In this document: positions 1 to 64,000 of the stretch, in pieces
How the letters are laid out: every line of letters begins with the position of its first letter
Numbering within the stretch: position 1 is the stretch's first letter
Assembly: GCA_944325215.1 (NCBI GenBank)
Contig: CALUZC010000008.1
Span: 1 to 64,000, forward strand
Direction of reading: 5' to 3'
Length of the DNA: 64,000 nt
DNA from: an uncultured Mucispirillum sp.
Lineage (GTDB): Bacteria; Chrysiogenota; Deferribacteres; Deferribacterales; Mucispirillaceae
Position numbers and translations under genes: made by a program
The notes under the pieces: generated by a model
Database searches by the model: none
The model's input: the letters and a program-made list of their open reading frames with translations, nothing else
Told to the model about the DNA's origin: nothing

Positions 1-119
1 TGTCTCCTTATTTATTTTTTTGTGGCTAAAAAAATATTATTTTATTTAAAGAGATTTAACAACCACTTTTTTATTTATATCATTTTTCGCAATCGTTTTT
101 AGAATTTACCTTTATACAA
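1..119. mobile_element. End of an IS30-like element (remnant, cut by window edge)
   Basis: Positions 89-119 match, with about two mismatches and one gap, the reverse complement of 60142-60173. That second site sits just beyond a degraded IS30-type transposase C-terminus. The preceding bases 22-88 also resemble 60690-60750, the opposite end of that same element. I therefore read 1-119 as the terminal part of a second, related element or of a solo end. No transposase reading frame is present on this side. The call rests on similarity within the window and not on an intact insertion sequence. Confidence 0.4.
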
Positions 120-183
120 AACAAGATAAATTTTGCGAACTTAATTTAATCTCATATGTCTACATACTATAAGGGTTATATTT

Positions 184-441
184 ATGAAACATTTAGTTTG
201 TATTTTATTTATAATTTTATATGCTTTTGAAAGTTTTGCACAAACAAATGTTATAAAAAGCACAAATATCCCTAAAAGCAGTAATGCAGTATCTACTATT
301 ATAAAAAATAGAACTGCAAAAGATGCTGAAATTAATCATATTGATAGCGAACTAAATATGTATAAAGGTAACCCTGATGGCTATTCTATACAAAAAAGCA
401 TGGAATTAGAAAAACAAAAAATAGATGTTAGAAATAAATAA
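184..441 (+). CDS. Small secreted protein, unknown function
   Basis: This is an 85-residue protein that I do not recognise. Residues 1-20 form a typical signal peptide: a Lys near the start, a hydrophobic core, and a likely cleavage after Ser-Phe-Ala before Gln. The mature part is about 65 residues, hydrophilic, rich in Lys, Asn and Ser, and has no cysteine. The start is supported by AAGGG eight bases upstream. The gene stands alone between an IS30-like end and a large inverted repeat at 510-556. It is not clearly part of the flagellar operon that begins at the 652 promoter. A short periplasmic or exported protein is the safest reading. Confidence 0.6.
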   Translation: MKHLVCILFIILYAFESFAQTNVIKSTNIPKSSNAVSTIIKNRTAKDAEINHIDSELNMYKGNPDGYSIQKSMELEKQKIDVRNK

Positions 442-509
442 TTTTCTATATTAAATTATTGTCTTTGGACTACACTATTTATTTTAATCCTTAACCCCTT
501 AATTAATCT

Positions 510-556
510 GTTGGCATACTCTTTCCCATAACTTGGGTAAGAGTATAATGCCCAAC
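510..556. repeat. Long imperfect inverted repeat (hairpin)
   Basis: The arms starting GTTGGCAT and ending ATGCCCAAC pair over about 18 positions, with small bulges and a loop of about seven bases. It lies between the small secreted gene and the sigma-54 promoter of the flagellar operon. No T-run follows on either strand, so a simple intrinsic terminator is not well supported. It may be a protein-binding palindrome or a weak terminator. Confidence 0.45.
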
Positions 557-651
557 AAATTAAATTCCACACTTTATATTAAAATCTATACGTGAAAATT
601 TTCTCTCCACTTTTTTACTTCAAAATTTATTTTTTAAAAAAAAGTAAGTTT

Positions 652-667
652 TGGCATGGAGCTTGCT
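652..667 (+). promoter_or_regulatory. Sigma-54 (-24/-12) promoter for the flgF-flgG-flgA operon
   Basis: The sequence TGGCATGGAGCTTGCT has the invariant GG and GC doublets at the exact sigma-54 spacing. The GC pair lies at 665-666, so transcription should start near 678. The Shine-Dalgarno GCGGAGGCG at 678-685 and the ATG at 691 follow directly, which predicts an unusually short leader. Sigma-54 control of rod and ring genes is known in several flagellated bacteria. An RpoN requirement here is inference. Confidence 0.75.
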
Positions 668-690
668 AGTAAAAAAGCGGAGGCGATATT

Positions 691-1311
691 ATGAAACGAT
701 TAATTACTTTATTATGTTTATTATTAGTTATATCAGGGTGTTCAACAGTTGGCGGAGCTGTTGCAGTAGTAAATCCATTAAACTTTACAAACACTGGTTT
801 TTATCCATTACTTATTATTGGCGAACTGGAAACTAATCTTTCCTCTTTAGTAATAGATAAAACTAAAGCTCATGTTGAAGACTTTAATGTTAACCCTTTT
901 GAAGTTTTACCAGAAAAATCATTAATATATGTTATGCCAGCTATTATAACAAAAAGCTATCAAAAATCATATGATACTTATTATTCAAACCTTATTAAAA
1001 GGTATATCCAGCTTAATAACTATGCTGTTATTACTGAAGATATTGCAAAAGCTGATTTCATATTAATGACTACAGTTGCTGAATCTCCAGAAAGAAGAAT
1101 GGGCACTAACTCATCAGTTGTTTCTATAAGTATTATGGAACAAAATGAAAGAGCTGTTTTTTATTCTACTGTTAGAGTAAACAGTAAATCAGATGAGAAT
1201 TTTTACTACTACCCTTCAAAATCTGCTAAACCAGTTCATGAACTTACATTATTAGGTTTTGAAGAAATATTTCAATCAGGGCTTCCACAAGCTTTTGGTA
1301 TAGTGAGGTAA
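691..1311 (+). CDS. Lipoprotein encoded at the head of a flagellar operon
   Basis: This 206-residue protein has a lipoprotein signal: a basic start, a hydrophobic stretch, and the lipobox Val-Ile-Ser-Gly-Cys with the acceptor Cys at residue 17. The mature part looks soluble and should be tethered to the inner or outer membrane. I do not recognise the family. Its position suggests a flagellar role: it is the first gene after a sigma-54 promoter and ends six bases before flgF. A ring- or rod-associated accessory lipoprotein is an inference from context only. The start is well supported by the GGAGGCG motif five bases upstream. Confidence 0.7.
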   Translation: MKRLITLLCLLLVISGCSTVGGAVAVVNPLNFTNTGFYPLLIIGELETNLSSLVIDKTKAHVEDFNVNPFEVLPEKSLIYVMPAIITKSYQKSYDTYYSNLIKRYIQLNNYAVITEDIAKADFILMTTVAESPERRMGTNSSVVSISIMEQNERAVFYSTVRVNSKSDENFYYYPSKSAKPVHELTLLGFEEIFQSGLPQAFGIVR

Positions 1312-1317
1312 TGTGTT

Positions 1318-2082
1318 ATGCAAAACGGATTATATACAGCTACAAGCGGACTTTTAATGCAGCAAAATAGAGTGGATTCCATATCCAATAACTTAGCAAA
1401 TATGAATACTAATGGCTATAAAAGAGACAGAGCAGTTTTCTCAGTTTATAGACCAGAAGATAAAAGATACCCACAAAATTTTATTAGAGAATCTCATTAT
1501 AATAAAACTATTAATACAGTTACATTATTACATGAAAACTCTGCTAATTTTGAAATGGGACCTATTAAAGAAACAGGAAATAAATTCGACTTTGCCTTGC
1601 AGCAGGAAAATGCTTTCTTTGCAGTAGATACTCCATGGGGTATAAGATATACTAGAGATGGTGCTTTTACTATTAATGATAATGGTGAATTAGTTACTGC
1701 TGATGGGTTTAAAGTTTTAAGTAGAAATGACCAAGGTGCAGGAAATATTGTGGTTGACCAAAATGCCAGATTTGAAGTTGATAAAACTGGCACGATTTAT
1801 GCTAATGGTATAGCAGGTGACCAGCTTATGATTGTGGAGTTTGATGATGTTCGTCAGCTTCAAAAAGTTGGTAGAAACCAGTTTGCTGCTGTGGATATTG
1901 AACCTACTGATGCAGATAATGCAGGAGTTAGGCAAGGTTACGTTGAGGGAGCCAATGTAGACCCTATTGCTGAAATGGTTCATATGATTGAAGCATCAAG
2001 AGGATATGAAATGTATGCTAAAGTTGTTCAAACTCATGATGAAATCAGTCAGAAAGCAGCATCACAAATTTTAACACAATAG
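1318..2082 (+). CDS. flgF: Flagellar basal-body rod protein FlgF (FlgF/FlgG family)
   Basis: FlgF is a proximal rod subunit of the flagellar basal body in the periplasm. The 254 residues match the family length. The N-terminal rod domain carries the Ser-Asn-Asn-Leu-Ala-Asn signature followed by NTNGYKR. The C-terminal helix contains the conserved EASRGYEMYAK region near residues 226-236. The order lipoprotein, this gene, flgG, flgA fits the usual flgF-flgG pairing, so FlgF is preferred over a second FlgG. The gene starts seven bases after the lipoprotein stop, which implies co-transcription from the sigma-54 promoter at 652. Assignment between the FlgF and FlgG paralogues rests on gene order and lower conservation. 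Confidence 0.9.
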   Translation: MQNGLYTATSGLLMQQNRVDSISNNLANMNTNGYKRDRAVFSVYRPEDKRYPQNFIRESHYNKTINTVTLLHENSANFEMGPIKETGNKFDFALQQENAFFAVDTPWGIRYTRDGAFTINDNGELVTADGFKVLSRNDQGAGNIVVDQNARFEVDKTGTIYANGIAGDQLMIVEFDDVRQLQKVGRNQFAAVDIEPTDADNAGVRQGYVEGANVDPIAEMVHMIEASRGYEMYAKVVQTHDEISQKAASQILTQ

Positions 2083-2106
2083 TAGTATTGTAAGGAGGAA
2101 AATACT

Positions 2107-2895
2107 ATGGTACGTTCACTTTGGACAGCAGCGACAGGCATGCAGGCACAACAAATGAATATTGATAATATGTCAAATAACCTGTCAAACGTTAACACTC
2201 ATGGATTTAAAAAAGGTAGAATATTATTTCAAGACCTTTTATATCAAGACATTAAAGCAGCTGGTGCTGTTACTTCTGCAGGGATTTACCACCCATCTGG
2301 TATTCAAATGGGTATGGGTGTAGCAACAGTTGCTATACAAAAAATCCACTCTCAAGGTAACTATGAAAATACCTACAACCAGCTTGATTTAACTATTGAA
2401 GGTGATGGATATTTTCAAGTAACTTTACCTGATGGAAATATCGGTTATATAAGAAGTGGTGCATTTTCTATTGATGCAAATGGTGATGTTGTTACTCCAG
2501 AAGGCTATCTTTTAGAGCCAGGCATTAATATTCCTGATAATGCATTAAGTATATCAGTATCAAGTGATGGTATCTTCTCTGTAAAACTTCCTGGTGAAGA
2601 TGAAGAAACTGAACTTGGACAAATTGAAATCGCTCGTTTTATTAACCCAACAGGGTTAAGCTCAATAGGAGAAAATATATATCTTGCAACTGGTGCATCA
2701 GGTGCTGCACAAGTTGGAATACCTTCTGAAGATGGTTATGGTAAAGTTCGACAAGGGTTTTTAGAAACTAGTAACGTTGTTATGGTTAATGAAATGGTTA
2801 ACATGATTACAGGGCAGCGTGCATATGAAATGAACTCTAAAGCAATTCAAACAAGTGATGAAATGCTTCAGACTGTTGCAGGGCTTAAACGCTAA
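2107..2895 (+). CDS. flgG: Flagellar basal-body distal rod protein FlgG
   Basis: FlgG builds the distal rod that crosses the peptidoglycan and P/L rings. The 262-residue length is exact for the family. Visible signatures are SNNLSNVNTHGFKKG near residues 24-38, the central YIRSGAFSIDANGD segment, and the C-terminal MVNMITGQRAYEMNSKA region near residues 231-247. The strong Shine-Dalgarno AAGGAGG lies nine bases before the ATG. The gene follows flgF by 24 bases and precedes flgA by 11, so all are one operon. Nothing is missing or broken. Confidence 0.96.
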   Translation: MVRSLWTAATGMQAQQMNIDNMSNNLSNVNTHGFKKGRILFQDLLYQDIKAAGAVTSAGIYHPSGIQMGMGVATVAIQKIHSQGNYENTYNQLDLTIEGDGYFQVTLPDGNIGYIRSGAFSIDANGDVVTPEGYLLEPGINIPDNALSISVSSDGIFSVKLPGEDEETELGQIEIARFINPTGLSSIGENIYLATGASGAAQVGIPSEDGYGKVRQGFLETSNVVMVNEMVNMITGQRAYEMNSKAIQTSDEMLQTVAGLKR

Positions 2896-2906
2896 GGCGG
2901 TGTAAC

Positions 2907-3761
2907 ATGAAAAAATTATTAATTATAACTACAATTATACTTTTTTCATTCTCTTATGCTTTTGCACAAAAAGAGATAACAATTAATAAAGAATGTGTTT
3001 ACCTTGATGAATTAACTGCAAGCCATGTTCCACACAATAAAGTGCAGTGTGGGATTACTGCAGGCAGCAAAGTAACTATATCAAAAGATATAATACAACA
3101 GCATATAAATGAAGCTGGTATTAATGGGACTGTTATTTCTGATGTAATAGTTTTCAGACAGTGGGAAAAACTTTCCTATGATAAAGTTGCTAAACTTATT
3201 AAAGACGAATATACTAAAGCGTATCCTGATATAGAGATTTCCATAGAACAAATCAGAATACCTGATAACCTTTATGATATTAATGACGGCAGATTACAAA
3301 TAAGCTGCGATACTACAAAACTTGGGGCTGCTTATGCTGAAGCTCGCATTGAAAATAGTAAATATCAAATATACTATTATGTTAAAGGCTACAAAGAAGC
3401 ATATGTTACTAAAGAAAGAGTAAAAGCTGGAGAAAACCTTGCAGGTAAAGTAACAAAAGAAAAAGTTGATGTTACAAATATTAAATATGAACTTGTAACC
3501 GATGCTGAAAGTATGGCAGCAAGCCGTGCTATGCCTGCTGGGAAAATTTTGACTACCGATTTAGTATCTACCCGCCCAGCACTTAAAAAAGGTGAAGCAG
3601 TAAAAATCATAGTATCTAATGGAACTCTGCATATTGAAACTCAAGGTGTGGTGGAAGAAAATGCTATGCCTGGGAAAAAAGTTCTTGTTAGAAATATAGC
3701 TTCTCAAAAAGTTATTACTGCTGACTATTTAGGTAATGGTATTGTAAAAGCAGAATTTTAG
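2907..3761 (+). CDS. flgA: Flagellar P-ring assembly chaperone FlgA
   Basis: FlgA is the periplasmic chaperone for P-ring (FlgI) assembly. The 284-residue protein has a signal peptide with likely cleavage after Tyr-Ala-Phe-Ala near residue 20. The C-terminal half carries an SAF-type domain from about residue 165, seen in the VTKERVKAGENLAG and SRAMPAGKILTTDLV motifs, followed by a ChapFlgA beta domain. At 284 residues it is longer than the enteric protein, because of an extra N-terminal domain that is common outside the Enterobacteria. It ends the operon started by the 652 promoter. No flgI follows, so the P-ring gene must lie elsewhere. Confidence 0.93.
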   Translation: MKKLLIITTIILFSFSYAFAQKEITINKECVYLDELTASHVPHNKVQCGITAGSKVTISKDIIQQHINEAGINGTVISDVIVFRQWEKLSYDKVAKLIKDEYTKAYPDIEISIEQIRIPDNLYDINDGRLQISCDTTKLGAAYAEARIENSKYQIYYYVKGYKEAYVTKERVKAGENLAGKVTKEKVDVTNIKYELVTDAESMAASRAMPAGKILTTDLVSTRPALKKGEAVKIIVSNGTLHIETQGVVEENAMPGKKVLVRNIASQKVITADYLGNGIVKAEF

Positions 3762-3825
3762 AATTAATTAATCGTTATATAAATTTGAGTGTATTTGACT
3801 CATAAACATTTTTACCTCCTTACTT

Positions 3826-3882
3826 TTGTCTGGTTATAGTGGTGTTTCGCTTCCAATTTTAAACAATACTGTAACCAGACAA
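3826..3882. repeat. Inverted repeat between flgA and flgH
   Basis: The arms TTGTCTGGTTATAG and CTGTAACCAGACAA are complementary with one mismatch-type pair and are separated by about 29 bases. The run after the right arm is only GTTTTCCC, so terminator strength is doubtful. The repeat could end the flgA transcript or act as an operator in front of the flgH promoter. Confidence 0.45.
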
Positions 3883-3910
3883 GTTTTCCCAATACCTTTA
3901 TAAATTATTT

Positions 3911-3926
3911 TGGCATAACTTTTGCT
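3911..3926 (+). promoter_or_regulatory. Sigma-54 (-24/-12) promoter for flgH
   Basis: TGGCATAACTTTTGCT has GG and GC at the exact sigma-54 spacing. The GC pair at 3924-3925 predicts a transcription start near 3937, 28 bases before the flgH ATG. Together with the 652 site it gives two independent, nearly identical promoters within one flagellar locus. Confidence 0.75.
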
Positions 3927-3964
3927 TAACATTTTATATACAAATATATTTAGGCGGTGAATAT

Positions 3965-4690
3965 ATGAAAAGGATATTTTTATTAACCGGCACATTTGCC
4001 ATATTATTATCAGGCTGTGCTAATAAAAACTATGATGATGTTATAACATCTATACCTACTTCAGGGTATAAATCAGAAATTGAAGCATATAAACTTCAAG
4101 AAGCTGAAATGAATAAACCAAACCCTTCCCTTTGGTCTGATGTGGGCTCTAGTGGCACAATATTTCTAGACTATAAAGCAAGAAGAATTGGTGATGTTGT
4201 TATTGTTAGAATTGAGGAAGATTCTTCTGCTTCTAACTCTACAAATAATGCAGCAAGTAAAGCTACTACATATAATGCAAATATTACTGCGATGATGGGG
4301 CTGCCTAATAACATGGGTGTAAATAACTTTTTAGGTTCAGGTGCAGCATTCCAGCCTACTATTGCTGCAACAACTGGTAATTCCCATCAAGGACAAGGCT
4401 CTAATAATAAGTCTGATACATTTACTGCAACTATTGCAGCAAGAATTGTAGATATTATGCCTTCTGGTAATCTTGTAATTGAAGGTAACAGAGAAATTAT
4501 TATTGACCAGGAAAAACAAACTATTACTTTAAAAGGTATAGTTCGCCAAAAAGATATAGATGCTACAAATACTGTATCATCAAGTGCCATAGCTGATGCA
4601 CAGATTACATATACTGGCAACGGTGCTACTTCTCAAGCTACTAAAAAAGGCTGGCTTGGAAAAGTTATCGATGTGGTATGGCCATTTTAA
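3965..4690 (+). CDS. flgH: Flagellar L-ring lipoprotein FlgH
   Basis: FlgH forms the outer-membrane L-ring around the flagellar rod. The 241-residue protein has a lipoprotein signal with lipobox Leu-Leu-Ser-Gly-Cys, acceptor Cys at residue 18. The family signatures LWSDVGSSGTIFLDYKARRIGDVV (given here as a motif spanning residues 57-80) and GNLVIEGNREIIID near residues 168-181 are present. It is preceded by its own sigma-54 promoter and an AGGCGGTGA Shine-Dalgarno, and followed by a strong hairpin terminator. An L-ring implies an outer membrane. In many genomes flgI follows flgH, but here it does not. Confidence 0.95.
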   Translation: MKRIFLLTGTFAILLSGCANKNYDDVITSIPTSGYKSEIEAYKLQEAEMNKPNPSLWSDVGSSGTIFLDYKARRIGDVVIVRIEEDSSASNSTNNAASKATTYNANITAMMGLPNNMGVNNFLGSGAAFQPTIAATTGNSHQGQGSNNKSDTFTATIAARIVDIMPSGNLVIEGNREIIIDQEKQTITLKGIVRQKDIDATNTVSSSAIADAQITYTGNGATSQATKKGWLGKVIDVVWPF

Positions 4691-4732
4691 TTTAAAAAAA
4701 ATCACTTTTACATAAACTCATTTCTCACTTCT

Positions 4733-4766
4733 AAAACCTGCCTTTATTTATTAAAGGCAGGTTTTT
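4733..4766. terminator. Bidirectional intrinsic terminator
   Basis: A perfect stem built on AACCTGCCTTTA and its complement is flanked by A-run and T-run. It separates flgH (plus) from the convergent acetyltransferase gene (minus) and can serve both. Confidence 0.85.
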
Positions 4767-4803
4767 ATATTGGTAGTATCATGTGATTATTAATAGATAA
4801 ATT

Positions 4804-5379
4804 TTATATTTCCTTGATTACTTTACATGGGTTGCCTGCTGCTACTACATTTGCAGGTATATCTTTTGTAACAACACTGCCTGCTCCAATAGTCGTATTA
4901 TCACCTATTGTAACTCCCGGGCAAATTACAACCCCACCACCTATCCAAACATTATTACCTATTGTTACTTTTTTAGCACTTGTTTTCCAAAATTTTTTGC
5001 CGTTATCATCAATATAATATCTATCCTTACTTGATACTGGGTGAGTCGCTGTATAAATTTTTACATCTGGTGCTATCATTACATACTCACCTATTTCAAT
5101 ATAACCTGTATCTAAAAACGAACAGTTGTAATTTACAAATGAACCTTTACCTAAAAATATATGAATACCATAATCACAGTTAAATGGTGCTAAAATATCT
5201 GCATCTTCTCCAAGACTTCCAAGCATTTCTTTTAATATTTTAAAATGTTCCTGGCTGTCATTATAATCAAGATTATTAAACTTAACTGCTAAATTCTTTG
5301 CTTTTGCCTGTTTTGCCCAGCAGCCTTTATCCCTGCCGTCATAAGTCTGCCCTAAAATTAGTTTCTCATATTCTGTCAT
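4804..5379 (-). CDS. Maltose/galactoside O-acetyltransferase-type sugar acetyltransferase
   Basis: This 191-residue cytoplasmic enzyme belongs to the LacA/Maa family, which transfers acetyl from acetyl-CoA to a sugar hydroxyl. The N-terminal Mac segment (MTEYEKLILGQTYDGRD) is followed by left-handed beta-helix hexapeptide repeats from about residue 70 to the C-terminus. The catalytic His lies in the TATHPV motif. The C-terminal VTKDIPANVVAAGNPCKVI is characteristic. Length is normal. It stands alone, convergent with flgH. The true acceptor sugar cannot be read from sequence. Confidence 0.88.
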   Translation of the reverse strand: MTEYEKLILGQTYDGRDKGCWAKQAKAKNLAVKFNNLDYNDSQEHFKILKEMLGSLGEDADILAPFNCDYGIHIFLGKGSFVNYNCSFLDTGYIEIGEYVMIAPDVKIYTATHPVSSKDRYYIDDNGKKFWKTSAKKVTIGNNVWIGGGVVICPGVTIGDNTTIGAGSVVTKDIPANVVAAGNPCKVIKEI

Positions 5380-5473
5380 CGCTTATACTCCATTTTATTT
5401 TTTACTAAGTTAAAAAAGAAATATTATTATTGCAATATACAATACAGCTTATTTTTTGCCTAAAACTCTTAAT

Positions 5474-6157
5474 TTATCGCTTTAATGTTTTTATAAGTTC
5501 CTTATCTGATTTTGATACACGTAAAGACTCTCTTATTTTTTGCAGTGCTTTATTATGTGTAAAATCATCTAAACTATTATACTTTAAATAATTTAAAGTA
5601 TATTCCCTATACTTTACAAACATTACAGATATTAACCAGGCTGCTGCCATTTGAGTATAATATTTATCAAAAGTTTCTGTTTCTAATATATCTTTTATTT
5701 TATCTAAATATTCTTCCCTTATAAACGAATTTAAAAGCATAACTATCATAAAACGTGTTTCATATTCATGGCAGGAATTTCTATATTTCATTATAAAATC
5801 ATATACTCTTATAAGCTCATTCTCTTTAAATTTAAATGATGAAATAACTATATCACAGCCTGACCAGTCATATATTTGTGGAATATATTTTTCCAGCATG
5901 GCAAATTTTTCTTCCAGTGGTGCCTTAATATATGCTATAACTATTCCATAAAGCAAAAATTCTTCATGACTATAAACTACATAATTTTCAAGGAAATCTT
6001 TTCCATTATCTTTTACAATCTCTTTTGCAAGTTTTCTAATAAATGGCACTCTAACCCCTGTTACATTTTTAGCAGTAGGTGAAATTTTTTGAAAAAATAT
6101 GGCATTTTTTTCATCCTTTGCACTTTCAAGCCTTGCTTTTATTTCACTATTTTCCAT
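5474..6157 (-). CDS. AlkD-like DNA alkylation repair / HEAT-repeat protein
   Basis: This 227-residue protein is all-helical and matches the AlkD family of HEAT-like repeat DNA glycosylases, which remove N3- and N7-alkyl purines without flipping the base. The GVRVPFIRKLAKEI region near residues 35-48 and the YDWSGCDIVISS region near residue 96 correspond to conserved AlkD motifs, where the Trp and Asp contact the lesion strand. The C-terminal KALQKIRESLRVS is also typical. Short AlkD2-type homologues can be inactive, so activity is not certain. It is a single gene between the acetyltransferase and the fumarase operon. Confidence 0.8.
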   Translation of the reverse strand: MENSEIKARLESAKDEKNAIFFQKISPTAKNVTGVRVPFIRKLAKEIVKDNGKDFLENYVVYSHEEFLLYGIVIAYIKAPLEEKFAMLEKYIPQIYDWSGCDIVISSFKFKENELIRVYDFIMKYRNSCHEYETRFMIVMLLNSFIREEYLDKIKDILETETFDKYYTQMAAAWLISVMFVKYREYTLNYLKYNSLDDFTHNKALQKIRESLRVSKSDKELIKTLKR

Positions 6158-6165
6158 TAACCACC

Positions 6166-6198
6166 TAAAAAAACGGTATGGCTTGCACCATACCGTTT
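6166..6198 (-). terminator. Intrinsic terminator of the fumarase operon
   Basis: An 11-bp perfect stem (AAACGGTATGG and its complement) with a six-base loop is followed on the minus strand by a seven-T run. It lies 30-60 bases downstream of the fumarase beta stop codon. Confidence 0.85.
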
Positions 6199-6229
6199 CA
6201 TATAAAATATTTTAAAGTTATATTTTAAA

Positions 6230-6808
6230 TTATTTTATTAAATCTTTATAAACTTTTTCACTTTGTTCTAATATATTTGCATGAAGAGAGTTACCGTGAG
6301 CGTCCATAGTAACAATAACAGGAAAATCTTCCACATCTATTACCCAAAAAGCTTCTGGCGTGCCAAACTCTTCCATCATAAAAACTTTTTCCACTTTTTT
6401 AACTCTAGAAGCTGTTACAGAACCAGAACCACCTATTGCATGAAGATATACTGCCCCATGCTCTTTAAGGCCTGCTAAAGTTTTAGGACCCATGCCACCT
6501 TTACCTATAACTGCTCTCACTCCATATTCTCCAATTACTGTGCTTTGGTACGGTTCTTCTCTTGATGATGTTGTAGGACCAGCTGAAACAAAAGACCACT
6601 CACCCTTACTGTCCTGTTTTACAACTGGACCACAGTGATATATAACAGCATCTTTTAAATATTCACGAATAAAATCTGGCTTTTCTTCCACCATTAATTT
6701 ATGTGCCGCATCTCTAGCTGTTACAATTCTGCCAGAAAGTAGAACAGAATCACCTACTTTTAAAGATTTTATTGTTTCTTCTGAAATTGGAGTAGTTATT
6801 TTAAGCAT
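6230..6808 (-). CDS. Class I fumarate hydratase, beta subunit
   Basis: This 192-residue protein is the C-terminal (beta) part of iron-sulfur class I fumarase, which interconverts fumarate and malate. It matches the FumA/TtdB C-terminal family, with the GKIVTARDAAHK-like segment near residue 28 (GRIVTARDAAHK), the AGPTTSSREEPY motif and IGKGGMG near residues 101-107. It overlaps the alpha gene by eight bases, consistent with translational coupling of a heterodimer. A tartrate dehydratase is the alternative, but the setting beside mdh favours fumarase. Confidence 0.9.
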   Translation of the reverse strand: MLKITTPISEETIKSLKVGDSVLLSGRIVTARDAAHKLMVEEKPDFIREYLKDAVIYHCGPVVKQDSKGEWSFVSAGPTTSSREEPYQSTVIGEYGVRAVIGKGGMGPKTLAGLKEHGAVYLHAIGGSGSVTASRVKKVEKVFMMEEFGTPEAFWVIDVEDFPVIVTMDAHGNSLHANILEQSEKVYKDLIK

Positions 6809-7667
6809 AAGTCACCTCACCATCTTTAATAGTCATCATTTTTCTTCTGTTTGCCCAGCACATATATGCAATGGATACATAAAATGTAGCAGGGTGACGG
6901 TGTTGATAGCCAATAAATACTTCTAAAGCAGTAGTTTTGCCACCAAAACCCATAGGGCCTATGCCTAATTTATTAATATCTTTTAAAACGTTTTCTTCTA
7001 AAGCTGCCACTTCTGGATCAATGTGCCTTTCACCTATTTTTCTAAAAAGCTGCTCTTTTGCTAAAATGTGAGATAATGCCCTATCCCCACCAATACCAAC
7101 ACCAATAATACCTGGTGCACAGCCTTGACCTTGAGCATTATATATAGCATCTATTATACATTTTCTAACACCTTTTAAATCCCTGCCAGCACCAAGTGGA
7201 ATATCTGGCAGCTTGTATTGAGTGCCACAGTTTTCACAGCCGCCGCCTTTTTGCATAAAGCGAATACGAGTGTAATCTTTATCCCATTGATGAAAATGGA
7301 TATATGGCGCATTTGTTCCTGTATTATTACCACTGTTTTTACCAGTAACAGGGTCCACAGCATTAGGACGTAAATACTGCTTTGCAGTAGCTTCTTTCAC
7401 AGCCTCATTAATGGCATCAATAAATACTTTTTCCTCACCACCTGCTTTATAGTCTACATAAAATATTAATGCACCAGTATCCTGACATATTGGAGTAGAC
7501 TGGCTTCTTGCAAGTGCAATGTTTTCTATAATAGTATTTAATGCATTTCTTGCAGGGCTGCCATCTTCTTCATTTAATGCTGCCGCCTTAATTGCTTCTT
7601 CCACATCAGTTGATAGATTGGTTGATGATAAACGTATCATTTCTAGAATTTGACTTTTTAAATCCAT
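6801..7667 (-). CDS. Class I fumarate hydratase, alpha subunit
   Basis: This 288-residue subunit carries the oxygen-sensitive 4Fe-4S cluster of class I fumarase. Three candidate cluster cysteines are visible: in PICQDTG near residue 60, in GGGCENCG near residues 142-147, and in GQGCAPG near residue 190. The downstream GIGGDRALSH motif is family-typical. The gene is divergent from mdh across a 203-base intergenic region, which suggests joint control of two consecutive TCA-cycle steps. It overlaps the beta gene by eight bases. Length is normal for separate subunits. Confidence 0.92.
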   Translation of the reverse strand: MDLKSQILEMIRLSSTNLSTDVEEAIKAAALNEEDGSPARNALNTIIENIALARSQSTPICQDTGALIFYVDYKAGGEEKVFIDAINEAVKEATAKQYLRPNAVDPVTGKNSGNNTGTNAPYIHFHQWDKDYTRIRFMQKGGGCENCGTQYKLPDIPLGAGRDLKGVRKCIIDAIYNAQGQGCAPGIIGVGIGGDRALSHILAKEQLFRKIGERHIDPEVAALEENVLKDINKLGIGPMGFGGKTTALEVFIGYQHRHPATFYVSIAYMCWANRRKMMTIKDGEVTYA

Positions 7668-7756
7668 ATATCCCTCACCATATTTTTTATTGTAACACTT
7701 ATCTATTATTAATACAAAATAGAGTTATAAGCAATAAAAATATTTTTTTAATTTTT

Positions 7757-7785
7757 TTGCATTTTTTATTAGACTATTTTTATAA
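7757..7785 (+). promoter_or_regulatory. Candidate sigma-70-type promoter for mdh
   Basis: TTGCAT and TTATAA are separated by 17 bases, about 85 bases upstream of the mdh ATG. The surrounding DNA is very A+T-rich, so a chance match is possible. Confidence 0.35.
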
Positions 7786-7795
7786 GTTGGATTAG

Positions 7796-8845
<1,050 letters not shown>

Positions 8846-8852
8846 AATATTA

Positions 8853-8876
8853 GGGCTGCTTAAAAGCAGCCCTTTT
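8853..8876 (+). terminator. Intrinsic terminator after mdh
   Basis: The perfect stem GGGCTGCTT/AAGCAGCCC is followed by CTTTT eight bases after the mdh stop. Confidence 0.85.
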
Positions 8877-8942
8877 CACTATATAATACTACCTAATTTT
8901 AAAAAATATATAATAATAGCAAAATCATTAATAAGAAAACAC

Positions 8943-9350
8943 TTAATACAATAATATAAGTTGATTTTTATTCTTACTTTCTATAAATGGCATAACTGCT
9001 AAAGTAAAATAAAATATACCAAAAAGTATGGCAGATAACACAGCATCATATCCACCAGCTTCTGGGCTATAATTCATACTTTGCACTAAATTCATAAATA
9101 TCTGAACTATATATGGAAAAAATAATAATGCAAATATATAACCATATTTTCTAATTTTATTTGCATACATTATAATACTGCTGAAAATAAATAATATTAA
9201 AGGTAATAAAATTCAACCAATTGAGTTCTTAAATAAATCTAATACAAATATATAACATATAAAATTAATTAAAAATGCAATTATTCCAAAGAAAAATACT
9301 GCTACAATTTTAATAACTATGTTATTAGAAAAGTTCGGACTATCTGCCAT
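8943..9350 (-). pseudogene. Four-helix membrane protein gene with one in-frame TGA
   Basis: Reading from an ATG at 9350 gives a continuous frame down to 8943 that is interrupted only by TGA at codon 46 (9213-9215). Both sides are clearly protein-like: residues 11-40 contain a membrane helix, and the bases after the TGA encode another hydrophobic helix (ILLPLILFIFSS) running into MYANKIRKYGY. The residue context Ile-Gly-stop-Ile-Leu-Leu fits a lost tryptophan (TGG to TGA). The whole product would be about 135 residues with roughly four membrane helices. I do not recognise the family. The last 75 codons could still be translated from the ATG at 9170. Alternatives are a sequencing error or programmed read-through. 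Confidence 0.7.
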
Positions 9351-9380
9351 ACTGTTTACTATATATAATAATTTATAAGA

Positions 9381-9413
9381 TACCCTGCCCTATTAATAAA
9401 TAAGGCAGGGTTA
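9381..9413 (-). terminator. Intrinsic terminator after the dicarboxylate symporter
   Basis: A stem built on AACCCTGCCTTA and its near-complement lies 24 bases downstream of the symporter stop. It is imperfect near the loop, and only a mixed A/T run follows. Confidence 0.6.
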
Positions 9414-9436
9414 ATATGTTCGCTAATTATAAAGTT

Positions 9437-10804
9437 TTATGCTTCTGTTTCATCTTCGGTTATGTGATGGTCATGTTTATATATTTTATCAATAATAACG
9501 GCTACTGCACCATCACCTGTAACGTTTGTTGCTGTACCAAAGCTATCCATTACAATATATAAAGCAAACATTAATCCATAAAGCTCTGGACTAAAACCAA
9601 GCACACTTGTAAGAACAGCCTGTGCTGTAACTATTGCACCACCTGGCACTCCCGGAGCTGCAACCATTGCCACAGCTAAAGTAAAAATAAATGCTACAAT
9701 TACTCCAAAAGTAATTTCTGTTCTTTTTACAACTTCTCTTTTTTCTACCACATTTACTTTACTTTTTTCACCTGCATCATTAATGCTGGCACTTGCTGTT
9801 ATTTCTGTGGCTGGCTTAACTTCTTCTACTACTTTATATTCTATAACCATACCGTGTGTGTATATTATAGCAAAAGCACAGGCTACAATTTTTAACATAG
9901 AGCCTGATAAGTTAATTGTAGCACAAAGTGGTATAACAAAACTTGCAATAGAACGGCGAACACCATTTGATAGTGTAGCTTCTAATGTCACGGGAATTGT
10001 AGCTGCTGAAGATGATGTGCCTAATGCTGTTAAATATGCTGGCATCATTTTTCTTAAAAGCGTAATAGGGTTCTTTTTGGCAACAATACCTGCTATTGAA
10101 AAGAATATTAAAAGCAGAACTACTGTTAAAATAAAAATCAAAATAATAATTTTTATAAATACCACTAGAACTTTTCCAATTTCACCAACGTAAGTTATAT
10201 TCATAAAAATTGTTAAAATATAAAATGGTAAAAGTGGAATAATAACAGAAACTATTATTTTATTAATAATAATTCTTAAATCATCTATAACGTCCATTAA
10301 TTTATCTGTTTTTGTAACAGCTAAACCAAAACCAATAACAAACGCAAAAATCAAAGCTGACGTAACAGAAAGAACTGGCGGCATATCTAAAGTAAAATAT
10401 GGTGCAATAGAGTTTTCCACATGTGCATCAGTTTGGAAAATAGTAGCATTATCAAGCATAAATGGGTATATTAAACTTGTTACAAAATAAGTTCCAAAAC
10501 CAGAAAACAGCGTAAAAGCATAAGCTATTGCAATTGTAATAAGTAGTAATTTACCTGCATCTTTACCTAAATGACCAATACCCGGAGCAACAAGCCCTAC
10601 AACTAATAATGGCACTATAAAAGATAAAAAATTGCTAAATAATTTACTTAATGTCATTAAGATTTTACCAAGCACTTCCCCAAAAGGAAGAACTTGAAAA
10701 AGAAGACCTAAAATTATACCTAATATTATTGCTATTACAATTTTAATAAGCAAAGCACTTTGAAACTTTACTTTGTCATTATTTTGAGAATCCGTATTAT
10801 TCAT
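9437..10804 (-). CDS. Dicarboxylate/amino-acid:cation symporter (DAACS family)
   Basis: This 455-residue inner-membrane transporter belongs to the GltP/DctA family, which imports C4-dicarboxylates or glutamate/aspartate with Na+ or H+. About eight membrane segments and two hairpins are expected. The serine-rich hairpin motif LGTSSSAATIPVT near residue 262 and the PLCATINLSGS motif near residue 291 are diagnostic. The C-terminal YIVMDSFGTATNVTGDGA carries cation-site residues. A hydrophilic, charged insertion of about 40 residues (roughly 323-365) lies between the NLSGS segment and the next helix, which is longer than usual. Its position near fum and mdh suggests C4-dicarboxylate uptake, but specificity is inference. 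Confidence 0.9.
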   Translation of the reverse strand: MNNTDSQNNDKVKFQSALLIKIVIAIILGIILGLLFQVLPFGEVLGKILMTLSKLFSNFLSFIVPLLVVGLVAPGIGHLGKDAGKLLLITIAIAYAFTLFSGFGTYFVTSLIYPFMLDNATIFQTDAHVENSIAPYFTLDMPPVLSVTSALIFAFVIGFGLAVTKTDKLMDVIDDLRIIINKIIVSVIIPLLPFYILTIFMNITYVGEIGKVLVVFIKIIILIFILTVVLLLIFFSIAGIVAKKNPITLLRKMMPAYLTALGTSSSAATIPVTLEATLSNGVRRSIASFVIPLCATINLSGSMLKIVACAFAIIYTHGMVIEYKVVEEVKPATEITASASINDAGEKSKVNVVEKREVVKRTEITFGVIVAFIFTLAVAMVAAPGVPGGAIVTAQAVLTSVLGFSPELYGLMFALYIVMDSFGTATNVTGDGAVAVIIDKIYKHDHHITEDETEA

Positions 10805-10980
10805 AGTAACCCCATATATAATATTTGCATAAAAGCATTTTTAATATTAAACTAATATATAATATTTGTAAATAATTTAATCAAATATGTAATAAAATTA
10901 TAGATTATTTAATTTATATGATTGCAAAAAAATATTTTAGTATATAAGATTATTTTAATTTATTAATAAACAGGTGAAAA

Positions 10981-11871
10981 ATGAAGTCTATTTTGAAAAA
11001 AACAGCTGTGTTTTTATCAGCTTTAGTTATATTATTTATTATTGCTTCCATATTTTTAGTATTTTACACCCGCCATCATCTTGAATTTAATGCGGCAAAT
11101 AAAGATATGGATAAAATTGTTATATATGGAGATGTGCGTTCTGGTTATTTAACCCATAAAAAAATAGCAGATATGATTTATAATGAAAAACCAGATATGA
11201 TTCTTTTTACTGGGGATATTGCTTCAAACAGTAGAAACTATATTCACTACCTGCAGTTTACTTTATTTGAAAAAAAATTGTGGGATAATGCAGAATATTA
11301 CCCAGTAAGAGGCAACCACGAATCTACCTACTGGCTCTATGATTTATTTTTTGAACTACCAAATAATTCATCGTACTATTCATTTGATAGAATGGGTATG
11401 CACTTTATTGTGCTTGACTGCTGGGACGTTTTTAACCCATTAGATGAAAAACAATTGGAATGGTTAAAAGAAGATTTAGCAAAAAATGATGGTAAACCAA
11501 TATCTGTTGCTATGCATGTGCCACTTTTTACATCAGGCAAATATGAGCCTTATAATGCACCCTATCTTTTAGAACTTTTTGATAAATATAATGTGCTGTT
11601 TGTATTTTCAGCCCATGTTCATTCTTATGAACGCTCACTTTATAAAGGAACAAATTATATTGTAACTGCTGGTGGTGGTGCTCCATTATACCCTGTTACA
11701 AGGGATAATCCTTATAAAATATTTAGGCAAAATATACACCATTATACTGTTCTTGAAAAGAAAGATGATGTATACACCTTAAGAGCAATAGATATAAATG
11801 GAAATGAAATAGATAATGTTTCCACATCACTTAAAAGTGTTTTAGGTAATAAAAAAGGATTAGTTCAATGA
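10981..11871 (+). CDS. Membrane-anchored metallophosphoesterase (paralogue 1)
   Basis: The N-terminal membrane anchor (residues about 9-30) is followed by a calcineurin-like metallophosphoesterase domain facing the periplasm. Metal-binding motifs in order are YGDVRS near residue 49, FTGDIASNS near residue 76, RGNHES near residue 110, AMHVPLF near residue 178, and SAHVHSYERS near residue 211. The last motif resembles purple acid phosphatases. The substrate is unknown. The gene ends in a 4-bp ATGA overlap with a close paralogue, so the two are translationally coupled. The association with an LtaS-like gene suggests phosphate or phospholipid head-group chemistry at the envelope (inference). Confidence 0.85.
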   Translation: MKSILKKTAVFLSALVILFIIASIFLVFYTRHHLEFNAANKDMDKIVIYGDVRSGYLTHKKIADMIYNEKPDMILFTGDIASNSRNYIHYLQFTLFEKKLWDNAEYYPVRGNHESTYWLYDLFFELPNNSSYYSFDRMGMHFIVLDCWDVFNPLDEKQLEWLKEDLAKNDGKPISVAMHVPLFTSGKYEPYNAPYLLELFDKYNVLFVFSAHVHSYERSLYKGTNYIVTAGGGAPLYPVTRDNPYKIFRQNIHHYTVLEKKDDVYTLRAIDINGNEIDNVSTSLKSVLGNKKGLVQ

Positions 11872-12731
11872 TTTTAGATATATTGTATGTAGTTTTATAT
11901 ATATTATCTGCATTAATAGCATTAATTTTAATAACATATTTTCTAGTTCGCCATAGACTTAAATTTGATAAAAATAATAAGCATATGGATAAAATTGTTA
12001 TATATGGTGATGTGCGTTCCAGTTATAAAAACCATAACCGTATAATTAACTTAATAAAAAAAGAAAACCCTGATATGATTTTATTTACTGGAGATATTGC
12101 TTCTAACAGCCATAATTTTCTTCATTTTCTTATATACAGCCTTATTGAAAACAAAGTATGGCGAAAATGCGAATACTACCCAATACGTGGAAACCATGAA
12201 TCAGAAATTCATCATTATCAAATTTTCTTAGATTTACCAGATAATAAAACTTATTATTCTTTTGATAGAATGGATATGCATTTTATTATTCTTGATGTAA
12301 TTGATGAAAGCCTGCACAATGAAGTTATAACATGGCTTAAACAGGACTTAGAAGAAAATAAAGATAAAAATATTTCTATAGGTATGCATTACCCACTTTT
12401 TACATCAGGAAAATATTACCCATACCATGCACCTTATCTTTTAGAACTTTTTGATACATATAATGTTATATTTGTATTTTCAGCACACGTTCATTCTTAT
12501 GAACGCTCTCTTTATAAAGGCACAAACTATATTGTAACTGCTGGTGGTGGTGCTCCATTATATCCTGAAACTATTACAAATGAATATAAAGTATGCCGTG
12601 TTAATAACCACCACTACTGTGTTATGACATATGATAATAATGAATATAAAATTAAAGTAATAGATATTGATGGCAACCAAATAGATGAATTCACATCATC
12701 TAAAGCAAAAGTAATTGCAGGTAAATTATGA
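11868..12731 (+). CDS. Membrane-anchored metallophosphoesterase (paralogue 2)
   Basis: This 287-residue protein is a tandem duplicate of the preceding gene and has the same layout: an N-terminal membrane helix (residues about 5-27) and then GDVRS, GDIASNS, RGNHES, GMHYPLF and SAHVHSYERS metal motifs. All metal-ligand positions seen in paralogue 1 are kept, so both should be active. Differences cluster between the third and fourth motifs and at the C-terminus, which may mark different substrates. It overlaps its neighbours on both sides by 4 bp (ATGA). Confidence 0.85.
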   Translation: MILDILYVVLYILSALIALILITYFLVRHRLKFDKNNKHMDKIVIYGDVRSSYKNHNRIINLIKKENPDMILFTGDIASNSHNFLHFLIYSLIENKVWRKCEYYPIRGNHESEIHHYQIFLDLPDNKTYYSFDRMDMHFIILDVIDESLHNEVITWLKQDLEENKDKNISIGMHYPLFTSGKYYPYHAPYLLELFDTYNVIFVFSAHVHSYERSLYKGTNYIVTAGGGAPLYPETITNEYKVCRVNNHHYCVMTYDNNEYKIKVIDIDGNQIDEFTSSKAKVIAGKL

Positions 12732-14599
12732 ATAGATATTTAAAGCTTTTTTATGCTGTCCTTGCTGGGCTTATTATTTTTTCACTTTTTAGAATAGGAA
12801 TATTAATTACATATTTTGAACAGTTTAAAGATAACTCATTTACTCAAATATTATTTGCAATGGTGCATGGCATTAGGTTTGATGCATCAATATTTATGAC
12901 TATAATACTTCCTTTTATTGTGCTTTTGCTGCTGCCTGTAAACAATAAAATATACGAACGAATTGTCTACTGGGTAATGTATGTAGTTTACTTTGTAATG
13001 GTTATATATTTAATGATAGATGCAGTTTATTTTGGTTATGTATCACGCCACCTGGCAGGGGAATTTGCCCAACTTGGACAAGATAAGGAATATATTTCTA
13101 CTATGGGCTTTGAATACTGGTGGCTTGTTTTATTAGTATTTCTTGCTGGTTTTACTGGTGCTTATTTTTGGAATAAACTTGTGCGTATTGAAATAAAAAA
13201 ATCAGAATATAATAAAAAAGCAAATATAAGGTCTGCTATATATTTCTTAATTGCTGGCATAATTGTATTTATTTTAATAAGGGGCAGTTTTGATATTAAA
13301 CCTATAAGCACTATAAATGCTTTTATTAGTGGAAATAACGCACTTGGAAACCTTACATTAAATGGTCTTTTTACATCTATTAGATATATGACAGAAAATA
13401 GAAACTTAAGCACAGATATTTATAACTTTTATGATGATAATGAAACCCACCAATTTATATTATCATTAAAAAGTGGTAAATGTGAAAAACCATTCCGTTT
13501 TAATGATAAACCAAATATCGTATTCATACTATTAGAAAGCTGGAGTGCTTATTATGTAGATTCTTTTAATGGAAACAAAGGTAAATCTCTTACACCAAAC
13601 TTTGATAAATTAGCAGAAAATGGTATAAAATTTATGAACCATTATTCTCCAGAAAGAAGAAGTATATCTGCAATTCAGGCTATATTATTAGGTATTCCAC
13701 CTATGGATAATATTCCACGCCTTGGTTTTGGGCTTGAAACTATTTCAGGAAGTGGTAATCTTGCAACTATTCTTAATAATAATGGATATGATACTGTATT
13801 TATCCAGTCATCAAAACGTAATTCATTTTACCTTGATGTTATAGCAAAATCTATAGGTTTTAAAGAATATTACGGCATGGAAGATTTAGATGAAATACTT
13901 GATTATCCTGATAAAAAAGCATCACAGTTTGGCTGGGATTATGAAACATATATGAAACTTTATGATGTATTGAAAAACAAGGGAAAAGATAAGCCATTTT
14001 TCGCATTTTTATTTACTGGCACAACCCATATACCATATGCTGAACCAAACAGTATAAATGTAAAATTTCCCCATAATACTGGTGATGAAAATGGTTTTAA
14101 AAACACACTTGTTTATGCTGACTGGAGTTTAGGCGAATTTATGAAAAAAATGGAAAATGAGCCTTATTTTAACAATACTATTTTTATATTTACAGCAGAC
14201 CATGTTCTTGGTAAATTTGAAAAAACAGAATTTCCTGAAGATTACCATGTGCCACTTTTAATATATTCACCTGCATTTAAAGAAAAGAAAGAATATACTT
14301 TTACCACAAACCATATTGATTTGGCTTCCACTATACTTGATATAGCAGGGCTTTATACAGACAGATCAGAATATATTGGAGATAGTGTATTTTGTAAAGA
14401 TAATGAAAGCTTTAGTATTGTTCACAGCTATGGTTCTGCAAAAATTATAAAAAATGATAAATGGCTTATACATTCTTTTGCAGATATTTTAGAAACAAGT
14501 CCAGAAGATATGAGTGAAGATGAAAAAAATTCTCTGGCAAAAATACTACTTTCCTATTATCAAGAAAGCCGTAATATCATGATGGGGAAATATAGATGA
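12728..14599 (+). CDS. LtaS-like sulfatase-fold membrane protein (phosphoglycerol/phosphoethanolamine transferase type)
   Basis: This 623-residue protein has about five membrane helices in residues 1-190 and a C-terminal alkaline-phosphatase/sulfatase-fold domain from about residue 250. The LLESWSAYYVDSF motif near residue 267 supplies the first metal acid. RRSISAIQAIL near residue 308 holds a Ser where LtaS usually has the nucleophilic Thr. FTADHVLGKFE near residue 488 supplies the Asp-His metal pair. Family members move polar head groups from phospholipids to envelope polymers or glycans. In a bacterium with an outer membrane, lipoteichoic acid is unlikely, so glycan or lipid A decoration is the better guess. 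It is the third gene of a coupled operon. Confidence 0.8.
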   Translation: MNRYLKLFYAVLAGLIIFSLFRIGILITYFEQFKDNSFTQILFAMVHGIRFDASIFMTIILPFIVLLLLPVNNKIYERIVYWVMYVVYFVMVIYLMIDAVYFGYVSRHLAGEFAQLGQDKEYISTMGFEYWWLVLLVFLAGFTGAYFWNKLVRIEIKKSEYNKKANIRSAIYFLIAGIIVFILIRGSFDIKPISTINAFISGNNALGNLTLNGLFTSIRYMTENRNLSTDIYNFYDDNETHQFILSLKSGKCEKPFRFNDKPNIVFILLESWSAYYVDSFNGNKGKSLTPNFDKLAENGIKFMNHYSPERRSISAIQAILLGIPPMDNIPRLGFGLETISGSGNLATILNNNGYDTVFIQSSKRNSFYLDVIAKSIGFKEYYGMEDLDEILDYPDKKASQFGWDYETYMKLYDVLKNKGKDKPFFAFLFTGTTHIPYAEPNSINVKFPHNTGDENGFKNTLVYADWSLGEFMKKMENEPYFNNTIFIFTADHVLGKFEKTEFPEDYHVPLLIYSPAFKEKKEYTFTTNHIDLASTILDIAGLYTDRSEYIGDSVFCKDNESFSIVHSYGSAKIIKNDKWLIHSFADILETSPEDMSEDEKNSLAKILLSYYQESRNIMMGKYR

Positions 14600-15162
14600 G
14601 AGCATTTTTAGCAGTGGAAATACCATCAGAAATACAAGAACAATATGCATCTTTATGCAGAGTATTAAGAAAAAATAGTGTGCTTTCATTTGTCCAGCAG
14701 GAAAAAATTCATATTACCATTGCTTTTTTCCCAGATTTACCCGCATCTAAAATTAATGATGTTATGAGTATTTTTAAAAATATTGACTTAAAACCCTTTA
14801 CAATTGATTGTGATAATATAGGTCTTTTCAAAAGAAAAGGAATACCTTCTACTATATTTATTAAAATATTATCAGAAAAATTATATGAATATACTAAACA
14901 AATACATAATTATTTAATGGATTTAAATATTCCTTTTGATAACAGGAAACCTTTTACACCCCATATTACTCTAGCAAGAATACGGGAAATGATTAATGAA
15001 GACTCTTTTATGAAAGATTATAGATTAATTGTTAAGCAGTTTGAAAAAAGTAATTTTACAGCTGAAAATATCAATTTATATTCTAGTGATATGATAACTT
15101 ATAGAATACTTGCATCACATAATTTTAGTAATACTAATAACAATAATATAGAAAATATCTAA
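14596..15162 (+). CDS. thpR: RNA 2',3'-cyclic phosphodiesterase ThpR (LigT family)
   Basis: This 188-residue 2H phosphoesterase opens 2',3'-cyclic phosphates on RNA ends. Both catalytic His-x-Thr motifs are present: HIT at residues 39-41 and HIT at residues 123-125. Length is normal. It overlaps the LtaS-like gene by 4 bp (ATGA), so it is translated from the same message even though its known biochemistry is unrelated to the envelope. A terminator shared with the opposite strand follows. Confidence 0.9.
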   Translation: MRAFLAVEIPSEIQEQYASLCRVLRKNSVLSFVQQEKIHITIAFFPDLPASKINDVMSIFKNIDLKPFTIDCDNIGLFKRKGIPSTIFIKILSEKLYEYTKQIHNYLMDLNIPFDNRKPFTPHITLARIREMINEDSFMKDYRLIVKQFEKSNFTAENINLYSSDMITYRILASHNFSNTNNNNIENI

Positions 15163-15229
15163 AGTAGAATCATCTTGATGCCACAGGTATATTTTAATAT
15201 AACTTGTAATATTTAATTGAATAAAATAT

Positions 15230-15258
15230 AAATCTGGTAAATTTTATTTACCAGATTT
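15230..15258. terminator. Bidirectional intrinsic terminator
   Basis: The perfect stem AAATCTGGTAAA and its complement sits between the convergent thpR operon and the maf/pse cluster, with T-rich DNA on both outer sides. Confidence 0.8.
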
Positions 15259-15269
15259 GTATTATATAT

Positions 15270-17168
15270 TTACTTTTCTTTACTCTTAAGAAATTCTTCC
15301 TGATATTTTTCTGTAATTTCAATAGATACATTAAATTCAACCATTAAAACTTTCAGTAAGCCAATCATAACAGAAAAAAGTTCCCTGTGTTTTAAAAAGA
15401 GCATTGTATCTCTTTCCACACCATCATCTCTGCTAAATTTTATGTAATTAATATCTTGGATTATCTTAATATAAATTGATTGAACATAGTGCATTACAAT
15501 ATAATAAAAATCTTTTCCTACAAATTTTAATGGTATTTTTACTATATCATCAAGATTTTTTTTGTAAATATCTACATCTTCCCCTTGTGGCTCGCAGTCT
15601 GTTCGTCTTAGTATTTCTTCAATAATTGCACATTTATGTAATCCGTCTTGACATATTTCAATGATTTCATTACAGAATTTATTGGCATGATGGAGTTTTT
15701 TTAATGTTTCTTTTATATTTTTTTCTTTGTCTTTTTGTTTAGGATATTTTAATGCTCTTTTGATAGTATTAGTTGTATCAATATTTGTTGTGATATATTT
15801 ATCTATTGCTTCTTGGAAAGTCATTAATTGAGTTCCATGAATTTTTGCTCCACCTTCTGTAGCATTAATTACAGTGCCTTTAAATGTGGCAATATCTCTT
15901 TCATAGTGAAGTAAAAACTGCTTATAAACTGGTTTTGATTTTACTTTTTCCTGATAGTTGCCTTCTATTTCTATAAAACTACCAAGCAAACTTTTTTCCT
16001 GAGTTCCATAATGGAAACCTTTTGCGTGGGTTTGTAAATCATCAGTAATAGATAAATCCTGCCCGATAAGTATAATTGGATCGCACCCTAAAAATTCTAA
16101 TATTTTAAATGCCATATTACCTGCAGATGGTCCAATATCTAATATCCCACGTTTAATATTAAGCCAGTCAAATGTAGCAAAATTACGGTAAACTATAATT
16201 TTATCCCCTGGAAAGTTTGCATATGTTTCAGGGACCACAACAGGGCATGCTGCTAAATATGAATCTTTAACATCTTCTGGTGTAAGCCCTTCAAATAAGT
16301 ATGATGTTTGAATAACACGTTCTAAACTTGTAACCATATGAGCTGGTGGCAGGTTATTATTCTTTAAAATTTTCACACTACCATCTGCTGCACATATTAC
16401 AGCTTTCTCTCTAATATCCTTTAGTAAATGTATATTTTTATTTAATGACGGACCTGATGATACAACTATACCAGGTTTTCCTTTAAAAATGTTTTCAAGT
16501 TCCAATATACCTGGGTTATCAATAATTGTAGGAATATTTCTTAATGTATATTTTATACCTAAAAGGCTGTCATGAGGGTCATTTCCATATAAAAGTAAAA
16601 CCTGATGTATACCCTCTTTTAATAACTGCAATGCAGCTGAATAATATTCTCTATTTCCAAAATAGCATATTGGCTGTTCTAATATGTTTATTGATTTTAG
16701 GTAATGGATATTTACACTCATATTTAAAAAATTAAAAACATAGGGATAAGATAATCGTATATTTGGACCACCAACAAAATGAATATTAGGGCTGCTTAAT
16801 AAATCTGTATATTTTACTGCACTAAAAGCTGTTTTTAAAAGTTCCACATCACTTTCTATGATTAATACTCTTGCATGTGGGTATTTATTAATATATTCAT
16901 ATACTTCATAACCAAGCCCAAAACCTAGAAATACAGCAACATCTGCAAGCCTGATTTTTCTATTTTTGATATCTAATTCTGCTACTCTATATGGGTCAAT
17001 ATTATTATAAAAATTTTTATTAAACTTAATATCCACCATTGAAGGAAGTTTATCTTTTCTTTGAGATGGTGCAACAACATATCTTCCTGTTAACCTTGCA
17101 TTATTTACAAGTTCTGCAAGCTGGGGGTTTCTTTTAGCAAGCATCTCAATATTATTTTTATAAGGCAT
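15270..17168 (-). CDS. Motility-associated factor (Maf) glycosyltransferase, DUF115/MptE-like
   Basis: Maf proteins transfer nonulosonic acids such as pseudaminic acid onto flagellin. This 632-residue protein has the central DUF115 (6-hydroxymethylpterin pyrophosphokinase-like) domain, with GIVVSSGPSLNKN near residue 234, CAADGSVKIL near residue 259, and GPSAGNMAFKILEFLGCDP near residues 346-364. A long variable N-terminal domain and a helical C-terminal region flank it. It is last in a minus-strand cluster and starts three bases after pseI, which supplies the donor sugar precursor. That context strongly supports flagellin glycosylation over pterin metabolism. Flagellin itself is not in this window. 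Confidence 0.88.
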   Translation of the reverse strand: MPYKNNIEMLAKRNPQLAELVNNARLTGRYVVAPSQRKDKLPSMVDIKFNKNFYNNIDPYRVAELDIKNRKIRLADVAVFLGFGLGYEVYEYINKYPHARVLIIESDVELLKTAFSAVKYTDLLSSPNIHFVGGPNIRLSYPYVFNFLNMSVNIHYLKSINILEQPICYFGNREYYSAALQLLKEGIHQVLLLYGNDPHDSLLGIKYTLRNIPTIIDNPGILELENIFKGKPGIVVSSGPSLNKNIHLLKDIREKAVICAADGSVKILKNNNLPPAHMVTSLERVIQTSYLFEGLTPEDVKDSYLAACPVVVPETYANFPGDKIIVYRNFATFDWLNIKRGILDIGPSAGNMAFKILEFLGCDPIILIGQDLSITDDLQTHAKGFHYGTQEKSLLGSFIEIEGNYQEKVKSKPVYKQFLLHYERDIATFKGTVINATEGGAKIHGTQLMTFQEAIDKYITTNIDTTNTIKRALKYPKQKDKEKNIKETLKKLHHANKFCNEIIEICQDGLHKCAIIEEILRRTDCEPQGEDVDIYKKNLDDIVKIPLKFVGKDFYYIVMHYVQSIYIKIIQDINYIKFSRDDGVERDTMLFLKHRELFSVMIGLLKVLMVEFNVSIEITEKYQEEFLKSKEK

Positions 17169-17170
17169 TT

Positions 17171-18217
17171 TTATTCTCCACTTTCTATTATATTATCACT
17201 TATTGGTGTATATTTTTGTATATTAGTCTTTGCTTTTTTGCCAACAATATTTTTTAAATATTTAGGGCTTATTCCAAGATTTGGTCTATATGAGCCTACA
17301 TTACTATAAGAAAAAAATTCATCTTTTTCAATATCTTTTATGGCATATAAACTTCGCATAAAACTTCTTCCCTTTAATGAAGCTTCGCTTACTTCATAAT
17401 CTGCCTTACCTATGGCACTTTCTGCTGCTCTAATATCATCTACAAATTTTTTAAACTGATTTTCATCTAAAGAAAATGCATTGTCTGGTGAATTTATTGA
17501 TTTATCTAAAATAAAATGCTTTTCCACCATACAGGCTCCTAATACAACAGATGTTATTGCAACAGCATTATTTAACGTATGGTCTGAAAGCCCTGTTAAG
17601 CAGTTAAAATCTTTAGCCATAACCTGTATCATTTTTAAATTTGCTTCATTAATAGGTGCTGGATAACTTGAAGTACATTTAAGTAATATAATATCATTAT
17701 TTCCAACATTTCTGCATGCTGCAACTGCATCTTCAATTTCCTGCTTGTATGCAACACCTGTAGATAATATCATAGGTTTTCCCTTTGATGCTGCATATTC
17801 AATTAAAGGTATATCATTAATTTCAAAAGATGCAATTTTATAGGCAGGCATATTTAATTCTTCTAAAAAATCAACAGCTGTCTTATCAAAAGGGGAAGAA
17901 AAACAGATAATACCATTATCATATGCAACCTGCTGCAATTTTTCATGCCACTGCCATGGAGTGTGGGCTTTATTATATAAATCATAGTAGGATATATTAT
18001 CCCAAAGTGTGCCACCTTTTATTTTAAAATCATCACTATCACAATTTAATGTTATAGTATCTGCTCTATATGTTTGTAGTTTAATGGCATCTGCCCCAGC
18101 TTTAGCTGCTGAAGCTATGGTTTTACAGGCCAAATCTAAATCACCATTATGGTTAGCTGAAAGCTCTGCCACTATAAAAGTTTTGCCACTACCAAGTTCA
18201 AAGTCTGCTATTTTCAT
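17171..18217 (-). CDS. pseI: Pseudaminic acid synthase PseI
   Basis: PseI condenses 2,4-diacetamido-2,4,6-trideoxy-L-altrose with phosphoenolpyruvate to give pseudaminic acid. This 348-residue protein has the NeuB-type TIM barrel, seen in AELSANHNGDL near residue 18, IKLQTYRADT near residue 45, CTSSYPAP near residue 181 and GLSDHTL near residue 210. A C-terminal SAF antifreeze-like domain (residues about 285-345) begins at GRSFMRSLYA. Choice of Pse over sialic or legionaminic acid rests on the neighbouring pseB, pseC, pseF and pseH. It overlaps pseH by 4 bp (ATGA). Confidence 0.92.
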   Translation of the reverse strand: MKIADFELGSGKTFIVAELSANHNGDLDLACKTIASAAKAGADAIKLQTYRADTITLNCDSDDFKIKGGTLWDNISYYDLYNKAHTPWQWHEKLQQVAYDNGIICFSSPFDKTAVDFLEELNMPAYKIASFEINDIPLIEYAASKGKPMILSTGVAYKQEIEDAVAACRNVGNNDIILLKCTSSYPAPINEANLKMIQVMAKDFNCLTGLSDHTLNNAVAITSVVLGACMVEKHFILDKSINSPDNAFSLDENQFKKFVDDIRAAESAIGKADYEVSEASLKGRSFMRSLYAIKDIEKDEFFSYSNVGSYRPNLGISPKYLKNIVGKKAKTNIQKYTPISDNIIESGE

Positions 18218-18690
18218 GTTAACCTTAATCTGTATTTTATAATGTTATTATTAATATTAATCATTTCAAATCCTTGTTTTGTAATACAATGTTGTGAAAT
18301 TATATTATCTACATACGATACCATAAATAGTTCCTTTAAAACTAGGCATTCTTTTGCATATTTTTTAGCAGTATTTATTAATATTTGTCCAATACCATTT
18401 ATATTTAAAAATGGATTTTTATAGTAACCAATATATGCACTTTCTTTATTTATATTAGTAAAACTAATAACACCTATATTGACATTATTATTTTCCACAA
18501 CAAAATATAATCTTGATTTATCATGTTCCAAAGACGCTATAAATTCTCTATGTTCTTCTATCGTAATAATATTTCTATTCAGTGAATTCAATCTAATATT
18601 ATTGTGATTACGCCAACATATAATCTCATATACTAATTTATCATCGCACTCTATAAAATTTTTTAATATTATACTCATACATTTATCCAA
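18214..18690 (-). CDS. pseH: GNAT acetyltransferase, likely PseH
   Basis: This 158-residue GNAT-fold protein probably acetylates the 4-amino group of the PseC product using acetyl-CoA. The acetyl-CoA region is recognisable as IGYYKNPFLNINGIGQILI near residues 87-105, although the usual Gly-rich loop is degenerate, as in known PseH proteins. The IICWRNHNNIRLNS start resembles the substrate-binding start of the PseH/RimJ group. It is coupled to pseI by an ATGA overlap. The assignment depends partly on context. Confidence 0.75.
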   Translation of the reverse strand: MDKCMSIILKNFIECDDKLVYEIICWRNHNNIRLNSLNRNIITIEEHREFIASLEHDKSRLYFVVENNNVNIGVISFTNINKESAYIGYYKNPFLNINGIGQILINTAKKYAKECLVLKELFMVSYVDNIISQHCITKQGFEMININNNIIKYRLRLT

Positions 18691-18832
18691 ATAAATATTA
18701 TTTAGAAAAATGTATCTAAATAATATTTATTTTTCTTTAATTGCCTTACATGTCAATTGCTTAACTGGTGTATCCCAGCTTTGTTCTCTTAATAATTCCA
18801 TATATTTTTCTTTATCCTTTAAGTAATGAACA

Positions 18833-19321
18833 TTAATTCCCCCCCCCAACAGCATAATTAGACTGAGGGATTGATTGAACATTACCTTTTAAAATATCTT
18901 CTATATTATCATTAAAAAGTGTAATTATTTCATTAATCAGCCTGTCATAACTTGTTTTTAATGTATCAGTTTCTATATTATCTTGTACTTCTTTTTGTAC
19001 AATTATATCACCAGTATCAAGTCCTTCATCTATATAGTGAATTGTTACACCTTTTGGAGTTTGTTCTATATAGCTCCAAAAGTTTGGGTCTGCCCCTCTG
19101 TTATATGGCAGCAGTGAAATATGAAGATTGATAATTCTATTTATAAATTTATCAATAATATCTTTTTTAATAATATGGCGGTAGCCAAAGCTTATTAAAA
19201 AATCATAATTTTGCACCATATCAAGTGATATTTTATCACAAGTTATTTGAATATTATGACCTATATTAATTAATTTATCAGCAAGTAAATTACTTTTTTC
19301 TCCCAGCAGCAATATATTCAT
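18833..19321 (-). CDS. Sugar N-formyltransferase, truncated by a G9 phase-variable tract (OFF state)
   Basis: This product (162 residues as sequenced) has a formyltransferase fold. The catalytic Asn-x-His is NLH at residues 65-67, followed by SLLPYNRGADPN, and the catalytic Asp lies in DEGLDTGD near residue 102. The last coding bases are a run of nine G (minus strand), and the frame then stops at once. With 8 or 11 G the frame would continue 36 codons to a stop at 18727-18729 and give 197 residues; with 10 G it stops after six codons. The sequenced allele is thus C-terminally truncated. Known relatives formylate amino sugars with N10-formyl-tetrahydrofolate. It overlaps pseF by 4 bp and lies where pseG or another pse gene might be expected. 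Its substrate could be the PseC amino sugar (inference). Confidence 0.8.
   Translation of the reverse strand: MNILLLGEKSNLLADKLINIGHNIQITCDKISLDMVQNYDFLISFGYRHIIKKDIIDKFINRIINLHISLLPYNRGADPNFWSYIEQTPKGVTIHYIDEGLDTGDIIVQKEVQDNIETDTLKTSYDRLINEIITLFNDNIEDILKGNVQSIPQSNYAVGGGN
18839..18847. repeat. Homopolymeric tract, nine C (G9 on the coding strand)
   Basis: A run of nine identical G/C bases is rare in DNA this A+T-rich. It lies at the 3' end of the formyltransferase frame, where a -1 or +2 change restores 36 further codons. This is the classic layout of a slipped-strand phase-variation tract. Confidence 0.85.
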
Positions 19322-20133
19322 TTTGCTCTCTCTAATATTCTATATGCATTACTCATTCCATTAAGTTTTAAAAGTTTTAAAGCTTCTTGTAGTTCTTCTT
19401 TTTCATTTTTAAATACATATTTTTGATATACACTTTTATTTAACTCTTTTAACCAGCTATTATTATTAAATAATTGAATTATATCTTTATATGTAAAATC
19501 ATCACCCAGCATAAAATATACAAGGTTTATTAATGCATAATCTTCATTAGTATCAACTGTTATTCTAATATCTGAATAGTTATTGCCACCATCTTCTACT
19601 ACATTTATTTTAGAAAAATTATCACTTTTTCTTACATGCCATGTAACATGCTCTCTAACTCTTATATCTTTTTCTTCCCTGTCTGTTTTTTTAAGTGCAT
19701 CAAGTGTTACAACTTCTGTATCAAGCCCGTGAGGAAATGTGCGTTTTTCCACATTTGATACGTAATCAGCCTTTGAATTTATATGTTCATCTATACATTT
19801 TTTTATAATATTATAATCAATACATGGGCAGTCTGCTGTAATTCTAACAATTCGTTCCACATTATATTTTTCTGCTGCACCAATATATCTTAAAAGCACA
19901 TCATCAAGGCTGCCCCTGTAAACTTTTGCTCCATACTTTAAAGCTTCTTCAGCAGTTAAATCATCTTCAGATAATTCACTTGTTGCCAGTATTACATTAT
20001 CGCACGCTTTTTTTGAACGCATAATAACTCGTCCAAGCATGGATATATTACTGTCTGCAGGAATTGGCATAACCACCTTATCTTTTAATCTGGTAGAAGA
20101 ACATCTTGCCTGAATAATTATACCAGTATTCAT
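19318..20133 (-). CDS. pseF: Pseudaminic acid cytidylyltransferase PseF (SpsF-like)
   Basis: This enzyme activates pseudaminic acid with CTP to give CMP-Pse, the donor for Maf. The 271-residue protein has the nucleotidyltransferase start IIQARCSSTRLKDKV near residue 5, the VRITADCPCIDYNII motif near residue 96, and DIRITVDTNEDY near residue 186. Its length and motifs fit the SpsF-type cytidylyltransferase group, whose C-terminal extension is longer than in Campylobacter PseF. It lies directly after pseC (2-base gap) and overlaps the formyltransferase by 4 bp. Nucleotide and sugar specificity is inferred from the operon. Confidence 0.85.
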   Translation of the reverse strand: MNTGIIIQARCSSTRLKDKVVMPIPADSNISMLGRVIMRSKKACDNVILATSELSEDDLTAEEALKYGAKVYRGSLDDVLLRYIGAAEKYNVERIVRITADCPCIDYNIIKKCIDEHINSKADYVSNVEKRTFPHGLDTEVVTLDALKKTDREEKDIRVREHVTWHVRKSDNFSKINVVEDGGNNYSDIRITVDTNEDYALINLVYFMLGDDFTYKDIIQLFNNNSWLKELNKSVYQKYVFKNEKEELQEALKLLKLNGMSNAYRILERAK

Positions 20134-20135
20134 AA

Positions 20136-21269
20136 CTAACTCGCCAATGCTTTTTTTATATTATCTATTACAAATTCTAACTGACTGTCAGTTAAAGATG
20201 GATATATAGGTAGAGATAATTCCCTTTCATAAAATTCATAAGCTTTCGGAGTATCTTTATAACTATAACCTAACTGCTCATAATATGGGTGGCATGTAAC
20301 TGGTATATAATGAACTTGGGTAAAAATATTATTTTCTTTTAAATAATAATATACTTTATCCCTTATAGTTTTACTTTCAAAAAGGACAGGAAATAAATGT
20401 TGAGAATTTATTCTATCATCATATATTTTCTGCGTTTTTATATTCATATCTTTAAAAGCACTATTATAAACTTCTACAATTTCATGCCTTCTTTTAATAA
20501 AACCATCTAATTTTTTTAGCTGAGAAATACCTAAAGCAGCCTGCAAATCTGTCATTCTATAATTATACCCTAATATTTGCATTTCATGATATGTTGGGCT
20601 TGTTGGTGTTTTCTGAAAATTTTCACGAACAATACCGTGGCTTCTTAAAGCAATGCATTTTTTATAAAGTGATTCATCCTGCAGTAATATTGCTCCACCT
20701 TCTGCTGTTGTAATATGTTTAACTGGGTGAAAACTAAAAACAGCAGCATTAGAATATTTTAAGCTTCCTGTCCTACTGCCTTTATAAAAACTTCCTATAC
20801 TGTGGCAGGCATCTTCTACCACATATAAATTATATTTATCTGCTATATTTTTTATTTCTTCCATATTACAAGTAAGCCCTGCATAGTGGACAGGAACAAT
20901 AATCTTCGTATTTTTATTAATTAATTTTTCAATATAATTTAAATCTATTAAAAAATCATCTAAACTAATATCTGCAAATTTTGGTTTTCCACCAAGATAT
21001 AAGCAGGCATTACTTGTAGCTGCAAATGTATTTGGAGTTGTAATAAGTTCATCTTCTTTTCCAAGACCTAAAGCATGGTATATAATATGAAGTGCTGCAG
21101 TGCCAGATGATACACAAACTGCATATCTTGCACCAGTATATTCTGATAATAATTTTTCAAATAAAGGAACATACTCCCCTTGAGTAATACTATCTGATTT
21201 TAAAGCTTCAATAACCAGTTTTATATCTTCATCGTCTATAAACTGCCTGCCATATGATATTTTATCCAT
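20136..21269 (-). CDS. pseC: UDP-4-amino-4,6-dideoxy-N-acetyl-beta-L-altrosamine transaminase PseC
   Basis: PseC transfers an amino group from glutamate to C4 of the PseB product using PLP. The 377-residue DegT/DnrJ-family protein has CVSSGTAALH near residue 52, VEDACHSIG near residue 151, and the PLP-lysine motif SFHPVKHITTAEGG near residue 178. The Lys in VKH is the Schiff-base residue. The gene starts one base after pseB ends. Length is standard. Pairing with an inverting PseB supports the Pse route over legionaminic acid. Confidence 0.93.
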   Translation of the reverse strand: MDKISYGRQFIDDEDIKLVIEALKSDSITQGEYVPLFEKLLSEYTGARYAVCVSSGTAALHIIYHALGLGKEDELITTPNTFAATSNACLYLGGKPKFADISLDDFLIDLNYIEKLINKNTKIIVPVHYAGLTCNMEEIKNIADKYNLYVVEDACHSIGSFYKGSRTGSLKYSNAAVFSFHPVKHITTAEGGAILLQDESLYKKCIALRSHGIVRENFQKTPTSPTYHEMQILGYNYRMTDLQAALGISQLKKLDGFIKRRHEIVEVYNSAFKDMNIKTQKIYDDRINSQHLFPVLFESKTIRDKVYYYLKENNIFTQVHYIPVTCHPYYEQLGYSYKDTPKAYEFYERELSLPIYPSLTDSQLEFVIDNIKKALAS

Positions 21270-21270
21270 A

Positions 21271-22272
21271 TTATTTAGCCATTTCTTTTAATTTTTTTTC
21301 TACTTCTACTGCGATTTTTCTTAAAAATTCAGCATCCATTATTTCAGGATTATTATCACTAGAATAACAAAAACCTTCAGGAAGTTTTTTTCCATTTACA
21401 ACCTTACTATTTCGCTGCCAGTTAACAAACTCTGGCATAATTCTGTAATGGTCATCAAACTCTAATGTATGGCGTGCATCATCTGTTGGTATCATAATCT
21501 CGTGCATTTTCTCACCCGGTCTAATACCAATATCTTCTATTTGGCAGTCTGGAGCAATAATTTTAGCAAAATCCTCCATAGAAATAGATGGTATTTTTGG
21601 AACAAATATCTCACCGCCTTCCATCTCTTCAAATGCTTTTATAACAAGCTCTATTGCTTTTTCAATAGTTATCCAAAACCTTGTCATCTGTCTGTTTGTA
21701 ATAGTAATTTTACCTGTTGCTTTCTGCTCTATAAATAAAGGAAGCACAGAACCACGGCTTCCTAAAACATTACCATAACGAACAACACTAAACCTTGTAA
21801 TTCTGCCACCTGCATATGAATTACCTGCTACAAAAAGCTTATCACTGGCAAGTTTTGTAGCTCCATATAAATTTATAGGGTTTGCAGCCTTATCTGTTGA
21901 TAATGCCACCACTTTTTTAACACCTGCATCTATTGCTGCTTCAATAACGTTTTCAGCACCTAAAATATTTGTTTTAATAGCTTCAAAAGGGTTATACTCT
22001 GCTGCCACCACTTGTTTTGAGGCTGCTGCATGCACTATATAATCAACTCCGTAAAAAGCTCTGTTTAAACGTTCTCTATCCCTAACATCACCTATAAAAA
22101 ACCTTAAATTTGGAATATCTTTAAAAGCACGAGCCATCTCATACTGCTTAAATTCATCTCTGGAAAAAATAATAATCTTATTAGCTTTATAATTTGTAGC
22201 TACATATTTTACAAACTGTTTTCCAAAAGTTCCAGTTCCGCCTGTAATTAAAACATTTTTTCCATTAAACAT
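21271..22272 (-). CDS. pseB: UDP-N-acetylglucosamine 4,6-dehydratase (inverting) PseB
   Basis: PseB carries out the first step of pseudaminic acid synthesis, with 4,6-dehydration and C5 inversion of UDP-GlcNAc. The 333-residue short-chain dehydrogenase-type protein has the NADP motif GGTGTFGKQF near residue 11, the catalytic LSTDKAANP near residue 124, and YGATKL near residue 136. The insert ITNRQMTRFWITIEKA near residue 196 is typical of this family. It is 14 bases downstream of a relA/spoT homologue on the same strand, so the pse genes may read through from it. Confidence 0.94.
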   Translation of the reverse strand: MFNGKNVLITGGTGTFGKQFVKYVATNYKANKIIIFSRDEFKQYEMARAFKDIPNLRFFIGDVRDRERLNRAFYGVDYIVHAAASKQVVAAEYNPFEAIKTNILGAENVIEAAIDAGVKKVVALSTDKAANPINLYGATKLASDKLFVAGNSYAGGRITRFSVVRYGNVLGSRGSVLPLFIEQKATGKITITNRQMTRFWITIEKAIELVIKAFEEMEGGEIFVPKIPSISMEDFAKIIAPDCQIEDIGIRPGEKMHEIMIPTDDARHTLEFDDHYRIMPEFVNWQRNSKVVNGKKLPEGFCYSSDNNPEIMDAEFLRKIAVEVEKKLKEMAK

Positions 22273-22286
22273 TATCCTTCTCCAAT

Positions 22287-24425
22287 CTAATTTTGTGAAA
22301 CAGATATAACATGTTTATAACTGCATATTTTCTCAGATAAAGTATTTGCCTGCTGTTTGCTTGTAACCATAACTACAAAGTCCATTTTAGCAGTGCCATC
22401 GCCATAGTTTTTTATATTCATCTCATAAATATTTAAGCCCATATCTTTAATAATGGTTGATATTTCCACAAAAACTCCCGGAGTATCTTCTAAAATAGCT
22501 CTAAATTTTAAAGGCATACTCACTTTTTGAGAGCTGTCCCACTCTACATCTACAAGCCTGTCTTTATTATTTTCAAGCCTTGTAATATTTGGGCAGTCTG
22601 CCTTATGTACAATTATCCCCCTACCAGTTGATACATAACCCTTCACTAAATCTCCGGGAAGTGGAGAGCAGCATTTAGCAGTTTTTATCATCATATTATC
22701 AACACCAGTGATTTTAAAAGGTTCAGCTTTTCTAGTTGTGCTTTGTTTCACCTCTATTTCTTCATCTTTAACTTCTAGCATAAATACGTGTAGCAATTTT
22801 CTTGCCGATATTTGACCAAATCCCACATGGGTAATAAGCTCATCTAATGTATGAAGAGAAAATTTATCCAGTGCTTTTTTTACATTTTGTTCATCATTAA
22901 AAACTTCTTCAAACTCAAGACCAGCCTGCTTAAATTCTTTATTTAAAAGCTCTTTACCTGTAAGCATAGCTCGTTCAGATTCTTTTTTACGTAAAAATGC
23001 ACTAATCCGAGAATGAGCCCTGTTAGTCTTTACAATATTAAGCCAGTCTTTGCGTGGTTCTTGAGTCTGAGATGTTAAAATCTCCACTTTATCACCACTA
23101 ATAAGCTTTGCTTTTAATGGTGCTATTCTGCCATTAATTTTTGCTCCAACACAAGTATGACCTACTTGAGAGTGTATTGCATATGCAAAATCAATAGGGG
23201 TTGAATCAACTGGAAGTTCCACCACATGCCCATGTGGTGTAAATACAAAAATCTGCTCCCTAAAAACATCTTCTTTTATAGCATTTACAAATTCGGTTGG
23301 TGGTTTTTCTTTATTATCTTCTTCTAATGCACGCCTAAGCCATACAAACTGCTTATCTTCTTTTGGATTAAAAATCCTGCCCTCTTTATATGCCCAGTGA
23401 GCAGCCACACCTTCTTCAGCTATTTGGTGCATTTGCCTTGTACGTATTTGAAACTCTACCATCATTCCACCAGGCCCCATAACAGTTGTGTGTATTGACT
23501 GATACATGTTTGCTTTTGGGTTTGCTATATAATCTTTTATTCTATGTGGTATGGGTGTCCATAATGAATGGATAATTCCTAGGGCAGAATAACAGTCTGA
23601 TTTTGTTTCCACTATTACACGTAATGCCAAAAGGTCAAAAATATCCTCAAAAGCAGTGCCTTTTTTAATGATTTTAGAATATATACTGTAAAAATGCTTT
23701 GGTCTGCCAGATATTTCCCCATGAATATTAGCCTTTTCTAAAGCAAGGGATATAATATCCTTTACTTCACCAAGGTATTCTTCACGCTCTCCCCGTTTCA
23801 TTTTTACTTTTTGGTGGATTTCATAATACATTTCAGGATTTAACACACGGAATGCTCTGTCTTCTAGCTCCCATTTTATCCAGGCAATACCAAGCCTGTC
23901 AGCAAGGGGAGCATATATATCCATTGTTTCTTGAGCTATTCGTTTTTGTTTATCTTCCCTAAGGCTTTCTATAGTTCTCATATTATGGAGCCTGTCAGCA
24001 AGTTTTATAATAATAACTCTAATATCATCGCTCATAGATACAAGCATTTTTCTAAAAGATTCGGCCTGTTTTTCTTCCTTTGACTGAAATGGAATTTTAC
24101 TAATTTTAGATACTGCATCAACTAAAAAAGCAACTGATTGACCAAAAAGTTCTTCCAGCACTTCATATGTGGTATCAGTATCTTCTATTGTATCATGAAG
24201 CAGCCCTGCAATAATACAGTCTACGTCCATTTTCATTTCAGCTAGAATATATGCAACATTTAATGGGTGGGAAAGGTATGCTTCCCCACTTTGACGAAGC
24301 TGCCCCCTATGCTGCTGGGCACCATAAACATAGGCTATATTTAATTTATCTATCTGGGCTTCAGGGTTATTACTTAAAACTTTATCCTGAATATCCATAA
24401 GTCTTATAGTTTTTTTGACACTCAT
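22287..24425 (-). CDS. Bifunctional (p)ppGpp synthetase/hydrolase (RelA/SpoT homologue)
   Basis: This enzyme makes and degrades the stringent-response alarmone. The ATG at 24425 gives 712 residues; a TTG four codons upstream is the alternative start. Domains in order are the HD hydrolase with HDTIEDTD near residue 77, the synthetase domain with RVIVETKSDCYSALG near residue 275, a TGS domain from IFVFTPHGHVVELP near residue 402, and a C-terminal ACT domain beginning near RAILEDTPGVFVE. The intact HD motif implies hydrolase activity, and the synthetase domain also looks complete. It lies between recJ and the pse cluster, all on the minus strand. Confidence 0.93.
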   Translation of the reverse strand: MSVKKTIRLMDIQDKVLSNNPEAQIDKLNIAYVYGAQQHRGQLRQSGEAYLSHPLNVAYILAEMKMDVDCIIAGLLHDTIEDTDTTYEVLEELFGQSVAFLVDAVSKISKIPFQSKEEKQAESFRKMLVSMSDDIRVIIIKLADRLHNMRTIESLREDKQKRIAQETMDIYAPLADRLGIAWIKWELEDRAFRVLNPEMYYEIHQKVKMKRGEREEYLGEVKDIISLALEKANIHGEISGRPKHFYSIYSKIIKKGTAFEDIFDLLALRVIVETKSDCYSALGIIHSLWTPIPHRIKDYIANPKANMYQSIHTTVMGPGGMMVEFQIRTRQMHQIAEEGVAAHWAYKEGRIFNPKEDKQFVWLRRALEEDNKEKPPTEFVNAIKEDVFREQIFVFTPHGHVVELPVDSTPIDFAYAIHSQVGHTCVGAKINGRIAPLKAKLISGDKVEILTSQTQEPRKDWLNIVKTNRAHSRISAFLRKKESERAMLTGKELLNKEFKQAGLEFEEVFNDEQNVKKALDKFSLHTLDELITHVGFGQISARKLLHVFMLEVKDEEIEVKQSTTRKAEPFKITGVDNMMIKTAKCCSPLPGDLVKGYVSTGRGIIVHKADCPNITRLENNKDRLVDVEWDSSQKVSMPLKFRAILEDTPGVFVEISTIIKDMGLNIYEMNIKNYGDGTAKMDFVVMVTSKQQANTLSEKICSYKHVISVSQN

Positions 24426-24493
24426 AATTTTAACCAATATAATAATAGCTATTATAAAATGTAATTATTGATGTGGCAAGAATTTTTAATGTA

Positions 24494-26248
24494 TTATTCT
24501 GATTTTTTTATATCTTTAATATTTAACTGGATTGTTTTTGTATTCTTCCATGTATTATGAACCAGTGAAAAAAGTATATCAAACTCATCATTTTCTGCCA
24601 CAATAGATTTATACTCTTTCATATTAAATCCAATAGCATCAAATAAAATACCTTTTTTTTCAAAAACACATTTTAAATGGTTTTGCTCTTTGCCAACAAA
24701 TGTTTCATACTGGTATTTAGATACTTTTTTCATGTAAAAAACTGGTTCTTTATTACCCTGCCCGTATGGTTCAAGTTTTTCTAAATACTGCATGATTTCA
24801 TCTGTTATATCTTTTGAATCAATCTCTGCATCAATATTTATTTCTGGTATAAAATCTTCCTTATTTAAATTTTCTATTACTATCTTATTAAATCTTTCAC
24901 GAAACTCTTCTAAATTTTCTTTTGCTATTTTAACACCTGCTGCATATTTATGACCACCAAAAGATAGCAATAAATCTGAAAGGCTGCTTAGACCATCATA
25001 TAAATGAAAGCCGGGGATACTTCTTGCAGAACCTTTATATACTCCATTATCATCTGTTAATATTATAGTCGGTCTAAAATATTTATCTACAACACGAGAA
25101 GCAACGATACCTATAACACCTGGGTGCCACCCTTCAGAAGCTACAACAATACCGCCTTCATTGTCTGCATATCTGTTTGTTTCTATAATATCGAAAGTTT
25201 GCTGCAGGATATCACGCTCTATCATCTGCCTGTATTTATTTTCATTATCAAGCTCTATGGCTAACTGACGAGCTTCATTTCTATTTTGAGTAACAAGCAG
25301 TTTAAGGCTTTTATCAGAACTTGCCATTCTACCCATAGCATTAATACGTGGTGCTATTTGAAAACCAATATTTGATGTTTTCATTTTTTGCACAGTGCTT
25401 AAGCTGTCTATTACTTTCTTAAGTTCATCTATACCAATACGAACATTGTCACCACTCATTAATTCTAACCCATGACGGACAAATATTCTATTTTCATCAA
25501 CTAACGGCATAACATCAGCAATAGTGCCTAATGTAACAATATCTAAAAGGTTTCTAATATTTGGTGCATCGTTTTGAAAGAAATTATGCTTTCTTAAAGT
25601 AAACCTAAGAGCCATAACAACTTTAAAAGCAACGCCTACACCTGCTAATGTTTTATTAGGGTATAAGTCATCTTCACGCATAGGGTTAATTATAGCATCT
25701 GCTGCAACTGGCAACTCTTTTGATGGCTGGTGATGGTCTGTAATGATTATATCCATACCTAATTCTTTTGCAAGCAGCACTTCTTCTATGGCACTAATTC
25801 CACAGTCTACAGTAATAATTAAATCTGCCCCACGGTGATGTATTTCATTAATTGCATCTTTATTAAGTCCATAGCCTTCTTCAAGCCTGTTTGGTATGTA
25901 ATAAGAAACATTTGCACCACACTGCATCAAAAATATATACATTAAAGCAGTGGCAGTAACACCATCAACATCATAATCCCCATATATAAATATACTTTCA
26001 TGGTTCATAACAGCTTTTGCTATACGCTCGGCTGCCTTTTCCATATCTTTTATATCAAAAGGGTTGCGAAGTGATTTTAATGAACCATTAAAAAAAAGCT
26101 CAATATCATCTTTAGAATATATACCCTTTTTTATCATTAACTCTGCTACTGGTTTAGGTATATTATTCTCACTGGCTACCTGCTTAATAAGGCTGTCATC
26201 TATTTTTTCGTATTTCCATTTATACTTTATACTCTTAAAATTATCCAT
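24494..26248 (-). CDS. recJ: Single-stranded-DNA-specific exonuclease RecJ
   Basis: RecJ degrades single-stranded DNA 5' to 3' in recombination and mismatch repair. The 584-residue protein has the DHH-family motifs YGDYDVDGVTA near residue 94, the DHH triad in ITDHHQPS near residue 171, and a C-terminal DHHA1 segment with SFGGHKYAAGV near residue 423. These place the metal-binding Asp and His residues. The length matches the core RecJ family. An A8 run lies within the gene in the sequenced, open state; it is unremarkable in DNA of this composition. Confidence 0.94.
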   Translation of the reverse strand: MDNFKSIKYKWKYEKIDDSLIKQVASENNIPKPVAELMIKKGIYSKDDIELFFNGSLKSLRNPFDIKDMEKAAERIAKAVMNHESIFIYGDYDVDGVTATALMYIFLMQCGANVSYYIPNRLEEGYGLNKDAINEIHHRGADLIITVDCGISAIEEVLLAKELGMDIIITDHHQPSKELPVAADAIINPMREDDLYPNKTLAGVGVAFKVVMALRFTLRKHNFFQNDAPNIRNLLDIVTLGTIADVMPLVDENRIFVRHGLELMSGDNVRIGIDELKKVIDSLSTVQKMKTSNIGFQIAPRINAMGRMASSDKSLKLLVTQNRNEARQLAIELDNENKYRQMIERDILQQTFDIIETNRYADNEGGIVVASEGWHPGVIGIVASRVVDKYFRPTIILTDDNGVYKGSARSIPGFHLYDGLSSLSDLLLSFGGHKYAAGVKIAKENLEEFRERFNKIVIENLNKEDFIPEINIDAEIDSKDITDEIMQYLEKLEPYGQGNKEPVFYMKKVSKYQYETFVGKEQNHLKCVFEKKGILFDAIGFNMKEYKSIVAENDEFDILFSLVHNTWKNTKTIQLNIKDIKKSE

Positions 26249-26367
26249 AGTTATAAATATACATGGATTTTAAAAAAATTGTATAAAGTATTATCTTTTA
26301 TCAATATTTTTTACAAATTTATTTTTTTGCTTATTTATTTTTTCTTTATTTTCATAATATATGTTCT

Positions 26368-26401
26368 ATTGTCAACCTTATAATTTTATATAGTTGACAA
26401 T
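26368..26401. promoter_or_regulatory. BirA (biotin repressor) operator
   Basis: ATTGTCAAC and GTTGACAAT form a perfect nine-base inverted repeat with a 16-base spacer. This matches the general TTGTnAACC...GGTTnACAA form of BirA boxes. It lies 39 bases upstream of birA itself. The right half-site contains the -35 hexamer of the operon promoter, so bound BirA would block RNA polymerase. Confidence 0.85.
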
Positions 26402-26420
26402 CATATTTTTTCTTTATACT
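26394..26420 (+). promoter_or_regulatory. Promoter of the birA-bioYBDA operon
   Basis: TTGACA at 26394-26399 and TATACT at 26415-26420 are separated by 15 bases, slightly short of ideal. The -35 overlaps the right BirA half-site. Transcription should start near 26427, just ahead of the Shine-Dalgarno. Confidence 0.7.
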
Positions 26421-26439
26421 ATTTTTGCAGGAGAGTGAG

Positions 26440-27402
26440 ATGTCTTTAAAAGAAAATATTTTAAGGCTGTTAAGTGATAGCCACAACAAGTATATTTCTG
26501 GAGAAAGCATGGCTAAATCTTATAATGTAAGCCGTAATGCTGTATGGAAAGCTGTTAACTCTCTACGTAAACAAGGATATAATATTAATGCAGTGCAAAA
26601 TAAAGGATATATTTTAGAAGGTCCACTGTTTACTGCTGAAGAAATAAAAAAATATATTAATTCACCTTTGGATATTAAATATATCTCATCAGTTACTTCC
26701 ACAAATGATGTTGTTATGGAGCTTGGTAAAAATAATGAAAAAGAAGGGATTGTTATAGTATCAAACCACCAAAGTGCAGGCAGAGGTAGAAAGGGAAGAG
26801 TCTTTTATTCACCTAAAGATACAGGCGTTTATTTTTCTATTCTTTTGCGGCCTAATATTCATTTTTCAAAAGCATTATTTATTACTACAGCTGCTGCTGT
26901 TTCAGTTTGTAAAGCCTGTGAAATACTTTATAATATCAAACCTGATATTAAATGGGTTAATGATGTATATATTAATAATAAAAAAATATGTGGAATCCTT
27001 ACAGAAGCCCATATTGATATGGAAAGTATGACGATTGATTATGCTGCTTTAGGTATAGGCATAAACGTTTTTACTCCAACTGATGATTTTCCTGAAAATA
27101 TTGCTGCAACAGCAGGGGCTGCATTCCATAAAGATGATTATAATGATAATATTAAAAGCCAGCTTACTGCAAAAATATTAGATATTTTTTGGGAAAATTA
27201 TAAAGAGTTAGAAAGTGCATTATTTTTTCAAGACTATATTGATAGAAGCTTAATTACTGGGAAATATGTATATATAGAACACAATGGTAAAAAAGAAAAG
27301 GCGTTTGTAAAAGAGATTAATAAGGATTTTAAATTATGTGTCCAATATGAAAACGGCAGGGAAGAAATTATTGATTCTGGAGAGGTTAGTATAATATTAT
27401 GA
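26440..27402 (+). CDS. birA: Bifunctional biotin-protein ligase and biotin operon repressor BirA
   Basis: BirA attaches biotin to carboxylase carrier proteins and represses biotin genes. The ATG at 26440 is chosen because AGGAGAG lies directly upstream; this gives 320 residues. The N-terminal helix-turn-helix (residues about 15-55, with YNVSRNAVWKAVNSLRKQGY) is followed by the ligase domain. The latter has STNDVV near residue 93, the biotinyl-AMP loop GRGRKGR near residue 119, and KWVNDVYINNKKICGIL near residue 177. The intact DNA-binding domain agrees with the operator upstream, so the operon is probably autoregulated. It overlaps bioY by 4 bp. Confidence 0.95.
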   Translation: MSLKENILRLLSDSHNKYISGESMAKSYNVSRNAVWKAVNSLRKQGYNINAVQNKGYILEGPLFTAEEIKKYINSPLDIKYISSVTSTNDVVMELGKNNEKEGIVIVSNHQSAGRGRKGRVFYSPKDTGVYFSILLRPNIHFSKALFITTAAAVSVCKACEILYNIKPDIKWVNDVYINNKKICGILTEAHIDMESMTIDYAALGIGINVFTPTDDFPENIAATAGAAFHKDDYNDNIKSQLTAKILDIFWENYKELESALFFQDYIDRSLITGKYVYIEHNGKKEKAFVKEINKDFKLCVQYENGREEIIDSGEVSIIL

Positions 27403-27941
27403 GTAACCAAAATACTAAAAATGCAGCTTATGTTGGTCTTTTTGCAACACTTGTTATGGTGGGGGCTTTTATTAAAATACCTACACCAATTATTCCATTT
27501 ACATTACAGTTTTTATTTGTGTGTTTAGCAGGTTTTTTACTAGGTGCTAAAAAAGGTTTTTTAAGTGTGTTTATTTATGCTGCCCTTGGGCTTGCAGGAC
27601 TTCCTATTTTTACAGGTGGTGGTGGCATTACTTATGTGCTGCAGCCTACTTTTGGGTATATTGTTGGGTTTATAATATGTGCTTATACTACAGGGCTTAT
27701 ATCTGAAAAGTTAAAACCTACTCTTTTAAATTATACTATTGCAGCAGTTTCTGGGCTTATTATTTTACATATTATTGGCGTGCCTTACTACTATTTCATA
27801 TCCCATAATGTAATTAATAATAACCTTTCATTTAGCCAGATATTTTTATTCTGCTTTGTATATACTTTTCCTTTTGATTTTATATTAAGCATAATAAGCG
27901 CACGCCTTGCATTACGGCTAAAACCTTTTATAAATAAATGA
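27399..27941 (+). CDS. bioY: Biotin transporter substrate-binding subunit BioY
   Basis: BioY is the membrane substrate-binding (S) component of biotin ECF transporters. The 180-residue protein has about six membrane helices. The family motif at GLAGLPIFTGGGGITYVLQPTFGY (residues 65-88) is present, with the segment KIPTPIIPFTLQ near residue 26. It overlaps birA and sits inside the BirA-controlled operon, which fits biotin uptake and not another vitamin. The EcfA/EcfT energising units are not nearby. Confidence 0.94.
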   Translation: MSNQNTKNAAYVGLFATLVMVGAFIKIPTPIIPFTLQFLFVCLAGFLLGAKKGFLSVFIYAALGLAGLPIFTGGGGITYVLQPTFGYIVGFIICAYTTGLISEKLKPTLLNYTIAAVSGLIILHIIGVPYYYFISHNVINNNLSFSQIFLFCFVYTFPFDFILSIISARLALRLKPFINK

Positions 27942-27949
27942 GGTGTATA

Positions 27950-28915
27950 ATGATTGATAAATTATATGAAAAAGTAATGAATAATGAGTTTATAACACAT
28001 GAAGAAGCACTATTTATTAGTAATGCTCCCCTAGATAAACTTACTCTTTATGCTGATAATATACGTAAAAAATTCTGCCAAAATATTTTTGATGTATGTT
28101 CTATTATTAATGCAAAAAGTGGAAAATGCAGTGAGGATTGTAAATTTTGTGCTCAGTCTGCCCATTATAAAACAGATATATCAGAATATCCTTTGATTGA
28201 TAAGGAAAAAATAATATCAGAAGCATTAAGTATGGCAGAAAAAGGTGTATTAAGGTTTTCTATTGTTACTTCTGGTAAATCATTAACAGATAAAGAAGTT
28301 GATATTGTATGTGATACTATTTCTGAAATAAAATCAAAATGCAGTATTTCCATATGTGCTTCTTTAGGGTTATTAAGTGATGAAAATTTTAGAAAGTTAA
28401 AAAATGCAGGTCTTGAAAGAGTGCATAATAATTTAGAAGCTTCTAAAAATTATTTTCCACAAGTTTGCTCCACCCACTCTTTTGAAGATAAAATAATGGC
28501 CATAAAAATTGCACAAAAACATGGTTTTTCCATATGCAGTGGTATGATTTTAGGGCTTGGAGAAACTATGGAAGATAGGATAGATTTATCATTTACTCTT
28601 AAAGATTTGGGTATAAAATCTATCCCTGTAAATATATTAAACCCAATTAAGGGAACACCTTATGAAAATAATAAACCTTTAACTTATGATGAAGTTTTAA
28701 GAACATGTGCTGTAATTAGATTTATTATGCCTGAAGCTTTTATACGCCTTGCAGGTGGAAGATTATTACTTGATGATAAAGGTGAGAAAGCATTTTTATC
28801 TGGTGTTAATGCTGTTATTACTGGCGATATGCTTACTACTGCTGGAATTTCTGTTAATACTGATATGCAGATGATACATAATGCAGGATATAATGTGGAG
28901 CTTGCAAATGCATAA
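27950..28915 (+). CDS. bioB: Biotin synthase BioB
   Basis: BioB is the radical-SAM enzyme that inserts sulfur into dethiobiotin. I choose the ATG at 27950, preceded by GAGGTG, over the in-frame ATG at 27938 that overlaps bioY. This gives 321 residues. The radical-SAM CxxxCxxC motif is CSEDCKFC near residue 50. The second-cluster region includes VHNNLEAS near residue 157, and SGMILGLGET near residue 197 is also typical. It is the third gene of the operon, and its 3' end overlaps bioD. Confidence 0.96.
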   Translation: MIDKLYEKVMNNEFITHEEALFISNAPLDKLTLYADNIRKKFCQNIFDVCSIINAKSGKCSEDCKFCAQSAHYKTDISEYPLIDKEKIISEALSMAEKGVLRFSIVTSGKSLTDKEVDIVCDTISEIKSKCSISICASLGLLSDENFRKLKNAGLERVHNNLEASKNYFPQVCSTHSFEDKIMAIKIAQKHGFSICSGMILGLGETMEDRIDLSFTLKDLGIKSIPVNILNPIKGTPYENNKPLTYDEVLRTCAVIRFIMPEAFIRLAGGRLLLDDKGEKAFLSGVNAVITGDMLTTAGISVNTDMQMIHNAGYNVELANA

Positions 28916-29579
28916 AAAAATATTCATTACAGGAACAGGTACAGATATTGGTAAAACATATGTCTCTGCCCTATTAATGAAAAAGTTAATAAGTGAAAAA
29001 TATAATGCCTGCTATTTTAAACCAGTTTTAAGTGGTGCTGAAATTATAAATGGTGTTATTGGTGACTGTGATATTAGGTATGTCAAAAATATAAGTGGTC
29101 TTAATGAAGATATATCTTTTTTAGGTTCATATATTTTTAAAGATGCATTTTCCCCTCATTTAGCAGCAAAAAAAGCAAACTGCATTATAGATATTAATAA
29201 AATAGTTGGTGACTATAATAAATTACTTGAAAAATATGAATATATTATTGCAGAAGGTGCAGGTGGAATAATATGCCCCTTTTGTGATGGAGAAAACCCA
29301 GTTTATACAAAAGATATTATTAATGCACTTAATATGAATGCTGTAATAGTATCTACAACAGGTCTTGGAAGCATTAATAATGCTATGCTTACAATATATT
29401 ATATGCAGCAGCATAATATAAATATAAACGGTATTATTTTTAATAATTATACTAACAGTATAATAGATAATGATAATATTGATTTTATACTAAAAAATAC
29501 AAGCGTAAAACTTTTATCTACCCTTTATCACGGGGAAGAAAATATTAACATAAATATTAATGAATTATTTGGAGAATAA
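28908..29579 (+). CDS. bioD: Dethiobiotin synthetase BioD
   Basis: BioD closes the ureido ring of 7,8-diaminopelargonate with CO2 and ATP. The ATG at 28908, behind GTGGAG and overlapping the bioB stop, gives 223 residues; the upstream in-frame ATG at 28881 lies inside bioB and is less likely. The P-loop GTGTDIGKTYVS is near residue 8, YFKPVLSG near residue 36, and EGAGGIICPF near residue 116. Length is normal. Confidence 0.94.
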   Translation: MHKKIFITGTGTDIGKTYVSALLMKKLISEKYNACYFKPVLSGAEIINGVIGDCDIRYVKNISGLNEDISFLGSYIFKDAFSPHLAAKKANCIIDINKIVGDYNKLLEKYEYIIAEGAGGIICPFCDGENPVYTKDIINALNMNAVIVSTTGLGSINNAMLTIYYMQQHNININGIIFNNYTNSIIDNDNIDFILKNTSVKLLSTLYHGEENINININELFGE

Positions 29580-29580
29580 T

Positions 29581-30933
29581 ATGGAAAATATAAGCTTAGA
29601 AGAAAAAGACTTAAAATACATATGGCACCCATGCTCCCAAATGAAAGATTATGAAAACCTGCCGCCTATTATTATTGATAAAGGTAAGGGAATCTATCTT
29701 TATGATATTTATGGAAACGAATATATTGATATTATTAGCTCATGGTGGTCAAACCTTTTAGGCCATTCCAATGATAAAATAAATAATGCCATAAAAAACC
29801 AGCTTGATAAGTTAGAACATGTTATATTTGCAAATTTTTCCCATACTCCAGCCATAGAATTAAGTGAAAAACTTGTGCATATTTCTCCAAAAGGGCTTGA
29901 TAAGTGTAATTTTTCTGATAACGGCTCTGCTGCTGTTGAAAGTGCATTAAAAATGGCTTTTCAATACCAGTTTCAAAAAGGTAATACAAAAAAGACGAAA
30001 TTTATGTGCTTAAGTGGAGGCTATCATGGGGAAACCATTGGTGCTTTATCTGTTGGGGCACTTGATTTATATGCTAAAATTTATGAGCCTATTTTAATCC
30101 ATTCAATAAGAATTAAAGCTCCAGACTGTTACAGATGCCCATTTAATAAAACTAGAGATACTTGCAGCACAGAATGTTTTATGTATGCAGAATATGAATT
30201 TGAAAAACATGGGGCAGAAACTTGTGCCCTTATATTAGAGCCACTTTTGCAGGGCAGTGCAGGAATGCGAATATACCCTAAAGAATACCTGCAAAAATTA
30301 AGAAAAATATGTGATGAATATAATGTTATTTTAATTGCTGATGAAATAGCTACAGGATTTGGAAGAACTGGTAAAATGTTTGCCTTTGACCATGCTGGAG
30401 TATCCCCTGATATGATGTGTATATCAAAAGGGCTTACAGGTGGTTATATGCCTATGTCTGTTACTCTGACTTCAGATGAAATTTACTATGCATTTTATGA
30501 TGATTATAATAAAGGAAAAGCATTTATGCACTCCCATACATACAGTGGCAACCCTTTAGGCTGTTCTGCTGCTAATGCTGTTATTGATATGCTTTTAAAT
30601 GAAAATATTATAGAAAATGCCCAAATTACTGCCAAATATTTAACAGAAAAAATGAATGAACGGTTTTTAAACCATAAAAATATTGGTGAAATACGCCATA
30701 TTGGTTTAATCCATGCAATGGAACTGGTAGTAGATAAAAAAACAAAAGAGCCTTTTGATGCTGAAAAACGTATAGGCTATGAAATATATAAAAAAGCCTT
30801 GAAAAACGGGCTTATTTTAAGACCGCTTGGTAATGTGCTTTACTTTAATCCAGCCCTTATTATTACAAAAGAGCAACTTGATACTTCTATTGATATTGCA
30901 CATAATGCTATTGTGGAAGTGCTTGGGGAATAG
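29581..30933 (+). CDS. bioA: Adenosylmethionine-8-amino-7-oxononanoate aminotransferase BioA
   Basis: BioA converts 7-keto-8-aminopelargonate to diaminopelargonate with SAM as amino donor and PLP as cofactor. The ATG at 29581 follows GGAGAA and gives 450 residues. Visible motifs are IWHPCSQMKDYE near residue 14, SDNGSAAVESALKMA near residue 113, LIADEIATGFGRTG near residue 255, and the PLP lysine in CISKGLTGGYMP near residue 282. A Cys-rich loop (CYRCPFNKTRDTCSTEC) occurs in this enzyme class. No bioF or pimeloyl-synthesis genes (bioC, bioH) are in the window. Confidence 0.95.
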   Translation: MENISLEEKDLKYIWHPCSQMKDYENLPPIIIDKGKGIYLYDIYGNEYIDIISSWWSNLLGHSNDKINNAIKNQLDKLEHVIFANFSHTPAIELSEKLVHISPKGLDKCNFSDNGSAAVESALKMAFQYQFQKGNTKKTKFMCLSGGYHGETIGALSVGALDLYAKIYEPILIHSIRIKAPDCYRCPFNKTRDTCSTECFMYAEYEFEKHGAETCALILEPLLQGSAGMRIYPKEYLQKLRKICDEYNVILIADEIATGFGRTGKMFAFDHAGVSPDMMCISKGLTGGYMPMSVTLTSDEIYYAFYDDYNKGKAFMHSHTYSGNPLGCSAANAVIDMLLNENIIENAQITAKYLTEKMNERFLNHKNIGEIRHIGLIHAMELVVDKKTKEPFDAEKRIGYEIYKKALKNGLILRPLGNVLYFNPALIITKEQLDTSIDIAHNAIVEVLGE

Positions 30934-30934
30934 T

Positions 30935-31108
30935 ATGGATAATGAAAATGATAATAAAAATGGTAGTGAAAATAAAGAAGATATAGATAATGAAAATATA
31001 AAGAATCCATTATGTATTAATGGAGTATGCAAAATACCTGAAAATAATTTTGAAAAAGAAAGTATTACAAATAAAGATATGATGCTTAATATGAAATTAA
31101 AATTATAG
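30935..31108 (+). CDS. Small acidic/Asn-rich protein at the end of the biotin operon
   Basis: A 57-codon frame starts at ATG 30935, one base after the bioA stop, with GGGGAA upstream. The N-terminal half is Asn, Asp, Glu and Lys rich and likely disordered. The middle holds CINGVC, a Cys pair four residues apart. I do not recognise a family. Spacing and the ribosome-binding site support translation with bioA. A terminator follows 190 bases later. Confidence 0.5.
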   Translation: MDNENDNKNGSENKEDIDNENIKNPLCINGVCKIPENNFEKESITNKDMMLNMKLKL

Positions 31109-31293
31109 TATTAAAAATATTTTTTTACTTCTAATTAACTGGCTTATTAGATGCTTTAATATTATATTCTTTATATGCATAACTACTATTATCTTGGTAT
31201 ACTGCAATAATATTTTTATATAAGGTATATATTTATAGGATAAAAAATTGTTTAAGTTTACTTATCTATTATAGTTTTAATAGATAATTTAGT

Positions 31294-31324
31294 AAAAACT
31301 GGTAAAATAATTTACCAGTTTTTT
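31294..31324 (+). terminator. Intrinsic terminator of the biotin operon
   Basis: The stem AAAACTGGTAAA and its complement is followed by a T6 run. It may also serve the convergent lipoprotein gene, because A-run flanks the other side. Confidence 0.8.
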
Positions 31325-31365
31325 ATGTTGAGTAATATAAGAGTGGATATGTAGTATTTTACATA

Positions 31366-31995
31366 CTACTGTAATTTTTCCTCTGTTTTACTAGTATTTT
31401 CTGGTAAAACTTTTGCATCCATGGTTGTATTATTAACTGCTTTATCTTTACTTTGTAATGGTAATAAATCATCAGTTTTAAATTCATCTATCATTTTAAA
31501 TGTTCCACTTGATGGTGCAGCTTCTCCTTTACCTATAATACTGTTATCTCTTGCTGTGATATAATAATCTTTATATGTGTAGTAGTTATTTTCAGCGTTT
31601 AGTGCTACAACTCTATATTTACCATAGTAAACATATGAACCTGTAATATTTTGAGCAGTAAATGCAAAATCTTGTGGAACATATGGGTTAAGACCTACTA
31701 CATAAGCTTCATTTTGACCATTTACTAAAAAATTGTATCTATGACCACCTATTGTATCATCAAAAAATTCTACACTTACAGCAGTAGGTGCATTACAATT
31801 CATTTGATATACTGCCATATTTGTGCCACCTGTTATACTAGGATTTATGTAAAGGTCAGTATTTGCAAAAGAAGCTGAACAACCCATTTCCTCAAATGTA
31901 GGCACGTAAACTTCTTTATTTTTTTCTTCTGCACAGCCAAGTATCATCATACTTGTAAATGCAGCTGTTATAAGAAATATAATTTTTTTCTTCAT
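31366..31995 (-). CDS. Lipoprotein, unknown function
   Basis: This 209-residue protein has a lipoprotein signal with lipobox Met-Ile-Leu-Gly-Cys, acceptor Cys at residue 21. The mature part has scattered aromatic residues and a likely beta-rich middle (for example NITGSYVYYGKYRVVALNAE near residues 113-132), then a Ser/Lys/Asp-rich tail. I do not recognise a family. It is a single gene, and the residue after the acceptor Cys is Ala, which would favour outer-membrane sorting by the enteric rule (inference). Confidence 0.65.
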   Translation of the reverse strand: MKKKIIFLITAAFTSMMILGCAEEKNKEVYVPTFEEMGCSASFANTDLYINPSITGGTNMAVYQMNCNAPTAVSVEFFDDTIGGHRYNFLVNGQNEAYVVGLNPYVPQDFAFTAQNITGSYVYYGKYRVVALNAENNYYTYKDYYITARDNSIIGKGEAAPSSGTFKMIDEFKTDDLLPLQSKDKAVNNTTMDAKVLPENTSKTEEKLQ

Positions 31996-32091
31996 TTTTT
32001 ACTCCATTTGCTTTTTAATTATATAATTTGCAAATAGTGTAATTTTGTGCACAGAAATTCACTATTATAGCATATAAAATAGTTTTTTTAG

Positions 32092-32117
32092 TCTCCGTTT
32101 TAATAATAAAACGGAGA
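32092..32117. repeat. Perfect inverted repeat upstream of the lipoprotein gene
   Basis: TCTCCGTTTT and AAAACGGAGA form a ten-base perfect stem with a six-base loop. It lies about 100 bases upstream of the 31995 start codon and downstream of the proline-rich pair. T-run is on the wrong side for terminating the proline-rich pair, so its role is open. Confidence 0.5.
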
Positions 32118-32237
32118 TGTGTATTATGTCGTCATTCATTAAAACATAGGAATGCTCAATGAATACTTATTTCCACAAATAGTTATTAAAAATATTAATG
32201 TAGTAAGTATACGTTTTAAGTTTTATAGCACCAAAGT

Positions 32238-32570
32238 TTATCTTTTTGGTGGTGGCGGTGGTGCAGGACGAACTTCAACATTGTATGTTGGAGCTGGTGC
32301 TGGCCTTACTACCACATGGTTTTTAGGCGGTGGCGCTGGTCGTCTATCAATATGGTTTTTAGGTGGATTTATTGGCCTGCCATATTTATCATAATATACA
32401 GGTGGTGGTGGTACTGGGCGGCTGTCATAATTATCATCATCATTATTGTCATCGTCATCATCATAGTCATAACTGCTATATGATGAGCTGCCAGCTAATG
32501 AGCTGTGAGAAGCAAGACAACCTGACAATAATAATGATGCTGAACATAAAAATAAAATCAGTAATTTACT
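32238..32570 (-). CDS. Proline-rich repeat lipoprotein (second of a tandem pair)
   Basis: I choose the ATG at 32570, behind GGAGG, which gives 110 residues; an upstream in-frame start would lack a signal peptide at its N-terminus. The lipobox Leu-Leu-Ser-Gly-Cys puts the acceptor Cys near residue 19. A Ser/Tyr stretch and an acidic Asp/Asn run (residues about 37-49) follow. The C-terminal half repeats units of the RPAPPP type and ends RPAPPPPPKR. It shares this tail with the upstream gene, so the two arose by duplication. The proline-rich tail could span the periplasm or bind the cell wall (inference). Confidence 0.65.
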   Translation of the reverse strand, partial: SKLLILFLCSASLLLSGCLASHSSLAGSSSYSSYDYDDDDDNNDDDNYDSRPVPPPPVYYDKYGRPINPPKNHIDRRPAPPPKNHVVVRPAPAPTYNVEVRPAPPPPPKR

Positions 32571-32602
32571 CATAAATCCTCCAATAACAGCCACAAAGCA
32601 CA

Positions 32603-32935
32603 CTACCTTTTTGGCGGTGGTGGTGGAGCTGGGCGAACATCTACATTATAAGTAGGTGCAGGCGCAGGACGTCTATCCACATTATACCCTGGAGGTGGTG
32701 GTGCAGGACGCCTGTCAACATATGGTCTAGCTGGTGGTGGAGGTGGTGGTGCTGGACGTCTGTCTACATTATGTCTTGGTGGTGGCACTGGGCGACCATA
32801 CTCATCATAATACCTTACTTTTTCAACATAGTATGTAGAATTGTATGCATATTGAGCATAATCATCTGATGAAGCAGCATAACTTGATGTTGCAAAAAGA
32901 AAGCATGATAATAATGTCAAAACTAAGTAATGCAT
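32603..32935 (-). CDS. Proline-rich repeat secreted protein (first of a tandem pair)
   Basis: This 110-residue protein has a signal peptide (cleavage near SSYAAS, residue 20) and no lipobox Cys at the cleavage site. A Tyr-rich segment is followed by four repeats with consensus NVDRRPAPPP in residues about 55-110. The tail RPAPAPTYNVDVRPAPPPPP is nearly identical to that of the following gene, 33 bases away. The function is unknown. An extended, non-globular cell-envelope protein is likely. Confidence 0.65.
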   Translation of the reverse strand: MHYLVLTLLSCFLFATSSYAASSDDYAQYAYNSTYYVEKVRYYDEYGRPVPPPRHNVDRRPAPPPPPPARPYVDRRPAPPPPGYNVDRRPAPAPTYNVDVRPAPPPPPKR

Positions 32936-33133
32936 ATCTTTCTCCTTTTACTTTACTTTAATAATATATATTTATCTTTCTCTTATTTTAAAGTATACAG
33001 CACAATATGGCTAATTTAAATATAAGCCATTATTATTAACTTTGACAACAAAAATATAAATAAGTTCTCTTTGAAGATAAAGATATATATTTTTACTTTA
33101 AAAATTATGTATTATATAAATTATCATATGTAA

Positions 33134-33430
33134 TTATATTATTGCTTCGCCTTTTTCACGCAATGCTACTGCATACTTTTCTATTTCACTGCATAATTCA
33201 AAATCATACTGAGATTTTAACTGCTGGGCAGTTTTTGAGCCCATAATTAAATCAAACATATCATTATCATACATTTTCGTAAGCATTTCGTTTAATCTTT
33301 CTAATTTTTCATCACTGTAATTATCTTTTACAATTTCCACAATAAACTTTTTCATAAATACTTCATTTTCAAGTATAGCTCGCCTTGCACATTGAAAATA
33401 TGCTTTTTTATAAAGTGGATTTTCACTCAT
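33134..33430 (-). CDS. SdhE/YgfY-like flavinylation factor
   Basis: SdhE helps attach FAD covalently to succinate dehydrogenase or fumarate reductase. This 98-residue helical protein follows the family pattern: CARRAILENEVFMKKF near residue 14 aligns with the Arg-Gly-x-x-Glu region of SdhE, then YSDEKLERLNEML, then a DNDMFDLIMG motif near residue 55 that matches the D-x-D-L-F-x-W-L-x-G segment. The Gly of the RGxxE motif is replaced by Ala, which is unusual. It lies seven bases after korC. This is a pattern match by eye. Confidence 0.55.
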   Translation of the reverse strand: MSENPLYKKAYFQCARRAILENEVFMKKFIVEIVKDNYSDEKLERLNEMLTKMYDNDMFDLIMGSKTAQQLKSQYDFELCSEIEKYAVALREKGEAII

Positions 33431-33437
33431 TTACTAC

Positions 33438-33980
33438 CTACCCCATTGCTTTTTTTGCCAGTTCCACACCTAAATTATATGCTTTCGTATTGCTTTCTGC
33501 TGCTCGCTCTGGAAAATTACCTACTATTACTTCCAAAAGCCAGTCGTGTTCTAATATTTTACAAATTTCATTTAATACACCAAGAGTAGCAATATTTGCA
33601 GATACTGCACTGCCTAAAAGCTCTTTTACTGATGATGTAATAGGCACTTTATATATGGTGTGTCCATCTTGTTTATACTCATGAACTAATGTATTATCAA
33701 CTATAATAACTGCATTATCCTTTAAATCAACTGCATATTTATCATACGCTTCCTGAGTTAATGAAATAACTATATCAGGGCTTACTATTTTCGGATAATT
33801 TATTTCATCATCACTAATAATAACTTCTGCCTTGCTGGCTCCACCCCTTGCTTCAGGACCATATGACTGGCTTTGAACTGCGTTTTTACCAGCTTTTATA
33901 GCAGCAGCCTGAGCAAGTATGATACCTGCTGTAATTATACCCTGCCCACCTGAGCCTGAAAACCTTATATCATATCTCAT
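33438..33980 (-). CDS. korC: 2-oxoacid:acceptor oxidoreductase, gamma subunit (KorC)
   Basis: This 180-residue subunit belongs to the ferredoxin-dependent 2-oxoacid oxidoreductase complex, most likely for 2-oxoglutarate. It has the gamma-family start FSGSGGQGIITAGIILA near residue 7, then YGPEARGGASKAEVIIS near residue 40. It is the fourth kor gene, after korD, korA and korB. Gene order D-A-B-C with tight spacing supports a 2-oxoglutarate:ferredoxin oxidoreductase. Substrate choice among 2-oxoacids cannot be proven from sequence alone. Confidence 0.9.
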   Translation of the reverse strand: MRYDIRFSGSGGQGIITAGIILAQAAAIKAGKNAVQSQSYGPEARGGASKAEVIISDDEINYPKIVSPDIVISLTQEAYDKYAVDLKDNAVIIVDNTLVHEYKQDGHTIYKVPITSSVKELLGSAVSANIATLGVLNEICKILEHDWLLEVIVGNFPERAAESNTKAYNLGVELAKKAMG

Positions 33981-33990
33981 ATATCTGCTC

Positions 33991-34806
33991 CTATTTCTCT
34001 TTAAAGCCAGTTATGGCATCATAGTTTTCCACATATTCTTTTTTGCTTGTATCTTGATGCAGCACACCCGTTATAAATTTGCCCTCTAATTCTTCAGCAC
34101 TCATTTTTTCTGCCATCTGCTTTGTTACTGCATGGTCTTTCTGCCATAAAAGCATACTAGTTGGTGTTCTCTGGTTATTTTTTCTACCATAACCTGTTGG
34201 GCAGCCTGCAATAATTTCTACTACTGATAAACCTTTATGAGAAAATGCTTCCTTAAATAATTTCTCCATAGGTAGTGCATGATAAGATGTGCTTCTTGCC
34301 ACAAATGTTGCACCTGCTGCTATGGCTAACTTACATATATCAAAATCAGGCTCCAGCATACCATATGGGGCTGTTGTTGCCTTTGCTCCTATTGGTGTTG
34401 TTGGAGAATACTGGCCACCTGTCATACCATATATGTTATTGTTAAATACAATAATAGTCATATCAATATTTCTTCTACATGCATGTATAAAGTGATTGCC
34501 ACCTATGGCACTCATATCTCCATCACCACCTAATGCTACAATTTTTAATGATGGATTTGCAAGCTTAATACCTGTTGCAAAAGCTAAACTTCTACCGTGA
34601 GTAGTATGAAGTGTATTAAAATCAAGATAACCAGGCAAACGGCTTGCACAGCCTATACCTGAAGCAATAACTGTTTCGTCTTTAGTCCAGCCCATTTCAG
34701 CAATGGCACGTATCATGGATTTCATAATTATACCATAACCACAACCAGGACACCAAATATGTGGTAACCTGCCTTGTCTAATAAATTCTTCGTAATTATA
34801 AGCCAT
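33991..34806 (-). CDS. korB: 2-oxoacid:acceptor oxidoreductase, beta subunit (KorB, TPP-binding)
   Basis: This 271-residue subunit binds thiamine pyrophosphate. The motif WCPGCGYG near residue 18 holds cluster-associated Cys residues. The TPP/Mg signature begins at GGDGDMSAIGGNH near residue 92 and ends with NNNIYGMTGGQYS near residue 121. It is separated by one base from korA and by ten bases from korC. With the fumarase and malate dehydrogenase elsewhere in the window, it gives an oxygen-sensitive TCA route that could run in the reductive direction. Confidence 0.93.
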   Translation of the reverse strand: MAYNYEEFIRQGRLPHIWCPGCGYGIIMKSMIRAIAEMGWTKDETVIASGIGCASRLPGYLDFNTLHTTHGRSLAFATGIKLANPSLKIVALGGDGDMSAIGGNHFIHACRRNIDMTIIVFNNNIYGMTGGQYSPTTPIGAKATTAPYGMLEPDFDICKLAIAAGATFVARSTSYHALPMEKLFKEAFSHKGLSVVEIIAGCPTGYGRKNNQRTPTSMLLWQKDHAVTKQMAEKMSAEELEGKFITGVLHQDTSKKEYVENYDAITGFKEK

Positions 34807-34807
34807 A

Positions 34808-35938
34808 CTATTCCTCCACCACTTTTTCTATATCACTTGGAGCAATAGGTTCACTATCTACTCTATATACATGCTTTATCCTGCATTTGCCGCCTGCTGC
34901 CCTGCTTACTTCACGAACTGACTGGCCAACACTGATTTCAACTACAGTAATATCTTTTACCTTTGATGCATACATATCTATCTCTCTATCAGGAAACGGC
35001 CAAATAGTAAGTGGTTTTAAAAGACCTGCTTTTATACCCCTTGCACGAAGGTTTAAAACAGCATCTTTAGAAGCACGAGCAGAACTGCCAAAAGCAAATA
35101 TAATATGCTCCGCATCCTCACACATAAAATGCTCTACTTGAACTATATCATCATAATTTTCTTCCACCTTTTTTATAAGGCGTTCTTCCTGCAGGCCTAT
35201 TAGTTTTGGGCTGTTTGTTGGAAAACCATACTCATCATGATTAAGCCCTGTAACATGGTATCTATATCCTTGACCAAAACTTGCCATTTGTGGCACTAAT
35301 ACACTATTATCATATGGTTTATACTCTTCTGGTGGGCAAGTTGGGCTTTGCCTTTTTATAACTTCCAGCTCACCTTCATTAGGTATCTCTATGGCTTCTC
35401 TCATATGCCCAATTATTTCATCAGATAATATAATAACTGGCATACGATATTTTTCTGCTAAATTAAAAGCACGCACTGTCTGGCTAAACTGCTCATAAAC
35501 TGTTGATGGTGTAAGAGCAATACATGGGTGGTCACCATGAGTGCCCCAGCGTGCCTGCATAATATCAGCCTGACCAGGACCTGTTGGTGTGCCAGTTGAA
35601 GGGCCGCCACGCATTACATTTAAAACTACACAAGGAACTTCTGCCATGTAACCATAGCCTAAATTCTCAAGCTTCAATGACATACCCGGACCACTTGTAG
35701 CAGTAAGTGATTTCTTACCTGCTAAAGACGCACCAATAACTGCTGCCATAGCACTAATCTCATCTTCCATCTGTATAAACCTGCCACCATTTTTTGGCAG
35801 CCATGCTGCAAGCCGTTCTGCCACCTCTGTTGATGGAGTAATAGGGTAGCCTGCATAAAACTTACAGCCTGCATATAATGCACCTAATGCTACAGCATCA
35901 TTTCCTTGTAAAAATTTACGCTCTCTTACTTTTTCCAT
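34808..35938 (-). CDS. korA: 2-oxoacid:acceptor oxidoreductase, alpha subunit (KorA)
   Basis: This 376-residue alpha subunit has the pyrimidine-binding start GNDAVALGALYAGCKFYAG near residues 13-31 and the family motif YPITPSTEVAE. The central segment GPGMSLKLENLGYG near residue 83 and the C-terminal VEISVGQSVREV near residue 337 are typical of separate-subunit KorA/VorB-type proteins. It follows korD by two bases. All four subunits needed for activity are present. Confidence 0.93.
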   Translation of the reverse strand: MEKVRERKFLQGNDAVALGALYAGCKFYAGYPITPSTEVAERLAAWLPKNGGRFIQMEDEISAMAAVIGASLAGKKSLTATSGPGMSLKLENLGYGYMAEVPCVVLNVMRGGPSTGTPTGPGQADIMQARWGTHGDHPCIALTPSTVYEQFSQTVRAFNLAEKYRMPVIILSDEIIGHMREAIEIPNEGELEVIKRQSPTCPPEEYKPYDNSVLVPQMASFGQGYRYHVTGLNHDEYGFPTNSPKLIGLQEERLIKKVEENYDDIVQVEHFMCEDAEHIIFAFGSSARASKDAVLNLRARGIKAGLLKPLTIWPFPDREIDMYASKVKDITVVEISVGQSVREVSRAAGGKCRIKHVYRVDSEPIAPSDIEKVVEE

Positions 35939-35940
35939 AT

Positions 35941-36132
35941 TTATAACCTTGTAACTTCTATTGCAAAATCAGGACAACGCAGCTCACACTGCATGCAGGC
36001 AGTACATTTTTCTATATCTGCCACATTTGCTTTGAAATCTTGAATATCTAAAACTTGGGTAGGGCATAAAATAACACATATCTCACAACCCTTGCACCTT
36101 TCTTTATGTATAACTATTTCACTTTTTGCCAT
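35941..36132 (-). CDS. korD: 2-oxoacid:acceptor oxidoreductase, delta subunit (KorD, 2x4Fe-4S ferredoxin)
   Basis: This 63-residue ferredoxin-like subunit feeds electrons from the catalytic subunits to a ferredoxin. Two CxxCxxCxxxCP motifs are present: CKGCEICVILCP and CTACMQCELRCP. The ATG at 36132 is chosen because GGGGG lies seven bases upstream; an earlier start adds a non-conserved Cys-containing tail. It is the first gene of the kor operon. Confidence 0.92.
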   Translation of the reverse strand: MAKSEIVIHKERCKGCEICVILCPTQVLDIQDFKANVADIEKCTACMQCELRCPDFAIEVTRL

Positions 36133-36256
36133 GCATCTACCCCCACATAACAATATACTATTATTATATTATATAAGTTTTTATAATTTTGTAAAGTAGT
36201 ATAAATTACTATTTTTATTAACCACTATTTACTGTTAATATATTGTATAATTTTAC

Positions 36257-36286
36257 TTGCTTGATATGATATATTTATGGTATTAT
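36257..36286 (+). promoter_or_regulatory. Candidate promoter for the WbsX/RgpF-like gene
   Basis: TTGCTT and TATTAT are 18 bases apart, and a start near 36293 would give a leader of about 20 bases containing AAGGATAAT. The region is A+T-rich, so this is a plausible match only. Confidence 0.4.
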
Positions 36287-36314
36287 CTCATACACTATTT
36301 TAAGTAAGGATAAT

Positions 36315-38171
36315 ATGAATAATAAATTACATGAATTAATTAATAAATTTTTTACATCGCTTTTTCAAAGTGGTATTTCTGCCACTATTAAAAAAGTATC
36401 GCTTTATATCCAAAATAAAATAGCTTTAAATAAACTTTATAAACATTCATTTGATGCCTTTTATCAAGCAAAATATTTACCATCTAACACTACAAATGCC
36501 GATGTTTTACCCATTTGTTTTTATAATATTTCCCATATTAATATTACTAACCTTGCATTAAATAAGCCTGTATTTATACACCATTATATGCCAAGACTGC
36601 CCCTGCTTTTTACAGAAAGCTTTGTGGAACGTATTAACTACCATATCCGTATTGCTAAAGAATACCAAATATACGGCTTTTGCTATGAAGTAGATGATAT
36701 TAATAAATTTACAAACTTTTTTAGTAACCTGCATCTTGCTGGTGTAAGTATGCCTTTTTGTATATCTTTACACCATAAACTAACTTTTGATAATATTAAA
36801 ACAGTATTTAAAACCATTAACCATGATGAATACATTAAACATAATGATAAATATATTATAGTTCTTGACTGCTCATATGATGTAAGTGTAATTGATGAAT
36901 TCATAAATAGAGTAAATAATGCGTTAACAGGTTTTAATATAGACTATGAATTATGGTTAAAAGTGCCATATGATACTAATATTAATAACAATAAAATTGC
37001 TGCTGTTATTAATACATTTAATGAATCATCAATACCACCTGTAAGTTATAGACCGCTTCCCTATATAAGTATCAGCACTCAAAATAAATTATATTATTAT
37101 TCGCAGGTTGTAGAAAGCTTGTCCCACCATAAAAAAAGCAGTATTCCTGAATATAATATTGTTATTAATGCACAAGATAGGATTATAAATAACGAAGCTA
37201 CCTTTTATAAATACAGCCTTTTTTATTTTTATAACTGGGTAAAACAAGAATGCGAGTATTTAAGAAAAAATTTTGAGAAAAACAGGCGTTTTCTATTTAT
37301 TGACTCTTTTAATAACTGGGAAAAACTAAACCATATAGTGCCTGAAAAACATACAGGATACGCATTTTTAAATACAATGTATAGAGCAATGTTTAATAAA
37401 AAAATATATGGTAAAAAATTATCAGTTTATGAGCAGGATTTACCAGAAGATGCATATAATACGTCAAAAATATGTGTGCATGCTCATATTTACTATATTG
37501 ATTTACTTGATGAAATGGTTATGGAACTAAAAAAAATTCCTTATAAATTTGATGTGTATATATCCACAGACAGCTACAAAAAAGCTGATATTATTATGGA
37601 TATATTCCAAAGAAACCATAAGGAATTTAATGTATTTATTGATGTTTTTGAAAATAAAGGTAGAGATGTAGCACCATTTATAGAGCAAATGCGTTCCATA
37701 ATTACTAAATATAAATTTATATGCCATATACACTCAAAAAAATCTGTTACAAATATACATGGCGCAGAATGGCGTAACTATCTTTTTGATTCGCTTTTTG
37801 GCTCCAGCGAAAACATATCTCATATTATTAAAAATTTAGAATACAATAAAGGGCTTGGAATAGTTTTTCCTAAATCGTTCCAGGTTTTAGAAGAAGCTGC
37901 CACTTGGAATTTAAATAAAAAATATGCTGATAATGTTTTGAAAAAAATGGGTATAGATATTATGCTTCCTATACATGGTATAGTATTTCCTGTAGGCAAT
38001 ATGTTTTGGGCTAGGGTTGATGCAATACTCCCATTTTTTACAAATATCCAAATGAGTGATTTTCCAAAAGAAAAAGGTCAGGTTGATGGAACTATCGCAC
38101 ACGCTATTGAAAGGCTTTGGGTATATGTGGCTGAATATAATGGATATACATACAGCTTTTGTGGAAAGTAA
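36315..38171 (+). CDS. WbsX/RgpF-like glycan biosynthesis protein
   Basis: This 618-residue protein joins two glycan-associated regions. Residues about 60-360 resemble the WbsX family, seen in AKEYQIYGFCYE and in the end motif SFNNWEKLNHIVPEKHTGYAFL spread over residues 338-358. Residues about 375-618 resemble the rhamnan-synthesis RgpF family, with CVHAHIYYIDLLDEM, FENKGRDVAPF, ICHIHSKKS and a long C-terminal motif around NMFWARVDAI. Such proteins extend or modify O-antigen or capsule chains. The last 221 bases are repeated after the next gene. Precise sugar is unknown. Confidence 0.8.
   Translation: MNNKLHELINKFFTSLFQSGISATIKKVSLYIQNKIALNKLYKHSFDAFYQAKYLPSNTTNADVLPICFYNISHINITNLALNKPVFIHHYMPRLPLLFTESFVERINYHIRIAKEYQIYGFCYEVDDINKFTNFFSNLHLAGVSMPFCISLHHKLTFDNIKTVFKTINHDEYIKHNDKYIIVLDCSYDVSVIDEFINRVNNALTGFNIDYELWLKVPYDTNINNNKIAAVINTFNESSIPPVSYRPLPYISISTQNKLYYYSQVVESLSHHKKSSIPEYNIVINAQDRIINNEATFYKYSLFYFYNWVKQECEYLRKNFEKNRRFLFIDSFNNWEKLNHIVPEKHTGYAFLNTMYRAMFNKKIYGKKLSVYEQDLPEDAYNTSKICVHAHIYYIDLLDEMVMELKKIPYKFDVYISTDSYKKADIIMDIFQRNHKEFNVFIDVFENKGRDVAPFIEQMRSIITKYKFICHIHSKKSVTNIHGAEWRNYLFDSLFGSSENISHIIKNLEYNKGLGIVFPKSFQVLEEAATWNLNKKYADNVLKKMGIDIMLPIHGIVFPVGNMFWARVDAILPFFTNIQMSDFPKEKGQVDGTIAHAIERLWVYVAEYNGYTYSFCGK
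37951..38171 (+). repeat. Direct duplication, copy 1 (3' end of the WbsX/RgpF-like gene)
   Basis: This 221-base segment ends at the stop codon and aligns without gaps to 39566-39786, which also ends at a stop codon. Visible differences are few and most are silent. The two copies bracket the AAA/DUF4143 gene. Confidence 0.85.
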
Positions 38172-38193
38172 ACAGTTTTATTACATAAATTAT

Positions 38194-38260
38194 CTCTATT
38201 TTACTTTTCAACACACTTTTATTTTACTTTTCAACATACTTTTATTTTACTTTTCAACAG
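38194..38260 (+). repeat. Tandem repeat, three units of about 23 bases
   Basis: Three consecutive units contain ATTTTACTTTTCAACA, with only small changes between units. They fill the space between the RgpF-like stop and the ATPase gene. They could be iterated binding sites or slippage products. Confidence 0.8.
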
Positions 38261-38317
38261 ATTTATACTATCTTGTTTCTATAAAACATTAAATATTTCT
38301 TATATGTGGGGTATAAA

Positions 38318-39550
38318 ATGGCACTTAAAAGATGGCAGGAAAAAAATATTGAAGATTTTAGAAATAAGAGAAGAATTATACAAATTACAGGTGCTAGACA
38401 ATGTGGTAAAACAACCACAGCAAAGGCTATCACTTCCCATTATGAAAACCTTTACTACACACTTGATAATAAAACTATTCTTGAAGCATGTAATGCTGAC
38501 CCTGTGAATTTTCTTACACATAATAAAGATATTATGGTTATTGATGAAGTGCAAAAAGCTCCAGTTATTATTACTACATTAAAACAAATTGTAGATGAAG
38601 ATACTAGAAAAGGCAGGTACATTATAACTGGCAGTGTGGATATACAGTCCTTACCACAAGTAAATGAATCACTAGCTGGCAGAATAGGAAGAATATTACT
38701 AAGAACACTTACTCAAGGTGAAATATTAGAAAAACAACCAGTATTTATTGAAAACTTAAAAAATAATACTTTTAAAAGTAAATATGAATATGATGGTAAA
38801 GATGAAATTTTAAATTTTGCTTTAAATGGTGGTTATCCTGAAACATTAGGTTATCCATTAAAAGATATTAAAAACTGGTGCCATGATTATATTACTGCAA
38901 TACTGGAAAAAGATTTAAAAGATATAGAAAATATTAGAAACCATCAGGATATGAAAAAACTTGTAGAAACAACTGCAGCTTGGAGTTCTAAATATATGGA
39001 ACAAAATGCCATAAGAAGTGCCTTATCTATTGAAAAACCAACCTTTAATAAATACCTTAGTTTGCTTGAAATGATGTATATTATAGAAACACTTCCAGCA
39101 TATACAAAAACAGATTACGAAAGAGTTACAAAAAAACCAAAAATATTTATGACAGATACAGCTTTAATTTCATCTATTTTAAACTATACTATGGATAATG
39201 TTCGCCTTAATCAAGGTATATCTGGCAAACTTATAGAAACATTTATACACCATGAACTTGCTTCTTTTATGGATTATTACAATGGAGAATACAGCCTTTA
39301 CCATTTTAGAGATAATGCAGGCCATGAAATAGACTTTATACTACAAGATAATAATGAAAACAATATTTATGCAATAGAGATTAAAGCAGGCTCTAATATA
39401 AGCAGAAATGATTTTAAGCATATTAAATGGTTTAATAATAATATTGCAAAAAATAATAATTTTTTAGGTATAATATTGTATACTGGTAAAGAAACTCTTT
39501 CTTTTGGTGATAATCTAAAAGCAGTACCAATATGTGCATTGTGGGAGTAA
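38318..39550 (+). CDS. AAA-family ATPase with DUF4143 domain
   Basis: This 410-residue protein begins at ATG 38318 behind GGGG. The N-terminal P-loop domain has Walker A GARQCGKT at residues 25-32 and Walker B DIMVIDEVQK near residue 71, and TGSVDIQSL near residue 107 provides a sensor-like motif. The C-terminal half is a DUF4143 nuclease-fold-like domain, with ending motifs HELASFMDYYNG and HEIDFILQD, then AIEIKAGS, which resembles a restriction-endonuclease-like E-x-K core. The family is widespread, often in single copies near mobile or variable genes, and its biological role is not settled. Here it is wedged between two copies of an RgpF 3' end. Confidence 0.88.
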   Translation: MALKRWQEKNIEDFRNKRRIIQITGARQCGKTTTAKAITSHYENLYYTLDNKTILEACNADPVNFLTHNKDIMVIDEVQKAPVIITTLKQIVDEDTRKGRYIITGSVDIQSLPQVNESLAGRIGRILLRTLTQGEILEKQPVFIENLKNNTFKSKYEYDGKDEILNFALNGGYPETLGYPLKDIKNWCHDYITAILEKDLKDIENIRNHQDMKKLVETTAAWSSKYMEQNAIRSALSIEKPTFNKYLSLLEMMYIIETLPAYTKTDYERVTKKPKIFMTDTALISSILNYTMDNVRLNQGISGKLIETFIHHELASFMDYYNGEYSLYHFRDNAGHEIDFILQDNNENNIYAIEIKAGSNISRNDFKHIKWFNNNIAKNNNFLGIILYTGKETLSFGDNLKAVPICALWE

Positions 39551-39565
39551 AATATATAAAACATG

Positions 39566-39786
39566 GTATTGGTATAATACTTCCTATAAGCCATATAGTA
39601 TTTCCTGTAGGCAATATGTTTTGGGCTAGAGTTGATGCTATTTTGCCATTTTTTACAAATATCCAAATGAGTGATTTTCCAAAAGAAAAATGTCAGGTGG
39701 ATGACACAATCGCACACGCTATTGAAAGGCTTTGGGTATATGTGGCTGAATATAATGGATACACATACAGCTTTTGTGGAAAATGA
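39566..39786 (+). pseudogene. Duplicated RgpF-like 3' fragment (copy 2)
   Basis: The 221 bases encode the last 73 residues of the WbsX/RgpF-like protein in frame and keep its stop position. A few replacements occur, such as Gly to Cys in the PKEKCQVDD segment. No start codon or N-terminal part of the gene is present, because the DNA upstream is the end of the ATPase gene and 15 unrelated bases. It is therefore a remnant and not a gene. Confidence 0.8.
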
Positions 39787-39791
39787 AAAAT

Positions 39792-40649
39792 TTAATTTAG
39801 TGGTATAAGTGGCTCTATTAAATTTTTATCCTTTGAATAAATTAAAACATCACATTCAAAGCCATCTTTTTGAAACCCGTATTTTTCATATAAATTTGTT
39901 ACTATCTGATTATCTTTTCTGCTCCATACTTCTATAATATTACCAGTATCTACAATTTTATATAATTTATGAAGCAAAGATTTACCAACACCTTTTAATT
40001 CTTCATGATGCTTTTTATCCACAAACCAGTAACGCAGATGATATGTGATTTCGGTATCTAGTTTTGAAAATATTAAACAGCCAGCTATATAACTACCATG
40101 TCTGTAAACTAAAATATTTTTATGATTAGCATAATATTCTAATTCACTTTTAGTTAGTATTCTATCTATATATAAATTGAAAATACTTGAATATAATTTT
40201 TGGATATTATTTATATCATCTTGTGTGGCATATTCAATATTTATATTATCATCAAAATTAATATCATAATATTCCACCTGCTTATTTAATCGCAGTATAC
40301 CACCATAATATATAAATTCATTTTCTTCCATTAATCTATTTTTAATATGGGAATTTTTTCTGTATAAACATTCAATTATAGATGGCACACTAAACTTGTC
40401 TTTAATATTATTAATAATTGAAATAAGATTATCATATGATAATGTCCAGTAGAAAATGAGATTATATTTATTATTATGCACTACAAGTATTAATGTGCTT
40501 TCATGCTCTAAAAAATATGTTTCTGGAAATATATTGTAATAAGTTTCATCATAAGTATAATTACTATAAATATTATTACTAATTTTGCTTAATTTATTAA
40601 CTTCATACTGTAATTGATTATATGATATATTTTTTATAACATCTAACAT
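39792..40649 (-). CDS. GNAT-family N-acetyltransferase with extra N-terminal domain
   Basis: This 285-residue protein has an N-terminal domain of about 135 residues that I cannot assign, and a C-terminal GNAT domain (residues about 135-275). The acetyl-CoA loop is degenerate but recognisable at GVGKSLLHKLYKI near residue 220. Motif B follows at IEVWSRKDNQIVTNLYEKYGFQKDG. Its place at the start of a glycan locus suggests acetylation of an amino sugar or lipid precursor (inference). It is convergent with the RgpF fragment and shares no obvious terminator. Confidence 0.75.
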   Translation of the reverse strand: MLDVIKNISYNQLQYEVNKLSKISNNIYSNYTYDETYYNIFPETYFLEHESTLILVVHNNKYNLIFYWTLSYDNLISIINNIKDKFSVPSIIECLYRKNSHIKNRLMEENEFIYYGGILRLNKQVEYYDINFDDNINIEYATQDDINNIQKLYSSIFNLYIDRILTKSELEYYANHKNILVYRHGSYIAGCLIFSKLDTEITYHLRYWFVDKKHHEELKGVGKSLLHKLYKIVDTGNIIEVWSRKDNQIVTNLYEKYGFQKDGFECDVLIYSKDKNLIEPLIPLN

Positions 40650-40726
40650 TAAATAACAACACCTAAAATATAATATAAATATATTATTGATATATTTTAT
40701 ATAAAAAGCAAGATAGTTTTAAGATT

Positions 40727-41683
40727 TTATTTAGCCTTATTTTCTTCAATAATAAATGCTGGTCTATTTCTAACCTCTTTATAAATTTTTCCTATGTATG
40801 CTCCAATTATTCCTAATGATAATGTGATAATTGCTCCAACCATATTAATTATACTTAATATCAGTAAATTCCAGTGTACTGCTTTATTTAATATTGAAAT
40901 AACTAAAAATCCAATAAAAAATAATACAAAAATAGCAGAAAGAAATATTCCAGACCATAGAATATAAGTCAATAATTTGGTTGTTGTAGTAGTCATACCA
41001 TCTATTGCAGTATCAAATAACTTTATAAAAGACCATTTACTAGAGCCACCTATTCTTGCTTTTCTATCATAAAATACTTTAGTGCTTTTATAACCAACAG
41101 AAGGTATCATACCTCTTAAATAAAGATTTTTTTCGTTTGTTTCTTTTAATACTTCTACAATCCTTTTACTAATTAATCTCACTTCACTTTGATTTTTAAT
41201 TGTTTCACTGCCTAATATATCCATGATTTTATAGAATAAATTACCAGCTAAAGTTCTAAACCAGCCATCGCCTGTTCTTGATTTTCTAACTGCATATACT
41301 GTATCATTGCCATTTTTATATTCATTAATAAGTTGGTATATTACTTCTGGATCTTCCTGTAAATCACAATCAATAGTTATATAAGCATCTGCTTCACAAG
41401 TATATAAACCTGCTGTTAATGCACCTTGTAAACCAAAATTTCTTGCCAAAGAAATACCTTTTACACCATCATCTTTACTTATAAAAGATTTTATAATTTC
41501 CCACGAAGAATCTTTTGAACCATCATTTACATAGCAGAGATAACTTTTGTTTGATATGATTTTTTTATCTTTCATATCATTTAAAATATTATAAAAAACT
41601 TTATGTGATTCATGTAATATATTTTCCTCATTATAGCATGGAACAATAATAACTAATACAGGGTTTTCCCTATTCATTTTCAT
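40727..41683 (-). CDS. Polyprenyl-phosphate glycosyltransferase (GT2, GtrB/DPM-like)
   Basis: This 318-residue enzyme loads a sugar onto a polyprenyl phosphate carrier at the inner membrane. The GT2 domain (residues about 8-225) begins with IIVPCYNEEN, then the VNDGSKDSS motif, the metal-binding DCDLQEDPE near residue 125, and a conserved RKARIGGSSKWSF segment near residue 209. Two C-terminal membrane helices follow (about 235-262 and 270-300). It overlaps the preceding epimerase gene by 14 bases, so the first or third codon may be the true start. Confidence 0.88.
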   Translation of the reverse strand: MKMNRENPVLVIIVPCYNEENILHESHKVFYNILNDMKDKKIISNKSYLCYVNDGSKDSSWEIIKSFISKDDGVKGISLARNFGLQGALTAGLYTCEADAYITIDCDLQEDPEVIYQLINEYKNGNDTVYAVRKSRTGDGWFRTLAGNLFYKIMDILGSETIKNQSEVRLISKRIVEVLKETNEKNLYLRGMIPSVGYKSTKVFYDRKARIGGSSKWSFIKLFDTAIDGMTTTTTKLLTYILWSGIFLSAIFVLFFIGFLVISILNKAVHWNLLILSIINMVGAIITLSLGIIGAYIGKIYKEVRNRPAFIIEENKAK

Positions 41684-42608
41684 TTACCTCATATTTACGT
41701 TTAATATTCTCATTTATATACATCAATAAATCATTCATTGTATTTGCTTTGTTATATAAATAACCAGTTTTATCTTTTGAATAAATTGTTTTTAAATCGT
41801 ATATGGTTGGTTTATCTTGTATTATATTATTAAAATCTTTTTTAAATACATTATAATACAATTCACTTGCCTGTATTGGTTCAGATACAATATTTATTAC
41901 TTTTATATCTTTATCAATAACCATACATATATCTTGCCATAATTTGTGAAGATTATAAAATTGATATAAATTTCTAGAATCAGTAAAATTTAGGGCATTA
42001 AAACTATTTTGAAAAAATAATTCCCTAGCCTTTATTAATAAGTTTCTATCTTGTGTATTTAATTTATAAAAGTTATTATCGTATGTGTATATTGAACGAA
42101 TAAAATCATCATTAATTGATTTATTAAACTGTTCTTCCTTAATCATTGGTGGAATAATATTAATTATATCATATATAAAATTTTTTTTAAGATTATCACC
42201 ATATAATGCAGGTATTCTTATAATAGCATAATCATTAATATTTTCCTTTACCCAATTTTCAAGATAAAACCTGTTTTTTCCATATGTGTGGTTATCACTT
42301 GGATTAATATTATATAATTCATCAAACCCTACAGGTGAAGGATATACATCAACTGTTGAAATAAGTATCAATTTTTTTGTTTTAATCTTCTGAAGATTAC
42401 ATATTGTATCATCTATATGCTGCTTATCTTTATCAGCATATAAATTAGCTAAATATTTTGTGCCAGTTACGCCTGCATAAACTACAATATCATAAGTATT
42501 ATCTGAAATATTATTAATATTTTTACTATTAAATAAATCTGTAAAACTATATGATTTATCTAAATTAGAGCCTACAAAACCTGTGTAACCTACTAATGCT
42601 GTTTTCAT
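41670..42608 (-). CDS. NAD-dependent epimerase/dehydratase-like protein
   Basis: This 312-residue Rossmann-fold protein begins with the NAD motif GYTGFVGSN near residue 7. The VSTV-type segment LISTVDVYPSP near residue 101 corresponds to the catalytic Ser/Thr region. The usual Tyr-x-x-x-Lys is seen as YGKNR, so the Lys is replaced by Arg or shifted. Its target sugar is unknown. It lies nine bases before the GT2 above it and overlaps the next GT2, so the three are one unit. Confidence 0.75.
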   Translation of the reverse strand: MKTALVGYTGFVGSNLDKSYSFTDLFNSKNINNISDNTYDIVVYAGVTGTKYLANLYADKDKQHIDDTICNLQKIKTKKLILISTVDVYPSPVGFDELYNINPSDNHTYGKNRFYLENWVKENINDYAIIRIPALYGDNLKKNFIYDIINIIPPMIKEEQFNKSINDDFIRSIYTYDNNFYKLNTQDRNLLIKARELFFQNSFNALNFTDSRNLYQFYNLHKLWQDICMVIDKDIKVINIVSEPIQASELYYNVFKKDFNNIIQDKPTIYDLKTIYSKDKTGYLYNKANTMNDLLMYINENIKRKYEVNENE

Positions 42609-42616
42609 ATATCCTC

Positions 42617-43552
42617 TTAATTTTTATTAATTTTATTTATTGAATCATAAGAATATGAGCTTTTATTATTAATAAGCCCTAATATCATAGAAAGATACCT
42701 TATAATAATAGAAGCTAAACCAAATAATACAAAAAACGATATGGATACTATCCACATTAAAGTCATCCAGCCACCAGATACATCTAAACCTAATATTTTT
42801 ACAAAAAGGCTGTATATCATTGTTGCAATCATTAAACACATCATTATAAATGTTGCTGCCATAGATATTTTATATCCTATATTAGTAAAAGCAATAATAG
42901 AATCAATTGCCAAATTTTGATTATACAAAAACCCCTTATTTATATTATTTTTACTTAATGGTTTATAAGTAATATGAGCATATTTTAAACCACAGCTGTA
43001 ATATACTACTTTCCTGTATACTATATTTGATGTGTTTTGGTTAATTCTATTTATACCACGCCTTGAAAGTATTCTAAATCTTTCACTTTTTAACTTATCC
43101 TGCCCACCAAATTTATTAAGTAATGAATAAAACATACTGGATAATAAACTATTATTTTTATTAGGTGATGCTGCTACAATGTCATAACCTTGTAGTGATT
43201 TTTGGTATATATCCATAATAAGTGATAAATCATAATCAATAATACATGTATCAAATTCATATACAAAATCACCGATTGCAAAATCCACCCCTGCAAGCAT
43301 TGATTTTTCAAGCCCTTGTTTATAACTCATATTAATAATATTTACAGTTGTGTTCTCAAATGTTTTTGATACATCTTCTATAATTTTAACAGAATTATCT
43401 GTAGAGCAGTCATTTACACATATTATCTCATATTTTTCAAAGCAGCCGGATATTTTTTCGTTAACTGACTTTAAAAAATACTCTATTTCTTTTTCATTAT
43501 TATAAACATATACAACTAAAGAAATAAAATTTTTCTCTTTATCTGAAATCAT
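42617..43552 (-). CDS. Glycosyltransferase family 2, membrane-anchored
   Basis: The GT2 domain begins with FISLVVYVYNNEKEIE near residue 9, with the VNDCSTDNSV motif near residue 46 and an EFDTCIIDYD segment near residue 94 at the metal-binding position. Two membrane helices follow (about residues 225-255 and 260-295). Its layout is the same as the other polyprenyl-phosphate transferase in this cluster. It overlaps the FAD gene by 4 bp. Substrate is unknown. Confidence 0.82.
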   Translation of the reverse strand: MISDKEKNFISLVVYVYNNEKEIEYFLKSVNEKISGCFEKYEIICVNDCSTDNSVKIIEDVSKTFENTTVNIINMSYKQGLEKSMLAGVDFAIGDFVYEFDTCIIDYDLSLIMDIYQKSLQGYDIVAASPNKNNSLLSSMFYSLLNKFGGQDKLKSERFRILSRRGINRINQNTSNIVYRKVVYYSCGLKYAHITYKPLSKNNINKGFLYNQNLAIDSIIAFTNIGYKISMAATFIMMCLMIATMIYSLFVKILGLDVSGGWMTLMWIVSISFFVLFGLASIIIRYLSMILGLINNKSSYSYDSINKINKN

Positions 43553-44688
43553 AAAATCACCTCATCTAAATCATACACCGTGTTTATTTTTCCAGATAAT
43601 ACACTAATAAATTTAGGTTTTTCTGAAAATACTTTAATAATTGTTGGTCTTGAATCATCTATTTCTGATGCCTGTAATATTGGCTTCATAGAAAACAAAC
43701 TGCTGCTGTATGTGAAATTAGAATATTTCTCATTTAAATATTTTTTTGCAAGACGGGACATATATGGATATGCTGTTTGTGGCTTAAAATCACATTCATT
43801 ACAGTTACCCAAAAATTCACTGGAGCAATAGTCACTATTACATAATTGCTGGCATTTAAAAGTTGGCAGATAATCATAACTTGTAATATGTGGTGTAAAA
43901 GTAACAGAAGTAAGAGAATGCAGTCCTGTTTTACCAAAAGGCATAATAGAGAAAAATGGACCGTCCATAACAGTTATCCCCACATCTTTTAATGCACCAT
44001 TAGTATTGCAAAGTATTATTTCGCATAGTTCATACTTTATTTTTAAGGGCTGAAAATCAAGCTTATTTATAATTTGGTTTACTGAAGCATATGTAGTATT
44101 TAATATAAACTCTGTTTCAAATTTACTTCCATCTTTTAATGATATAATATATTTATCATTTTCTTGGATAATAGTATCAATATACGCATTGTATTTAATT
44201 TCCACATTTTTATATGTACGTATTTTATTATATAGATATTCTAATAGTAGTTTTGCATCATAAGTATATTCTTGTGTTTCAAATACACCATCACACATAC
44301 CAGCATTAAAGTATTCATATGGATTAACTTCTGAACACATAACATTTGTATCCATGCAAAATTTTCTAAACTCTTTAGCATTGGTCCATGAAAAATTTGT
44401 ACTTGTTGCATATATTTTTTTAAAGTTTTTTTCTATACAAAACCCATAATCTTCAACAAACCTTTCAAAATAATTTCTTGATTTAATAGCTGTAGAGTAT
44501 GAGCGTGGATAATGGTAGCCCATATGAACACGAGCCTGGTTTATATATGTAGCACGCATAAAAGGGGCAGCATCTCTTTCAAGCACTAATATGCGCTTGC
44601 CAAATTCCCCCCCCCTAATTCTTCCAATTAGTTCGGCAGAATATAAGCCGTATAATCCTGCACCTATTATTATTACATCGTAATTTAT
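43549..44688 (-). CDS. FAD-dependent oxidoreductase with internal G9 tract, start codon uncertain
   Basis: The frame runs from 44697 to 43549 without a stop. It starts with the FAD-binding Rossmann motif DVIIIGAGLYGLYSAE, whose first Asp is codon 4 if ATA at 44688 is taken as start. No ATG, GTG or TTG lies between that motif and the preceding gene's stop at 44701; the first usual start is GTG at 44586, which would cut off the Rossmann motif. A G9 tract lies at 44607-44615 and is in frame in this sequence. An 8 or 10 base tract would stop the frame within about 12 codons. The middle contains Cys-rich CNSDYCSSEFLGNC near residue 280. Function in glycan synthesis is inferred from context. Confidence 0.72.
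   Translation of the reverse strand: MNYDVIIIGAGLYGLYSAELIGRIRGGEFGKRILVLERDAAPFMRATYINQARVHMGYHYPRSYSTAIKSRNYFERFVEDYGFCIEKNFKKIYATSTNFSWTNAKEFRKFCMDTNVMCSEVNPYEYFNAGMCDGVFETQEYTYDAKLLLEYLYNKIRTYKNVEIKYNAYIDTIIQENDKYIISLKDGSKFETEFILNTTYASVNQIINKLDFQPLKIKYELCEIILCNTNGALKDVGITVMDGPFFSIMPFGKTGLHSLTSVTFTPHITSYDYLPTFKCQQLCNSDYCSSEFLGNCNECDFKPQTAYPYMSRLAKKYLNEKYSNFTYSSSLFSMKPILQASEIDDSRPTIIKVFSEKPKFISVLSGKINTVYDLDEVIL
44607..44615. repeat. Homopolymeric tract, nine C (G9 on the coding strand)
   Basis: The run lies near residues 25-28 of the FAD oxidoreductase, just after its Rossmann motif. Nine G keeps the frame open. One base more or less leads to a stop within about 12 codons, giving a null OFF state. 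Confidence 0.85.
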
Positions 44689-44700
44689 GAACAGAATTTT

Positions 44701-45240
44701 TTAAAACCCAAAAATTTTATATATTTTATTTCGATAATTAATATAGTCGTCTTTGTGAAGAATCATCTCGAATGCTGGACAACCTGATACTAATATTTTG
44801 TTTGTAACCTTTGCACCAAAGCTTTTCCAGAAATTTAACACTGTAGTATTAGATTCTAATACACTAAGTATCATAGAGGTAACTTTAAAGTTTTCTAAAC
44901 AAGTATTGATTGCAAGAATCAAACCTTCAACATTTTCTATGGGCGAACCAACTGCTACGTATCTACCAACTTCAAAAATTTGTTTATCCTCATCAATATT
45001 ATAAAATCCCACTACCCCAACACTACGTTCTTGAAAATTTTTTATGATAAAAAAATAATCACCTTCTTTTTTTCTTTGACTATTAATCCAGTTTATTTGG
45101 TCTTGAATAGTATTGTCTAATTTGGGAATACGACCGTCTGTATTATTAACATTGCGTATCTGCAATGTAAATTCCGCATCTTCAATATCTGCCGATTTTA
45201 AATAGACCACTTTTCCATGAATATCTTCCATTATTGCCAT
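44701..45240 (-). CDS. GNAT-family N-acetyltransferase
   Basis: This 179-residue GNAT domain protein has LQIRNVNNTDGRIPK near residue 27 and motif A at VGRYVAVGSPIENVEGLIL near residue 90. The following ILSVLESNTTVLNFWKSFGAK is motif B. The layout resembles PseH- and RimJ-type acetyltransferases that act on amino sugars or N-termini. Its stop codon is in the same frame as, and two codons before, the FAD oxidoreductase frame. The start is supported by AGGAT six bases upstream. Confidence 0.78.
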   Translation of the reverse strand: MAIMEDIHGKVVYLKSADIEDAEFTLQIRNVNNTDGRIPKLDNTIQDQINWINSQRKKEGDYFFIIKNFQERSVGVVGFYNIDEDKQIFEVGRYVAVGSPIENVEGLILAINTCLENFKVTSMILSVLESNTTVLNFWKSFGAKVTNKILVSGCPAFEMILHKDDYINYRNKIYKIFGF

Positions 45241-45422
45241 TATTTTATCCTAATTATTATTGTATTAATAACTTATCCTTAGCTACCATTTATTCCATAA
45301 ACTTAGCATTTTATACAATCTAACTTTTTTCATAGCTAGCATGTTTTACTGAATAAGTCAAGCTGTTATATAATATATCTATTGCTCATTAATTTGTATT
45401 AAATATCTACCATTCTAATATT

Positions 45423-46817
45423 TTACCTGTTTATTGCATAATCATTCTTCTCATTTATCCATATACTATCAACTACTTCTCTATTTACTTTATCATAAAC
45501 TACAAAATTTAAACCTTCTTTATTTTTACTTACTTCTTTACCACTTATATTTATAGTAGATTGACCATCTGATTTTATAAAAATATTTGTTATACCATTT
45601 ATTTTACCTTTATAAGAAACTGCTATATTTGATATTTCTTCATGAAATACGGTATTATTATCAATTATTGCTATATAATTCATATATGGATTACTTGTAT
45701 TAATTTTAGATAACCCTAAATCTTCTAAATTCTTTTTTAGTGTATCAGGTATTTTATTTAGTATATACCCGTTTGTAGATAGCATTATAGTATAATTATC
45801 AAATGTAGCAAATTTTTTCCACTGAGAAAATTCTTGCATAGTTCTTATTTCCATTTCATTTCTCTGTCTTTTATATATAGTGTAATTTTTATTCCATTCA
45901 TCGTACTCTGAACTATTATGATGTGAGCTAATAGTATACTTTTCCATAGCATACTTTATTAGATAATCACTCACTTTTTCTCCACCATATACATTTACAT
46001 GGTTTATATCAAAAAAATCATTTTTATAATCAAGAGCTATCTCTTTCCATAATTTATTAAAGTTTATATATGTTATATTACATGGTGCGATTAATTGTTC
46101 AAACAAAAACGAACGTTCATACCTATGCTGTGTTGTAGTAGGTGGGCACCAAAAAATCACATTGAGCTTATTATCTTTTACAAACTGTGCAATTTTATTG
46201 ATTATATTTATACTTTCTTCACTAAATGAATATTCTCCAGTATTTACTAAATTTACTTCCTGTGCCTGTCGTATAAAGTTAGGGTTACTACCTAACAAAT
46301 AATAAGTTAGCCTATTGTTAATAAAATCTTTTTCTGTAAGTTCTTTCCATCTAGAATGAAATTGGTTCATTATAAAATAATATAATATATCTTTATAATT
46401 ACCTTTTGTATACTGTATATACTTATATCTCGTGATAAAACTTAAATGCCATTGATATATTTGCTTTCCCCAGTTATTTTCTATTGGAAAGCTATTATCT
46501 GTTATTGTTGTTATATCAAAAAATATAACTTTTGGATTATATTTTTTGATGTCATTTAACAGAAAATATGTTGTTAACCGTTGGTCATTGTGTGCATTAT
46601 TGTAACTTGTAATTCCAAATTTATTCCATATATACATTGGAGAAATAGCAAAATATGTGGTAGATGGACCTAACCAAATTACATCAAGTTGATTATTATT
46701 CTTAAAATAATCAATAGAATTATATCCATTTTCTTTTGGTAATAATGTATATGCAATTGTTAAAAATATCATGTTTAACAAAATTAAAAAAATTATTACT
46801 TTAATTATTTTTTTCAT
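45423..46817 (-). CDS. SGNH-hydrolase-like membrane protein, partner of MBOAT O-acyltransferase
   Basis: This 464-residue protein has one N-terminal membrane helix (residues about 5-25) and a periplasmic SGNH-type domain. The Ser block is seen as VIWLGPSTTYFAISP near residue 50, where a typical family member has LGSS, and the Asp-x-x-His block is DINHVNVYGG near residue 269. Proteins of this type (AlgJ/AlgX, DltD) act with an MBOAT to move acyl groups to exported polysaccharide. It lies eight bases after the MBOAT gene. The C-terminal 120 residues are an unassigned beta-rich region. Confidence 0.72.
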   Translation of the reverse strand: MKKIIKVIIFLILLNMIFLTIAYTLLPKENGYNSIDYFKNNNQLDVIWLGPSTTYFAISPMYIWNKFGITSYNNAHNDQRLTTYFLLNDIKKYNPKVIFFDITTITDNSFPIENNWGKQIYQWHLSFITRYKYIQYTKGNYKDILYYFIMNQFHSRWKELTEKDFINNRLTYYLLGSNPNFIRQAQEVNLVNTGEYSFSEESINIINKIAQFVKDNKLNVIFWCPPTTTQHRYERSFLFEQLIAPCNITYINFNKLWKEIALDYKNDFFDINHVNVYGGEKVSDYLIKYAMEKYTISSHHNSSEYDEWNKNYTIYKRQRNEMEIRTMQEFSQWKKFATFDNYTIMLSTNGYILNKIPDTLKKNLEDLGLSKINTSNPYMNYIAIIDNNTVFHEEISNIAVSYKGKINGITNIFIKSDGQSTINISGKEVSKNKEGLNFVVYDKVNREVVDSIWINEKNDYAINR

Positions 46818-46825
46818 ACTATCCT

Positions 46826-48322
46826 CTAAAACTGAAAGTATATAAACTGTGTCGCATCATATTCTGGACCATATATACCAAATGTTAGTATTCCAAATAT
46901 TGCAAGTAAATATACTAACCATCTAAAAACTAAATTTTGCTGTGCTAAACTTTCCCTTATCTTTATACCTCTTTCCTGCATAAATGATACTACCCATAAT
47001 ATCATTATGGAAAAACATAGCACCCAAAAATCTTTTCTATCTAGCCCCATATCATATAAGGAATTATCAAAAAATATCCATGGATTCCACACACTAAACA
47101 TTTGCTTCCACATTTCATATGCTGTGTGAAAATCTGGTGCTCTAAAGATTAAATAACCTATATTTACAAGTATAAATGTTACTATCATGGCTGATAATCT
47201 AAAACTAAAACATTTAGTATTTACCTTCAATTTTTTATATAACTTCTTTTTATATGGATTAGTTATCTCTGCCATTACTATACAAAATCCATGATATAAG
47301 CCCCACACAACATATGTCCAATTTGCTCCATGCCATAATCCACTTATAAAAAATGTTACCATTATTGCAAAATAATTTCTTAAATTGCTCAATTTTTTAC
47401 CACTAAAAATAATTGGTAAATAAACATAATCTCTTAACCATGTTGATAAAGATATATGCCACCTGCCCCAGTAATCTTGTATTGATGTAGCAAAATATGG
47501 GTGGTTAAAGTTTTGCATAAGTTTAAAACCCATTACCCAGGCTGCTCCCATGGCTATTGCTGAATATCCTGCAAAATCGCCATATACCTGCACTGCAAAT
47601 GCTACTACTGCTATGGCTATTTCTATGCCTGCATAAGCTTCATAATTTTCAAATACATGGTTTACTAATATAGCTGCTCTATCTGCTATTACCATTTTCA
47701 AAAAATAGCCAAAGAGCATTAGTAGTAAACCATCTCGCATTCTTTCAAAGCTAAATGTATGCTTCTGGCTTACCTGCACTAATAAATTTTTACTTCTTTC
47801 AATAGGACCTGCTACCAACTGTGGAAAAAATGATACAAAAAGGGCATACTTTAAAAAATTACGCTCAGCATACACTTCTTTTCTATATATATCTATTGTG
47901 TAACTTAATGCCTGAAAGGTATAAAAGGATATACCTACTGGCAGTATTATATCAAACTTCGGCTGTATTAATTGAATATGCAGTGCTGAAAGTAATATAT
48001 TTATATTATCTACTGCAAAATAAAAATATTTAAAGAAAAATAAAATTGAAAGGTTTAATACTAAACTTAATATTACCCATAATTTCTTTAATTTGTCAGC
48101 ATTGTCTTGTTTACTATTATTCGCCTTATCTATTAAGATACCACTTAAATATGTTATGAAGGTGGAAGTAAGCATTAATAAAGCATATACTGGGTTCCAA
48201 GCCATATAAAAATAATAGCTGGCAATTAAAAGCCATATATATCTTACTCTATGGGGTATAATAAAGTAAAGAATAGTAACTATTGGGAAAAAAAGTAGGA
48301 AATTGATTGAGTTAAAAAGCAT
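46826..48322 (-). CDS. MBOAT family O-acyltransferase (AlgI-like)
   Basis: This multi-pass inner-membrane enzyme carries acyl groups across the membrane for glycan O-acylation. I choose the ATG at 48322 behind CGAGGT, giving 498 residues; earlier in-frame starts add a non-homologous tail. The family signatures are VGISFYTFQALSYTIDIY near residue 127, GRWHISLSTWLRDYVY near residue 283, and SGLWHGANWTYVVWG near residue 324, whose His is the catalytic one. It is the upstream partner of the SGNH-like protein. The pair could O-acetylate the glycan made by this locus. Confidence 0.93.
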   Translation of the reverse strand: MLFNSINFLLFFPIVTILYFIIPHRVRYIWLLIASYYFYMAWNPVYALLMLTSTFITYLSGILIDKANNSKQDNADKLKKLWVILSLVLNLSILFFFKYFYFAVDNINILLSALHIQLIQPKFDIILPVGISFYTFQALSYTIDIYRKEVYAERNFLKYALFVSFFPQLVAGPIERSKNLLVQVSQKHTFSFERMRDGLLLMLFGYFLKMVIADRAAILVNHVFENYEAYAGIEIAIAVVAFAVQVYGDFAGYSAIAMGAAWVMGFKLMQNFNHPYFATSIQDYWGRWHISLSTWLRDYVYLPIIFSGKKLSNLRNYFAIMVTFFISGLWHGANWTYVVWGLYHGFCIVMAEITNPYKKKLYKKLKVNTKCFSFRLSAMIVTFILVNIGYLIFRAPDFHTAYEMWKQMFSVWNPWIFFDNSLYDMGLDRKDFWVLCFSIMILWVVSFMQERGIKIRESLAQQNLVFRWLVYLLAIFGILTFGIYGPEYDATQFIYFQF

Positions 48323-48443
48323 CTTACTAACCTCGATTATATATAACATTAAATAATTCATTATGCAATCAAAATATTAATTACTTGACTTTTACTTTCA
48401 TTTTCTATACAATCACCTGATATCTTTATTTTGGAAGGTTATA

Positions 48444-50432
48444 ATGAAATATATAAATTATAAAATAATAATAGTAATTTTACTTAGCATCCTTATTACA
48501 CCTTATATTAATAATTTTATACTTTATTATTTTACAAGCGATGTAAATATCAAGATATATAAATCAACACTGTCAAATGAAAATGAAGTAAATGCAGTAT
48601 GGGGATATGGCTTCGGTTCTTATATCTATAATAATGTTAATGCTGATTTATGCAAAGTCAATATGTGTAATAATACAGAATATTTAACACCACCACCTCA
48701 CAATAGAGAGTATATTAAACTGAATAAAGACGGCTTTATGTCCGTAAATATTAAAAACTCTCCGTTTTCATGGATAGGAATTTATAAAGGTGTTGATGCT
48801 GGTAAGTTTGATATATATATAGAAGATAAATTATATAAAACTATTGATGCTAAAATTACTTATGCACAATCTCCAGAAACTAGAACTTATTTATTTGCAA
48901 ATAGCAATAGTGTTGTATTACTTTGGTTCTTAAAATTAGCTATTTTTTATGTATTCACTGCTGCATTTATTTATTTTCTTTTATTATTATTTGAAAAAAT
49001 ATTAAAAATCAGTTCTTCATATAATATAAAAGAAAAACTACTACAACCTCATAACTCTCTTTTTTCTTTTATAATATGGTTTCTTTTTTCTTTTATACTT
49101 TTTTCTGTATGGATGAACTTTGATACTACTTGGTTAAAAGTAGGTGATGCTAAATGGTATGCTTTTTCATATGAAACATGGAATGGTAATCATATTTTTG
49201 ATATTAATAATTATGCAATTAATCAAACATTTACTCCAAGAGCTTATATTACAGGAATAATTCCTTACATTGCATATTTAATATCTTTTCAAAGTATACC
49301 TTTATACTACTATATATATTTTATATTTGCCGCTTTTTTTATATCACTTTTTATGAATATTATTATTCCTAAAATCTATGAGCTTTTATCAGGGAAAAAA
49401 CCTGCATTTATACAAACACAAGTATTTGCACTTATTTTCTTTTTCTATTGGTGGAATTATATATATGATTTTATAGTAGATGTTTATGCTGTTTTATTTT
49501 TATCACTTGCTTTTATGTCTTACTTGCTTTTTAAACAAAAACAAAAAATGTCATATATAGTTTTAGCAGGAATATGTTTATCATTATCTATATTATATAG
49601 AAATTCGTATGTAATGTTTTTATATTTATTATGCTTTATATTTATAATTCAATTATTTAGAGTGAAATTTATTAGTATATTCCATAAAAATTACTTATTT
49701 ATATTATTTTTTATAATTGGCATTATAATTCCATGTATACCACAAATATATATTTCCTATATTCATGATGGAATATTTAGTTTATATGGATATGACAAAG
49801 TTGGTGTATACACAAGTCCAACTCAAACTTTATCTAGTGAACTTACTAGCTGGTCCTTATATAATATTACTGGCTGGCCATGGGTATTACCAAATGGTAT
49901 TATGCTTTCCCATTTAAATGATATAATACCATTTAGCGATGCAAAAGAAATGAATATTGCTATGGTATTACTAACTTATTTTTCTAATATGTTCTCTGCT
50001 TTATTTGTTTTGATAAATAAATTCTTATATTTTATTTTTCCAACTCAAATTATAGTTTATCGTGAACAAACATACAATATTTTACTTCATTCATTAATAT
50101 TTTACATACCTAGAATATTAAATATTTTACTTATTTCATTATTTTTACTTGCTTGTTTAAATAGGAATTTTCGTGAAAGATTTATATTTAATAAAAAATA
50201 TATAATATATTATTTCTTTATATTTATGTTTATCGCTATAAATTTATTATTTCATGTAGAAGTAAGATATATATTACCTGTATATGTTCTGTTTTATTAT
50301 ATAATTTCATACCATATTATAGCTAAATTTTTTAATAGTTCTAATAAATTAAATATTATTCGAAACAATATTAAACCATATTCAGCAATTGTATTTCTTA
50401 TGACATATATATATTTTAATTTATTTACATAA
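48444..50432 (+). CDS. Large integral membrane protein, possible GT-C-type glycosyltransferase
   Basis: This 662-residue protein has an N-terminal membrane helix (residues about 7-28), a soluble loop of about 120 residues, and some ten further helices from residue 155 onward. The layout and an acidic loop (VGDAKWYAFSYETW near residue 231) resemble GT-C enzymes that use polyprenyl-linked sugars, but I cannot name a family. It is the only plus-strand gene between 40 and 60 kb and sits in a 120-base gap between divergent genes. Its function is therefore an inference from topology and neighbourhood. Confidence 0.5.
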   Translation: MKYINYKIIIVILLSILITPYINNFILYYFTSDVNIKIYKSTLSNENEVNAVWGYGFGSYIYNNVNADLCKVNMCNNTEYLTPPPHNREYIKLNKDGFMSVNIKNSPFSWIGIYKGVDAGKFDIYIEDKLYKTIDAKITYAQSPETRTYLFANSNSVVLLWFLKLAIFYVFTAAFIYFLLLLFEKILKISSSYNIKEKLLQPHNSLFSFIIWFLFSFILFSVWMNFDTTWLKVGDAKWYAFSYETWNGNHIFDINNYAINQTFTPRAYITGIIPYIAYLISFQSIPLYYYIYFIFAAFFISLFMNIIIPKIYELLSGKKPAFIQTQVFALIFFFYWWNYIYDFIVDVYAVLFLSLAFMSYLLFKQKQKMSYIVLAGICLSLSILYRNSYVMFLYLLCFIFIIQLFRVKFISIFHKNYLFILFFIIGIIIPCIPQIYISYIHDGIFSLYGYDKVGVYTSPTQTLSSELTSWSLYNITGWPWVLPNGIMLSHLNDIIPFSDAKEMNIAMVLLTYFSNMFSALFVLINKFLYFIFPTQIIVYREQTYNILLHSLIFYIPRILNILLISLFLLACLNRNFRERFIFNKKYIIYYFFIFMFIAINLLFHVEVRYILPVYVLFYYIISYHIIAKFFNSSNKLNIIRNNIKPYSAIVFLMTYIYFNLFT

Positions 50433-50439
50433 TATAGAT

Positions 50440-50490
50440 ATGGTAATTCTATAATACATCTTTTTTTGCAGTATATTATAGGATTACTAT
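50440..50490. terminator. Possible bidirectional terminator between convergent genes
   Basis: The arms TGGTAATTCTATAATA and TATTATAGGATTACTA pair with two G-T type mismatches. They lie between the convergent membrane-protein and methyltransferase genes. The loop holds a T-run, so a classic stem-plus-U-tract form is not met. Confidence 0.45.
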
Positions 50491-50497
50491 TATAATG

Positions 50498-51763
50498 TTA
50501 CATATATTTTTTACAATTATCGCCTATATAAAATATTTTGTTGCTATTATTTCTTAATACTAAAGTAGAAAATGTATCATATTTATTTATGCAAGCTATT
50601 CTTATATATATTTTACTTTCTGTATGAGGAATATCCACCCATAATACTCCCGATTTATTAATAGAGTATTTTTTTTGATTTACTATTGCATCATCTGTAA
50701 CTACTTCCACCATAAACTCTGTTTTATATGGCACTATCATAAAAAGTGCGATACTGCTATTCTCACCTTTATTATCTATAAACCATTCACTATATGGACT
50801 ACCCATTGCATTATCTTGTAATACTAAATTTTTTATTATTTTCTTATCATTATTTAATAAGATATCATCAAGATACTCTTCATCAATCATCTTAATTATC
50901 TCTAGGATATTATATTTTTTATTATTTTTAATATATTGATCTATGCTCAGCTTTATTTTATGTGCCTCAAACAACTCATCATATTCTTCGATTACTTTGT
51001 TGTATTTTTTTTCTACTTCATCTATTTTATTTAACAAATATTTAATGATATTATTTCTATCATATTTAACTGTCTGCCATGATTGTTTTAATATTTGATA
51101 CTGTGATATTTCTTTCATTAATTTATCAGCTTGTTTTTTGCTGGTATTCAACTCTTCATCATTCACTTCACTTTTACACACTAGTAAGCTATATTGTATC
51201 ATACTGCATATATTCCTAAAATTTTGCAATAGCATCATTTTAACTTCATCATCAAAATCATTATATTCTGGATAAAATATCAACTCTTGATTTAAAACCC
51301 TAAAATCCATTATCTGAGAACTATAATCTGATTCTGATAAGCCCCATAAATTCCCTAAACTTGGTATCTCATAATAGATTTTCATTTTATCAAATGGGGG
51401 GGGGATTATTTTATCTTTAGTAAAAAATCTAAAGGTATGCTCATTAAATGGTATCTTATGGTATAAATTTGCAATATTACTACTTTGATTTTCATATGGA
51501 GCTATTATATTAACTATAGCTTTATGCTTACATATTCTGTATATCTCACTCATTATATGATGAAGATCTTCCAAATGCTCTAAACTATGAATTGCTAAAA
51601 TAACATCAACACTATTATCATCAAAAGGTAATCTTTTATTCATATCCGTTACAATATCAACACCAGGCAAATCATCCCTATCCACACCTATGTATCCATT
51701 GTGTTTGTTTGGACCACAACCTAACTCAACTTTAACCAATTGTTTCATATCATCTTTATACAT
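50498..51763 (-). CDS. SAM-dependent methyltransferase with C9 phase-variable tract (ON state)
   Basis: The ATG at 51763, eight bases after GAGGG, gives 421 residues. The N-terminal class I methyltransferase domain has motif I VELGCGPNKHNGYIGVDRDD near residues 11-30 and the post-motif HSLEHLED near residue 63. A run of nine C on the coding strand encodes Pro121-Pro123. The frame is open as sequenced. With 8 or 10 C it stops within about five codons, cutting off the rest of the enzyme. The C-terminal 200 residues are helical, then beta-rich, without known motifs. A glycan O-methyltransferase is likely from context. Confidence 0.8.
   Translation of the reverse strand: MYKDDMKQLVKVELGCGPNKHNGYIGVDRDDLPGVDIVTDMNKRLPFDDNSVDVILAIHSLEHLEDLHHIMSEIYRICKHKAIVNIIAPYENQSSNIANLYHKIPFNEHTFRFFTKDKIIPPPFDKMKIYYEIPSLGNLWGLSESDYSSQIMDFRVLNQELIFYPEYNDFDDEVKMMLLQNFRNICSMIQYSLLVCKSEVNDEELNTSKKQADKLMKEISQYQILKQSWQTVKYDRNNIIKYLLNKIDEVEKKYNKVIEEYDELFEAHKIKLSIDQYIKNNKKYNILEIIKMIDEEYLDDILLNNDKKIIKNLVLQDNAMGSPYSEWFIDNKGENSSIALFMIVPYKTEFMVEVVTDDAIVNQKKYSINKSGVLWVDIPHTESKIYIRIACINKYDTFSTLVLRNNSNKIFYIGDNCKKYM
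51396..51404. repeat. Homopolymeric tract, nine G (C9 on the coding strand)
   Basis: The run lies in the methyltransferase gene and encodes three prolines. One base of slippage in either direction places a stop within about five codons. Confidence 0.85.
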
Positions 51764-51781
51764 AAAATTATCCCTCATGAT

Positions 51782-53719
51782 CTAATAATATAACCCTGAA
51801 TTTACAACATAACTTCCATCACTATTTTTCAGAATTTTTACACATGGTGGTATAACATAGAACTCTACTTTGCATTTTAATTCTGTTGTGGTCATAATAT
51901 TCAACTTTTTGAAATTAAATAATATTTTATCATCAGCAAATTTTATATTTGTAACAATATCTCTTATTATATAACCCTCTCTCTGTATTACTAGCCTAGC
52001 TACTATATCATTTTCTATTTCGTCTACCATAATTTTAATTTCTATGTGATCTATTGGATTACTTACCATATATTTAAATTCTATTTTATTAATTTTTTTT
52101 GTATATTTTACTGTCTTATTGTTTATAACTTTTGTTATATATTTAATATTATTATTATGAATATTGTTATTAAAAAGTGATTGTAACTTATTTTCTATTT
52201 CTTGTATTTCTTGGTAATATTGTCTATTTTCTAATATATTTTTTATTACTGTATAGTTATACTCCAAATCTTTTCTGGTATCAAGTATATTATTTTTATA
52301 TTTACTACTATTTTCTATAATTTGATAAACTAATTCAATATTATCATATGCATCTATATCTACAAAACACCTGTTTATTTCCTTTGCTAAAAATCTACTT
52401 TTATAGTATTCAAAATTATGATTCTTACCAATATGCATAACAACATCTATTTCTAATTCTTCAAGATGTGCCCTTTCATTTATTATATTATTATACTTAT
52501 TTAGTTGAAAATACTCCTTATTTACATTATCCTGCTCACTATATATATATATATAACTATATACTCTTATATTATATTTTTTTGATATATCATCTAATAT
52601 ATATGTAATCCTTTTGTAATCTCTACTATTTAGATTCTTCATTGGTATTAATATATTTATTATATTTGTATATATTTTATTATTTAAATTTATTTCTTTC
52701 AAAATAGGTCTTATTGTATATATATTTTTATCCTGAAATTGATTACTTATTTCATATGGCACTAATATATGCTCGCTATTTTTACTAATATTTTTTAAAT
52801 TTCTCCAATTTCTATAATGTGTAAATAATATATAAGGTATTTTTAATTTTTTTATAACTTTTAACCATTGGAAACCACTATCATGTATATCATCTAAAAT
52901 TACAAGATCTATACCTGATAATTGATAAAAATCATAAAAATTTTTATCTATCATTTTTATTGAAATATCTTTACTATTTAACCTATATAAATAAAGATAA
53001 AATATATCTTCATTTATAAGATCTGTTATATATAAAATTTTTTTTATTTGTTTTTGCATTATCTTATTTTCTATATTTGAAAACATATTACCATATATAC
53101 TATAACTATCTATTTTTTTATTACTATATCCAACAATTTCATCATTAAAAAATGTTATAAATACATCTAATTTTTCTACCACAGCACTTGATACTTCTTC
53201 TAATAAAAGATTTTTGTCTTTATAAAGCTCTTCTATTATATCCTTTTTAATAATACTACCTGAAATTTCAAAAAATACTTCTTTTTTGATAAATAGATTT
53301 TTACGGCTATTATATTCAATATAATGATTCTTATTATCACTAAAATATCCTACAATTATACTGCAAATTATATCATGGTTTTCTTCTATTAGTTTTGATC
53401 TGCAATTATGAAAATAATAGTTATTGTAACTTATTGGTTTGTCAATAAATACTATAAATTCACTTGCAATTTGGCTAATAAAATCTTTTATAGATAAATT
53501 GTCTACTATATCTATATATTTGATATTAATATCATCTCTTTTAATATGATATAGTATAGCATTGTTATATGTATGCTGCAGCTCTTTGTTGCATATAATC
53601 ATTAACTGTATATTTCTAATTGTTTGTTCATTGATACTTTTAATAAGCTTTTCTATATCTTCAATATTATTTTCTAACTTTATAACCAGGGATATATTAG
53701 GTTTTATTTTATTTTCCAT
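51782..53719 (-). CDS. Putative glycosyltransferase, two-domain
   Basis: This 645-residue protein begins with a GT2-like segment (ISLVIKLENNIEDIEKLIKS near residue 9), whose catalytic acidic motifs I cannot identify with confidence. The middle (residues about 230-500) looks like a GT-B fold, with ILYITDLINEDIFYLY and a YILFTHYRNWRN segment. A beta-rich C-terminus follows. The gene overlaps the next transferase by 11 bases. It contains a run of eight TA dinucleotides (52540-52555). Function is inferred from folds and location. Confidence 0.6.
   Translation of the reverse strand: MENKIKPNISLVIKLENNIEDIEKLIKSINEQTIRNIQLMIICNKELQHTYNNAILYHIKRDDINIKYIDIVDNLSIKDFISQIASEFIVFIDKPISYNNYYFHNCRSKLIEENHDIICSIIVGYFSDNKNHYIEYNSRKNLFIKKEVFFEISGSIIKKDIIEELYKDKNLLLEEVSSAVVEKLDVFITFFNDEIVGYSNKKIDSYSIYGNMFSNIENKIMQKQIKKILYITDLINEDIFYLYLYRLNSKDISIKMIDKNFYDFYQLSGIDLVILDDIHDSGFQWLKVIKKLKIPYILFTHYRNWRNLKNISKNSEHILVPYEISNQFQDKNIYTIRPILKEINLNNKIYTNIINILIPMKNLNSRDYKRITYILDDISKKYNIRVYSYIYIYSEQDNVNKEYFQLNKYNNIINERAHLEELEIDVVMHIGKNHNFEYYKSRFLAKEINRCFVDIDAYDNIELVYQIIENSSKYKNNILDTRKDLEYNYTVIKNILENRQYYQEIQEIENKLQSLFNNNIHNNNIKYITKVINNKTVKYTKKINKIEFKYMVSNPIDHIEIKIMVDEIENDIVARLVIQREGYIIRDIVTNIKFADDKILFNFKKLNIMTTTELKCKVEFYVIPPCVKILKNSDGSYVVNSGLYY
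52540..52555. repeat. Dinucleotide tract (TA)8 inside a transferase gene
   Basis: Eight TA units lie in frame within the 51782-53719 gene, encoding alternating Tyr and Ile. Loss or gain of one unit would shift the frame. In A+T-rich DNA such runs also arise by chance. Confidence 0.5.
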
Positions 53720-54908
53720 ATATTAACCTATTTATTTTATTAAATATTCTTCTTACTATATTACATAAAGCTATATGCATTTGGTAGTTTTCAAACTCAT
53801 ACAGTATGATATATATATATTTAATATATTTTTTATTTGTAATTCTATAATTCTTTTTTGGTAAATTATATATAGCAATAGAATTATTTATACTAATTTT
53901 CCTATTAAATGGTATTTGATTAATTAATTGTTTTTCTATTTCTTCTTCTGTATTGTTTTGACGTAAGTATTCATTGGCATTATTTATAATATTATATCGC
54001 AAATCTTTATTTTCTATAAGTTTAATTATAGTATTTTTCCAACTAATAGGATTATTATCGCATAATAAGCCATTTACTTCATTTTTTACAACTAAATTAA
54101 ATGGAGGAACATCTGAATATATTCCTGCCATATATCTACTAGCATACTCAAGAAACTTATTATGATATTTACATGCTGTAAAATAATTTGACTCTAAAGG
54201 TGCAAGCCCAATATCCCATGATAAACTCATCATTGCTGCTTTATATTCATCATAATCTTTTGTCATTGGGATATATTTTACTTTACTTAATCTATTTATT
54301 AATGATGGCTTTGCCCCAAAAAATTCAAAATACACTTGTTCTTTGTATATTTCTTCTATTTCTACTAATACATCACTTAATAAATAGTCTATATATTCAG
54401 CATGCCCAATACCACCTGAAAAACCAATTGTTATTTTATCTTTGTTTTGTTGGGGTATATTTTTTGTTTTATCTAGTAAAAGTGATACTGCTTGTATATG
54501 CGCATTTTGTGAAAATATATATCCGTATCTATCTATTATTAGCTGACTTGATGACCATAAGCAATCTGAATAACTCATAATTTTCCTTATTGTTTTTTGA
54601 GTTCTTTGTTGTCTAAATATTCCATTACTTCTAATTAAAGGTGGAATATTTATCAGATCATCATCTAAAAAATATACTATATATTTATTCCTACTAAATG
54701 CATATTCTACTATTTCTAATTCATAAAAATGGCTAAATCTACAACAAACCAGTATGTCACACCAGTCAATATCTTTTGATGATGCCTCCCTATTTCTCAT
54801 ATATCTTAAATTTATGTATCCACTATTTTTTAATTTTAACAAAGGCTCCTTTATACCTAAGTCAAATGATGGCATATATTCCATTGTTAAGGCTAAAACA
54901 TTATTCAT
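53709..54908 (-). CDS. Glycosyltransferase (GT-B fold, family 1/4-like)
   Basis: This 399-residue protein has a GT-B layout with N-terminal acceptor and C-terminal donor domains. The donor half starts with DKITIGFSGGIGHAEYI near residue 174 and ends with the KFLEYASRYMAGIYSDVPPF segment near residue 248, followed by NEVNGLLCDNNP, which match the GT4 glycine/glutamate region. It overlaps the ABC ATPase gene by one base (TAATG), so the two are coupled. It would add sugars to the lipid-linked glycan before export. Confidence 0.75.
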   Translation of the reverse strand: MNNVLALTMEYMPSFDLGIKEPLLKLKNSGYINLRYMRNREASSKDIDWCDILVCCRFSHFYELEIVEYAFSRNKYIVYFLDDDLINIPPLIRSNGIFRQQRTQKTIRKIMSYSDCLWSSSQLIIDRYGYIFSQNAHIQAVSLLLDKTKNIPQQNKDKITIGFSGGIGHAEYIDYLLSDVLVEIEEIYKEQVYFEFFGAKPSLINRLSKVKYIPMTKDYDEYKAAMMSLSWDIGLAPLESNYFTACKYHNKFLEYASRYMAGIYSDVPPFNLVVKNEVNGLLCDNNPISWKNTIIKLIENKDLRYNIINNANEYLRQNNTEEEIEKQLINQIPFNRKISINNSIAIYNLPKKNYRITNKKYIKYIYIILYEFENYQMHIALCNIVRRIFNKINRLIYGK

Positions 54909-55660
54909 TATATACTACCATCTTTACAATGATTTAAATAAAAGTTTATTGAATTATCAGGTGTGCCATCATACATAATAGCATGATTACCTATCACAAT
55001 ACATCTATTACACATTTCCTTTATTAAATCTAAACTATGCGAAACCATTACTACTATATTTGCATTATCAATTAAATTATTCATTCTTTTAACTGCTTTA
55101 TCAATAAAATTAACATCTCCACCTGCAAAAATTTCATCGATTAATAATATATCTGCATCAACTTCTGTAGCAACAGCAAATGCAAGTCTTCCATACATTC
55201 CTGTTGAGTAATATTTAATTGGCATATCAATAAATTCATTTAATTCTGAAAAATCTATAATTTTACTCTCAATTTCCTGCATCTGCTTCTTAGTAAAACC
55301 TAATATTGCACCATTAAGATATATATTTTCTCTTCCTGTTAATTCTGGATTAAAACCTGCACCTAACTCAATTAACGGCACTACCTTGCCTGAAACATCA
55401 ATAGTTCCTTCTGTTGGTGTATATATTTTTGATATTAATTTTAAAAAGGTACTTTTTCCTGCACCATTTAGCCCTATTATACCGAGCCTATCACCCTTAT
55501 TTATTTCAATATTAATATTCTTTAATACCCATAAATCATGTTTATTTTCACTATATCGTGATTTTTTAAACATATTTACAAATGCTTCTTTAATTGTTAA
55601 TCCTTGATCTTTATATATTCTTAGTTTAAGTGATACATTATTAAAAACAATCCTACTCAT
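54908..55660 (-). CDS. ABC-2 polysaccharide exporter, ATP-binding subunit (Wzt/TagH type)
   Basis: This subunit powers export of O-antigen, capsule or teichoic-acid-like glycan. The 250-residue protein has Walker A GLNGAGKS at residues 63-70, a helix-rich segment with family-specific ELGAGFNPELTGRENIYLNG near residues 95-114, the signature loop YSTGMYGRLAFA near residue 157, and Walker B ADILLIDEIFAGGD near residue 170. The extra C-terminal carbohydrate-binding domain of some Wzt proteins is missing, so chain-length or cap recognition must reside elsewhere. It follows the permease by 15 bases. Confidence 0.92.
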   Translation of the reverse strand: MSRIVFNNVSLKLRIYKDQGLTIKEAFVNMFKKSRYSENKHDLWVLKNINIEINKGDRLGIIGLNGAGKSTFLKLISKIYTPTEGTIDVSGKVVPLIELGAGFNPELTGRENIYLNGAILGFTKKQMQEIESKIIDFSELNEFIDMPIKYYSTGMYGRLAFAVATEVDADILLIDEIFAGGDVNFIDKAVKRMNNLIDNANIVVMVSHSLDLIKEMCNRCIVIGNHAIMYDGTPDNSINFYLNHCKDGSI

Positions 55661-55675
55661 TTATAACTCCATCTT

Positions 55676-56458
55676 TTATAAACGATAAACAATATTTTGC
55701 TCATTTTTATAAAATATAAAGATGCCAACTAGAAAACATGAAAACGCAATCAATACTGATATAGTAATAGTTTTTAAATCAGGAAAAACATTATTATATA
55801 TTGGAGCTCTAAAAAGTTCAATTATATAATACACAGGATTTAAGTAAAATAGATACCTTATTTTTTCTGGAATAAGATTTATAGGATATAATATAGGCGT
55901 ATAATAGTACCAAACACTTAAAATGATACCTACAATATATTTCATATCTCTAAAATATACATTCAATATTGAAATAATCAAGGCATTACCTAATGTAAAA
56001 ATATACAATATCATAAAAGATATAGGTAAAAATATTAGACTTAAGGATATTTTAGCACCAAGCCCTAGCATAATAACAAACAAAGCACCCATGGAAAAAA
56101 GCATTGTAATAAAGTTTGATGTTGTTGATACAACAGGAAAAATAACTTTGGGTATATAAATTTTTTTTATATAACCTTCATTATTAATTATTGCAACACT
56201 TGATGTATCTATTGACATGGCAATAAAATTCCATGGAATAAGCCCTGCAAATAAAAATATTGCAAATTCGTTTAAATCAAACCTCATTATTGTACTAAAA
56301 ACTATTGAAGTGATTGTCATAGTAGCAATAGGGTTTAATAATGACCAGAAAAAACCCAGTAAGCTCCTTTTGTATTTAATAGTAAGATCCTGATTTATAA
56401 AATTCATTATGATATAATGACTTGTTCTTATATCATTAATAAATTTATAAAGCATCAT
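55676..56458 (-). CDS. ABC-2 polysaccharide exporter, permease subunit (Wzm/TagG type)
   Basis: This inner-membrane permease has about six membrane helices and an N-terminal DLTIKYKRSLLGFFWSLLNP motif (near residues 26-45), which is the hallmark of ABC-2 glycan permeases. Two adjacent ATGs (56458 and 56455) and a GTG at 56464 are possible starts; the ATGs follow GAG of the overlapping aminotransferase gene. The length of about 260 residues is standard. With the ATPase next door it forms the exporter of this locus. Confidence 0.9.
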   Translation of the reverse strand: MMLYKFINDIRTSHYIIMNFINQDLTIKYKRSLLGFFWSLLNPIATMTITSIVFSTIMRFDLNEFAIFLFAGLIPWNFIAMSIDTSSVAIINNEGYIKKIYIPKVIFPVVSTTSNFITMLFSMGALFVIMLGLGAKISLSLIFLPISFMILYIFTLGNALIISILNVYFRDMKYIVGIILSVWYYYTPILYPINLIPEKIRYLFYLNPVYYIIELFRAPIYNNVFPDLKTITISVLIAFSCFLVGIFIFYKNEQNIVYRL

Positions 56459-57593
56459 TACCACTCGTATAGTTATTTACAACCTCCGCTATTTTCAGAA
56501 TATCTTCTTCACTAAGCCACAAATGAAGTGGTAATGTTAATATGTGATTTGATACTTTCTTTGCTTTTGGGCATGTATCTATATCCTCGTGAAATAGTGA
56601 ATATTCTCTATTATCCCTATAATGAACACCAGCATATATTTCATGTTTTGCTAGTTCATTCATTAATCCATCTCTATCTTCTACCTCAATTTCATATATA
56701 TGATAGCTACACTCATCTTTATATGGTGCATCAATAATTCTCACCTTATCATTATTTTCAAAACATTTATCATATGTTCTTGCTAATTTTCTTCTATACT
56801 CATTATCCTCATCAACATATTTAAGTTGAACAATACCTATCGCTGCAATGATTGAATTTCCATGATACTTATATCCTAAATAATCTACACTGTATCTCCA
56901 TTTATATGTTCCTTTATCATTACTTCTTGTAAAAGTATCTTTATTTATCCCTAACCATGTTAATTTGCGACATAAAGCATCATAATCATTTGATGAAAAA
57001 CATATCATTCCACTATCAGATGTAGGTAAATTCTTCACTGCTTGAAATGAATATACCGTTACATCTACTCCATCCCATGTACCAGGAAAAACACCATTAA
57101 CTCTTGTTCCTGTCATATGTGCAGCATCTAATATTAATTTTAGGTTATATTTTTTACACAACTGCACTACTTTCTCTAACTGCCCTACACGACCACCATA
57201 ACCTACAAAAATTACTGCTTTTGATCTTTTAGTAATTTTCTTTTCAAGATCAACTGGATCAATACATAAATACTCATCTACATCAACAAATACAGGCACC
57301 ATAGATTCGTATAATATAGCATGGTTAGTAGAAACAAATGTAATTGGAGTTGTCAATATTTCATCTTCATCTGACCAGTTGTTTTCCATTTTAAGTATCT
57401 TTACTGCAAGATGTAAACCTGCTGTTGCAGAATTAAGAAAATGGGCATTATTATGATTAGTATACTCTTTCCATTTATTTTCGAATTCAACAGTTTTAAA
57501 TCCCAATCCTGTCCAACCAACTTCCAGGCACTCCTTAATTTCTTCTAGACATTCTTCAACACGATATTTTGGTTTTAATACTTGAATAGCCAT
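56445..57593 (-). CDS. DegT/DnrJ/EryC1/StrS-family sugar aminotransferase
   Basis: This PLP enzyme of 382 residues probably aminates a nucleotide-linked keto sugar. It shows the HFLNSATAGLHLAVKIL region near residue 53, ILDAAHMTG near residue 153, and the PLP lysine in SFQAVKNLPTSDSG near residue 182. Like other sugar aminotransferases it ends with HLWLSEEDI. Strong AAGGAGGATT precedes the ATG. It overlaps the permease gene. With the acyl-ligase and carrier-protein genes nearby it could form a 4-amino-4,6-dideoxy sugar to be acylated, as in viosamine-type pathways (inference). Confidence 0.88.
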   Translation of the reverse strand: MAIQVLKPKYRVEECLEEIKECLEVGWTGLGFKTVEFENKWKEYTNHNNAHFLNSATAGLHLAVKILKMENNWSDEDEILTTPITFVSTNHAILYESMVPVFVDVDEYLCIDPVDLEKKITKRSKAVIFVGYGGRVGQLEKVVQLCKKYNLKLILDAAHMTGTRVNGVFPGTWDGVDVTVYSFQAVKNLPTSDSGMICFSSNDYDALCRKLTWLGINKDTFTRSNDKGTYKWRYSVDYLGYKYHGNSIIAAIGIVQLKYVDEDNEYRRKLARTYDKCFENNDKVRIIDAPYKDECSYHIYEIEVEDRDGLMNELAKHEIYAGVHYRDNREYSLFHEDIDTCPKAKKVSNHILTLPLHLWLSEEDILKIAEVVNNYTSGNDAL

Positions 57594-57724
57594 AATAATC
57601 CTCCTTGCAATTCATTAAATTAATTAATAAATCAATATTACAAAATAAATATAATTATATAGTAAATCATCTTTTATTTGTTTATATAATTATAATTATT
57701 AAATAAAATGATAGATAATAGCAT

Positions 57725-59071
57725 TTATTTTCTATCCTTTTTTAGCCTTACGCTATGTATTTCTTCTTCACTTACAAGTTCAATTTGTTGTGGTATTTTA
57801 TAGGACTCCAGCTTACCTTTTGCAAATTCTCTCATTCTTTTTTGGAAATCTTTTTTACTTTCATCAGTTGATATTTTAAATTTTGCAAAAACAATATTTC
57901 CCATTAAAGGATTTTCTTCCCCTCTTACAGCAATATCTTCTACTCCAGGCATCTCTAAAAAGAAACTTTCCACTTCTGCAGGGTAAACTTTTTCTCCACC
58001 CACATTTATAATTTCTGATTTTCTGCCTAATATTTTAAAATATTCACCATCTTGCTCTACCATATCCATAGTCATAAACCAGCCATCTTCTGTATATGGG
58101 CTTGGTGCATTTAAGTAACCTAACATACCAGAATTTGCTTTAATTTCTAGCATGTTATTTCTAACTCTCGTTTCAAATCCTGCACCACCTAATTTTACCC
58201 ATAATGAATCATTTGATTTTGATTTGGTATCTAATATACCAACTTCTGATAGTCCATAAGTTTGCAAAATTCTAATATTTGGAAAAAGGCTGCTAAACCT
58301 TAATAAAGTGCTTTCTGGCATTACTTCTGTTCCATAAGATACTGTTTCTAAAGATGATAAATCATATTTTTTATATGCTTCTGATAATAATATCATATTA
58401 ATAAATGTAGGTGAAACAGGTAGAGTTTGAACTTTATATTTTTCTACTATTCTTAAAACATTATCTGGAGTTCTATCTCTAATAGTTATAACACAGCCAC
58501 CATTTGAAATATTATAAAATAATGTATTTACTCCACCAATATGGTCAAACATTAAAAATGTAATCATTCTTTTTGTTTTGCGTTCTATTTTAAATTTTTC
58601 TAAAATTTTTGCAAAATCATGTAAAGCACCTTTACTAACACCAGTTGAACCAGAAGAAAACAGTATTAAGCCTGGGTGGTTAATTTCTCTTAATGATTTA
58701 TATAGTTCTGGTTCACTAGTATTATATTTTCTTTCAGTAATGCTTACAAGCTCTTCATCATCTAGCACAATAACATATTTTGCTTGAGCTATCTTTATAA
58801 ACTCTTCTTTTTTATCTTTTAAAGCTTTAGTAAGAGGGACAATTATACAGTTTTTATTGATTAATGCAAGCAAATAAGCTGTTGATATCGGAGAGAAATC
58901 ACCTTCTAATGATACTACATCTCCATTTTGAACATTATTTTCATCAAGTATTTGCAATGCTTTATTGTAATGTTCTAATACTTGACTGTATTTATATACT
59001 TTATCTTTTAAAATAAAAGCATCTTCATTTTGAAAATCTTGCATTTTTTTAATTATAAATTCTGCATACAT
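57725..59071 (-). CDS. AMP-dependent acyl ligase (acyl-CoA/acyl-ACP synthetase family)
   Basis: This 448-residue enzyme belongs to the ANL superfamily and adenylates a carboxylic acid. The AMP-binding motif FSSGSTGVSKGALHD is near residue 137, the acyl-site YGLSEVG near residue 270, and the A8 hinge GRKSEIINVGGEKVYPAE near residues 350-367. The C-terminal basic segment ends VRLKKDRK. The next genes on the strand are a ketoreductase and a carrier protein, so the product could be loaded on that carrier. The acyl group is unknown. It is shorter than typical acyl-CoA synthetases, mainly in the N-terminal part. Confidence 0.82.
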   Translation of the reverse strand: MYAEFIIKKMQDFQNEDAFILKDKVYKYSQVLEHYNKALQILDENNVQNGDVVSLEGDFSPISTAYLLALINKNCIIVPLTKALKDKKEEFIKIAQAKYVIVLDDEELVSITERKYNTSEPELYKSLREINHPGLILFSSGSTGVSKGALHDFAKILEKFKIERKTKRMITFLMFDHIGGVNTLFYNISNGGCVITIRDRTPDNVLRIVEKYKVQTLPVSPTFINMILLSEAYKKYDLSSLETVSYGTEVMPESTLLRFSSLFPNIRILQTYGLSEVGILDTKSKSNDSLWVKLGGAGFETRVRNNMLEIKANSGMLGYLNAPSPYTEDGWFMTMDMVEQDGEYFKILGRKSEIINVGGEKVYPAEVESFFLEMPGVEDIAVRGEENPLMGNIVFAKFKISTDESKKDFQKRMREFAKGKLESYKIPQQIELVSEEEIHSVRLKKDRK

Positions 59072-59073
59072 TA

Positions 59074-59772
59074 CTACATACCCCCAAGATATAACTTTTG
59101 CCCTGTAATGCTGTGACTTTCTTCTTTTAAGAAAAAGTCTATAATATTTATAACATCTTTAATAGTTCCTAATTTTTTTAAAGTTTGCGAATTTATAAGT
59201 TCTTCAATTTTATGTTTTGGGACATTTTTTATTAAATCCGTCTCTATAGGACTAGGACCAACAGTATTTACAGTAATACCAAACTCTGCAAATTCTTTTG
59301 CCAAAACATCTGTAAGGGTAACTATGGCCGCCTTTGAAGCTGCATAAACTGCTTCTCCAGCTAACTTTAATGGAACTGCTACAGTGCTAAAATTTACAAT
59401 TCTTCCATATTTATTTTTTTGCATTAATTTTGCTGCTTCCCTACAAAATAAAAATGTACCCATAACATTTGTATTAAAAACTTTATCAAGAGTTTGTTTT
59501 GGTGTCAGTAATGAATGGTTCATGGAAGCAATCCCAGCATTATTAATTAAATTATCTAATCTACCAAAATCATTCCTAATTTGTTTGAAGATACTAAGCA
59601 CATCTTTTTCATTTGATACATCAGCAATATGGTGAGTATATCCTTCTAGTTGCCATTCTATTGGACTTCGGCTACAGCCTATAACTATATGCCCTTTTTT
59701 AATATAATGCTCAACTAGTGCTTTACCAATTCCTTTTCTTGTTCCTGTAATTAATGTAATTTTATCTGACAT
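59074..59772 (-). CDS. Short-chain dehydrogenase/reductase (FabG-like)
   Basis: This 232-residue SDR has the NADP motif TGTRKGIGKA near residue 9, the NNAG motif near residue 77, and the catalytic YAASK near residue 143 with the upstream Ser. Length and motifs are close to 3-oxoacyl-ACP reductase, and a two-base gap to the AMP ligase plus a three-base gap from the carrier protein imply one transcript. A role in making a 3-hydroxyacyl group on the carrier is plausible, by analogy with 3-hydroxybutyryl-type sugar substituents. This is inference. Confidence 0.82.
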   Translation of the reverse strand: MSDKITLITGTRKGIGKALVEHYIKKGHIVIGCSRSPIEWQLEGYTHHIADVSNEKDVLSIFKQIRNDFGRLDNLINNAGIASMNHSLLTPKQTLDKVFNTNVMGTFLFCREAAKLMQKNKYGRIVNFSTVAVPLKLAGEAVYAASKAAIVTLTDVLAKEFAEFGITVNTVGPSPIETDLIKNVPKHKIEELINSQTLKKLGTIKDVINIIDFFLKEESHSITGQKLYLGGM

Positions 59773-59775
59773 TAC

Positions 59776-60063
59776 TTATTTTGCCTCTGCCAAAAGTTCA
59801 TCAATATATTCTGATAATGTAGTTACTGTTCTAAATGGGCTATTACTTCTAGACATTGCCTGTGGTGTAGCTAATATTAATGTTTTATCAGTAAGTTCTG
59901 ATATTTTATCTTGAACAGCTATTACAAAACGAACTAACGTAATAGAATCAAAGTATGCACCATCTCCAAAAATTTTAAGTTCTGGAGAAAGCTCATAGTC
60001 AAATTCTTCCTCTTCTTTAAATTCTTGTAAAACTGGATATATTATCTCTTCTATTATGTTCAT
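59776..60063 (-). CDS. Acyl carrier protein
   Basis: This 95-residue helical acidic protein has the phosphopantetheine attachment pattern in FDSITLVRFVIAVQDK near residues 38-53. The Ser after Asp is the attachment residue. It is longer than a housekeeping AcpP and starts a four-gene minus-strand unit with SDR, AMP ligase and, after 130 bases, the sugar aminotransferase. A strong GGAGGAG precedes the ATG. A dedicated carrier for an acyl decoration is the most likely role. Confidence 0.8.
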   Translation of the reverse strand: MNIIEEIIYPVLQEFKEEEEFDYELSPELKIFGDGAYFDSITLVRFVIAVQDKISELTDKTLILATPQAMSRSNSPFRTVTTLSEYIDELLAEAK

Positions 60064-60141
60064 GATTCTGCTCCTCCGTTTAATAATTTTGTATAACCTA
60101 CTATATATAATATGTAAATGTCAATAAGATTTTAAAGAAAA

Positions 60142-60784
60142 TTGTATAAAGTGTAAAATCTAAAAACGATTGCAACAAATTAAGCAGTCATTAAAGTTCT
60201 CATAAAAAATATCATTAGCTGATTTATAAGTAAAGAATTTTCTAGGATAGTTATTAATCATATCTTATATATTTAGACATTTTTTATAACATCAAAATTC
60301 CTGCTTTTCTTTAGTTTGCATGATATTGCATCGAAAGAATGTTTATTATCTAACTTATGCTTAATATAAGATAATAATTTGGTTTCAATACTGTATATTA
60401 CAATATCCTGACTATTTTATTTATTAATCTTGCCTTATATTTAATAAATTATGAGTACTATATTCTTTCCTAATACTCAAATCGCTATTTTCAAACTATA
60501 CTGTTTCTCGCTTAATTTCTCTATGTTATACTTGTATCTCGATTTTATAAACTCGCTATTTCTCTTACTTTTATCCTGGCTTTTAGTAAAATTTATAATT
60601 TATAACATTCTAATGAAGTTAAGCTACTATTTTTTAAATTTTAGAGTAGTATTCATTAGTGGCTGTGGCCTTCTTACTTTTTATGTTTTCTGCTAAAAAA
60701 ATTATTTTATTTAAATAGAGATACAGCTACTTTTTATTTATCTAATTTTTGCAATTGTGTTTGTAATTCACTGCTTATAAATAA
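60142..60784 (-). mobile_element. Degenerate IS30-family element
   Basis: Both ends carry related inverted termini: 60142-60173 (reverse) and 60751-60784. Between them, minus-strand frames contain fragments of an IS30-type transposase. From the 5' side, one frame gives KVREIASL, a gap, then NRDTSIT and ARN, which matches the N-terminal helix-turn-helix (about 60470-60583). At the 3' side, MINNYPRKFFTYKSANDIFY (60202-60261) matches the C-terminal NxRPRKxLGYKTPxEVF motif. The reading frame is broken by several stops and shifts. The span is far below an intact IS30 element, so there is also an internal deletion. Confidence 0.6.
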
Positions 60785-60832
60785 CCAGTAAAATATAATT
60801 ATTTAACAATATGTTATATAAATATCTACTAA

Positions 60833-60994
60833 AATTATAGAGATTTTCATATTATCTTATTTACAAATATTCTAGATAAAAACCACAGCACAAATTTTTA
60901 TCTTTATAAATCTGGAAATGCACCGCTCACTGTTACTGCAAATATTATTACAAATGAGCCTACTACCCTTGAATACAGCATATTAAATAAATAG
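60833..60994 (+). pseudogene. Possible 3' gene fragment beside the IS30-like remnant
   Basis: After a stop at 60830-60832 an open stretch of 53 codons runs to TAG at 60992-60994. The predicted end (KSGNAPLTVTANIITNEPTT) looks like a real beta-rich protein C-terminus and not random A+T-rich sequence. No start codon with a ribosome-binding site is present. It may be the tail of a gene disrupted by the neighbouring element. No family is recognised, and this is a weak call. Confidence 0.3.
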
Positions 60995-61012
60995 GGAATA
61001 AAATATCCCCCA

Positions 61013-62092
61013 TTATTTCATTATAATATCTTTTCTATATTCATCTTCCAAATTAATATCTTGAAATGTCTGCATATTATTCATAATATGGCATGCATTT
61101 TCTATTATCTGCATAGCAATAGGGCAGCCGCTGCCTTCGCCAAGCCTCATATGTAAATTAAGCATAGGCTCTAACCCTAAAGCATTTACTGCCCTTAAAT
61201 ATGCCGGCTCTTCTGAATGGTGAGATGTAAACATAAAATCTTTTACTTCATTTTTTATGTGATATGCCATTAAAGCTGCTGAAATAGATATAAGCCCATC
61301 TATTACTATTGGCAGTCTATAATAAGCAGCTCCTAAGTATAAGCCTGTCATAGCTGCAATATCAAGCCCACCAACACATGATAATATTTCAAAAGGTTCT
61401 GCATGGAAAAGGTTGTATTTTGTAATAGCTTTTCTTATAACTTCACGTTTTTTCTCAAGCTGGTTATCTGTTAAGCCTGCCCCTCTGCCCACAAGTTTTT
61501 TGTTACTGCTTTTAACTAATGACATAATACAGGACGAGGCAGTTGTAGTATTTGCCATACCAATTTCGCCGTTACCTATAATATTATATCCATTATCTTT
61601 AGCATATTTTGCATACTCTATGCCTGTTTTTACAGCTTCTATAACAATATTATAGGGAATAGCTTTTTCAATGGCAAAATTATTTGTGCCATTAATCATC
61701 AAATTACGGTTATCAATATTTTCATGGATTACACCGCCTTTTATACCCATATCAATAAGTTTTAAATCTGTATTACAGCTTTTAGTAATAACATTTATTC
61801 CAGTGCCAATATTATCAGCATAACTTTTAATTAATAATTTTGTAAAATATTGTGGAGTTGCTGCCACCCCTTCATCATACACCCCATTATCTGCACCAAA
61901 AAGAAAAAGTATACGTTTATCTGCACTGTTATTTATTTTACCAGTAATGCCTGCAAGTTTTATGCTTATTTCTTCTAATGCACCTAAACTGCCCTTTGGT
62001 TTTAATAGATTATTCTGCCTTTCAACTGCCTGTTTTAATGCATGTTCATCTGCACCTTTTATATTTTCTATTATTTTCTTTAATTCTTCCAT
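61013..62092 (-). CDS. cobT: Nicotinate-nucleotide-dimethylbenzimidazole phosphoribosyltransferase CobT
   Basis: CobT activates the lower ligand base of cobalamin by making its alpha-ribazole phosphate. The 359-residue protein has the NNLLKPKGSLGALEE start near residue 27, GNGEIGMANTTTASS near residue 173, and the catalytic-Glu region MRLGEGSGCPIAMQ near residue 312. Length is normal. It is the last gene of a minus-strand cobalamin cluster and starts three bases after the cbiC fragment. Confidence 0.95.
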   Translation of the reverse strand: MEELKKIIENIKGADEHALKQAVERQNNLLKPKGSLGALEEISIKLAGITGKINNSADKRILFLFGADNGVYDEGVAATPQYFTKLLIKSYADNIGTGINVITKSCNTDLKLIDMGIKGGVIHENIDNRNLMINGTNNFAIEKAIPYNIVIEAVKTGIEYAKYAKDNGYNIIGNGEIGMANTTTASSCIMSLVKSSNKKLVGRGAGLTDNQLEKKREVIRKAITKYNLFHAEPFEILSCVGGLDIAAMTGLYLGAAYYRLPIVIDGLISISAALMAYHIKNEVKDFMFTSHHSEEPAYLRAVNALGLEPMLNLHMRLGEGSGCPIAMQIIENACHIMNNMQTFQDINLEDEYRKDIIMK

Positions 62093-62095
62093 ATT

Positions 62096-62428
62096 CTACC
62101 TTTCAAATGCCTGGTAAAGCATAGCATTAATAATAGCAGCTGCCACATTAGAGCCACCCTTTCTGCCCTTTGCTACAATTGAAGCAATATTATGGTTTAA
62201 TATAAGTTCCTTGCTTTCCACCACATTTACAAACCCTACAGGACATGCAATAATCAATTCTGGCTTTATTTTATTTTCTTTCATAAGTTCATCAAGCTTA
62301 ATTAAAGCTGTTGGCGCATTACCTACTGCAATTATTAATGGTTTTTCTATTTTTGCAGCTTTTTCCACAGCAACTTGTGCTCTAGTTATGCCCCTTTTTT
62401 TATTACATTTCAATACCTTTTCTAGCAT
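62096..62428 (-). pseudogene. cbiC: CbiC (precorrin-8/cobalt-precorrin-8 methylmutase), N-terminally truncated
   Basis: CbiC moves a methyl group from C11 to C12 in corrin synthesis and is normally about 200 residues. This 110-residue frame holds only the C-terminal half: AVGNAPTALIKLDELM near residue 34, CPVGFVNVVESKELI near residue 61, and KGRKGGSNVAAAIINAML near residue 87. The N-terminal half, where the catalytic His of the family sits, is missing. The frame begins inside the 3' end of cobO, and a stop lies directly upstream of its ATG. It could be a remnant of an in-place deletion, or part of a split protein if the other half lies elsewhere. Confidence 0.75.
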
Positions 62429-62936
62429 TTATCCCTTTATCCATAGGGTGTTTTATCTTTTTCATCTCAGTAATATAATCTGCAATCTCCATTAACTCTT
62501 CACTTGGGTTTCTGCCAGTTAGCACTACTTCTAAATTTTTTGGCTTGTTATTTAAAAAGTCCATAACCATTTCTTTATCAATATGGTTACCCACATATGC
62601 TCCCACAAGTTCATCTAAAACAAGCAGTGTTTTATCGCCATCACCTTCTACTAAAGATGTTACTTCTTTAAAAAGTTTATTATGTTCTTCTTTTAATAAT
62701 GCAAGTTCTTCTTCATTCATTTCCCATGTAAAGCCTTTTGGCTTTGTAATGCGGTATGAATTTATGCCTAGTTGCTCTAAGCTTTTTAATTCACCACTTG
62801 GTGATGTTTTTAAAAACTGGCAAAATATCACCTTAAACCCAGAACCAAATGCACGCACAGTTAGCCCAACACAAGCCGTTGTTTTTCCTTTATTTTCACC
62901 ACAGTATATATGGATTAATCCTTTATCTTTTGCCAT
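62403..62936 (-). CDS. cobO: Cob(I)yrinic acid a,c-diamide adenosyltransferase CobO/BtuR
   Basis: This enzyme puts the adenosyl group on the corrinoid cobalt. I choose the ATG at 62936, preceded by AGGGGTG, giving 177 residues. The P-loop YCGENKGKTTACVGLTVRA is near residues 11-29. LLVLDELVGA near residue 108 is the Walker-B-like motif, LTGRNPSEELMEIADYITEM near residues 139-158 is conserved, and the C-terminal DKGINARKGIE is typical. It overlaps cobQ by 14 bases upstream and the truncated cbiC by 26 bases downstream. Confidence 0.93.
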   Translation of the reverse strand: MAKDKGLIHIYCGENKGKTTACVGLTVRAFGSGFKVIFCQFLKTSPSGELKSLEQLGINSYRITKPKGFTWEMNEEELALLKEEHNKLFKEVTSLVEGDGDKTLLVLDELVGAYVGNHIDKEMVMDFLNNKPKNLEVVLTGRNPSEELMEIADYITEMKKIKHPMDKGINARKGIEM

Positions 62937-64000
62937 AACTACACCCCTTTTCAAGTATCTCATATATTTTTTTCATATTTATGTTTTCCTGCATAATGCA
63001 TGCAAGCTTTTCATATTCCTGCTCTTTTAAAAGCTTTATATCAGCCATATTATCACTATTTTCAAGACCTTTTTCCTGCCTTAATTTATCTACTATTGCT
63101 TTTGATACTTCACCGCTGTCAAATACACCGTGGATATATGTGCCAAGTATATTATTACAGGCAAGCCCGTCTTTTTTATTTACATTATTATTATCTATTA
63201 TTACAGATATATTTTCAAGTGTAGAATTAGTCTGCCCCATATGTATTTCATAGCCTTCAAATTTTGCTCCATTTAAAAAGGAAAAATAACCAGAGATATT
63301 ATTAAATGTGCCTTGAACTTGAGTTCGCACTTTTTCTTTTTCAAATATGGTTTCAGCATTTATTAGCCCAAGTCCAGTTTCTTTGCCGCCAGATTCTACT
63401 CCATGTGGGTCATAAATACTTTTACATAACATTTGATAACCACCACATACTCCAATTATACCTTTGCCGCTTTCAGAATGTTTTATTATTTTGCTTATAA
63501 GACCTGAACTTCTTAAATAACGCATATCTGAAATAGTATTTTTTGTGCCAGGGATAATAAGTAAATCTGGCTCGCCAAAATCTGATACGCCTTTTATATA
63601 ACGGATAGATACATCATCATAATGCTCAAATACACTAAAATCTGTAAAATTTGAAATTTGAGGAAGTCTGATAACTGCAATATCAATAGTTTTTTTGCTG
63701 TAATTATCAAATGATGAACTTAAGCTGTCTTCTTCATCTATTAAAAACCTTTCATAAGGCATAACACCTAAAACACTTATGCCTGTTAATTCTTCAATTT
63801 GATATAGCCCATGCTCAAGTATACTTTTATCCCCACGGAATTTATTTATTATAAAGCCTTTGAAATAATTTTTATAATCTGGAAGCAGTGCAGTAGTGCC
63901 ATAAAGGCTTGCAAATACGCCACCTCTGTCAATATCACCAACTAATAATACAGGAGCTGATGCCATTTCTGCCATACCCATATTTACAAAATCATTTTTA
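62923..64000 (-). CDS. cobQ: Cobyric acid synthase CobQ/CbiP (3' part; 5' end beyond the window)
   Basis: CobQ amidates four carboxyl side chains of adenosylcobyrinate a,c-diamide. About 358 codons are visible, and the frame runs through the window end. The N-terminal biotin-synthetase-like domain segment NMGMAEMASAPVLLVGDIDR is immediately at the edge, with DIDRGGVFASL following. The glutamine amidotransferase domain has catalytic Cys in IGVCGGYQMLC near residue 197 of the visible part and the His of GTYIHGVFDSG near residue 291. About 140 N-terminal residues should lie outside the window. It is the first visible gene of the cobalamin cluster. Confidence 0.95.
   Translation of the reverse strand, partial: KNDFVNMGMAEMASAPVLLVGDIDRGGVFASLYGTTALLPDYKNYFKGFIINKFRGDKSILEHGLYQIEELTGISVLGVMPYERFLIDEEDSLSSSFDNYSKKTIDIAVIRLPQISNFTDFSVFEHYDDVSIRYIKGVSDFGEPDLLIIPGTKNTISDMRYLRSSGLISKIIKHSESGKGIIGVCGGYQMLCKSIYDPHGVESGGKETGLGLINAETIFEKEKVRTQVQGTFNNISGYFSFLNGAKFEGYEIHMGQTNSTLENISVIIDNNNVNKKDGLACNNILGTYIHGVFDSGEVSKAIVDKLRQEKGLENSDNMADIKLLKEQEYEKLACIMQENINMKKIYEILEKGCSYGKR

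Follow-up and report, generated by a model that had tools for sequence, protein, structure and literature searches.

Phase variation of flagellin glycosylation through poly-G tracts has been described in Campylobacter jejuni, in which maf1, maf7 and Cj1295 are switched in this way (PMC6321876). These switches likewise concern flagellin glycans, some of which are pseudaminic acid; however, as described, none of them decides which of two N-acyltransferases acts at a given step of biosynthesis (PMC6321876). Poly-G formyltransferase genes also belong to the core phasomes of two other Campylobacter species, namely the lgrA group of Campylobacter coli (G8-10) and CFT03427_1556 of Campylobacter fetus (G9-10) (PMC6321876, Table 1). 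They likewise carry variable poly-G in species rich in such genes, but in another phylum, and the lgrA label suggests a likeness to the LgrA formyl domain, which is the next nearest structure to PseJ.

In Helicobacter canadensis, C-terminal poly-G phase variation was reported for genes that include the formyltransferase HCAN_0643, with G8-14 observed in reads (PMC2823697). As in the pseJ gene described below, a poly-G tract near the 3′ end alters the C-terminus, and one case, in which two neighbouring genes are fused, recalls the PseJ-PseH fusions found in relatives (PMC2823697). For HCAN_0643, however, the tail that changes was considered to be largely unstructured (PMC2823697), whereas the corresponding tail of the present PseJ is conserved and structured. 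Phase variation is not mentioned in the genome paper of Mucispirillum schaedleri (PMC5285517).

The locus analysed here lies in a stretch of 64,000 nucleotides (the window) from an uncultured Mucispirillum sp. (contig CALUZC010000008.1), the host genome being a single draft of 2.55 Mb in 67 contigs. The named loci related to it come from Mucispirillum MAGs, and a search of the phylum likewise gave genomes of this genus as the nearest. It comprises a pseudaminic acid cluster in which the formyltransferase gene pseJ carries a tract of nine G (Table 1). The kind of switch is already known; what is new is the acyl-choice switch proposed here and its repeated origin.

Table 1. Features of the pseudaminic acid cluster in the window, with the evidence for each.
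Feature	Position	Strand	Evidence
pseJ (N-formyltransferase), 162 aa, assembled in OFF form	18833..19321	-	ORF; PF00551 E 8.8e-21; PseJ 6ci2/6ci4 E 1.7e-73; fold 6ci4 TM 0.90-0.93
G9 tract, proposed switch; ON = 8 or 11 G	18839..18847	-	sequence, frames, enrichment over shuffles
C-terminal tail, 8/11 G frame only; HYLKDKEKYMELLREQSWDTPVKQLTCKAIKEK; stop 18729-18727; invariant H165	18727..18838	-	translation, alignment, pN/pS
pseH, likely ATG at 18678, intact	18214..18690	-	TIGR03585 102.1 bits, cut-off 93.1
pseI, pseudaminic acid synthase	17171..18217	-	TIGR03586 478.7 bits, cut-off 340.25
Maf/PseD-type flagellin glycosyltransferase, MptE-like domain	15270..17168	-	PF01973 E 4e-38; NF050051 183 bits, below cut-off
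cytidylyltransferase in pseF position	19318..20133	-	PF02348 E 1.4e-23; no PseF equivalog match
pseC aminotransferase	20136..21269	-	TIGR03588 460.5 bits, cut-off 423.5
pseB 4,6-dehydratase	21271..22272	-	TIGR03589 500.7 bits, cut-off 407.75
A+T-rich RNA hairpin (18 bp) separating ON stop codon from pseH	18689..18732	-	-16.7 kcal/mol, z -6.4; inverted repeat

Identity of the formyltransferase and its gene neighbourhood

Besides the PF00551 match of the 162-aa ORF, a profile built from the 197-aa reading and its relatives matched the solved PseJ end to end, and the next-best structures in the same search were the LgrA formyl domain (2.9e-52) and then other sugar formyltransferases (4.6e-21). 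For the 197-aa form, the structure prediction (pLDDT 94.4) matched the folds of 6ci4, 6ci2 and 6edk with TM 0.90-0.94, and the three highest ranks of the fold search were all PseJ. The catalytic Asn-His-Asp residues (N65, H67, D102) were invariant in 45 sequences. By sequence and fold, the window enzyme is PseJ, and its neighbour is PseH.

PseJ (N-formyl) and PseH (acetyl) act on one UDP-amino-sugar. The PDB title of 6ci4 gives a ligand name beginning UDP-4-amino-4,6-dideoxy-L-A..., which fits the amine acetylated by PseH; the PDB records, taken with what is generally known about the pathway, provide this link. By analogy, UDP-4-amino-4,6-dideoxy-beta-L-AltNAc is expected to be the substrate formylated by the window PseJ. 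The solved enzyme, from Anoxybacillus kamchatkensis (6ci2, 6ci4, 6ci5, 6edk), belongs to the same family end to end as the ON form, shares its fold and is expected to use the same substrate; phase variation has not been described for it, as far as checked. The window pseJ differs from it in the G9 tract, in a longer loop before H165 and in the presence of an intact adjoining pseH.

The PseB, PseC, PseH and PseI equivalogs of the cluster all exceeded their NCBIfam cut-offs. Profiles and fold thus support the original prediction of a sugar N-formyltransferase inside a pseudaminic acid cluster, beside a gene for a Maf-type flagellin glycosyltransferase. PseG (TIGR03590) gave no match at E 0.001 in the 10 Mucispirillum genomes, and PseB, PseC and PseI, together with PseH or PseJ, were present in all 10 despite this negative result; another hydrolase may stand in for PseG in Mucispirillum. 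As the pathway needs PseG, one of its steps lacks an assigned gene. By inspection, flgF/flgG-like flagellar ORFs were found near the window start. The hairpin ahead of pseH was considered as a terminator and was not among the terminator-like hits, and, by eye, a different inverted repeat appears to precede pseH in another Mucispirillum genome (G041).

The G tract and its reading frames

On the minus strand, the nine G occupy 18847-18839 in the sequence ...GCT GTT GGG GGG GGG AAT TAA, and the assembled allele encodes the 162-aa ORF. When the frames were computed at each tract length from 8 to 11 G, eight G opened a frame of 197 aa and eleven G opened the same frame with 198 aa, both ending at 18727, while ten G gave a product of 167 aa. 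A change in tract length therefore shifts the frame and swaps the C-terminal end of PseJ. Both earlier statements on this point, that nine G followed by a stop limit the product to 162 residues and that 8 or 11 G extend it to 18727, proved exact.

The alignment indicates which of these ends belongs to the family. All 44 aligned homologues extend at least 27 residues beyond H165, which is invariant in 45/45 sequences, lies past the tract and is missing from the nine-G form; Q153, upstream of H165, is invariant in the same alignment. The conserved PseJ tail is present in the 8/11 G frame only and absent from the nine-G product, whose short end was found in no homologue among the 45 aligned sequences. 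Since the long end is shared by all homologues, the most fitting state for nine G is OFF, as had been proposed, and the short form is not the normal end of the family.

In the predicted 197-aa structure, the tail forms strand 163-165 plus helices, and this strand is accompanied by another, 74-76, in the invariant LPxNxG loop. In the 162-aa model (pLDDT 93.5), strand 74-76 is gone and confidence is lower at that loop. The shape of the active site thus probably depends on the tail, and we infer loss of function in the 162-aa form from conservation together with the structure model. The earlier view that the catalytic residues lie upstream of the tract stands (N65, H67, D102), but its corollary, an active site untouched by switching, is not supported, since the lost tail includes H165 and strand 74-76 disappears from the short model.

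The ON form itself departs slightly from the canonical one. The loop that separates Q153 from H165 is 11 residues long, against 6 residues in 37/45 sequences, and there are changes at Gly162, Gly181 and Gly191, each of which most relatives conserve. Its activity may be reduced because of this long loop at the tract and the missing glycines. The tail frame is free of stop codons, and the tail pN/pS against six relatives, computed on 25 codons only, was 0.27-0.55, like that of pairs without a tract; against the sister species G042, pN/pS was 0.18 for the core and 0.48 for the tail. This constraint on the tail speaks against an old pseudogene.

Chance does not account for the tract. The window contained 6 G8+ matches against 0.13 expected from dinucleotide shuffles, and 0/100 shuffles reached this number. 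The host genome contains 33 G/C tracts of eight or more, and the counts by exact length, from 7 upwards, were 7 (1 tract), 8 (2), 9 (22), 10 (6) and 11 (3). The length distribution is pinned at nine, the opposite of the falling distribution given by chance, as expected for contingency loci. G9+ tracts were present in 9/9 other Mucispirillum genomes, with 2-55 G9 matches per genome when overlapping matches are counted. The pseJ tract therefore has what is looked for in a homopolymer contingency locus: a slippable length, a position in a gene and an occurrence beyond chance.

Arrangement of pseJ and pseH in relatives

In 80 homologous loci, which span many phyla, pseJ is usually flanked by pseG and pseI and so occupies the place of pseH. 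A clear PseH was found in only 4 of them, so that pseJ normally replaces PseH. The window cluster holds both. Among five clusters in which pseJ and pseH are adjacent, four carry G9 in one of the two genes, at differing places: in pseJ (the window), in pseJ (L146), in the linker of a PseJ-PseH fusion (L079) and in pseH (L086). By comparison, no tract of 9 was found in the PseJ domain among pseJ-only clusters (Fisher 3e-6, for lineages that are not fully independent). One GC-rich pseJ carries C8, and two distant clusters with pseJ and pseH apart are without a tract. The notion that every pseJ homologue has a tract was ruled out by the pseJ-only clusters, which lack them.

The tract site differs between species. 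A Nitrospiraceae MAG (L146) with the order pseG-pseJ-pseH-pseI has an in-frame G9 in pseJ at the same GGG-x-H site as the window. In the sister Mucispirillum species G042, a PseJ-PseH fusion of 365 aa has an in-frame G9 in its linker, where slippage would remove PseH and spare PseJ. Within Mucispirillum, G040 has such a fusion without a tract, G043-G046 have pseJ only, also without a tract, and the fragment G047 has a pseJ without a tract. In G039 (L086), from another genus of the family, the in-frame G9 is inside pseH. G041, another Mucispirillum, has an intact pseH beside a pseJ relic (L171 11481-12330), in which, according to DNA matches, the start of PseJ is followed by a jump to the LKTSxDRLI region; the catalytic core is deleted and the G9 is retained.

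Taken together, these arrangements tentatively suggest a value of acyl choice: in lineages that keep PseJ and PseH adjacent, one or the other of these competitors may repeatedly have come under a poly-G switch, the formyl/acetyl choice at C7 being then a selected trait that would let the flagellar glycan toggle without losing the sugar.

The proposed formyl/acetyl switch and its alternatives

The reading preferred here, with a probability of about 0.7, is that pseJ is a contingency locus in which G-tract slippage toggles the flagellin pseudaminic acid between Pse5Ac7Ac and Pse5Ac7Fo. Slipped-strand mispairing during replication would change the length of the tract, which would then vary within the population. 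With nine or ten G, the protein would end just past the tract, without the conserved tail, and PseJ would be inactive or unstable; PseH would then acetylate the 4-amino group of UDP-4-amino-4,6-dideoxy-AltNAc, leading to Pse5Ac7Ac. At a tract length of eight or eleven, complete PseJ would compete for the same amine, and some or only Pse5Ac7Fo would be made, PseH being presumed functional in both states. The Maf-type transferase would attach the sugar to flagellin, its likely target, and subpopulations would differ in the C7 acyl group. In this way, this Mucispirillum probably flips at random between two forms of a sugar that probably decorates its flagella, even if nine G may be fixed in this population. 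Counting against this reading are the departures of the ON form from the family norm, the fusion of G040 and the two distant clusters, none of which has a tract, and the lack of a PseG match. The original prediction had named a change of the glycan acyl group, which is the right kind of consequence and is plausible because PseJ and PseH share a substrate. Its mass shift of 12 Da was wrong, as the passage from acetyl to formyl removes CH2 and would set Pse5Ac7Ac and Pse5Ac7Fo 14.016 Da apart.

The same locus could be a young pseudogene, in which pseJ was locked OFF by its tract, PseH took over and the tail is decaying. Such a course would suit G041, with its core-deleted relic and G9 beside an intact pseH, as well as the conserved glycines lost and the 5-residue loop insertion gained in the window ON tail. 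However, the core is strongly constrained (pN/pS 0.18), the tail frame is stop-free with the level of constraint of relatives without a tract, and the tract length matches the maintained class of nine in the genome, which makes this course unlikely. A switch between two active forms that differ in specificity or partners seems quite improbable, given that the short end is in no homologue of the 45-sequence alignment, that H165 is invariant and that the short model lacks strand 74-76 of the LPxNxG loop; on its side are the N65/H67/D102 triad upstream of the tract, a short form that is also predicted to fold (pLDDT 93.5) and the precedent of H. canadensis, including HCAN_0643 (PMC2823697).

Two further readings concern the tract itself. 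Had the true length been 8 or 11, the gene would be intact and the OFF state would be an assembly or sequencing error; the genome is indeed a draft of 67 contigs, but 22 of its tracts measure exactly nine, and many of these sit in promoter spacers or are in frame within a gene, which speaks against systematic miscounting and leaves this a next to negligible chance. Runs of nine G can slip during transcription, and the OFF allele could in this manner yield a minor share of full-length PseJ, so that each cell would hold both forms. This ability of nine-G runs and the constraint still seen on the tail of an allele assembled as OFF would agree with RNA-level slippage, which is nevertheless highly improbable, as the genome-wide placement of tracts, promoter spacers included, fits switching at the DNA level.

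In gut bacteria, the glycans on flagellin influence motility, recognition by the immune system and the attachment of phages. If the proposed switch is true, the acetyl/formyl swap would let a mucus-dwelling commensal alter its surface while keeping a sugar that its flagellum may need. With tracts placed repeatedly in pseJ or pseH, the value of the acyl group becomes open to testing.

Poly-G tracts elsewhere in the window and the genus

Mucispirillum carries dozens of poly-G tracts, whose locations include promoter spacers, glycan genes and the gene for a DNA methyltransferase. In the glycan gene region of the window, a nine-base tract at 44607-44615 lies in a gene for an FAD-dependent oxidoreductase, whose frame is joined at nine and has no clear ATG upstream, and another at 51396-51404 lies in a methyltransferase ORF (50498-51778) that is open at nine. 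In genome G000, a G11 tract (C19:21515-21525, L065) was observed in the gene for a DNA N6/N4 methyltransferase of 627 aa; the assembled length gives OFF, lengths of 12 or 9 give ON, and the gene is a possible phasevarion. Also OFF as assembled in the same genome are a family 2 glycosyltransferase with G11 (C11:69827-69837, L061) and a sulfatase/LTA-synthase-like protein with G9 (C27:16205-16213, L070).

Intergenic C tracts of G000 lie exactly between TTGACA-like and TATAAT boxes (C2:51679-51705, C2:78377-78405, C3:3172-3198 and C12:1103-1129; L183, L189, L194 and L197, respectively), with spacers of 15-17 nt and upstream of lipoprotein or secreted-protein genes, and similar promoter-spacer tracts were observed at L025, L027, L066, L067, L069 and L071. 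From their position, these are probable phase-variable promoters. Exact matches to the promoter-tract arrangement were found in 7/10 Mucispirillum genomes, against none for the reversed control, and in one orthologous promoter the tract length was 9 in G042 and 10 in G000 and G044.
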